DNA of 35,531 nt, from positions 1 to 35,531 of the forward strand of contig JAJZWS010000030.1 of assembly GCA_021846565.1 (NCBI GenBank), read 5' to 3'. Within the stretch, counting starts at the first letter, position 1, and every line of letters begins with the position of its first letter. The notes under the pieces were generated by a model. That model had not been told where the DNA came from. It worked only from the letters and a program-made list of their open reading frames with translations, and ran no database searches. Origin of the DNA: Bacillota bacterium (GTDB lineage Bacteria; Bacillota; Sulfobacillia; Sulfobacillales; JAIMBI01). A program made the position numbers and the translations under genes. Shown here in pieces: positions 1 through 35,531 of the stretch.

Positions 1-184
1 CGTGGGCTTCGGCACGCCACGCGCCGGCCGACTCGTCCAAGGCACGCAGTTGGGCCTGCCGAATCACCTCTCGCCTCGCCGCCTCCACGAGAAAGGCCGT
101 CCGCTTTCCGGGCCCGCTCAACCGGTCAATCGCCTGGATCAAGTCGCCGGGCAAGCGTATGGGAATCAACTTCAGCGTGCTCAT
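1..184 (-). CDS. Ribbon-helix-helix (CopG/antitoxin-like) protein, 3' part cut by window edge
   Basis: Reading leftward from the ATG at 184, the frame stays open for 61 codons to the window edge. The product begins MSTLKLIPIRLPGDLIQAID, followed by a helix-turn-helix-like KRTAFLVEAARREVI. An N-terminal beta strand with alternating basic/hydrophobic residues, then two helices, is the layout of the ribbon-helix-helix DNA-binding fold found in CopG regulators and type II antitoxins. A GAGGGG ribosome binding site lies 6 bases upstream of the ATG. The toxin partner, if any, would lie outside the window to the left. It could instead be a solitary regulator. Fold call is by pattern; no function is proven. 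Confidence 0.65.
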   Translation of the reverse strand, partial: MSTLKLIPIRLPGDLIQAIDRLSGPGKRTAFLVEAARREVIRQAQLRALDESAGAWRAEAH

Positions 185-374
185 GGCGCCCCTCGGATGC
201 GCCAGCAGGGCTCACCAGGCGTTGGTAAGCCCGTGATGCGGGGCCACCCGCCGAGTGCTCTCTCCCAGGGCTCTTGGGGTCCCATCCCTCCAAGCGATGT
301 TTTACTGACGTGAGCGGCCGACACGTAAAGCGCGCTCCGGCGACTCTGCGTGAGACGCCATGCTGCCCCCTACC

Positions 375-390
375 TACAACTATTGTCGTA
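375..390. promoter_or_regulatory. Candidate repressor operator (inverted repeat) abutting the MFS -35 box
   Basis: The bases TACAAC-TATT-GTCGTA form a 6-bp inverted repeat with one mismatch and a 4-base centre. They end one base before the putative -35 hexamer. TACAA/TTGTA half-sites with a short spacer are typical of MarR-type boxes, but no MarR gene is in the window. The assignment rests on position and symmetry only. Confidence 0.25.
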
Positions 391-419
391 TTCAATCGCA
401 GACGAGGAATTTCTATAAT
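391..419 (+). promoter_or_regulatory. Sigma-A-type promoter for the MFS gene
   Basis: A perfect TATAAT -10 box sits at 414-419, with a weak -35 (TTCAAT, 391-396, 3 of 6 matches) 17 bases upstream. Transcription would start near 426, giving a leader of about 20 bases. The AGGAGG ribosome binding site at 432-437 lies 8 bases before the ATG. Confidence 0.6.
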
Positions 420-445
420 CGGACTATCGCCAGGAGGCTGAACGG

Positions 446-1753
446 ATGATTCACGCGTGGAAGGGACCGGCAGGATTTGGTCGTTTCTGGTTCTCGGCGA
501 TCCAGATTGGATTATCGGGTTGGATGGTCCAAGTTGGACTGTTTGTCACGCTCGTGGCGGTCCATTCCGCCGCGGTGATGGCCACCGTGGTCTTGTTGGC
601 GACACTTCCTGCCCTCCTCCTGGGGCCCGTGGTGGGTGCCTGGCTGGACCGGCACGATCTGCCTGGCCTAGCCGCCGCCGCGGCGATCGGTCAAGCCCTG
701 CTGCTGCCCTTCATCGGCTTGCTACTGACGCGCCACGTCATCGTGATGACGGGCTTGTACGCACTGTATAATGTCTTGGGTAGTGCCGGAGCGAGCGCAC
801 GTCAACAGTTGCGGTACCGCGTGACGCCACCGGCCCAATGGACCGACGTGAATGCTCGCCTAGGCAGCATCACCGGGATGACCACGATTGTCGGGGCCCT
901 GCTGGGTGGCACGGTGGCGATTTGGGGACTAATGACCCTGCTCCTCCTGGCAGCCATTCTACGCCTGCTCTCCGGCGGCCTCCTCGCATCCCTCGTGCCG
1001 CTGGCCCGGGCCCGTTCGGCTGGGCCCACACCCCAGCCGCAACGATCTTTCGGTCACACCGTCCGTGACGGCTTTCGGGCGTTGCGGGACTTTCCGGCCG
1101 CGTCCAGCGTGCTGGTCGTCGGAATCGCGTGGGGACTCATTGGAGGTAGCTATGATGTACTCCTCACCGATTACGGGGTGCGGCTGTTGCACGGGGGCGG
1201 ATGGGGTGTCAGCGGCTTCTATGTAACGGATGGCGCGGGGGTCCTGCTCGGGACATTTGCCGCACGGCGGATCCGGCCCCGTTGGCGCCCCCATGCTTAT
1301 GGCTTGGCTTACTTACTACAAGGACTCTTCTGGACGCTGTTCGCCGTCAGTCACACCTGGACCATCGCAATTCCCTGGCTCCTCGCCATGCGGATGGCCA
1401 GCGGCCTCATTATCGCATGGGATACGACCCTCCTTTTGGAGACCGTACCTACGCAGCTTCACAGTCGCGTTTACAGTTTACACAACGCTACCTACGGCAC
1501 CGTTGGCAAGCTCTCCTTGGCGCTCACCGCCCTGCTCCTGGCGTGGGCTGGCCCGCAAGGCATTGCCGTGGCCACCGGCGTGGGTTCCATGCTGGTGGGA
1601 GCGACGTGGTGGGTGGTGATCGGCAGGCGATGGCCGCCCTCCGGAGCGCCGACCACGGACGCCCGTCAACTTTCCCGGCAAATCCCATCGGCTGCCCACG
1701 ACCCGCCATCCCCGCACGCCACGCCCCAGGCGCGGTCCTGGAGCGCATCCTAA
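446..1753 (+). CDS. MFS transporter (DHA3/MFS_3-like efflux permease)
   Basis: This 435-residue protein is strongly hydrophobic from residue 14 to about 395, with roughly 10-12 membrane segments. A loop-2 motif (LLGPVVGAWLDRHD, about residues 58-71) matches major-facilitator motif A (G-x-x-x-D-R). The overall pattern resembles the drug-export branch MFS_3/DHA3, which exchanges protons for hydrophobic substrates across the cytoplasmic membrane. The C-terminal 40 residues are a Pro/Ser-rich cytoplasmic tail. The ATG at 446 follows AGGAGG by 8 bases and a consensus -10 box by 26 bases. The gene is monocistronic and converges with the EamA gene. The substrate cannot be read from the sequence. Confidence 0.85.
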   Translation: MIHAWKGPAGFGRFWFSAIQIGLSGWMVQVGLFVTLVAVHSAAVMATVVLLATLPALLLGPVVGAWLDRHDLPGLAAAAAIGQALLLPFIGLLLTRHVIVMTGLYALYNVLGSAGASARQQLRYRVTPPAQWTDVNARLGSITGMTTIVGALLGGTVAIWGLMTLLLLAAILRLLSGGLLASLVPLARARSAGPTPQPQRSFGHTVRDGFRALRDFPAASSVLVVGIAWGLIGGSYDVLLTDYGVRLLHGGGWGVSGFYVTDGAGVLLGTFAARRIRPRWRPHAYGLAYLLQGLFWTLFAVSHTWTIAIPWLLAMRMASGLIIAWDTTLLLETVPTQLHSRVYSLHNATYGTVGKLSLALTALLLAWAGPQGIAVATGVGSMLVGATWWVVIGRRWPPSGAPTTDARQLSRQIPSAAHDPPSPHATPQARSWSAS

Positions 1754-1832
1754 TCCAACGCATCCGGTGCTCACGGAGCTAAGCCCACGGCCGTGGAAGG
1801 GCCGAGCGTCTGTCCCTAAGCTTCCTGCGGGA

Positions 1833-2720
1833 CTAGCGGTTCGCACCCGCCCCGATACCGTTCAGCCCGGTCGACAGCCGGGCGCGCTGGCCGAGCGCCA
1901 CGCTGCCCACCACCAGCACCGCGGCTAGAGCGTCTTGCCACGTAAGAGGCTCACCCAACAACCAAGCGGACCACCCCAGCGTGCAAAACAGCTGCACATA
2001 CTGCACCTGGCTGACGCGCGCCACCCCACCCAGCGCCAGTCCCCGGTACCACGCGAAAAAGGCCGCCAGCTGACTGCCCAGCGCCACGTAGGCGAAGGCG
2101 GCCCACGCTCGAGTCGGCACCAGACTCCAATCATGGGGCAGGTGCGTCGCGGCGACCCCCAAGGCGGCCGGGCTCACCAGCACCAGCGCCCAGCAAATCA
2201 CGTCGGCCGCCGGCATCTGACGAGCAAGCCGCCCGCCCTCGGCGTACCCCACCGCCGCGGCCGCCACAGCACCCACCAACGCCAGGTCGGGCCACGCCGC
2301 CTTCCCCCCGGTCAGGAGCGCATAAACCAGCACCACCCCACTCGCCGTGCCGGCCGCCACCCAAAACCCGGCCGGCATCACCTCGTGGGCCCGCCGGGCT
2401 CCCACCCAGGCCGTGGCCAGTGGCAGCAGCGCCAGCACCACCGCGCCGTTGGCGGCCGGCAACCCCGTGAGCGCGACGGCGGAGAGCCAGGGAAATCCAA
2501 TCACGACGCCCAGCCCCACCACCACCAGCGCCACGACGTGGCGCCTGGGGAAGGGCCGGCGCAGGAGCCAGAGCCAGGCCGCCGCCACGAGCGCCGCCGC
2601 CGCAGCACGGCCCATCCCCATGATGTCCGGTCCCAGGGACGGATCGCCCATCTGCGTGGCAGGCAGGGTCAGGCTGAACCCCAGCATGCCAACTGCCCCC
2701 CACCACCAAGCTCTTGTCAT
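1833..2720 (-). CDS. EamA/DMT-family permease
   Basis: The 295-residue product has about ten hydrophobic segments in two similar halves, the drug/metabolite transporter (EamA) layout. The first half ends near residue 140 (VVLVYALL). The second contains LVGAVAAAAVGYAEG and a typical last helix, LAAVLVVGSVALGQRA. Charged residues are concentrated between helices. These proteins usually export amino acids or related metabolites across the inner membrane. The ATG follows a GGAGGG site by 6 bases. The gene is divergent from a MocR-type regulator across 106 bases, a pairing often seen when the regulator controls the permease. The substrate is unknown. Confidence 0.85.
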   Translation of the reverse strand: MTRAWWWGAVGMLGFSLTLPATQMGDPSLGPDIMGMGRAAAAALVAAAWLWLLRRPFPRRHVVALVVVGLGVVIGFPWLSAVALTGLPAANGAVVLALLPLATAWVGARRAHEVMPAGFWVAAGTASGVVLVYALLTGGKAAWPDLALVGAVAAAAVGYAEGGRLARQMPAADVICWALVLVSPAALGVAATHLPHDWSLVPTRAWAAFAYVALGSQLAAFFAWYRGLALGGVARVSQVQYVQLFCTLGWSAWLLGEPLTWQDALAAVLVVGSVALGQRARLSTGLNGIGAGANR

Positions 2721-2751
2721 CCCGATCCCTCCTGGCGGTCCCTAGATCTTG

Positions 2752-2766
2752 TCCGACCCTATCCGA
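2752..2766. promoter_or_regulatory. Direct repeat TCCGA-N5-TCCGA between EamA and MocR genes
   Basis: Two TCCGA copies (2752-2756 and 2762-2766) are 10 bases apart, so they face the same side of the helix. MocR-family regulators such as PdxR are known to bind direct repeats in divergent promoter regions. A TTGACG -35-like hexamer for the regulator lies at 2777-2782, but its -10 is poor. Function is inferred from context. Confidence 0.25.
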
Positions 2767-2826
2767 AAATGGCCGCTTGACGTCCAGCCAATTTGCGATG
2801 ATTTTTAGAGCCAATGGGGGGATCGC

Positions 2827-4221
2827 ATGCGCAGAACAGCGTCAACCACGGTGCGGCAGCTCGTATGGGATCGGGTGCGGGAGGGAGCCTGGCCACCGGG
2901 CACCCGCATTCCGACGGAGCGGGCACTGGCCCAAACGTTAGGCGTGAACCGCAGCACCGTCGCCGCCGTTTACGACGACTTGGCCGCGGACGGACTCCTG
3001 GAGCGCCGTCAGGGCAGTGGTACGTATGTCCACCAAAGTCTCTGGGGCGTGGCCCCCAACTGGACCCGATATCTGGCCACCGCCGCCTCCCGCCCGTCCG
3101 CCGCCCTGTTGACCCAGGTGAGGGAGGCTCGCCGTCGGCCCGGGATTCTCGACTTGACGCGCGCCGACCCCGGTCCCGATTTTTGGCCCCAAGAGAGACT
3201 CGCGCAGTTGTGGCGTACCGTCGAGGTGGGGGCGTTGTTGGAGTACGGCGCGCCCGAGGGTTGGATGCCGCTCCGCGAAGCCGTGGCCCAAGAGATGGAG
3301 CGCCGCACCGGGCGCAGCGTGTCCCCCGCGTCGGTGCTCATCACATCGGGCGCGTCGCAGGCCTTGTACCTCGCTGCCCGGGGTCTCCTGAAGCCCGGTG
3401 ACGCCATCGCCATGGAGTCGCCTTCGTACTACTACTCACTGCCGCTGTTTCAGTCCTGCGGGATTCGGCTGCTGCCCATCGCCATGGATGGAGAGGGACT
3501 CCTCCCCGATGCGCTGGAGTCCACCCTGCGCCATCACCGGCCGTCCATGGTGTGGGTCAATCCCACCCATCACAATCCCACCGGCACGGTGCTGTCGACG
3601 GTGCGCCGAGCGACCCTCTTGGACCTGGCGACCCGCTGGCAGGTGCCCGTGTTGGAGGACGACGCGTTCTACGGGTTCGACCTTTCGGCCACCCGCCCGC
3701 CCGCGCCTTTGTATACGGAGGGCGGCAGCCCGCACGTGATTTATATCGGTACGGTGTCCAAGAGTGTCGCCCCGGGACTCAGGGTGGGCTGGATGGTGGC
3801 ACCCGCCCCCGTTATCCGGCAGCTGGCCGATATCAAGGGCCAAATGGACATGGGTACGCCGCTTCCGATGCAGGCGCTGGTGGCGGCCTGGCTCACCGAC
3901 GCCCAGCGCTCGGCTCACGAAGTCGTCTTCAAGCAGAGACTTGGGGAGCGGCTCGCGCACTTCCATCAGGCGATGGAGCCCCTCCGACGCCTGGGGGCTG
4001 TTTGGGAGGCACCCATGGGCGGCTTTTATCAGTGGATCCGCTGGCCGGATGGGAAAACCGACCGGCAATGGCTTGGGGAAGCCATCGAGCGGGCAGGTCT
4101 GGTGTTCACCCCCGGGCAGGTGTACGGATCGCCGGAGGGATACGCGCGTTTCAATTTTGCTGCCGCGCCACGCGAGCGCCTGACCGCCACGCTGGCCCGG
4201 CTGGCCGACGTGCTATCTTAG
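2827..4221 (+). CDS. MocR/GntR-family PLP-dependent regulator (aminotransferase-like)
   Basis: The 464-residue protein is a fusion of two parts. Residues about 8-72 form a GntR winged helix (PGTRIPTERALAQTLGVNRS, ending in the wing RRQGSGTY). Residues about 90-460 form a fold-type I aminotransferase. PLP-site signatures are visible: NPTHHNPTG, the Asp/Tyr pair in DDAFYGFD, and the Schiff-base lysine in TVSKSVAPGLRVGW (Lys312). MocR proteins use the aminotransferase domain to sense amino-acid or PLP-type ligands and control neighbouring genes. The ATG follows a GGGGGGA site by 5 bases. The divergent EamA permease is the likely target. A HAD hydrolase follows 34 bases downstream. Confidence 0.9.
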   Translation: MRRTASTTVRQLVWDRVREGAWPPGTRIPTERALAQTLGVNRSTVAAVYDDLAADGLLERRQGSGTYVHQSLWGVAPNWTRYLATAASRPSAALLTQVREARRRPGILDLTRADPGPDFWPQERLAQLWRTVEVGALLEYGAPEGWMPLREAVAQEMERRTGRSVSPASVLITSGASQALYLAARGLLKPGDAIAMESPSYYYSLPLFQSCGIRLLPIAMDGEGLLPDALESTLRHHRPSMVWVNPTHHNPTGTVLSTVRRATLLDLATRWQVPVLEDDAFYGFDLSATRPPAPLYTEGGSPHVIYIGTVSKSVAPGLRVGWMVAPAPVIRQLADIKGQMDMGTPLPMQALVAAWLTDAQRSAHEVVFKQRLGERLAHFHQAMEPLRRLGAVWEAPMGGFYQWIRWPDGKTDRQWLGEAIERAGLVFTPGQVYGSPEGYARFNFAAAPRERLTATLARLADVLS

Positions 4222-4255
4222 GTGGGTTTGCCGGTCGACCAGAGGGGGCGTTGCG

Positions 4256-4871
4256 GTGCGGGAAGTCGACATGGTGTGGTGGGATGTGGACGGGGTGCTC
4301 ATCGTCGGCGCGGGATTCAGTGCGCGGCTGCCGGAGCTCGGGATCCGGCAGGAAGAGACAGCCGCCTTTTTCCACGGTCCGTTTCAGGACTGCCTCATCG
4401 GCCGAGCGCAGTTGGCTGACGTCCTGCCCCCCTTTCTTCAAGAATGGGGCTGGTCGAATGGCGTCAACGCTTTCCTGAAAATCTGGTTCGACAGCGAGCG
4501 CACGAAAAACAGGGTCGCCTGGGATTGGCTCCAACACCTCGCGCAGTCGCGCGTGCCCCAGTACTTGGCCACCAACCAGGAGGCCACGCGCCTCCAGGTG
4601 CTCATGGACGACATCGGGCTCGGCACGTTGGTGACCGGCACGCTAGCCTCGTCGGAGCTGGGCGCGCGAAAGCCGGATCCGGTGTACTTCGCGCGCCCAG
4701 CTCCGCTATTCGGGGGCACCTGATCCCACACGGGTGCTGTTTTGGGATGACCAGGCGGCCAACGTGGAGGCGGCTGCCCGGGCCGGCCTCCACGCCATCT
4801 TGTACCAGAGCCCCGAACAGCTCCAGGACGAAATGACTGCGCTGGCATTCACCCGCGCCCCAGCCCCTTAG
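4256..4871 (+). CDS. HAD-superfamily hydrolase, interrupted by a +1 frameshift
   Basis: The first frame runs from GTG 4256 to a stop at 4721-4723. It carries HAD motif I (WWDVDGVLI), motif II (LATNQE) and motif III lysine (ARKPDPVYF). The missing motif IV is in the next frame: PDPTRVLFWDDQAANVEAAA, ending at TAG 4869-4871. Joining the frames with a +1 shift near 4694-4698 gives an intact protein of about 205 residues, the normal size for a small HAD phosphatase. The break is therefore one extra (or two missing) bases, either a true mutation or a sequencing error. The ATG at 4271 is an alternative start. The restored 3' end overlaps the convergent GH57 gene by 4 bases. The substrate is unknown. 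Confidence 0.75.
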
Positions 4872-7288
4872 GTGGCTGGCCACGCGACCCGGACGCGCTG
4901 AGCCAGATTCCGCGCCACGCCATCGCCCACGACGACGGCGGCGCCATGCCGGTTCATGACCAACTCGCGGTAGCACACGTCCTGGAGCCGACGCAAGTCG
5001 GGTGTCCAGGGCAGATCCCCCAACAGCCCCAAGTCCTCGTCCAGCTGGCGCCAGCGGGCGGCGTCGGTGGGCCGGTCGGCCAGTTCCCGCGCCCATCGGC
5101 CCAGCGTCCGCTCCAACGTATAGGTCCAGTCATGGGCTCCCAGATCCACCTGCCAGAACGCGACTTCGGCCAAGAGGTCCCGGATGTGGGCTCCGTTCCA
5201 CGGCTGGCGGTGCAGCGCGCCGCGGAGCCGGTGCGCCAGGGCAAAGGCGGCGGCGGTGCGAAACACCTCGGGAATCGGCTGGTCCAACTCGACCAGAAAC
5301 CGCATCAGCGTGCTTTGGCGGTCGTACACTTGGCCATACGCGGCCTCGGCTTCGGCCGTCCCGTCGGCCAGGACGCCTCCCAGCACCAGCCGCTGTTCAT
5401 CCCGAAACAGGTGCGTGAGATTATACGTGGCCCCCATGAAATGCTGATCCAGCACGTGAATCACTCCCGCGGTGTCCGCCCGCCGAAAGGCGTCCAGCAC
5501 CTGTTCCGCCGTCCTGCGGTACGCCTCGATGCCGCAAAACGGCCGCACGCCGGCCACCACGTTGTGGTCGCCCCAATGCACCGCCGCCCCCGACAACTCG
5601 GTCCACGCACCGGTGATGTTGGACCGCACGGTGAGCCGCGCCACGACTGCCTTGGTGCGCGCCGCGCGCACCTCCTGGCGGTCTTGCCAATTGACTGTAT
5701 AACAATACGGGTGGATAGCGTCTCGCGGGACGCCCCCGGCCACGGGCTCCAACAAGGACAGCATCGTGGCGTGGGCCCCCACCCCGGTGAGGTCCAGCTG
5801 CACCGGCTCCACTGCGCGGCGATACACCGTCGCGCCATCCTTCCAGGCCGGCAGATTGCTCTCGGCTTCGGCCAGCACGGCCAGAAACGGGTCGCGCCAA
5901 TCCTCATCCAATGCGTCCCGGGCCAGCTGGAGCACCCGACCGGCGTAACGCAGCACCTGCACCGCCTCCAACCCGGAGATGTCGTCAAAAAACCAGCCAC
6001 AGCTCGTGAACATCAACAGCGCATGGCGCGCCATCTCCAAAAGCTGCCGAGCCTGGACGCGTCCCGCCGCATCGAGTCCCGCCTGCGCCTGCTCGTCGAA
6101 GAATCGGTCCAGCACGGTGGGCGACCGATCCAGGATCACGTCGACGTATGCGTCGCGCGCCGCCCAAGGGTCCTTTAAGAGCGGCGCGGCCGCCCTGCTG
6201 TAGGCGGCGGCCGCGGTCGCGGCCAGGCGGTCCAGCGCCGTTCTGAGCGGCGCCCGCCACCGCTGGTGCCAACCCGGCGTCATGCCGGTGCTGCAACCAC
6301 AATCGTCACGCCAGCGCTCCACGCCGTGCACGCAGCTCCACGAACTTTGTTCGTGAATCTCTGCGACCCAGGTGGGGGGATGATCGGCCAGATACTGGCC
6401 GTAGTTGGTCAACGCAGCCCAGCCCGACTGCTCAATCACCGAGAGCGCATACGACAGCGCCATGTTGCCCCACCGATGATGGTGCCCGTAGCTCTCGCCG
6501 TCGGTGGCAACGTGGACCAGCTGCGGCACGTCGCGGTCATCAAACGCCGCCAGCAGGCGCTCGGCGAACCGAGCGCCGTCGTCGAGCAGGCCCTCAAATG
6601 CGACCGCCTGGGACGTCGGCCCGTCGTAGAAAAATACGGCGATGGTCGCTCCGGATGGCAACTCCACCCGATAGGGCCGCGTGGGGTCGATGGTGCCGCC
6701 CGAGGTGTCCACCCAGTCCAACCCGCCTTCGGGCCGGCAGCGGGCGGCCTGGGACGGCGCCAGCACGGTGAAGCGAATCCCCTCCGCGGCCAGATCCTCC
6801 AAGGTGGCGGTGTCCGCCGCGGTTTCAGGCAGCCACATGCCCTCCGGCATTCGTCCAAACCGGTGGCAGAAGTCGCGAATGCCCCAGCGAATCTCCGTCA
6901 GCCGATCCCGCGGGCTTGCGAGCGGCAGAATGACATGGTTGTACGCCTGGGCCAGCGCCGACCCATGCCCCCCGTATCGCGTCTGGCTGGCCCGGTCTCC
7001 CTCCAGGATGCTGCGGTACACGTCGGGCGCCTCATGCTCCAGCCACGCCAGCAGCGTGGGCCCGACGTTGAAGCTCATCCACGCAAAGTTGTTGACAATG
7101 CGCTCGATGTCCCCCGCGCCGTTCAGGATCCGCGAGGCGGTGTTGGGCTCGTAGCACTCGTCGGTGATGCGACGGTTCCAATCATGATAGGGCGCCGCCG
7201 AATGCTCCTCCTGCACCGCCTCCAGCCACGGATTTTCCCGTGGCGGCTGATAAAAGTGGCCATGAACCAGGACCGAGCGTCCACCCAA
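4868..7288 (-). CDS. Glycoside hydrolase family 57 protein with DUF3536 domain
   Basis: The protein of about 806 residues opens with the GH57 motif HGHFYQPPREN. It then has a GHG motif, the nucleophile motif EGMWLPET (Glu155) and the acid motif ATDGESYGHHH (Asp263). The long C-terminal part matches the DUF3536 architecture (WSCVHGVERWRDDCGC, then helical repeats). GH57 enzymes act on alpha-glucans as amylases, amylopullulanases or branching enzymes; this subgroup's exact reaction is not settled. The TTG at 7288 is chosen because GAAGAGAGAGGGG precedes it at normal spacing; the frame stays open to a GTG at 7339 with a poor site. It is the last gene of the malQ-treZ operon. Acting on cytoplasmic glycogen-like glucan is an inference from its neighbours. 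Confidence 0.85.
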   Translation of the reverse strand: MGGRSVLVHGHFYQPPRENPWLEAVQEEHSAAPYHDWNRRITDECYEPNTASRILNGAGDIERIVNNFAWMSFNVGPTLLAWLEHEAPDVYRSILEGDRASQTRYGGHGSALAQAYNHVILPLASPRDRLTEIRWGIRDFCHRFGRMPEGMWLPETAADTATLEDLAAEGIRFTVLAPSQAARCRPEGGLDWVDTSGGTIDPTRPYRVELPSGATIAVFFYDGPTSQAVAFEGLLDDGARFAERLLAAFDDRDVPQLVHVATDGESYGHHHRWGNMALSYALSVIEQSGWAALTNYGQYLADHPPTWVAEIHEQSSWSCVHGVERWRDDCGCSTGMTPGWHQRWRAPLRTALDRLAATAAAAYSRAAAPLLKDPWAARDAYVDVILDRSPTVLDRFFDEQAQAGLDAAGRVQARQLLEMARHALLMFTSCGWFFDDISGLEAVQVLRYAGRVLQLARDALDEDWRDPFLAVLAEAESNLPAWKDGATVYRRAVEPVQLDLTGVGAHATMLSLLEPVAGGVPRDAIHPYCYTVNWQDRQEVRAARTKAVVARLTVRSNITGAWTELSGAAVHWGDHNVVAGVRPFCGIEAYRRTAEQVLDAFRRADTAGVIHVLDQHFMGATYNLTHLFRDEQRLVLGGVLADGTAEAEAAYGQVYDRQSTLMRFLVELDQPIPEVFRTAAAFALAHRLRGALHRQPWNGAHIRDLLAEVAFWQVDLGAHDWTYTLERTLGRWARELADRPTDAARWRQLDEDLGLLGDLPWTPDLRRLQDVCYRELVMNRHGAAVVVGDGVARNLAQRVRVAWPAT

Positions 7289-7348
7289 CGGCAAACCCCT
7301 CTCTCTTCCGCCCCCTGAAGTGCACGGCCCCGCAGACACCCACGGCCG

Positions 7349-9205
7349 TTAGCTTTCCCGGGCCTCCCAGATGGAGAAGTTGGGACCCGGCACGCTCACG
7401 GGCTCGTCCGACCGCACCCGGTCGGGCAGCATCCCTCCCGGACCGGCATAAAGCCCGTCGGCGGACTCCAGTTTCCGCTCCCACCATTCCGAGCATTCCG
7501 GCCCTCCCGGCCCCCAGGGCAGGATCATCGGCTCGGGGTGCCCCGCGGGGACCCACACCAGCGCCAGGCGCTGGCCGCCACCGTGACGTTCCACCACCAC
7601 CGCGTGCGCGCCGGCCTGCGCCGTGATCGTCCCGAGCCGCCGTTCCGCCAGCGCCGGCGCACGGCGCCACGCCAACAGGGCTTTATAATACGCCGCCACG
7701 CCCCGCTGCTCCCGCCGGGTAAGCCGCGAGTCGGCCAAAGCCGCCGCCACCGTCGGGTCGCGGGTGGACTCCATCCAGCCAAACGCCCGCGCTTCATCTG
7801 CCCGGCCGCGCCGGACGGCGTCCATCAGGGCAGCGCCGGCATGATCCACGAAGTACAGGAACGGGGCCGTCTCGCCGTACTCCTCCCCCATGAACAGCAT
7901 CGGCACGAACGGCGCCGTGAGCACCAGCCCCGCCGCCGCCTTGGCCGCCTCTATCCCGGCCTGCACGACCAGCCGATCCCCCTGGGGGCGATTGCCCACC
8001 TGGTCGTGGTTCTGCAGATACACCACCACCGCCGGCGCGGGCGGGGCGTCGGCGGCGTCGTAGGGCCGGCCGTAGTGTCGGCCACGATAGCCAGACCAGC
8101 GGCCGGTCTGGACGAGGCCCTGGCGCATCGCTGCCGCCACATCGGTGAGCGCCCCAAAGTCCTGGTAGTAGCCGGCACGGTCTGGGGTCAAGGCGGCATG
8201 CACCGCATGGTGGACATCGTCGGACCAAAACGCGTCGAAGCCGAGGCCGCCCAACGGGGCCGGCCGCACCACGCGGGGCGCGTTCCAGTCGCTCTCCGCC
8301 ACCAGCCAGGCGGGCCGCCCCTTGCTACGGCCCGCCTCGTGCAGGGCGGTGGTCACCTGTTCCCAAAAGGGCCACGCCGTCTGGTCGATAATGGCGTGAA
8401 CAGCATCAAAGCGAAAGCCATCCAAGTGAAAGCGCCGCTGCCACTCCAGGGCGTGGCTCAAGAAAAAGTGCCGCACCCCATCGGAGCCGCGCCCGTCAAA
8501 GTTCAGGGCGGGCCCCCACGGCGTCCGATGGCGCTCCGAGTAATACGGGGCAAACTCGTCCCAGTACACCCCTTCGGGACCGATATGGTTGTACACCACG
8601 TCCATGATGACGCCCAGGCCCGTCTGATGCGCGGCGTCCACCAGCCGGCAGAGGCCGTCCGCCCCGCCCAGGCTCTCCTGCACGGCAAACGGAAACACGC
8701 CATCGTAACCCCAGTTCCATCGACCCGGGCATTGGGAGACCGGGAGCAGTTCCAGCGCCGAGATGCCCAAGTGCGCCAGCCGGGGCAGATCCGCGATGGC
8801 CCCGTCAAACGTGCCCGCGTCCGTAAAGGTCCCCACATGCATCTCGTACACCGAAAACTCAGGGGCCGCAGGGGTCATGCCCGGCCACGCCTCGTCATGC
8901 CACGCATGCCCATCGGCCCAGAGCGCCGAGGGCGCCAGCACCCCATCGGGCTGCCACCGCGACGCCGGGTCGGCCCGCACCGGACCGTCGGGGCAGAGCT
9001 GGAAGCCATACCGGGTCCCCACCGGCCGGTCCGGCAGGCGGGCGGTCCAGTACCCCGCCGGCTCCGGGGTCATGGCCCACCCCTCGCCGGTGTCGGGCAG
9101 CACCAGGCGCGGCCCCCGACTCCGGGGTGCCCATAGACGGACCTGCCAGCCACCGTGCGCCATCGGCACCGCGCCCAGCGGGCCGCGGGCGCTCCACGGC
9201 GTCAT
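7349..9205 (-). CDS. treZ: Malto-oligosyltrehalose trehalohydrolase
   Basis: TreZ hydrolyses the alpha-1,4 bond next to the terminal trehalose of malto-oligosyltrehalose, releasing trehalose. The 618-residue length is normal. An N-terminal E-set domain (WQVRLWAPRS) precedes a GH13 barrel containing YEMHVGTFT, ELLPVSQCPGRWNWGYDG and VYNHIGPEG. The catalytic triad is Asp267 in DGFRFDAVHAI, Glu304 in LVAESDWN and Asp401 in LQNHDQVGNR. The WNWGYDG and SDWNAPRV segments distinguish TreZ from branching and debranching enzymes. Its ATG overlaps the malQ stop by 4 bases (ATGA), so translation is probably coupled. The usual partner treY is not in this window, so either it lies elsewhere or this TreZ works on another supply of substrate. 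Confidence 0.93.
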   Translation of the reverse strand: MTPWSARGPLGAVPMAHGGWQVRLWAPRSRGPRLVLPDTGEGWAMTPEPAGYWTARLPDRPVGTRYGFQLCPDGPVRADPASRWQPDGVLAPSALWADGHAWHDEAWPGMTPAAPEFSVYEMHVGTFTDAGTFDGAIADLPRLAHLGISALELLPVSQCPGRWNWGYDGVFPFAVQESLGGADGLCRLVDAAHQTGLGVIMDVVYNHIGPEGVYWDEFAPYYSERHRTPWGPALNFDGRGSDGVRHFFLSHALEWQRRFHLDGFRFDAVHAIIDQTAWPFWEQVTTALHEAGRSKGRPAWLVAESDWNAPRVVRPAPLGGLGFDAFWSDDVHHAVHAALTPDRAGYYQDFGALTDVAAAMRQGLVQTGRWSGYRGRHYGRPYDAADAPPAPAVVVYLQNHDQVGNRPQGDRLVVQAGIEAAKAAAGLVLTAPFVPMLFMGEEYGETAPFLYFVDHAGAALMDAVRRGRADEARAFGWMESTRDPTVAAALADSRLTRREQRGVAAYYKALLAWRRAPALAERRLGTITAQAGAHAVVVERHGGGQRLALVWVPAGHPEPMILPWGPGGPECSEWWERKLESADGLYAGPGGMLPDRVRSDEPVSVPGPNFSIWEARES

Positions 9206-11199
9206 GAGCGCGGCCTCGCGGCCCCCGGGGCCTCTGCCCCCGGGACGCAGCCCACGCGCCGAGCGGCCAGCGCCTTAAGCCAGGCCAGAAGCTCCGGGTC
9301 CTCCAGGACCTCCTCCAACGTGCGGGACGCGCGCCGCGACCAGTTCCGCTGGGAGGGGGTGCCAGGCTGGTTGGGCGCACGGGGCTCCAGCCACCAGTCC
9401 TCGAGGTTGACGACCAGCCACGCGGCGCCGGTGCCCGCCAGCCACGCCATGGTGGCGCGATGCACCTCCGCGGGCCCGGCGGTAGCCGAGAGCCTGAGCC
9501 ACAGGCGCCACGACGCCTGCACCCCCGGGTCCAGAGCGGCCCACATCGCGGCAAACATGGGCATGTCGTGCGTGCCGGTGGTCACGAGGCTCTGGGCGGG
9601 GGGCTCCTCCTGGCTGGCCGGCCGTCCCGGATGCACGACCACCAGGCGGTGGATATCCCGCATGGCCATGGTGCGGCGCACCACCGCCGGGACATTCCCC
9701 AAATCCTCCCCCACCACCGGCGTGCCCGCGCGATGGGACTCCAGCGTCAGCACCGCATACAGCTCGTCGGCGGGATACTGTACGTAAACCCCATCCTGCG
9801 CCGTGGCCCCTTGGGGGATCCACAACAGCCGATGGAGACCCATCACATGATCGAGGCGCAGGACGCCCGCCATCTGGAGATGGACTCCGAGGGCCCGCCG
9901 CCAATACTGATACCCATCCTCGCGCAGCTGGCTCGGCACCACGGGCGGCATGTCCCACCGCTGGCCCACGCTGGAAAGCGCATCCGGCGGGGATCCCATG
10001 CTCATGTCCCGCGCAAACAGGTGGCGCTGGCGCCACACATCGTAGCCCGCCGGATGCACCCCTACCGGAAAGTCCAACAAGGGTCCCCGCCCGGCGGCCG
10101 TCCACTGCCGCATGGCGGCTTCGGCGCTCCGCGCCGCATACGCGTAAAACTGCACGCGCTCCGCCGACACCGCGCCCGGGGGAATGCGGCCGCCACGCGC
10201 TGGTTCGGGCCAGCGCGACCACGGCGTGGGGTGCGCGTCGTAGTAGGCGCGGAAGGCGGCGTAGTCCCGCGTGGCGTCATCCGGCGCCACGTCGGATCGC
10301 GTCCGCCACGCCTGTTCCAGCGCGTCCCGCCGCGCCCGGCCCACCGCCCGCCAGTCGATGGCGCCCGCCCGCCCACGCCGCACAACCCCCGCGGCCGGTT
10401 CGCCCGCCACGTAGGCCTCGCTCCAGAACAGCCGCGTGATGGGGCGATACGGGCTGGCATCGGCCGCCTGTCCCTCCAGCCACGTGGGCAGCAGGGGCAG
10501 AGTGGCAACCAAAGCCGGGGCCTTATCGGCCCACTCGGCCAGTTGACCCAGCGCGTCGTAACTCCCCATCGGCTGACCGGCGGCCGCCAACCCATAGGGC
10601 GGGCAAAACACGCCCAGCGCAGGTTCCCTCGGGCCCGGCGCCGCGCGGCCGGGTGGGGCAATGACCAACGTGTCCGCCGTGATCCCCATCACCTCCACCG
10701 TAAGCCGGTGGTACCCGAGCGGAATGCGCATCATCGGGAGAACCAGCCGCCACTCCTGATAGGCGTCTCCTGCCACCCGGGTGGTGGCCACCAGCACGGG
10801 ATCCACAGCCATCGGCCCTAACACGCCGCCCGCTTCCCACGCGAGGGTGACCGCCACTGGCCCACTCACCGCCGCCGGGACCCGCATGGTTACGCGCAGG
10901 CTCACGCGGGTGGGGCTGGCCCGCGCCAGGGTGATCGGCTCCAGCACCCGGCGCCAACGCGCGACCTGGTGATCCAACAGCGCCTTTACGGCGTCCTCCG
11001 CCGAGGACACCGCCACCCCCAAGCCCGCCAACACCGCCAGCAGCGTGTCTTCCGACGCGCGGTGCGTCACCCCCAGGGCATCTTTGTATTTGGTTTGCAC
11101 GCCGTGGCGCTGCGCCAGCAGCACCAACGAACGCTCGCGTTCGCGCAGGCCGTCCCATCCGTCCCGTGACGATGGCACCCACGACCGCCCCCTTCCCAT
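9202..11199 (-). CDS. malQ: 4-alpha-glucanotransferase (GH77, amylomaltase)
   Basis: MalQ moves alpha-1,4-glucan segments between maltodextrins and releases glucose. The 665-residue protein has an actinobacterial-type N-terminal extension (LLAQRHGVQTKYKDALG, about residue 25 on) before the GH77 barrel. Catalytic residues are seen as Asp450 (LRLDHVMGL), Glu498 (VVGEDLGNVP) and Asp545 (TGTHDMPMF), with the acceptor-site segment CPPYGLAAAGQPMGSYD. The start at ATG 11199 is preferred because homology begins just after it and a leftward promoter ends at 11261. The frame is open to 11412, but that extension would run over the divergent glgE promoter. It is the first gene of the leftward glucan operon. 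Confidence 0.9.
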   Translation of the reverse strand: MGRGRSWVPSSRDGWDGLRERERSLVLLAQRHGVQTKYKDALGVTHRASEDTLLAVLAGLGVAVSSAEDAVKALLDHQVARWRRVLEPITLARASPTRVSLRVTMRVPAAVSGPVAVTLAWEAGGVLGPMAVDPVLVATTRVAGDAYQEWRLVLPMMRIPLGYHRLTVEVMGITADTLVIAPPGRAAPGPREPALGVFCPPYGLAAAGQPMGSYDALGQLAEWADKAPALVATLPLLPTWLEGQAADASPYRPITRLFWSEAYVAGEPAAGVVRRGRAGAIDWRAVGRARRDALEQAWRTRSDVAPDDATRDYAAFRAYYDAHPTPWSRWPEPARGGRIPPGAVSAERVQFYAYAARSAEAAMRQWTAAGRGPLLDFPVGVHPAGYDVWRQRHLFARDMSMGSPPDALSSVGQRWDMPPVVPSQLREDGYQYWRRALGVHLQMAGVLRLDHVMGLHRLLWIPQGATAQDGVYVQYPADELYAVLTLESHRAGTPVVGEDLGNVPAVVRRTMAMRDIHRLVVVHPGRPASQEEPPAQSLVTTGTHDMPMFAAMWAALDPGVQASWRLWLRLSATAGPAEVHRATMAWLAGTGAAWLVVNLEDWWLEPRAPNQPGTPSQRNWSRRASRTLEEVLEDPELLAWLKALAARRVGCVPGAEAPGAARPRS

Positions 11200-11260
11200 G
11201 GTCCGTTGTGCTCTCCCGAGACCGTGCGCCGCCGGTGCGTGGCCCCTGTGTCCCGTCGAC

Positions 11261-11288
11261 CGTATGCCAATCCGACGCGCGAGGTCAA
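11261..11288 (-). promoter_or_regulatory. Candidate malQ operon promoter
   Basis: Read leftward, TTGACC (-35, complement of 11283-11288) and CATACG (-10, complement of 11261-11266) are 16 bases apart. The -35 is strong and the -10 weak. Transcription would begin near 11254, leaving a leader of about 55 bases before the malQ ATG. Confidence 0.4.
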
Positions 11289-11330
11289 CCCAGCCCACGG
11301 GCGTTCGCGCGTCGCGGCGCACACTTGGGC

Positions 11331-11336
11331 TACAAT
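11331..11336 (+). promoter_or_regulatory. Candidate -10 box for the glgE operon
   Basis: TACAAT (5 of 6 matches) lies 45 bases before the glgE GTG. No good -35 hexamer is found 16-18 bases upstream, so an activator may be needed. The two divergent promoters are about 45 bases apart and could share an operator. Confidence 0.4.
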
Positions 11337-11381
11337 AGCGCCCAGGGAACCACCCATGTGGCACGGGAGGAGGCGACCCGC

Positions 11382-13355
11382 GTGGACCCATCCCATCCGC
11401 CGTTTCCCGCACGGGTGGTCGTGACTCAGCTGTCCCCCGAGGTGGAAGCGGGACGATTTCCCGCCAAAGCGGTGGCGGGCGACCCGGTGGTCGTGCGCGC
11501 CCGCGTGTTTGCGGATGGACATGACGTGGTCGGGGCTCACGTCCTTTGGCAGGATGCCGGTGGCGAGGCGAGGGTGCTGCCCATGCGGTCGACAGGCAAC
11601 GATTGGTTTTCGGCCACCATCCCGTCCGGCCCTGTCGGCCTGGCCCGCTACCGAGTGGTGGGCTTTGTAGACGCGCTGGCCACCTGGCACGCCGGCGCCG
11701 TCAAAAAGCTGGAGGCCGGGGTCTTGGACCGCATCGACTGCCTCCAAGGCGCAGAGTACCTGGAGGGTGCGCGAACGCGCCTGCCCGGCGGCGACCGTCC
11801 GCTGTCCGAGATGGCCCGCTGGTGGCGCACGGCGCGTCCTCGCCCCTCCGCCCAGTTGACCAACCGCCTTGAGCAGGTGGCGGCGCTCGCAGACACGCTG
11901 GACGCACCCGCCGACGCCACCGTGGGTCCGTGGCGGGAGGTGTGGGTGGATCCACCGACCGCGGCGTTCAGCGCCTGGTACGAGCTGTTTCCACGCTCCA
12001 CAGGGGAGGCGGGGGCTCCCGGCACTCTGGTCACCCTTATGCGCCGTCTCCCCTACGTCCGCGCGCTGGGCTTCGATGTGCTGTACCTGCCGCCCGTGCA
12101 TCCCATCGGACGCACGGGGCGCAAGGGACCGAACAATGACCCCGCGCCGCCCCCCACCGCCGACGTGCCGGGCAGTCCGTGGGCCATCGGCGCGCGGGAG
12201 GGAGGACACCAGGCGATCCACCCGGACCTCGGCACCCTGGATGACTTTGATGCCCTGGTGGCGGCCGCCGCTTCGGAGGGCCTCGCCATCGCGCTCGATT
12301 TGGCGTTTCAGTGCGCGCCGGACCACCCTTGGGTGGCCGAGCACCCCGAGTGGTTTCGTCATCGGCCGGACGGCACCATTCAGTACGCGGAAAACCCCCC
12401 CAAAACCTATCAGGACATCTACCCGCTGGATCTGGCAGGCGAGGCCTACGGGGCGCTGTGGGAGGCATGCCGCGACGTCGTGCGGTTTTGGATCGGGCAT
12501 GGCGTCCGGATTTTCCGCGTCGACAATCCGCACACCAAACCCTTTGATTTCTGGGAGTGGCTCATTCGCTCGCTCAGAGCCGAGCATCCGGATCTCGTGT
12601 TCCTGGCCGAGGCGTTCACTCGACCCGCCGTCATGGCGCGGCTCGCGCAGCTGGGCTTTTCGCAATCGTACACCTATTTTGCCTGGCGCCATACGGGTAG
12701 GGACCTCCGCTCGTACGTCGAAGAGTTGCAGGGGTGGCCCGAGGCCGATTTCTTTCGGCCCAACTTCTGGCCCAACACCCCCGACATCCTGACCGAGTTC
12801 CTACAGACTGGCGGCCCCGCCGCGTTTGCCGTGCGCGCGGTACTGGCCGCCACGCTCTCATCCAATTACGGCATTTATGGTCCGGCCTTCGAAGAGGCCA
12901 TGGGGGAGCCGCTTGCTCCGGGCCGCGAAGAGTATCGGGATTCCGAGAAGTATCAGGTGCGGCACTGGGCCTGGGATCCCTCCCGGGGCCTCGGGCCCCT
13001 CCTGACCCGGCTGAACCAGGTGCGGGCGACGCACCCGGCCCTCCAGCGATTTGGCAATGTCCGCTTTCACGCGACGGACAACCCGGAGCTTTTGGCGTAC
13101 AGTCGGCAGGACCCCCGGGGGCAGGACACCCTGCTGGTGGTCGTGAACCTGGATCCCGCGTGGCCCCAGAGCGGTTTTGCGACGCTTGACCTATCGTCGC
13201 TCGGCATGGCGGCCGCTGGGCCCTTTGCCGTGCGGGATTTGCTGGCGGGGCGTACATACCAGTGGAACGGCGCCGTCAACTACGTGGCGCTGTCGCCCGC
13301 TGAACAGCCCGCGCACGTGTTCGAAGTCGTGCCCACGAGCCCGGCCCCGCCGTAG
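11382..13355 (+). CDS. glgE: Alpha-1,4-glucan:maltose-1-phosphate maltosyltransferase
   Basis: GlgE transfers maltose from alpha-maltose-1-phosphate to the non-reducing end of alpha-1,4-glucans. The 657-residue protein has the typical N-terminal beta domain, then the GlgE-specific LPPVHPIGRTGRKGPNN and SPWAIGAREGGH segments. The GH13_3 catalytic residues are visible: Asp381 in IFRVDNPHTKP, Glu410 in FLAEAFTRP and Asp468 in NTPDIL. The DSEKYQVRHWAW motif near residue 525 is also characteristic. GTG 11382 is chosen because GGGAGGAGG (11365-11373) lies 8 bases upstream. The frame remains open back to 11166, but that stretch has non-homologous, low-complexity sequence and would cover the promoter. 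It is the first gene of the rightward operon. Confidence 0.95.
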   Translation: MDPSHPPFPARVVVTQLSPEVEAGRFPAKAVAGDPVVVRARVFADGHDVVGAHVLWQDAGGEARVLPMRSTGNDWFSATIPSGPVGLARYRVVGFVDALATWHAGAVKKLEAGVLDRIDCLQGAEYLEGARTRLPGGDRPLSEMARWWRTARPRPSAQLTNRLEQVAALADTLDAPADATVGPWREVWVDPPTAAFSAWYELFPRSTGEAGAPGTLVTLMRRLPYVRALGFDVLYLPPVHPIGRTGRKGPNNDPAPPPTADVPGSPWAIGAREGGHQAIHPDLGTLDDFDALVAAAASEGLAIALDLAFQCAPDHPWVAEHPEWFRHRPDGTIQYAENPPKTYQDIYPLDLAGEAYGALWEACRDVVRFWIGHGVRIFRVDNPHTKPFDFWEWLIRSLRAEHPDLVFLAEAFTRPAVMARLAQLGFSQSYTYFAWRHTGRDLRSYVEELQGWPEADFFRPNFWPNTPDILTEFLQTGGPAAFAVRAVLAATLSSNYGIYGPAFEEAMGEPLAPGREEYRDSEKYQVRHWAWDPSRGLGPLLTRLNQVRATHPALQRFGNVRFHATDNPELLAYSRQDPRGQDTLLVVVNLDPAWPQSGFATLDLSSLGMAAAGPFAVRDLLAGRTYQWNGAVNYVALSPAEQPAHVFEVVPTSPAPP

Positions 13356-13376
13356 GCGCTGGGTACACCCAGGCGC
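13356..13376 (+). other. Intercistronic hairpin between glgE and treS
   Basis: Directly after the glgE stop, GCGC-TGGGT-AC-ACCCA-G-GCGC can fold into a 9-bp stem with one bulged G. There is no following T run, so it is not a standard terminator. It may stabilise the upstream mRNA or tune expression of the next gene. Role inferred from position. Confidence 0.35.
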
Positions 13377-13411
13377 ATGGGCGACGGAACAACCGAGAAG
13401 AGAGGCGCAGA

Positions 13412-16400
13412 ATGCCGAACGGGGTGGACGACTGGTACCGCGATGCCATCATCTACGAGTTGCATGTGCGAACGTTCTATGACGGCAACGGAGACGGCAT
13501 CGGCGACTTTCAAGGTCTCCGCCAAAAGCTGCCGTACCTGAAGGATCTGGGGGTGACCGCGCTTTGGCTCCTCCCCTTCTACCCGTCACCGGGGCGAGAC
13601 GACGGGTATGACATCGCGGATTATCAGAACGTGCACCCAAACTACGGCACGCTCGCGGAGTTTCGCGCGTTTTTAAACGATGCCCACCGACTGGGGCTCC
13701 GCGTCATCACGGAGCTGGTCATCAACCACACGTCGGACCAGCACCCCTGGTTCGAGCGGGCGCGGCATGCGAAGCCCGGCAGTGCGTGGCGCAACTTCTA
13801 CGTTTGGAGCGACACGGCCGACCGATACACCGACGCCCGCATCATCTTCCCCGACTTCGAGCGCTCGAATTGGACGTGGGATCCGGTGGCCGGGCAGTAC
13901 TACTGGCATCGCTTTTACAGCCACCAGCCCGATTTGAATTTTGACAGTCTGCAGGTGCGCCGAGCCGTATTGCGCACCGTCGACTTCTGGCTGGGCATGG
14001 GCGTGGACGGACTCCGCCTGGACGCGGTGCCTTACTTGTTTGAGCGGGAGGGCACCTCTTGCGAAAACCTGCCGGAGACCCACGCCTACTTGAAGGACCT
14101 GCGCCGCCACGTCGACGAGCACTTTCCCCACCGCATGCTCCTGGCGGAGGCCAACCAGTGGCCGGAAGATGCCGTCGCCTATTTCGGCGACGGCGACGAA
14201 TGCCACATGGCGTTTCACTTTCCCCTGATGCCCCGCCTGTTCATGGGTCTCTATCAGGAAAGTCCCGAACCCATCCTGGACATTTTGGAAGAGACGCCGC
14301 CGGTCCCCGAGGGCGCGCAGTGGGCGCTGTTTCTGCGCAATCACGACGAGCTCACGCTGGAGATGGTCACCGAGCAGGAACGCGACTACATGTACCAGGC
14401 TTACGCCGAAGACCCCCGAAGCCGCATCAACCTGGGCATTCGGCGCCGCCTCATGCCGCTCTTGAACAACAACCGCCGCCGCGCCGAACTGATGCATGCG
14501 CTGTTATTGGCGCTTCCGGGCACCCCCGTGCTGTACTACGGCAATGAGATTGGCATGGGGGACAACATTTATTTAGGCGACCGTGACGGGGTGCGGACCC
14601 CGTTTCAGTGGAGCGGCGACAAAAACGCCGGCTTTTCGAGGGCCAATCCGCAGAAGCTGGTGCTGCCCGTGGTCACGGACCCGGAGTACCATTATGAAGC
14701 CGTCAACGCCGAGGCCCAGCGCGCCAACCCGCATTCGCTGTGGTGGTGGTTGAAGCGCCTCATTGCGCTGCGCCGCAGCACGCCGGCGTTTGGGCGCGGC
14801 CAGCTTTCGGTGGTGGATGCCAACAACCCGCACGTGCTGGCCTTTGTCCGCAGCCTCCCCGACAGCGACCCACCCGAGCATGTACTGGTGGTGGCCAACC
14901 TGTCCCGCTTCGCACAGCTGGCAGCGCTGGACCTGTCCGCGTATCAGGGCACCCACCTGGTGGAGCTGTTTGGCCGGACGGCGTTTCCCGCCGTGGCGGC
15001 CGAGCCCTACCCTATCACGCTGGGGCCTCACGGTTTCTTTTATTTCCGGCTGGACCCGGTGGCCGTCGAGGTGGGCGGTGTCATGCCACTGGGCGCGCCG
15101 CTCATGGTGCGCCAGGCGTGGGAGGAGTTGTTGGACGAGGGGGCTGGTCGGCGAGCGCTGGAGGCGGCGCTGTTGAGACACCTGGGCCAGGCCCGCTGGT
15201 TTGGCGGTCGGGGACGGCACGTGGCACGGTGCCAGCTGGAATCCCAACCGCCGCTGGCGGCGTTTCGTCTACTTACCGTGCGCGTTACCTACCAGGACGG
15301 GGGGCAGGAGCGCTATCTGGTGCCCGCCGGCTGGAGTGACGACCCCAGCGGGCACGACCTGGTCGAGGTGCGCACCGACGCGGGCCAAAGTGGCTTCGTG
15401 CGGGATGCGGGCCAGGACCCGGAATTCAGCCGGGCTGTGGCGGCGCGCTTGGCCCGCCGCAACTCCCGCGGACGCGCAAGCCTGGCCGGTTGGACCCAGG
15501 GTGCCTTCTTGCGCCGCTGGAACGACCCAGACTGCGACTGGACGCCCCATCCGCTGACGCGCGAGCAGTCCAACACGTCGGTCCGGCTGGGGAACACGGC
15601 GCTGTTAAAACTTTACCGCCGCCTGGAGCCGGGGCCGCAGCCGGATTTCGAGGTCACGCGGTACCTGAACCGGATGGGCTTTGCCCACAGCCCCACAGTG
15701 CTGGCGACGCTGGACCTTTTGGACAGGGCCCCCAACGGCCGGGACGGGACACCGGCCACCACCCTGCTGTCGGTGGCGAGCTACGTCCCGCACACCGCGG
15801 ACGGGTGGGAGTGGGCTGCGGCGGCCGCCCAGGCCTACGTGGACCAGCCCAGCCCCGACGCGCTCGCGGCCCTGATGCCGGACGTGGCTCGGCTGGCCCG
15901 GGTCACGGCCGAACTGCACCGGGCGCTCTTGTCGCCATCCACCGATCCCGCGTTCAAACCCGAACCCATGACGCCCTTTATCCGCCGCAGCTTGTATCAG
16001 GGGGTGCGCCAGGACCTGACCGACACGATCCGCCGGCTGACCCGGGCCGCCGCGGCACCGGGACCCATGGACCTGTGGACGCTTGGGCTGGTGCGCCGCA
16101 CGCTGGAAGCGCGAGCGCGGCTCGCGGCGCTGGCCGACGCCGTGCTGGACGCCCCCCTCACGGTCAACCGGTGCCGGATTCACGGCGACTTGCATCTGGG
16201 CCAGGTGCTGTATACGGGTGACGATTTCGTGGTGATCGATTTTGAAGGCGAGCCGCGCCGGCGCCTGTCGGAGCGGCGGCTCAAGAGCCTGCCGGTCCGT
16301 GATGTGGCGGGCATGCTGCGCTCCTGGCACTACGCCGCCCTGTCCGCCGTGGGGGCAGCGGACGCCGCCATGGCGCCCAGTGACCGCCGTCGGCGCGCCG

Positions 16401-16657
16401 CGCGGGCCCGCACCTGGCATCGGGCGGTGGCCGATCACTACCTGGACATCTATCGGGACGCGCTGCCGACGGCCAGCTGCGTGCCAAAGGATGCATCCAC
16501 CGACCCGTGGCTCGGCGCCTTTTTGCTGGAAAAGGCCGCCTACGAGGTGCAGTACGAGTTGGGCCACCGCCCCGAGTGGGCTTGGATCCCGCTTTTGGGA
16601 TTGCTGGCCCTCGCTGGCGTGCCGGAGGACGACGCAGCGGAGGAGGAAATGCCATGA
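13412..16657 (+). CDS. treS: Trehalose synthase-maltokinase fusion
   Basis: The 1081-residue protein joins two enzymes. Residues 1 to about 555 are TreS, which interconverts trehalose and maltose. Seen are YELHVRTFYDGNGDGIGDF, the catalytic Asp204 (DGLRLDAVPYLF), Glu246 (LLAEANQWP) and Asp312 (LRNHDELTLEM), plus YYGNEIGMGDN. Residues about 570-1075 are maltokinase (Pep2/Mak), which phosphorylates maltose with ATP. Its kinase motifs are IHGDLHLGQVLY (Asp926) and VIDFEGEP (Asp943). The fusion channels trehalose to maltose-1-phosphate for GlgE, encoded 56 bases upstream. The ATG follows AGAGAGG. Its stop overlaps the glgB start as ATGA. Separate treS and mak genes occur in other bacteria; fusions are also well known. 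Confidence 0.95.
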   Translation: MPNGVDDWYRDAIIYELHVRTFYDGNGDGIGDFQGLRQKLPYLKDLGVTALWLLPFYPSPGRDDGYDIADYQNVHPNYGTLAEFRAFLNDAHRLGLRVITELVINHTSDQHPWFERARHAKPGSAWRNFYVWSDTADRYTDARIIFPDFERSNWTWDPVAGQYYWHRFYSHQPDLNFDSLQVRRAVLRTVDFWLGMGVDGLRLDAVPYLFEREGTSCENLPETHAYLKDLRRHVDEHFPHRMLLAEANQWPEDAVAYFGDGDECHMAFHFPLMPRLFMGLYQESPEPILDILEETPPVPEGAQWALFLRNHDELTLEMVTEQERDYMYQAYAEDPRSRINLGIRRRLMPLLNNNRRRAELMHALLLALPGTPVLYYGNEIGMGDNIYLGDRDGVRTPFQWSGDKNAGFSRANPQKLVLPVVTDPEYHYEAVNAEAQRANPHSLWWWLKRLIALRRSTPAFGRGQLSVVDANNPHVLAFVRSLPDSDPPEHVLVVANLSRFAQLAALDLSAYQGTHLVELFGRTAFPAVAAEPYPITLGPHGFFYFRLDPVAVEVGGVMPLGAPLMVRQAWEELLDEGAGRRALEAALLRHLGQARWFGGRGRHVARCQLESQPPLAAFRLLTVRVTYQDGGQERYLVPAGWSDDPSGHDLVEVRTDAGQSGFVRDAGQDPEFSRAVAARLARRNSRGRASLAGWTQGAFLRRWNDPDCDWTPHPLTREQSNTSVRLGNTALLKLYRRLEPGPQPDFEVTRYLNRMGFAHSPTVLATLDLLDRAPNGRDGTPATTLLSVASYVPHTADGWEWAAAAAQAYVDQPSPDALAALMPDVARLARVTAELHRALLSPSTDPAFKPEPMTPFIRRSLYQGVRQDLTDTIRRLTRAAAAPGPMDLWTLGLVRRTLEARARLAALADAVLDAPLTVNRCRIHGDLHLGQVLYTGDDFVVIDFEGEPRRRLSERRLKSLPVRDVAGMLRSWHYAALSAVGAADAAMAPSDRRRRAARARTWHRAVADHYLDIYRDALPTASCVPKDASTDPWLGAFLLEKAAYEVQYELGHRPEWAWIPLLGLLALAGVPEDDAAEEEMP

Positions 16658-18540
16658 CCAGCCATCCCCCCCTCGACATCTCCGCCGAAAATTTGTGGTT
16701 GTTCAACGAGGGGCGCCACAGCCGCATCGACACGTTCTTGGGGGCTCACCCGCGCGGCAATGGCTGGACCCAGTTTGCGGTGTGGGCCCCAAACGCTCAA
16801 GCCGTCGCGGTCATTGGTGACGCCAATGACTGGGGCGCGAGCGACGCCCCACTGACGCCCCAGGGGTCGTCGGGCGTGTGGGCCGGGGTGCTGCCGGACT
16901 TTCCGGCGGGGGCCCTTTACAAGTATCGCGTCGTGGGTGCGGACGGCTCCCAGGTCGACAAGGCTGACCCGGTGGGCTTCCGCCACGAGTGTCCGCCGGC
17001 CACCGCGTCCCAGGTATGGGTGGCGACACACGACTGGCACGACGCGCGCTATCGCCAGGCGCGGGCCGGGCAGCCCCTCAGGTCCGAAGCGGTGTCCATC
17101 TACGAAGTGCATCTGGGTTCCTGGCGGCGCGGAGCCGATGGCCGATGGCTCGATTACGACCGGATGGCCACCGAGCTCATCGCCTGGGTGCACCAAGAGG
17201 GCTTCACCCACGTCGAGCTGCTGCCCGTGATGGAGCACCCGTTTTATGGGTCTTGGGGGTATCAGACGACGGGATACTTTGCACCCACCGCCCGCTACGG
17301 CACGCCGGACCAGTTCATGGACTTCATCGATCGGCTGCACGGGGCAGGCATCGGAGTCATTTTGGACTGGGTGCCCTCGCACTTCCCCACCGACGCCCAC
17401 GGACTGGCCCGCTTTGACGGCACGCCTCTTTATGAGCATGCCGACCCGCGCGAAGGCTTTCATCCCGATTGGCACACCCTGATTTTTAATTATGGGCGCC
17501 ACGAAGTGAAAAGCTTTCTGTTGTCGAGCGCCCGGTTTTGGCTGGATGTGTACCACGCGGACGCGCTCCGAGTGGACGCGGTCGCGTCCATGCTGTACCG
17601 CGACTACTCACGTGCCGCCGGCGAATGGATCCCGAATCAGCATGGCGGCCGCGAGAATCTCGAAGCCATCGCCTGGCTCCGCCAGGTGAACACCGACCTG
17701 TACGCCCAGTGCCCCGGGACCGAGACGATGGCGGAGGAATCCACCGCTTGGCCCGGGGTGTCCCAGCCCGTGCACGACGGGGGTCTGGGATTTGGGTTCA
17801 AGTGGGACATGGGCTGGATGCACGATACGCTCCAGTATTTCGCCATGGACCCGGTTTACCGACGCCACCACCATCAGGCGCTCACGTTTCGGATGATTTA
17901 CGGGTTTCAGGAAAACTTTGTGCTGCCGCTCTCGCATGACGAGGTGGTGCACGGCAAGGGGTCGCTCCTAGGGAAGCTTGCGGGCGACGACTGGCGGAAG
18001 CGCGCCCAGCTCCGCATGCTGCTGGCTTACCAGTGGCTGCTGCCCGGCAAGAAGCTTTTGTTCATGGGCAGCGAGTTTGGCCAGCTGGCCGAGTGGAACC
18101 ACGACCAGAGTCTGGATTGGCACTTGGTGGACCAGCCCGAACATCGGGGCATCGCGCGGTTGGTGGCCGACCTGAACCGGCTTTACCGAGCCGAAGCCAG
18201 CCTGGAGACGACGGACCACGACCCCGACACGTTTCACTGGGTGGTGGCCGACGACGCGTCCCAGAGCGTCTACGCGTGGCTCCGCACCGCGCCGGGGAGC
18301 CGACCCGTGCTGGCGGTGATGAACGCCACGCCCATGCCTCGCTTCGGGTATCAGGTGGGCGTGCCGGTGGCGGGCGGTTGGCAGGAACTTCTCAACACCG
18401 ACGCCGACACGTATGGCGGCAGCAACCTCGGCAACTGGGGCGCCGTGGCGGCCAGCGCCCCCCCGTTTCCCGGAGGGGCGCCGCGACTGGAGCTGACTCT
18501 GCCGCCCTTGGGCCTGGTGGTGCTGGCGCCCGCTCGCTGA
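16654..18540 (+). CDS. glgB: 1,4-alpha-glucan branching enzyme
   Basis: GlgB cuts alpha-1,4 chains and reattaches them through alpha-1,6 bonds, completing the GlgE pathway. The 628-residue length fits a GlgB with a single N-terminal CBM48 domain (FAVWAPNAQAVAVIGDANDW, about residues 39-58). The barrel shows YEVHLGSWRR, ELLPVMEHPFYGSWGYQTTG, catalytic Asp308 (LRVDAVASMLY), Glu361 (TMAEESTAWP) and Asp429 (LSHDEVVHGKGS), and the FMGSEFGQLAEWNHD segment. ATG 16654 overlaps the treS stop and follows GGAGGAGGAA (16639-16648), so it is translationally coupled. An upstream in-frame extension exists but lies inside the maltokinase coding sequence. It ends 6 bases from the convergent aldo/keto reductase gene. 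Confidence 0.95.
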   Translation: MTSHPPLDISAENLWLFNEGRHSRIDTFLGAHPRGNGWTQFAVWAPNAQAVAVIGDANDWGASDAPLTPQGSSGVWAGVLPDFPAGALYKYRVVGADGSQVDKADPVGFRHECPPATASQVWVATHDWHDARYRQARAGQPLRSEAVSIYEVHLGSWRRGADGRWLDYDRMATELIAWVHQEGFTHVELLPVMEHPFYGSWGYQTTGYFAPTARYGTPDQFMDFIDRLHGAGIGVILDWVPSHFPTDAHGLARFDGTPLYEHADPREGFHPDWHTLIFNYGRHEVKSFLLSSARFWLDVYHADALRVDAVASMLYRDYSRAAGEWIPNQHGGRENLEAIAWLRQVNTDLYAQCPGTETMAEESTAWPGVSQPVHDGGLGFGFKWDMGWMHDTLQYFAMDPVYRRHHHQALTFRMIYGFQENFVLPLSHDEVVHGKGSLLGKLAGDDWRKRAQLRMLLAYQWLLPGKKLLFMGSEFGQLAEWNHDQSLDWHLVDQPEHRGIARLVADLNRLYRAEASLETTDHDPDTFHWVVADDASQSVYAWLRTAPGSRPVLAVMNATPMPRFGYQVGVPVAGGWQELLNTDADTYGGSNLGNWGAVAASAPPFPGGAPRLELTLPPLGLVVLAPAR

Positions 18541-18546
18541 CCTGGC

Positions 18547-19464
18547 CTAAGGCAGCGGGTAGCCGGCGGCGCGGTAGACGGTGTACCACTCCTCGCGGCT
18601 GAGCGTGACCTCGGCCGCCTGGCAGCATTGGCGGAGCCGGTCCCGATTCATCGTGCCAGTGACCGGCTGCATGTGCGCCGGGTGGCGCAGGAGCCAGGCG
18701 ATGACGATGGTGGTGGGACTCACCCCATGGTCCGCCGCGATGCGGACCAACGCCTCGTTGAGGGCTGGAAACTTGGGGTTGTCCAAAAACACCCCCTCGA
18801 AAAAGCCGTACTGGAACGGCGACCAGGGCTGAATGGTGATGTGATGGAGGCGGCAGTAGTCCAGCACACTGCCGTCCCGGTCGCTGGCTTCGGCGTTCAG
18901 CGTGTTGACGTTCAAGCCCTGGGCAATCATCGCGGCGTTGGTGATGGACAGCTGCAGCTGATTGGCGACCAGCGGCTGGCGGACCGACTGCGCCAGCAGC
19001 TCCATCTGCATCGGCTTCATGTTTGACACGCCAAAGTGGCGCACCTTGCCACTGGCGGCCAGGTGGTCGAAGGCTTCGGCCACTTCCTCCGGTTCCACCA
19101 GCGCATCGGGCCGGTGCAGCAGCAGCACGTCCAGGTAGTCGGTCCCGAGCCGCTTCAAACTCCCATCCACCGACTCCAGAATATGTTCGCGCGAAAAGTC
19201 ATAGGCGCCGGGCCGAATGCCACACTTCGACTGGAGCATGACCGTGTCCCGGCGGCTCGCGGACAGATGCGCCGCCTCGGCGAACCGCTCCTCGCACGCG
19301 CCGGCCCCGTATATGTCCGCGTGGTCAAAGAAGTTGGCGCCCAGCTCCAACGCCTCGGCGACAAACCGCTCAGCGGCCAGCTTGTCCAGCTGGCGAAGCC
19401 GCAGGCACCCCACCGCCACCACCGGCACCCTGATGTCCGCGTTGCCCAGCTGCATGGTTCTCAT
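18547..19464 (-). CDS. Aldo/keto reductase (YdhF-like)
   Basis: This 305-residue protein shows the full aldo/keto reductase tetrad: Asp47 and Tyr52 (FFDHADIYGAG), Lys80 (MLQSKCGI) and His117 (LLLHRPDAL). Downstream are the NADP-binding segments HFGVSNM, IQPWSPFQ and the C-terminal PVTGTMNRDRLRQCC. The family reduces carbonyls with NADPH in the cytoplasm; this subgroup (E. coli YdhF-like) has no firm substrate. The ATG at 19464 is chosen because GGGGAGGGGG lies 6 bases upstream; the frame continues 8 codons further to 19488. It converges on glgB, but nothing links it to glucan metabolism except position. Confidence 0.9.
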   Translation of the reverse strand: MRTMQLGNADIRVPVVAVGCLRLRQLDKLAAERFVAEALELGANFFDHADIYGAGACEERFAEAAHLSASRRDTVMLQSKCGIRPGAYDFSREHILESVDGSLKRLGTDYLDVLLLHRPDALVEPEEVAEAFDHLAASGKVRHFGVSNMKPMQMELLAQSVRQPLVANQLQLSITNAAMIAQGLNVNTLNAEASDRDGSVLDYCRLHHITIQPWSPFQYGFFEGVFLDNPKFPALNEALVRIAADHGVSPTTIVIAWLLRHPAHMQPVTGTMNRDRLRQCCQAAEVTLSREEWYTVYRAAGYPLP

Positions 19465-19511
19465 GGGTGTCCCCCTCCCCGTTGACAAGCTTTGACTGGT
19501 CTCCGGCGGCC

Positions 19512-19517
19512 ATCATA
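19512..19517 (-). promoter_or_regulatory. Candidate -10 box for the aldo/keto reductase gene
   Basis: On the lower strand TATGAT (5 of 6 matches) lies 47 bases before the ATG at 19464. No good -35 was found at 16-18 bases. The call is weak. Confidence 0.25.
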
Positions 19518-19543
19518 CCGCGTCCGCCCGGCTGGCAGCGGCG

Positions 19544-19549
19544 TATAGT
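19544..19549 (+). promoter_or_regulatory. Candidate -10 box for the 60-codon gene
   Basis: TATAGT (5 of 6 matches) lies 52 bases before the GTG at 19602. No matching -35 is seen. It sits in the 137-base gap between divergent genes, which fits a promoter position. Confidence 0.3.
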
Positions 19550-19601
19550 GGGTGCAGCAGGAGTCAGCAGTCGCCAGAGAGAACCGGGAGGAGGAATTTC
19601 G

Positions 19602-19784
19602 GTGGCGCTCTTGATGGGGAGCCTGGTGCACGACCCACGCCGGCCGGAGGAGCCCCGCGAGGGGGTGGTCATCGCGGTCACGCGGCATCCCATGTGCCTG
19701 GCGCGTCTCTTGACCATCGCGTGGAAGGACACGGGCACCCTCGAGGACCTGGACGAACAGGAATTCGGCGAGATGGACGACTAA
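19602..19784 (+). CDS. Small hypothetical protein (60 aa)
   Basis: A GTG at 19602 is preceded by GGGAGGAGGA (19586-19595) at 6-base spacing, one of the strongest ribosome binding sites in the window. The product starts MALLMGSLVHDPRRPEEPRE and ends with a very acidic tail (EDLDEQEFGEMDD). The middle contains VVIAVTRHPMCLARLLTIAWKD. It is soluble by composition. It is divergent from the aldo/keto reductase and has no neighbour downstream for 1.6 kb. I do not recognise the family. The acidic tail could suit a protein- or nucleic-acid-binding accessory role, but that is speculation. Confidence 0.55.
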   Translation: MALLMGSLVHDPRRPEEPREGVVIAVTRHPMCLARLLTIAWKDTGTLEDLDEQEFGEMDD

Positions 19785-20759
19785 GGTCATTCGCCATGCG
19801 CAGGGCCGCCGACGGCCTCGATGGAGGCTGGGAATGGCTCGCCCGGGGGGATGAGGCATCGGCGCGTGGCGGCCGGCGCAGCTCAGCCGTCGCGGCGGTT
19901 GCCGACGTCTCTGGACCCACTTGCGGGCTGTCGCGATGAATGCGCACTCCGTCTCAGCCGCCTGGCAGGACCACCCGCATCGCTCGTGTCGGTCGGCGTC
20001 CGAGGTGGCGAGTGCCGGCGAGGTTCAGATTCCCGAAGCATTGGAGGCTTGGCTACGCTGGTCCATAAGGATGCCCTCTCGGCGCTCGCGGCCGATTGGT
20101 ACGCCACCCCTTCGGCACTTATGCGGCGGTTGCGCTGACGGCCGCTTGCTCATCCCCCTGGCATCTGAGTTTGGAGTACGCGCTGGCCTTCCCTCATTTG
20201 CCGCCGCAGCGGTCACCAGGACCCGCGTCACCATCGCCCCGCGGCAGGCCATGGGGGTCAAAAGGTGGGCGCTATGACTGCGAGTCCGCACCCCGGATAC
20301 CCTGACAGCCGTCGGTGACCGACATTTTTCTGACCCGGTATGCCATCAGCACCTGCTGACCCTCGCGCCACCGGTTTTTACTGAATTGAGGGCCTGGCCT
20401 CTCCGTGGCGATCAACCCGCGGCAGGATCCTAAAGCGGGGCGGGAATTTCTTGCGCCGTTCTGCCCCCAAGGAGGCTGCCACCTACGGACCCCTTGAGGA
20501 TGGCGAGCTGGGCGGCTCGGGCCGTCGCATCTCCTCGGTTGTCTGCGACACGAAAGCGGCGCCCCGGGTCAGGGAGGCCGCGCCGGTCCCGGGGATCGTG
20601 CGGGTACCGGTCTCGCGGGTGGGGCGGCACGCTCATCGTCCAGCGGACTGGCCAGCCGCCGTTCCAGGTTGGTGAATGCCGCAAGAACTGAGGGGCTTCA
20701 AACGCGCGGTGGCGGCGGCCGCCACCAGCTCCAGCAGGTGGGGCGGGACCGGCCCGTGT

Positions 20760-21390
20760 TCACGGACCATGGCCTGCAGACCGGCCACGAGTAGTCCCGG
20801 GGCATGCCCCGGCTACCCTCCCAAACAACGAAGTCCGATCGGTGGTAGCCTTCTTTCCAATCACGCTCACGTAGTAATACACGAGCTTGTGATGACCGCC
20901 GTCCGGCGCCCAGGTGACGGTCACGACCTATTGCCGATTCTTCAGAAAGACGCACGTGAGGTTTTGGCTCACCAGCGCGCCTGCTAGCCCATTCGACGAG
21001 ACACCGAGCCCCAACGTCGACGAGCCAAGAAAACGCAAGGCCTTCCGGTACCATCTGGACACGGGTTCCGTCACCGGCACTCGGAATCCAGCCTCGCCTT
21101 GGCGAACTCCGACGCCATCGCTGTGGCGAACCCGGTACCGGCAGGAAAGGGGCTTTGTGTTTTTACGGCGGCGCGGGGGACGGGTAGCACGATGCTACTC
21201 GTGGATGGCAAGCCTCTGGACACTCCGAGACACCCCCGAGGGATACAGTAACGTTGGTTGTCCCGGCGGACGACTCCCCTTGGGGTCGTCAACACCCACC
21301 CAGTGGGTGCCGCCACGGCAATCACCGCCACCGCCAAGGCCAGTCGGAGCGCCCTCAGCCGGCGCCCCTAAAGTCAGCCCCCCTCGGAAC
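20760..21390 (-). pseudogene. Possible decayed gene for a secreted protein
   Basis: Read leftward, a signal-peptide-like start occurs near 21355 (RLRALRLALAVAVIAVAAP). Protein-like sequence then continues across frame changes and stops: VPVTEPVSRWYRKALRFLG, LVSQNLTCVFLKNRQ, an in-frame TAG at 20928-20930, then VVTVTWAPDGGHHKLVYYYV and SVIGKKATTDRT. Alternating Val/Thr and Tyr-rich strands suggest a beta-sandwich exported protein. At least one frameshift and one stop separate the pieces, and no clear start codon remains. The identification is tentative; the pieces could be chance. Confidence 0.25.
20791..20816. repeat. GTAG-footed perfect palindrome (REP-like hairpin)
   Basis: The core CCGGGGCATGCCCCGG (20797-20812) is a perfect 16-bp palindrome. 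It is flanked by GTAG (20791-20794) and its complement CTAC (20813-20816), with a two-base bulge. A GTAG tetranucleotide at the foot of a GC-rich hairpin is the hallmark of REP elements mobilised by RAYT transposases. Only one copy is visible here and there is no T run for a terminator. Confidence 0.35.
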
Positions 21391-21436
21391 GCATCTGACC
21401 CGGTGGGCGGTAGGGCGCCCCGTGCATCGACCTGGC

Positions 21437-22006
21437 TTATGGCGCGGGCCGCTGGACATCGACCTTGGAGGCCACGATGACGCACTGATCCGGACCCGTG
21501 CGAATTTCCACCGCCCAGAGGCTCGGGTGGGTGAGCCACCGGTCGCGAAGCGCGTCGGGCTGGCCCACCCACTCGGCGGGCCACTTTTCTTTCGGCGTCA
21601 GGTCGTCCAGGAGAACCAGCCCGCCTGGAATCATTGCGCCGATCACCGTGTCCACGGCGTCATGCTTGGCCATGTTGGCATCGACAAAGATGAGGCCAAA
21701 GGGGCCGTGCGGCAGCGCCTCCGCCCAATCCCCGTGGACCACCACCACGCCAGGCACATCCCGCATCAGCGCGCGAACGCCGCGGGCCCGCTCGGGATCC
21801 GACTCGGCGGTCACCACGCGCACGCGGGCGGTGCTGGCCAGCCAGGCGGTGCCCACCCCGAACCCGCTCCCAATCTCCAGAATGGGCGCGTCCCGCATAC
21901 TGCTGGCCAAGACCGCCAGCAACTGTCCCGTCTCGTCGGTGCACGACTGGTGGAAGCCCGCCCTGCGGGCCAGCGCCTGCGCCTCGGTCACCTTCAGCGG
22001 AGTCAC
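21437..22006 (-). CDS. Class I SAM-dependent O-methyltransferase
   Basis: The 189-residue protein carries the SAM-binding motif I ILEIGSGFGVGTAWLA (residues 42-57). An acidic ribose-binding residue follows in VVTAESDPERARG, then FVDANMAKHD and LVLLDDLTPKEKW. The order and spacing match the small COG4122 (catechol O-methyltransferase-like) group, which usually binds a divalent metal through the DAN region. The GTG start at 22006 follows AGGAGGAGG by 4 bases. It is the last gene of the leftward run and lies 84 bases after the preceding gene. The methyl acceptor is unknown. Confidence 0.85.
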   Translation of the reverse strand: MTPLKVTEAQALARRAGFHQSCTDETGQLLAVLASSMRDAPILEIGSGFGVGTAWLASTARVRVVTAESDPERARGVRALMRDVPGVVVVHGDWAEALPHGPFGLIFVDANMAKHDAVDTVIGAMIPGGLVLLDDLTPKEKWPAEWVGQPDALRDRWLTHPSLWAVEIRTGPDQCVIVASKVDVQRPAP

Positions 22007-22090
22007 CGTGACCTCCTCCTCTACTGCTGCTCACCTTAGTCACCCTAGGATGACGTTCCCGCCGCCGCAACTCGTGCTTCTGTCTGGCGG

Positions 22091-22828
22091 TCAGCCCGGC
22101 GGCGGGCCCAGCGGCTGGCGGGTGCCGAGCGAGGAGGGCAGAAACACGGGCGTGGGGGACCGCCACGCCGCGTGTCGACCGTCCAAGACGTCCAGCGCCT
22201 CATACACCCATCCGGCCTGCGCTTGAGCCGCCAGTAGCTCGGCCGGCACGGCGGTCCCGGAGCCCGGATCCCACGACCGCGGTGCGACCGCTCTCAGCTG
22301 ACCGACCGTGGACAGCACCGTTATCATATTGTGGGCATGCCCGTTGGCCAGAGCGGTCAGAATCCGCCGGGCATGGGACGGGGCCAGATACGTCACCGCG
22401 GTCCCACCCTGGCGCGACCACGGATAACGGCCGGTGACCCACACATACGCCACATGGTGGATGAAGCCCACCCGCGGGATGCCGTCAGCGATGTAGGCCA
22501 CCCACACCGTCGGCACCGCGTAGCGGCCGGGGTGCAGGGCGCGCACCGAAACGTCCAGCGCATGCCCGCCCTCCTGGATGGCCCCGACCGCCATCCCCGG
22601 GGGAGCGGCGGACAGGAGTCCCGCCGCTGCGATGGGCGGTCCGCCCGCCAGCGCCACATCGTGCACGGTGCGCCCCCGCCCCACCGCCAGGGACATTTGC
22701 TGAGAAAAGTTCGAGACCGCCCAGTACGGCCCCGTGACGCTCGCAATACCCACCATGGCCACAACGACCGCCGCTCCCCACCCCCCACGCTTCCACGTCT
22801 TTTTCGGCATCCTCGGCATCCTCGGCAT
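22091..22828 (-). CDS. Membrane-anchored protein of unknown function
   Basis: The 245-residue product starts MPRMPRMPKKTWKRGGWGAA, a positively charged N-terminus followed by one hydrophobic helix (AVVVAMVGIASVTGPYW, about residues 20-37). The rest is probably outside the cell. That domain is rich in Val/Ala/Gly with aromatic patches (VGFIHHVAYVWVTGRYPW) and no cysteine motif. ATG 22828 is the first of three in-frame ATGs created by a 9-bp tandem repeat; GGGGGGAGGG sits 8 bases before it. The frame is open further upstream to 22969, but that extension is Arg/Pro-rich and follows the preceding gene too closely. It sits just downstream of an ECF-type sigma factor and another membrane protein. 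No family recognised. Confidence 0.6.
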   Translation of the reverse strand: MPRMPRMPKKTWKRGGWGAAVVVAMVGIASVTGPYWAVSNFSQQMSLAVGRGRTVHDVALAGGPPIAAAGLLSAAPPGMAVGAIQEGGHALDVSVRALHPGRYAVPTVWVAYIADGIPRVGFIHHVAYVWVTGRYPWSRQGGTAVTYLAPSHARRILTALANGHAHNMITVLSTVGQLRAVAPRSWDPGSGTAVPAELLAAQAQAGWVYEALDVLDGRHAAWRSPTPVFLPSSLGTRQPLGPPPG

Positions 22829-22832
22829 CCTC
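22806..22832. repeat. Tandem repeat, 3 x 9 bp, over a translation start
   Basis: GGCATCCTC occurs three times without mismatch (lower-strand reading GAGGATGCC). Each copy provides one in-frame ATG preceded by GAGG for the membrane protein at 22091-22828. Confidence 0.85.
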
Positions 22833-22955
22833 CGGACCCTCCCCCCTGTCAGCGGCCTTCGTCTCAGCGTTCCCGGCGCTCTCAGCGTGTTTCGCCCTAC
22901 GGGACGCCGGGCGGGCCGGACGCACGCGGCGCCACAGCGCTGGGTCCGTAGTGGC

Positions 22956-23825
22956 TCAGCGGAAACCACCCGCCCCCCCAGTCAAAGGGCAGGGGTGGCC
23001 GGTGGTTGCGTCCACCAGCCACCCCTGCCCGCTGGGCGCTTCCACCAAATACACGGGACCCTCACGCGGAAGCGTCCACCATCCTTCCAGGCTTCCCGGT
23101 CCCGGCCACATGAACACTTCCGCGGCAGCTCGCGAAATGACCGTGTAGCGGACGGCGGTTGGGTCCGCCACGACGGCCGATGGCACGGCGGGCCACCAGG
23201 GCCGTGCCCACAAGCGCCGGGACCAGTTGCGGGGCCACCACACAGGACGGGCCCCCAGTTGTTTGACGGATGCCGTGGCCAAGCCGTCCACCACCCCCTC
23301 GCCCAAAACCGTCCCCGTGCGGGAGAGTACCTCCACGACCATGCCGGTCGTGCGTGACCGTGACGCGTATCGGATCCGGATCCCAGATTCCCTGGACCCG
23401 ACGTCTAAACTGCTGCGCGGCACCCCGCTGGGCACGCGGCCGGCAACCCATATGGTCGTCACCGTCTGCCCGAGATTTATCGCGCCGGCCAATGAGACCC
23501 CCGTAGTGCGCACCACTTGGGAAAGCGGCCCGCGCGTCCAGTAGACGGACCGGGGCGCTGCGCTGGAGGCGGTAGCCAGGGCAGCCGCCAACTGCTGCAC
23601 GTTGGTCCCCAGGGCCGGCGTCACCGGTCCGGGGGGCAGGGCGGTCAGCCGGGAGGGAGCCGCCCGGCGGGGCACGACCGCCTGCCCGTGGGTCAGCGGC
23701 CAGAGCCCTGCCAGCACGAGGAGACTCGCGACGCCCAGCGCCCAGGCACGCGGGCGAGCCCGCGGGGGCCGCGCCGGAGTCTCCGCCTGCATCTGAATGC
23801 GCTCCCACAACGGATCGTCGCGCAA
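22956..23825 (-). CDS. Membrane-anchored protein next to an ECF sigma factor, possible sigma-regulator
   Basis: The 289-residue product has a short charged N-terminus (RDDPLWERIQMQAET), a single membrane helix (WALGVASLLVLAGLWPL, about residues 27-43) and an external domain of about 240 residues. The topology and position directly after an ECF sigma factor fit a membrane anti-sigma factor or a co-regulated sensor. However, there is no zinc-binding HxxxCxxC motif. The TTG at 23825 has only a weak ribosome binding site. An in-frame stop (TAA) lies 8 codons upstream, so the true start may be lost or differ. A strong 18-bp hairpin lies over its last codons (22987-23030). Family not recognised. 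Confidence 0.55.
   Translation of the reverse strand: MRDDPLWERIQMQAETPARPPRARPRAWALGVASLLVLAGLWPLTHGQAVVPRRAAPSRLTALPPGPVTPALGTNVQQLAAALATASSAAPRSVYWTRGPLSQVVRTTGVSLAGAINLGQTVTTIWVAGRVPSGVPRSSLDVGSRESGIRIRYASRSRTTGMVVEVLSRTGTVLGEGVVDGLATASVKQLGARPVWWPRNWSRRLWARPWWPAVPSAVVADPTAVRYTVISRAAAEVFMWPGPGSLEGWWTLPREGPVYLVEAPSGQGWLVDATTGHPCPLTGGAGGFR
22987..23030. other. Long hairpin inside the 3' end of a coding region
   Basis: GGGCAGGGGTGGC (22987-22999) pairs with GCCACCCCTGCCC (23018-23030). Inside it GGTGG (23001-23005) pairs with CCACC (23012-23016), with one mismatch between the two stems. The loop is 6 bases. It covers codons about 10 to 25 from the stop at 22956. No T run follows on either strand, so it is more likely an mRNA-stabilising or pausing structure than a terminator. 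Confidence 0.5.
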
Positions 23826-23858
23826 GGCGGCATGGAGACGCGCTTAGCTGGTCGTCCG

Positions 23859-24372
23859 CTATTGGTCTCGCCCCCCTGCTTGCTCCATGGCGGTACGCAG
23901 CGCCTGGAGTGCGATGAAGCCGTGCCCGGGCCGCTTCCGGGCTGATCCCCAGCGCGTCTGCCATCTCCGCCGCGCTTTTGTCCAACTGGAACCGCTGACG
24001 CAGGACAGCTTGCTGCTCAGGGCTCAACCCCGCTACCAGCGACCGGAGCCACAACCGATCCACGGTGGCGGCGGCCCAGTCGGATGCCGTGCCGGATGCA
24101 GCCTCACCCAGCGCATGGGTGGCGTGCAGGTCGCGCGCCTGCCGCCTCACCGAGTCCAGATAGAGGCGGCGTGCCACGACCACGAGCCATCGCCGCGCCT
24201 GCGCCGCATGGCGGAAGGGGGGCGCCGTCTCATGCGCGCGGACAAACACGTCCGCCACCACGTCCTCTGCCCAGGCAGGGTCCCGGGTCCAGGCGAGGGC
24301 CTGCCGATACACGGCCAGCGCATGCTGGTTGTACAACCCTTCCAGGTCCGCAGGGATCCCTCCCGTCGACAT
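23859..24372 (-). CDS. ECF-type RNA polymerase sigma factor, frameshifted at its C-terminus
   Basis: The frame from ATG 24372 encodes region 2 (EDVVADVFVRAHETAPPF, RRWLVVVARRLYLDSVRRQA) and region 4 (LSPEQQAVLRQRF, EMADALGISPEAARARLHR), as in extracytoplasmic-function sigma factors. After LHR the frame turns into unrelated sequence. A +1 shift near 23910 restores the expected ending ALQALRTAMEQAGGRDQ and a TAG at 23859-23861, total about 170 residues. In the unshifted frame the reading continues wrongly to 23062 over the next gene. The ATG follows TAGGTGA. YhaN lies 77 bases upstream. The shift falls after the region 4 helix-turn-helix, so activity may survive; a sequencing error is equally possible. 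Confidence 0.75.
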
Positions 24373-24449
24373 CGCTCACCTACTTGACGATCGGTGGGCC
24401 TAGAGTGTGACGCGTAGGTCGGCAGGGTGACGAGGGCATGGGGCAGGAG

Positions 24450-27107
24450 CTAGGACACCGCGTCGAGCGCGACCTGGGCGGCCACGCCCGCGTGCGCCAA
24501 CAGCGCCACCTGGTCTGGGTGGCACGTGAGAAACAGCACCTGATGCCGCTCGGCAAACTCGCCGAGCACGTCAATCATGACGCGCTGCCGGATTGGGTCG
24601 GCATTGACCAGGATGTCATCCACCACAATGGGCATAGACCGCCCGCGTCGGGACTGTTCTTCGATCCAGGCCAGCCGAAACGCCAGGTAGAGTTGCTCTC
24701 GGGCTCCCCGGGACAGGGCTTCCGCGCGATACACCGCCCCGTCCGTCGCCTGCACCTCCAGGCTTTCGTCGTCCGTCGCCCACAGCGCCCCGTAGCGCCC
24801 GGCGGTCATGCGGCCGAACAGGCGCTGGGTGTCCTGCATCACTTGCGGCTGCCGCTCGCGCCTCAGGGCTTCACGCGCCACCTGGAGCGCCGCCTCCGTC
24901 CAAAACAGTTCGAGCCAGGCCAGTGCCCCCCGCTGGACCTCCTGGCGGCACAGTTCCCGCTGAAGGCGGGCTTCCGCCAGCGTGCCGGATTGCTCCAGCG
25001 CCTGGCGTGCCTGCCGTGCCGTCGCCAGCTGCCCCATGGCGCGGTCCCGCTCGTCGGAAAGGCGTTGGCGCGCCCCCGCCACGCGCTGGCGCTCGTCCGC
25101 GAGGTGTTCGGCGGTCCATGCGTGAAACACCGACTGGAACTCCGACCCCAATGACTGGACGACGCCGTCCGCGCTCAAACGCTGCGACAAGCGCACCACC
25201 TCGCGGCGGGCCTGCCGCCAAGCGGCCGCCCGCTCCATCTGGGTCGCAAATTCTTCGGCCGACCGGGCCTCCACAGACTGCCAGATGGATGCCAGCGCGT
25301 CATGCGCCGCCACGCGGCGCTCGACGGCTTGCCGGAGCTCGCCGCGCGCCCACGCCTCCTGCCGCAGCAACTGGTCCCAGCCGTGCCGGTGCTCGCGCCA
25401 GGCTTGCCACGTCTCGAGGGACTGCCCCCCCTCGAGGTGCGCGCGGTCCAGGACCGGTGCCGCCTCCGCCCAAAACTGCTCGACGGCTGCGCGGCTGGCC
25501 GCCACGACGCGCCGGCGTTCCTCCACTTCGGCAGTGAGCTCACCCCACCGGGGGGCTTGCGCCAACAGCGCACGCGCCCCGTCCACCGTGAGGCTGGGCA
25601 GGTTCGCGTCCTGCCAGAAGCGGGTCCAGGCGCGCTGGGCCTGCTCGGCCGCGCGCACGGCGGCGTCCCGCTCGGCCCGGGCTCGCGCGAGTTGCGGGGC
25701 GTCAATCCCCTCGTCCTCCGGCACGGGCACGTCGGCCCCGGCGCTCATCACCCGCCAGGCCGCCAGGCCGCCGGCGCCGGCGGCCAAGATGCCGGCTACC
25801 CAGGACCAGGGCGGAGGGAGAAACCCGGCCACCAGCGCCAGCACCGCCGCCGCGATTGCCAGCAACGGCACCCGGGTCAGCTCCTGGGTGCGGGTCGCGC
25901 GGGCATGCTCCGCGGCAATGAGCGTCCGCCGCCACACCTCGTCCGCCGCCGTGAGCCGCTGTTCGGCCTCACGGCGTGCGCCCTCCGCCACTTCCATCGC
26001 TGAACCAAACGCCTCGATGCCGTCGGCGAGTTGGAGCGCCCGCGCCGGCCAGTCGTCCGTTGGATCCACGCCGAGATGCTTGGCCAGCACCGCGAGCTGC
26101 TGACGCGCCAGGTCCAGCGTCACGGATTGCCGCTCCGCCTCCTCCTGCCGGCGCTGGACGGTTGGCCAGCGATCCACCAGCGCCTGCCAGGCCGGGTCTT
26201 GCAGCGCCGCCACGAGGGACGCCTCCGGCAGTGCCCGCCGCACCTCGGCCAGCCGCGCCTCGGCAGCATCCACCGCCAAGCGGGCGGCATTCAGGTTCTG
26301 GGCCGCGTCCCGTGCCCGCTCACTGGCATCGGGGGGCCAGCCGGCCACGTCGGGATCGCGCGCCACGGCCGCCGTGGCCTGCTCCCACTGAGTCCAGTCA
26401 GGCCAAAGCGCCGCCAGCCGGTCAAGGCGCTCCTGCTGCCCAGCCAGCTCGCGGTCCGCGGCCGCCAGCCGCTCGGCCGCCTCCGCGGCCCGACGTTCGT
26501 CCTGCTTTAAGCGATGCCAGGTAGCTTCCGTGCGTTCGGCCCGGTTCACCGCGTCGGTGGCGTCCCGCAAAGCCCGCTGGGCCTGGTTGAGTGAAGGTTT
26601 CTGGCCGCGAGGCAAATAAAGGCCCTCGCGTGCTTTTTTGAGGGAGGCCAGCACCTGCTGAAGGTTTAAACTCACCCCCAACCCCGCCGACAGCAACTGC
26701 GCCCCCACCTGGTCGCCCTTGAGCGACCCGATTTCCTGCAGTTCCGTGAGGCCAAAGGCGTAAACGTTGTGGTAGAGGCCCCGAGTCGTGCCGGCCAGCA
26801 TGGTGTCGAGCGCAGCCACGTCCAACACCTGACCGCCGGCGTCCCGGATACTGGTTCCTTGCCGCGTCCGTTCCACCCACAGCGCATGGCCGTCCTCGCT
26901 CACCAGCTCCGCGCGACCGCCCCAGCCCGGCTCTTTGGGCCCCGTCCCCCGCGCGGGCCCAAACAGCAGCAGGCGCAGCAGTTCCATGAGGGATGACTTG
27001 CCCGCCTCGTTGGGCCCTTCGATGATGGTGAGGCCTTTGGCCGGCAGCCGGAGTGACCGTCGCTCCAGCGGCCCGAACCGGTCCACGTGCAGCTGGCGAA
27101 TCCACAT
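24450..27107 (-). CDS. yhaN: AAA/SMC-like ATPase of the YhaN family
   Basis: The 885-residue protein begins with MWIRQLHVDRFGPLE and Walker A GPNEAGKSS (residues 31-39). The middle is a long Gln/Arg/Glu-rich coiled coil, interrupted near residues 410-455 by two hydrophobic helices (LLAIAAAVLALVAGFLPPPW and VAGILAAGAGGLAAW) in place of a zinc hook. The C-terminus has the ABC signature LSRGAREQLYLAFRLA (about 797) and Walker B MPIVVDDILVNAD (about 822). This is the YhaN layout, related to SbcC/Rad50. With the preceding nuclease it should form a membrane-associated DNA end-processing complex. ATG 27107 is one base after the nuclease stop, so coupling is likely; further upstream codons are inside that gene. 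Confidence 0.9.
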   Translation of the reverse strand: MWIRQLHVDRFGPLERRSLRLPAKGLTIIEGPNEAGKSSLMELLRLLLFGPARGTGPKEPGWGGRAELVSEDGHALWVERTRQGTSIRDAGGQVLDVAALDTMLAGTTRGLYHNVYAFGLTELQEIGSLKGDQVGAQLLSAGLGVSLNLQQVLASLKKAREGLYLPRGQKPSLNQAQRALRDATDAVNRAERTEATWHRLKQDERRAAEAAERLAAADRELAGQQERLDRLAALWPDWTQWEQATAAVARDPDVAGWPPDASERARDAAQNLNAARLAVDAAEARLAEVRRALPEASLVAALQDPAWQALVDRWPTVQRRQEEAERQSVTLDLARQQLAVLAKHLGVDPTDDWPARALQLADGIEAFGSAMEVAEGARREAEQRLTAADEVWRRTLIAAEHARATRTQELTRVPLLAIAAAVLALVAGFLPPPWSWVAGILAAGAGGLAAWRVMSAGADVPVPEDEGIDAPQLARARAERDAAVRAAEQAQRAWTRFWQDANLPSLTVDGARALLAQAPRWGELTAEVEERRRVVAASRAAVEQFWAEAAPVLDRAHLEGGQSLETWQAWREHRHGWDQLLRQEAWARGELRQAVERRVAAHDALASIWQSVEARSAEEFATQMERAAAWRQARREVVRLSQRLSADGVVQSLGSEFQSVFHAWTAEHLADERQRVAGARQRLSDERDRAMGQLATARQARQALEQSGTLAEARLQRELCRQEVQRGALAWLELFWTEAALQVAREALRRERQPQVMQDTQRLFGRMTAGRYGALWATDDESLEVQATDGAVYRAEALSRGAREQLYLAFRLAWIEEQSRRGRSMPIVVDDILVNADPIRQRVMIDVLGEFAERHQVLFLTCHPDQVALLAHAGVAAQVALDAVS

Positions 27108-27108
27108 G

Positions 27109-28341
27109 CTACCTGACCTCCTCGGCAGGCAATTCCTCGCCCAGCGTCTCCTTAAGCCGGTCCTGTACCCGTTGGCGCATCTCCTGCGCGAGACGGGGCG
27201 ACCATGTGTCGGCAAAGGGCCAAATGTCCTTCCAGTCAGACGGCAGCGCCAGGCGGTCCACTTCGGTCAGCGCCCGCGCCAACAAGCCGTCGGGCGGATC
27301 TGCGACGACGGGCCGCGCCAGATGGGACACGATGGACTCCACAAAGACGAAGCCCGGGCGCGGCTCGCTGTCCGACAACCGCTCCGCCATCACCAGCCAA
27401 TCGTCGGGTGCGAGCCCTGCCAACGGTGACCGGCCAGTGAGTTCGATCCGCACCAGCGTCCCGTCTTCTCCGCCTACGGCGGTGCGATCGGCCAAGGCTG
27501 CCGCGAGGCGTTCCTCGACTCGGTCCGCGTACACTTCCCCCGTCACATCCAGAGCCAGCGTGCGCCACCCGACCGGTGCCAGCGGATGAAACGCCACCCG
27601 TACCCTCCCCCAGGCGTCCACATGGCCGACCAGCGCGCCCTTGGGGCCCTCTTCCCGGGGATGCCGCCCCTGCAGATTGCCGGGGTATACGACCCACGGC
27701 GATTCCGACAGCACGGCCCGGTGGTGGATGTGGCCCAGCGCCCAGTAGTCAAAACCGCGCGCCGTCAAATCCGTCAGGTGCGCAGGGGCATAGTTGTCGT
27801 GGCCCGGCTGGGCGCCCACAGTGCCGTGCAGGACCGCCATGGCCCAGGGCGCCTCGTCGTCCCGCACAAACTGCTCGGCGTACGACTCCAGGACGCGGGC
27901 CTCGGGATAGGAAATGCCGTACACGGCGCACAGGGGCTGGGCCGGATCGACGGGGTCCGGCACCACCACGTGCTCCACGCGTCCCGCAGGGAAGCGGGTC
28001 AGATTGGCCGGCCAGCCAATGTCCACGGCGAGCGTGTCAAACGGGTCGTGGTTGCCGTGCGCCCAAAAAACCCGGATGCCGTGTTCTCCCAGACGCGCGA
28101 TGCCATCGCGCAACGCGAACTGCGCCCGCAGGCTTGGAGCGGTGTGGTCAAACACATCGCCCGCCCACACCACCAGATCCACGGATTCGACCACCGCCAA
28201 ATCCAGCAGGCGCTCAAAAGCCCTGAGGCTGGCATCCTGCAGTACGGGGCGGAGCCAGGGCGCCGCACGTCCCACGCCGCGAAACGGACTGTCCAAGTGC
28301 AGATCGGCGGCATGCAGAAAGCGAAAGGGTCTGCCGGCCAT
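27109..28341 (-). CDS. yhaO: DNA repair exonuclease, metallophosphoesterase family (YhaO/SbcD-like)
   Basis: The 410-residue protein has all phosphoesterase motifs in order: ADLHLD (Asp13, His15), WAGDVFDH, AHGNHDPFD, a histidine in VLHGTVG, and GHIHHR. The C-terminal part (about 280-410) is the capping region that contacts the ATPase in SbcD/Mre11 relatives. Such enzymes use two metal ions to cut DNA ends. ATG 28341 follows CGGAGG by 8 bases; the frame is open to 28419 without a better site. It is paired with the YhaN-type ATPase, one base apart. It lies 59 bases downstream of the SDR gene and may be transcribed with it. Confidence 0.9.
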   Translation of the reverse strand: MAGRPFRFLHAADLHLDSPFRGVGRAAPWLRPVLQDASLRAFERLLDLAVVESVDLVVWAGDVFDHTAPSLRAQFALRDGIARLGEHGIRVFWAHGNHDPFDTLAVDIGWPANLTRFPAGRVEHVVVPDPVDPAQPLCAVYGISYPEARVLESYAEQFVRDDEAPWAMAVLHGTVGAQPGHDNYAPAHLTDLTARGFDYWALGHIHHRAVLSESPWVVYPGNLQGRHPREEGPKGALVGHVDAWGRVRVAFHPLAPVGWRTLALDVTGEVYADRVEERLAAALADRTAVGGEDGTLVRIELTGRSPLAGLAPDDWLVMAERLSDSEPRPGFVFVESIVSHLARPVVADPPDGLLARALTEVDRLALPSDWKDIWPFADTWSPRLAQEMRQRVQDRLKETLGEELPAEEVR

Positions 28342-28400
28342 GTGGTATACCTCCGTCGTCTTCCTGGGCCTGCTCCGTTCGCTCAGTGCACCGGCGTCGG

Positions 28401-29120
28401 TCAGTAGCCCAACTGCCATCCATGGTCCACCGCAAGGGCTTGGCCCGTGACGCCACGGGCCCTGAGCAGAAACATGATCGCCGCGGTCACCTCCTCAGGG
28501 CTGGTCCACTGTTTGTCGGCCGCCCCGGCGGCACCGGCGGCGGCCGTCCCAACCGACACCCCCATGCCCGTCGTCATGGGCCCAGGCAACACAACGTTGA
28601 CGCCCGTGCCGACGGGGCCCCACTCCACTGCCAGGTGGCGCGCCAGGCCCAAAAGGCCTGCCTTGGCCGCGCCGTAGGCCGCGTCAGGTCCATCCCGCGG
28701 GGCCAGGTGGGCGTCGATGCTGCCCACCAGCACCACGCCCTGCGGAGCCGTGAGGATCGGTGCAATGGTGCGGGCCAGCGCAAATGCGGCGGTGAGGTTC
28801 ACCGCCATCGTCTGATCCCACTCGTCCGGCGTCGTATGGAGCGCTTCGTCAGCGTACACCACGCCCGCCGCATGGACCAGCGCCCCCACGGGGCGCTGGT
28901 CCAACGCCGTGCGCACGCGGTCGGCCACCGCCCATGGCGACCGCAGGTCCCCGACCACCCAGTCGTCGCAACCGGTACCACCGGGTGCTCGCGACACCCC
29001 CAGCACCAAGCCGCCCGCTCCCCGCCACGCGGTGGCGACGGCCTGCCCCACGGCGCCGGTGGCGCCGGTCAGCACCAGCCAGGTCGGGCTCATCGATGAG
29101 CTTGCGGGTTGCTGTGGCAC
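28401..29120 (-). CDS. Short-chain dehydrogenase/reductase
   Basis: The 239-residue protein has the SDR cofactor motif TGATGAVGQAV (about residues 18-28), HAAG in place of NNAG, and the catalytic set Ser134 (VGSIDAH), Tyr149 and Lys153 (AAYGAAKAG). The C-terminus (SPEEVTAAIMFLL, VTGQALAVDHGWQ) is typical of classical SDRs that oxidise or reduce alcohols and ketones with NAD(P)H. GTG 29120 follows AAGGGGGG by 6 bases; an ATG 9 codons in (29093) is an alternative start. It heads the leftward run toward YhaO/YhaN. The substrate cannot be told. Confidence 0.88.
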   Translation of the reverse strand: MPQQPASSSMSPTWLVLTGATGAVGQAVATAWRGAGGLVLGVSRAPGGTGCDDWVVGDLRSPWAVADRVRTALDQRPVGALVHAAGVVYADEALHTTPDEWDQTMAVNLTAAFALARTIAPILTAPQGVVLVGSIDAHLAPRDGPDAAYGAAKAGLLGLARHLAVEWGPVGTGVNVVLPGPMTTGMGVSVGTAAAGAAGAADKQWTSPEEVTAAIMFLLRARGVTGQALAVDHGWQLGY

Positions 29121-29267
29121 CCTGCGCCCCCCTTAACCTCGCTTCCGAGACGGTTGGATCCGAGTGTGATGGCCCGGCCGCTGGAGGGTTCCCCCAAAAG
29201 CCATGGCTCCCCTAGTGGTCCATCCCTCTCGGCACCCCGATACGTCGCGTGTTGACCTCTGCGGGCT

Positions 29268-29276
29268 AGTGTAGCA
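29268..29276 (-). promoter_or_regulatory. Candidate extended -10 promoter for the SDR gene
   Basis: On the lower strand TGC-TACACT forms an extended -10 element (TGn plus 4 of 6 matches). No good -35 is present, which extended -10 promoters tolerate. Transcription would start near 29261, about 140 bases before the GTG. Confidence 0.35.
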
Positions 29277-29378
29277 AAGTCTCCCGGCCCCCCGACTTCT
29301 TGTTCATGGCGGCGCCCGCTGCGCGAACAGTCCGTCGAGCTGCTCGGTGCGGGGGGATCTCGGCGGCGGGGGACGTCG

Positions 29379-29414
29379 ATGGACGGTGCCGGGCGAGGCC
29401 CGGACGCCGTCCAT
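29379..29414 (-). terminator. Terminator-like hairpin after the beta-propeller gene
   Basis: ATGGACGG pairs with CCGTCCAT, and inside it CCGGGC pairs with GCCCGG around a GAG loop. A 2/3-base internal bulge separates the two stems. It lies 45 bases after the stop codon at 29459. No clear T run follows, so it may act as a weak or factor-assisted terminator or 3'-end protector. Confidence 0.45.
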
Positions 29415-29458
29415 TTGCGGGAGGCCGCTGAACGTCACGCGAGATCCGCCGGACGGAT

Positions 29459-30589
29459 CTACTTCAGGACGTCGACGGTGTTGGTGTTGTCGTTGGTGAA
29501 GAACACCTTAAGGCGCCCGTGGGACACGGCGGCCGCCACGCCGAACAGCGCCGACCCCGCCCCGGTGCGGGGATTGACGGGCGTGCGGTCCAAAACCTTC
29601 TGGCCCACCACCCGAGCGCGCTTCCGACCGAGGCGCAGTTCCACCAAGTGGTTGTTGCCCTGGTTGACCACCAGCAGATCCCCGTTCAGCGGGTCAATCG
29701 TGATGCCCGCCGGCGCCTTTAGGGCGCCGCCCTGGTACACTAGGCGGCCCTGTCCCTGGTTCGGGGTGTTGGGCCCGTTCCAGTAGAACGCGCGAATCGA
29801 GTTGTCGGCTGCATCCGTCACATACACCATGTGCGTCGCGGGGTCGTACACCATGCCCTGGGGCCCCATGACGGTCCCGGCCGTGTTGCCCGCGTGGGCC
29901 AAGCCGGACCCGATAACCGCGACCTCGGTGTCTGTACTGAACGACGGGGGCGAGAACCCGTACATCGCGTCGATGGTCCCGGACAACCCGTTGGTTACCA
30001 GGAAAGCCGGCGCCGTCGGGTTGGGCACAAACACCTGGCCCCAGGGCCCGGCGAACTGCGAACGCGCGATCACACTCCCGCCATTGGGAAACACCTGCCC
30101 CTGGGGGGTCAGGACCATCACGTTGCCGTTGGTGCCCTCGGTCCCGAAGTTTGCGATCCACACGGGTCCCTTGGGACTCACGGCCAGGGCCACCGGGCCG
30201 GCGGCAGCGGTGGTCCAGGTCGAGACGGCCCCGGTCTGGGGGTTGATCGCCTCGATGGTGGACCCGGCCCCGTTCACGCCCGCCTGATTGTTGAAGTTGG
30301 ACACCAGCAGGTCGCCGTAGTACGGGTTGGGACTCGTCGCCGTGCCGGCAAAGGTGTCCCACACCACGCCATAGGGATTCGTGTCGCCATTGGCGGGATT
30401 GACGGTGCTGGCCACCACGTCAATCTGGTGCAGCGCACCGATGCCCGACCGGGCCACGGGCGCTGGGGCAGCGTGCGCCGCCGAAGCCCCCCTCGATACG
30501 CTCAAGGCTCCCATGGCGGCGAACAGGACCATCGATCCAATAACCCACGGACGCCGATTCCGCCTCCTCGTCAACTGCATCAACTGCAT
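29459..30589 (-). CDS. Secreted beta-propeller (NHL/YncE-like, TIGR03118-type) protein
   Basis: The 376-residue product begins MQLMQLTRRRNRRPW, then a hydrophobic core (VIGSMVLFAAMGALSV) and ASAAHAAP, a clear Sec signal peptide with cleavage near residue 40. The rest consists of repeated strands such as PYYGDLLVSNFNNQAG, GPVWIANFGTEG, GMVYDPATHMVYVTDAAD and GITIDPLNGDLLVVNQGNN. These are NHL/YncE-like propeller blades, about six in all. It should act outside the cell, in binding or scaffold functions. ATG 30589 follows GAGGAGG by 6 bases; a 9-bp tandem repeat supplies a second in-frame ATG. It is divergent from an ECF sigma/anti-sigma pair, which may control it. Confidence 0.75.
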   Translation of the reverse strand: MQLMQLTRRRNRRPWVIGSMVLFAAMGALSVSRGASAAHAAPAPVARSGIGALHQIDVVASTVNPANGDTNPYGVVWDTFAGTATSPNPYYGDLLVSNFNNQAGVNGAGSTIEAINPQTGAVSTWTTAAAGPVALAVSPKGPVWIANFGTEGTNGNVMVLTPQGQVFPNGGSVIARSQFAGPWGQVFVPNPTAPAFLVTNGLSGTIDAMYGFSPPSFSTDTEVAVIGSGLAHAGNTAGTVMGPQGMVYDPATHMVYVTDAADNSIRAFYWNGPNTPNQGQGRLVYQGGALKAPAGITIDPLNGDLLVVNQGNNHLVELRLGRKRARVVGQKVLDRTPVNPRTGAGSALFGVAAAVSHGRLKVFFTNDNTNTVDVLK

Positions 30590-30598
30590 CAACTGCCT
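30572..30598. repeat. Tandem repeat, 3 x 9 bp, over a translation start
   Basis: CAACTGCAT occurs twice and a third copy differs by one base (CAACTGCCT). Read leftward it gives in-frame ATGs at 30589 and 30580, just after GAGGAGG. The gene start therefore has a redundant ATG. Confidence 0.8.
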
Positions 30599-30751
30599 CC
30601 TCACGTCTTTCCCACGCAACTTGTCTCCACCCAGAGCGGATGGAACGTCACCATTCGGCTATTCGGGGCGGGGCCCGGATCGGTTTTAGCGGTGGTGCAG
30701 TTTTTTGATGCCGGTCGTCCGAGATCGGGCCGGCGTCCAGGACAAACTGTA

Positions 30752-30780
30752 TTGACACCCACGACCCCCATTTGGATAAT
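30752..30780 (+). promoter_or_regulatory. Near-consensus sigma-A promoter for the ECF sigma operon
   Basis: TTGACA (30752-30757, perfect) and GATAAT (30775-30780, 5 of 6) are exactly 17 bases apart. This is the best promoter in the window. Transcription would start near 30787, leaving a leader of 100-120 bases. That leader contains a CCGCCG/CGGCGG hairpin (30833-30853) followed by TTT, which might attenuate or delay expression. Confidence 0.75.
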
Positions 30781-30885
30781 CATTCCGTCCCCTCCCGGTT
30801 TCGACCCCGTGCCGCTGGATGTTGCGACCTCTCCGCCGCGTCTCCCTCGGCGGTTTGAATCCAATCCGGGCGTTGGTGCGAATAG

Positions 30886-31488
30886 GTGCAAGAGAGTGAT
30901 GTTAAAACCATGGCCCACCCTCGGGACGACGAGACGCTGTTGGCCGCCGTCCCGCGGGAACCGGACGGCATGGCGGAGCTGTACGCGCGCTGGGCGCCGC
31001 GCCTCGGCGCCATGATGCGGACGGCCGGCATTCCGGCGGCCGACATCCCGGACGTGCTGCAAGGGGTGTTTGTCGAGATATGGCGGCACGCCGGGCGCTT
31101 TGACGCTCGGCGCGGCTCCGCCGGCGCCTGGATGACTCAAATCGCGCGGCATCGCACCATTGATTTTTTGCGCCGCCATCGTCCCGCGGACGAATGGCGG
31201 GACGAGGGGGCGCCGCTCCCCGACCCGGACGACCGCCTGGTGGTGCAAGCCGGACTCAGGGCGCTCGATCCCCGGGAGCGGCGCTTGGTGGAGCTGGCGT
31301 ATTACTCCGGATTCAGTCAGCGAGAAATCGCTCAGCTCTGGGGGGTGCCGCTGGGCACGATCAAGACCTGGTCGCGTCGGGCGCTGCAAAAGATGCGGCG
31401 GGCGGTAACCGATGAGGGGGCAGACGACCCACAGCCGGACAGTCATGGACCGTCGCGCACGAACCGAAGGAGGCGACCAAGCCCGTGA
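30886..31488 (+). CDS. ECF-family RNA polymerase sigma factor
   Basis: The product of about 200 residues contains sigma region 2 (DVLQGVFVEIWRHAGRFDAR, WMTQIARHRTIDFLRRHR) and region 4 (LDPRERRLVELAYYSGFSQR, EIAQLWGVPLGTIKTWSRRA). Regions 1 and 3 are absent, as expected for extracytoplasmic-function factors of the SigK-like kind that pair with RskA anti-sigmas. The start is uncertain: GTG 30886 or ATG 30910 (MAHPRDDETLL), neither with a strong site; ATG 30910 fits the family better. The stop overlaps the anti-sigma start by 4 bases (GTGA). A near-consensus housekeeping promoter lies upstream. Confidence 0.9.
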   Translation: MQESDVKTMAHPRDDETLLAAVPREPDGMAELYARWAPRLGAMMRTAGIPAADIPDVLQGVFVEIWRHAGRFDARRGSAGAWMTQIARHRTIDFLRRHRPADEWRDEGAPLPDPDDRLVVQAGLRALDPRERRLVELAYYSGFSQREIAQLWGVPLGTIKTWSRRALQKMRRAVTDEGADDPQPDSHGPSRTNRRRRPSP

Positions 31489-32156
31489 AACATCCGAGCG
31501 ACCTAGACCTGATGGCGGCCGCCTCGGGCCTTCGCCCGACGACCGATCCGCTGGTGCGGCACGTGGCCACCTGCCATGCGTGCCGCGCACGGGCCCATGA
31601 CCTCACGGCGATGATGCCGTCCGCCGCCCCGGTCATCGAGCCTCCCCGCTGGTCCCACGTGGCGGACCGCGTGGGAGCGTTCCCGCGGCGGACCACCATC
31701 CGCCGAGCCGCGTGGGCGGCTCTGGCCCTGATGCTGGTGCTGGGCGTGTGGGGCCCGAAATTGGCGGGCGGCCCGGCCCCATGGGGGCCCCAGGCACTGT
31801 CGGTGCTGACGATGGGGCGGACCGTGACCCTCAGGGCGGTCCAAGCTCCCCACGGCGCCGTGCACCTCCGGTGGGATCCGGTCAGCGGGTGGGCGCTTAT
31901 AACCTCCAACACGCTGCCGCCCCTTCCAGCCGGGACCGTGTACGAACTGTGGTGGATCCACGGAACTCAGCACGTCCGGGCGGCTATCTTCCGCCCCGGA
32001 CCCGGGGGGCGCCTCTCGATGTGGGTCCGCTCCCAACGAAACTTTCGCGGCGTCACCGCGGCGGGCATCACCCGGGAACCCGCACCGGGCCTGGCCGCGC
32101 CGACCGCGCCCCCCCAGTACTATGGGAGCCTCGGCGGGCCCCCGGCCAAGTCCTGA
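31485..32156 (+). CDS. Anti-sigma factor, RskA-like
   Basis: The 223-residue protein has a cytoplasmic zinc-binding motif HxxxCxxC (His26, Cys30, Cys33), one membrane helix (about residues 75-90, AAWAALALMLVLGVWG) and an external RskA-type domain (GWALITSNTLPPLPAGTVYE, LWWIHGTQHVRAAIF). Such proteins hold the partner sigma factor at the membrane until regulated proteolysis frees it. The GTG start overlaps the sigma stop, so synthesis is coupled and near-equimolar. The RskA domain is the presumed sensor; the signal is unknown. Confidence 0.88.
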   Translation: MKHPSDLDLMAAASGLRPTTDPLVRHVATCHACRARAHDLTAMMPSAAPVIEPPRWSHVADRVGAFPRRTTIRRAAWAALALMLVLGVWGPKLAGGPAPWGPQALSVLTMGRTVTLRAVQAPHGAVHLRWDPVSGWALITSNTLPPLPAGTVYELWWIHGTQHVRAAIFRPGPGGRLSMWVRSQRNFRGVTAAGITREPAPGLAAPTAPPQYYGSLGGPPAKS

Positions 32157-32230
32157 TTGGGCGCCGCGCCTGTGCCGAAGCTTGGGGCCGCGGGCGTATG
32201 GCCCGGCACCTACTCGCGAAACAGGAAACC

Positions 32231-32239
32231 TGCTAGCAT
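32231..32239 (+). promoter_or_regulatory. Candidate extended -10 promoter for the DUF255 gene
   Basis: TGC-TAGCAT forms an extended -10 (TGn plus 4 of 6 matches) 75 bases before the ATG at 32314. There is no recognisable -35. It lies in the 157-base gap after the anti-sigma gene. Confidence 0.3.
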
Positions 32240-32313
32240 GGGAACACTGGTAGAGCGAACCTCAGAAGCCTGCGGGTCGCGGGCTCCACATTCATCAGGA
32301 AGAGAGTGAACCC

Positions 32314-34095
32314 ATGGAACAAGGTGTTGTCTTTCGGTTTTCCCCACGCCCCAACCGCGCTCATGAAATTCTTTGGCGGCCCTGGGGGGCCGAGGCGTTC
32401 GAGGCGGCCCGTCAGGAAAGGAAGCCCCTCCTGCTTGCACTGTCCGCTGTCTGGTGCCACTGGTGCCACGTCATGGACGAGACCACCTATTCCGACCCGC
32501 AGGTGATTGCCGCGGTAAACCAGCACTTCATCCCGGTGCGCGTCGACAACGACACTCGGCCTGACATCAACCTGCGCTACAACATGGGTGGCTGGCCGTC
32601 CACCGCGTTTCTGACGGTGGCGGGCGAGGTCATCACGGGCTCCACCTTTGTACCGGTGGAGCAGATGCGGCCCCTGTTAGAGCAGGTTCGGGCGTACTAC
32701 ACCGAACACGCGGAAGAGTTGGAGACCCAGGTGTCGGACGTGGAAACCGTCGCGCCCGCCGACAAGCCCCTTGAACCCACGCCAGCGCCGCTGGAAGCCG
32801 TGGACCAGGCCCTGCGGCAGGAATTTGACCGCGCATACGGCGGCGTGGGCAGCGCCACGAAATTCCCTCAGCCCGAGGTGTGGGAGTTGGCGCTGGCCCG
32901 CTTTGTCCATGAGGGCCAGGGATGGGCCGCCGGCATGGCGGTCCGCACCATGGACGCCATGGCCGGGAGCGCACTGCATGATGCGGCCGCGGGCGGATTT
33001 TTTCGCTATTCGACCACGCGCGAATGGACCGTGCCCCACTTCGAGAAAATGCTGGAGGACAACGCGCGGCTGGCCAGCCTCTATCTGCACGGATACCAGG
33101 TGATGGGCGACGAGCTTTATCGAGACATCGCGCAGCGGACGCTCAACTGGGCGCGCACCACGCTGCAACAGCCGGCCGGCTTTTTTGGCGGGTCGCAGGA
33201 TGCCGACGAAGCGTACTATCGGCTGAACCCCGCCGAGCGTCAGAACCGGTCGGCGCCCTACGTCGATCCCACCGCGTACGCGGGGCCCAACGGGCTCATG
33301 GTCTCTGCGCTGCTGCTGGCGTCGGCGGTCATTGACGACCGGTGGCGCACCGAGGGACTCACGGCGCTCGAGGCGCTGTTTACGGAGCTCTACGACCCCG
33401 AGCGGGGTCTCGCGCACGACGACCGCGAGCGAGCCATGATGAACTGGCTCGCGGACCTGACGAGCGTGGGCCATGCCTGCCTCGACGCGCATCTGCTCAC
33501 CGGGGACCCTGAACATCTGGCCCGCGCCGAAAGCCTGGTCGCGCTCATGGATCGCGATCTCGCGGACGGCGACCACCCCGGCTACTTCGACCGGCCGGCG
33601 GCAGACGAACTGGGGCGGCTTGCCGCACGGCAGAAGCCGCTCGCCGCCAACGCTGAAGCGGCGCAGTTGCTGTTTCGCCTGGGCCGCACCACCGAACGCC
33701 CCGACCTAATCGCCAGGGCGCGGGGCCTTTTGGGCGCGTTCGCGGAAGTCGCCAGCCGTTTCGGCCTGTTTGGCGCGTCATGGGGGCTCGCGTACACCAC
33801 CTTGAATGCGCCCGCCCTGGACGGGGTGGTCGTCACCGACGACGACCCCCATGCCGTGCTGCCTTACCGGCGGGCGCTGTATCAGCTGTATTCGCTCAAC
33901 ACCACCCTCACGGCCATGGACATCATGGCGCCCGAGGCCGAGGCCGCTGGCTACGATGAGGAGATTGCCCCGGCCCTGTACCTCTGCCGGGGCACGGTGT
34001 GCAGCCCGCCCATTCAAAACCCCGCCGAGGTGGGCAACGCGTTCCGCACGCTCTTAACGCCGGCGCCTCCCGGTGGGCCGGCGCTGGTTACGTAG
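32314..34095 (+). CDS. DUF255 thioredoxin-domain protein (YyaL/spermatogenesis-associated 20-like)
   Basis: The 593-residue protein opens with a thioredoxin-like domain containing VWCHWCHVMDETTY (Cys48, Cys51), then NMGGWPSTAFLT. The remainder is an alpha/alpha-barrel like that of glycosyl-hydrolase-type six-hairpin enzymes, with GGFFRYSTTREWTVPHFEKM and FFGGSQDADEAYYRLN. This is the DUF255/YyaL architecture, slightly shorter than the usual 650-690. Its function is not known; a thiol-redox or N-acylglucosamine-epimerase-like role has been suggested from the fold. The ATG follows AGGAAGAGAG. Its 3' end overlaps rsfS by 8 bases in convergent orientation. Confidence 0.88.
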   Translation: MEQGVVFRFSPRPNRAHEILWRPWGAEAFEAARQERKPLLLALSAVWCHWCHVMDETTYSDPQVIAAVNQHFIPVRVDNDTRPDINLRYNMGGWPSTAFLTVAGEVITGSTFVPVEQMRPLLEQVRAYYTEHAEELETQVSDVETVAPADKPLEPTPAPLEAVDQALRQEFDRAYGGVGSATKFPQPEVWELALARFVHEGQGWAAGMAVRTMDAMAGSALHDAAAGGFFRYSTTREWTVPHFEKMLEDNARLASLYLHGYQVMGDELYRDIAQRTLNWARTTLQQPAGFFGGSQDADEAYYRLNPAERQNRSAPYVDPTAYAGPNGLMVSALLLASAVIDDRWRTEGLTALEALFTELYDPERGLAHDDRERAMMNWLADLTSVGHACLDAHLLTGDPEHLARAESLVALMDRDLADGDHPGYFDRPAADELGRLAARQKPLAANAEAAQLLFRLGRTTERPDLIARARGLLGAFAEVASRFGLFGASWGLAYTTLNAPALDGVVVTDDDPHAVLPYRRALYQLYSLNTTLTAMDIMAPEAEAAGYDEEIAPALYLCRGTVCSPPIQNPAEVGNAFRTLLTPAPPGGPALVT

Positions 34096-34447
34096 CCGCC
34101 GAGCCCCCCACCACGGGGGCGTCGCCCCACAGTCGCTCCAGGTCGTAGTAGCGGCGCTCGTCCGGCGTGAAGATGTGGACCACGACGTCGCCGTAGTCCA
34201 ACAGCACCCAGTGGGCGCGGCTGCGCCCTTCACGGTGCCGCAGCCGGGCCCCTGCGGCTTCTAGCGCGGCATCAATGTGATCCGCGAGCGTGTCCACCTG
34301 TCGGACGCTCTGGCCGGTCATGATGACGAAGTAGTCCGCCAGGAGCGTCACCGCGCCCATGTCCAACACCACGACGTCCTGCGCCTTGTGATCCTCAGCC
34401 ACGGACGCGGCGCGCGCCGCCCAGGCCTGTGCTTCCCCCTCTGCCAC
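34088..34447 (-). CDS. rsfS: Ribosome silencing factor RsfS
   Basis: RsfS binds ribosomal protein L14 and blocks 30S-50S joining when nutrients run low. The 119-residue product has the family's core: VVVLDMGAVTLLADYFVIMTG, AGARLRHREGRSRAHWVLLD, and YGDVVVHIFTPDERRYYDLE followed by RLWGDAP. GTG 34447 begins one base after the yqeK stop, with an AGGAGG site about 11-13 bases upstream inside yqeK. The frame is open further upstream, but only within yqeK coding sequence. The yqeK-rsfS order is standard in Firmicutes. Confidence 0.95.
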   Translation of the reverse strand: MAEGEAQAWAARAASVAEDHKAQDVVVLDMGAVTLLADYFVIMTGQSVRQVDTLADHIDAALEAAGARLRHREGRSRAHWVLLDYGDVVVHIFTPDERRYYDLERLWGDAPVVGGSAAT

Positions 34448-34448
34448 G

Positions 34449-35042
34449 CTAGCTGGGCGCCTCCTCTTCGGATCCGTCGTCCCCTGCCACCAGGGCCCAC
34501 GCAGCTTCGGTCCGCGGGTGGATCCGGAACCCCCGCGCCGCCAAGTAACTTCGCGTGGACGCCAGCACCGCGCGGTAGCCCTCCGCCCCATCGGCCTCCG
34601 CCACGCGGCGGAGGCCTTCCACTCCCGCATATTCGCGCCCCGGCTCGAGCGCGTCCGCAATAAACACCAACTGGCCCAGGGCATCCAGCGACGGGGCGGC
34701 GGTTGTATGATACCGCACTGCGGCCGCGATGGCGGCGCTCCCCACCCCCGCCTCCCTCATCCAGGCGGCGGCCACCGGTCCGTGCAGCAGGATGGGACTC
34801 TCGCGCTCTGCCTCATCGGTCGGCCAGCCGAGCCGCTCCGCCTCCCGCAGCAGGTCAGGCCCTCGCCACTCGCGCGCGAGGTCGTGCACGAGGCCCGCCG
34901 CATACGCGTCGTCCGGCGACACCCGCCAACGCGGTGCCCAGTCGGCAGCCAGGCGGGCCACCCCCAGGCTGTGGGCCCGCCGCGCCGGCGAGAGGCGCAG
35001 GAGCCAAGGAGCCGCCCACTCTGCCACCGCCGACGTGTTCAT
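34449..35042 (-). CDS. yqeK: HD-domain hydrolase YqeK (bis(5'-nucleosyl)-tetraphosphatase)
   Basis: The 197-residue protein shows the HD set His24, His53-Asp54 (GLVHDLAREW), His87 (LLHGPVAA), His112 (VRYHTTAA) and Asp130 (FIADALEPGR). YqeK proteins cleave Ap4A to ADP, using a metal pair held by these residues. The ATG follows AAGGAGG by 6 bases. In most Firmicutes nadD precedes yqeK; here the upstream gene is an RNA-binding protein separated by a terminator, so yqeK must have its own promoter in 35043-35110, which I could not identify. Confidence 0.92.
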   Translation of the reverse strand: MNTSAVAEWAAPWLLRLSPARRAHSLGVARLAADWAPRWRVSPDDAYAAGLVHDLAREWRGPDLLREAERLGWPTDEAERESPILLHGPVAAAWMREAGVGSAAIAAAVRYHTTAAPSLDALGQLVFIADALEPGREYAGVEGLRRVAEADGAEGYRAVLASTRSYLAARGFRIHPRTEAAWALVAGDDGSEEEAPS

Positions 35043-35110
35043 GAAGTGCCTCCTTGTGGCTCCCCGACGGAAAGCAACCCCATCCCGAGGCGGTCCGGGG
35101 ATTGGGGAAC

Positions 35111-35144
35111 AAGAAAAGAAGCCCCGCAGGGGGCTTCTTTTCTT
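35111..35144. terminator. Bidirectional-looking intrinsic terminator
   Basis: AAGAAAAGAAGCCCC (35111-35125) pairs perfectly with GGGGCTTCTTTTCTT (35130-35144) around a GCAG loop: 15 bp with a T-rich end on both strands. It begins 8 bases after the RRM gene's stop and should end that transcript before yqeK. Confidence 0.88.
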
Positions 35145-35151
35145 CGCAAGG

Positions 35152-35409
35152 CTAGTACGAGTTTTGCCGGGGGCGCGCTTCGTTCACAATGATGTCACGA
35201 CCGCCCAAATTGGTGCCGTTCAAAGCCTCCACCGCCTGCTCCGCGTCCTGGTCGCCCACCTCTACGAAGCCGAAGCCCCGCGACCGGCCGGTTTCCCGGT
35301 CGGTGATAATGCGCGCCGACACGACCTGTGCGTGTTGCGAAAATGCCTGCACCAAGTCGTCTTCAGTCGTCGACCACGGCAGGTTTCCCACATAAAGGGT
35401 CCGAGCCAT
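35152..35409 (-). CDS. RRM-domain RNA-binding protein
   Basis: The 85-residue product is a single RNA recognition motif. RNP2 is LYVGNL (residues 5-10) and RNP1 is RGFGFVEV (44-51), with three aromatic RNA-stacking positions preserved. Small stand-alone RRM proteins occur in cyanobacteria, Chloroflexi and some high-GC Firmicutes, often as cold-induced RNA chaperones. The C-terminal tail is short (NEARPRQNSY), without glycine repeats. The ATG follows GGAGGTGA by 12 bases, longer than usual. The gene is monocistronic, closed by a strong terminator. Its promoter lies in 35410-35531 but no clear boxes were seen. Confidence 0.92.
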   Translation of the reverse strand: MARTLYVGNLPWSTTEDDLVQAFSQHAQVVSARIITDRETGRSRGFGFVEVGDQDAEQAVEALNGTNLGGRDIIVNEARPRQNSY

Positions 35410-35531
35410 CTAGATCCGTTCACCTCCCAGGGAGTTACATGCCCAAGGCCTCCGGCCAGGGACCCAGGCACCGGTCGCCGATTCCGTAGGGAAGCGAAGG
35501 ACCTCGGATGCTGGGAAACTCCTGACTAAGA

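Follow-up and report, generated by a model that had tools for sequence, protein, structure and literature searches.

Probable remains of a lineage-restricted ECF sigma factor operon with two orphan membrane proteins in a bacterium of the Sulfobacillales

The window (the whole stretch of DNA analysed, 35,531 nucleotides) carries on its minus strand a gene for an ECF sigma factor followed by two genes, g2 and g3, for membrane proteins. The presence and the order of the three genes agree with the preliminary description, whereas its sigma factor turned out not to be a single intact frame. The sigma gene starts at 24372, and its frame f0 (23911..24372, 154 residues) encodes region 2 and most of region 4, with Pfam matches to Sigma70_r2 (3.2e-11) and Sigma70_r4_2 (6.1e-9), a TIGR02937 score of 62.1 bits (cut-off 42.9) and a codon signal in this frame. 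With Pfam r2, r4_2 and r4 and TIGR02937 all above their cut-offs, the gene has the regions 2 and 4, in about 170 residues, that characterize the ECF sigma-70 family; what it lacks is one unbroken frame through region 4. Codon usage, scored with a model whose training set was 17 genes of the window (8821 codons) and expressed as z-scores against base shuffles, gives 7.4 for sigma, 6.9 for g2 and 8.1 for g3 (measured from 22819). Sigma, g2 and g3 are not chance ORFs but genes that encode proteins or did so until recently.

The frame of the sigma gene is disrupted within region 4, at about 23911 (~23910-23913). In f0 the region 4 match breaks off at residue 154, which corresponds to position 49 of the 54 in the profile; the ORF itself continues through g2, in a different frame from that gene, to 23062, for a total of 436 residues. 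The remainder of region 4 lies in frame f1 (23859..23912, minus strand) and ends at a TAG stop (23861-23859). A peptide spanning both frames extends the Sigma70_r4_2 match to position 54 and raises its score from 35.8 to 42.8 bits, with the r4 score rising from 27 to 39 bits, and a sliding codon scan follows the f0 signal until about 23931 and finds f1 best from 23960 to 23871. The coding look of both frames either side of the switch would also be expected were they joined by programmed frameshifting, coupling sigma to the expression of g2, but the site has neither a slippery run nor a stop codon and g2 would need a separate solution for the shift, so that we regard this mechanism as highly improbable.

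The second gene, g2 (22956..23825, minus strand), encodes a protein with a short, Arg-rich cytoplasmic tail, a single hydropathy peak of at least 1.5 near the N-terminus (TM at residue 27) and an orphan external domain. Its N-terminus, RDDPLWERIQMQ, relies on a TTG start at 23825 that lies just 3' of an in-frame TAA; this stop closes the frame a few codons ahead of the TTG, which is the sole start upstream of the tail. The tail of the ORF so defined is 26 residues long, and would be reduced to ~15 residues by the alternative start at ATG 23792, which lies behind GGGAG. We infer that g2 originally began further upstream, adjoining the sigma stop, and that the frame change in sigma and the closed frame of g2 represent two small slips in GC runs. 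An internal repeat in g2 was considered and ruled out, 321 of 1000 shuffles scoring as well.

Both lesions could instead be assembly or sequencing errors in an intact and working operon, with g2 a zinc-free, short-tailed anti-sigma factor and g3 a co-sensor. As the assembly is a draft in 134 contigs, the frame change may be an error, and whether it is real or an error is the main uncertainty of a reading by decay. The codon signal is good in sigma, g2 and g3, and the sequence just upstream of the g2 TTG still resembles protein in that frame, interrupted by a single TAA. On the other side, there are two separate lesions within ~80 bases, whereas neighbouring genes are uninterrupted, and we hold an intact operon to be possible but doubtful.

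The third gene, g3 (22091..22819, minus strand), was annotated as an ORF from 22969 to 22091. A start at ATG 22819 or 22810 is more likely than the GTG at 22969, the part between GTG and ATG having a z-score of -1.9. At the probable start a threefold tandem ATGCCGAGG-like repeat (22808-22832, minus strand) offers three possible ATG starts, each behind GAGG. The protein has, like g2, one hydropathy peak of at least 1.5, near the N-terminus (TM at residue 17), followed by an orphan external domain. The HxxxCxxC motif is absent from both proteins, and these results uphold the earlier view of g2 and g3 as single-helix proteins with no zinc motif. Their external domains were also described as unrecognised, and so they remain: neither protein matches any Pfam family at E<=10 (zf-HC2 and RskA_C included) or any NCBIfam model, and a PDB search with the two gave no relative above noise. 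Single-sequence AlphaFold models were too poor for use (mean pLDDT 41.3 for g2 and 32.8 for g3), the g2 model placing a helix at tail residues 6-15 at low confidence. Alignment of the external parts of g2 and g3 gives a score equalled by 22 of 1000 shuffles, which is suggestive of a domain in common. On that footing, the external domains of the two would form a novel pair of related sensors, with a minimal anti-sigma tail, free of zinc, on g2; the ECF cassette would be a recent acquisition whose expression persists in this species. We give this proposal little credence.

In each of the three available same-genus genomes (G001, G002 and G003) the cassette is either missing or deleted. The G002 contig aligns to the window in three blocks at 88-91% identity with two pieces missing. 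The first deletion (21986..24134, junction 21985|24135) removes 2.1 kb comprising the methyltransferase start, g3, g2 and the C-terminal part of sigma, is flanked at both ends by the short repeat GCGCCTG, and leaves a sigma stub fused to a methyltransferase stub; the second removes 20134-21616 (junction 20133|21617). The sigma stub carries two additional small indels, although indels of 1-2 bases are weak evidence in this contig, which belongs to a Bacillota MAG with a stated coverage of 2.5. The methyltransferase concerned is a SAM-dependent enzyme encoded next to g3 (21437..22006, minus strand; Methyltransf_24, 1.3e-7) and is broken in both G001 and G002: in G002 the relic lies in two frames, and in G001 a relic with two TGA codons stands between sbcC and the aldo/keto reductase. 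In G003, 44 bp take the place of window positions 19787-24448, between sbcC and the block adjoining the reductase. That the locus has decayed in G002 and G001 too speaks against an intact operon in the window, while the deletion, rather than point decay, of most of the block in G002 speaks for one.

The interval that holds the cassette is unstable and lies between conserved genes. Two transposon relics are found in it, both within a block missing from G002: a fragment at 20404..20454 (plus strand) that matches DNA overlapping the end of an rve transposase (G002:C134), and what is left of a transposition-type ATPase gene (AAA_22) at 20722..20813 (plus strand) with 84% DNA identity to G002:C91, whose parent gene matches AAA_22 at 6.4e-23; the relic shows an internal stop in tblastx. 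The extra 1.3 kb past the methyltransferase contains neither a tRNA nor an Rfam element, and a promoter and terminator scan gave nothing useful. At the reductase end, a small ORF (19560-19784, plus strand) ending LEDLDEQEFGEMDD adjoins the aldo/keto reductase and is conserved in G002 and G003; it has no Pfam match.

Beyond the genus, relatives of g2 and g3 were sought in several collections. None of g2 was found among 60 relatives, two weak matches (G017 and G039, E 0.005) being judged non-homologous as they reflect only proline and TM similarity, one to an HTH protein and the other to a membrane-anchored protein that is unrelated, and none was added by an order-wide search (42 genomes including the own genome) or by the genome_contigs collection. 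Matches of g2 to the sigma next genes of two further loci (L015 and L021), both of which encode proteins with the zinc motif (ZAS), were limited to the surroundings of the TM and were also rejected. For g3, the 60 relatives gave only weak matches in G026 and G058 (E 2.9e-4 and 0.002, spanning 41-54 residues), and it is absent from 397 other genomes of the phylum. Plasmids and viral contigs contain neither gene. Sigma alone has a close relative, the broken copy in G002. The arrangement sigma-g2-g3 is thus kept together in none of the three same-genus genomes, with a scar in G002; this genome alone among the relatives preserves traces of the locus, and there g2 and g3 are deleted. The sigma frame is broken there as in the window. 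The grouping of the three genes would have been undermined by g2 or g3 occurring without the sigma gene or belonging to a known unrelated family, and neither was seen.

A protein of this layout next to a sigma gene is not peculiar to the locus. The own genome has 28 Sigma70_r2 matches (27 above cut-off). Of these 28 loci, 11 have as their next ORF a protein with one anchor and no ZAS (L092, L095, L097, L101, L104, L105, L107, L108, L113, L114 and L115), and two have a ZAS protein there (L096 and L106). Among the 11, Pfam marks the L105 protein as RsgI-like, and a second hydrophobic peak occurs in that of L097; for the g2 locus itself (L102) the next ORF taken in the count is that of g3. Relatives and own genome together yielded 47 sigma ORFs, or 39 after eight duplicates (including both G002 stub copies) were dropped, and their next genes comprise 10 ZAS proteins, 21 TM ORFs without ZAS, some of which appear to be wrong-frame or multi-TM, and eight cases with no TM ORF in view. 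These counts indicate that zinc-free one-helix neighbours are ordinary here, and they do not support the suggestion that the three genes form a distinct module. They bear as well on a further alternative, that g2 and g3 are secreted or membrane orphans unrelated to sigma, whose place behind a dead sigma gene, in an interval rich in IS sequences, is a coincidence. In its favour, the two have no homologues in the searched collections, but their tight same-strand spacing and N-terminal single helix match other ECF loci of the own genome, and we consider a chance association unlikely.

Many of these zinc-free neighbours of ECF genes share a short N-domain of ~55 residues with the motif DDxLREW...FDRxRW, followed by one TM. 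Examples in the own genome (G000) are at C12:25719-25883 (L095), C82:11907-12074 (L107), C41:61090-61251 (L104), C22:41802-41960 (L097) and C79:12070-12219 (L113). Leave-one-out scoring over 18 members placed 14 above all 100 of their own shuffles and four not. The alignment and profile A1 was built from 12 of the 18 members, leaving out six. Matches to it occur in 22 of the order's 42 genomes, a count that takes in the own genome and the other A1 source genomes, and in four of 299 sampled phylum genomes, the own genome again included. Pfam matches in the example proteins fall only on external BNR/YCF48-like parts, and no Pfam model covers the N-domain itself in the proteins scanned. The g2 tail is not detectably a member of this group by profile comparison: of 1000 shuffles in each case, 159 reach the score of the tail in the ORF, a result in keeping with g2 being an unrelated orphan, and 290 reach that of the tail read across frames. 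An earlier profile of 15 N-parts likewise missed the g2 ORF among 487 window ORFs.

In architecture g2 nonetheless resembles the zinc-free anti-sigma-like A1 proteins of the order, as it follows an ECF sigma gene and has a short Arg-rich cytoplasmic N-part and one TM, after which the A1-type proteins have a variable external domain. It differs in its shorter tail, in the external domain and in having no profile match above shuffles. The layout of an ECF sigma factor followed by a one-TM protein is also that of RskA-type class I systems, one of which lies in the window (ECF 30910-31488; anti-sigma 31485-32156, with a ZAS motif and RskA_C at 3e-13); g2 and g3 have neither feature. An NHL-repeat protein (29459-30580) is encoded beside this second ECF/RskA pair (30910-32156), on the opposite strand. 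The very short cytoplasmic part of g2 precedes a membrane helix, as does that of CnrY. Class II anti-sigma domains are defined by a length under 50 residues and two helices that bind sigma-4 and sigma-2. CnrY is such a protein (<50 residues, two helices; PMC7406223), and the likeness of g2 to it is one of length; the first of two possible helices is out of frame in g2. Passages of the same source describe zinc-free class I anti-sigma factors and set aside anti-sigma domains under 50 residues as possible class II (PMC7406223).

That g2 acted like a short anti-sigma factor can reasonably be inferred from its position and topology. The proposal of an atypical anti-sigma factor accompanied by a further membrane protein accordingly fits the gene order, the topology and the missing zinc motif, while the partnership itself is a matter of interpretation: sigma and g2 were probably partners, with g2 the former anti-sigma factor, and g3 is a possible co-sensor. 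As judged from the architecture, g2 would have held sigma at the membrane via its very short cytoplasmic tail before the single helix; an envelope signal would have been sensed by the external domain of g2, possibly together with g3, and release of sigma would then have turned on the operon and its targets.

Taken together, the break in the sigma frame, the closed g2 frame, the absence or deletion in three same-genus genomes and the transposon relics suggest that the cassette is decaying. We therefore favour the view that a lineage-restricted ECF sigma operon survives here only as remains, probably in decay and no longer a working module. The clear coding signal in g2 and g3 implies that such decay, if real, is recent. 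The locus illustrates how an ECF cassette can be lost piecemeal at a transposon-scarred site and cautions that an open frame, however long, need not be an intact gene where the DNA is GC-rich. Of more use is a by-product of the analysis, the zinc-free anti-sigma-like N-domain found in 22 of the order's 42 genomes.
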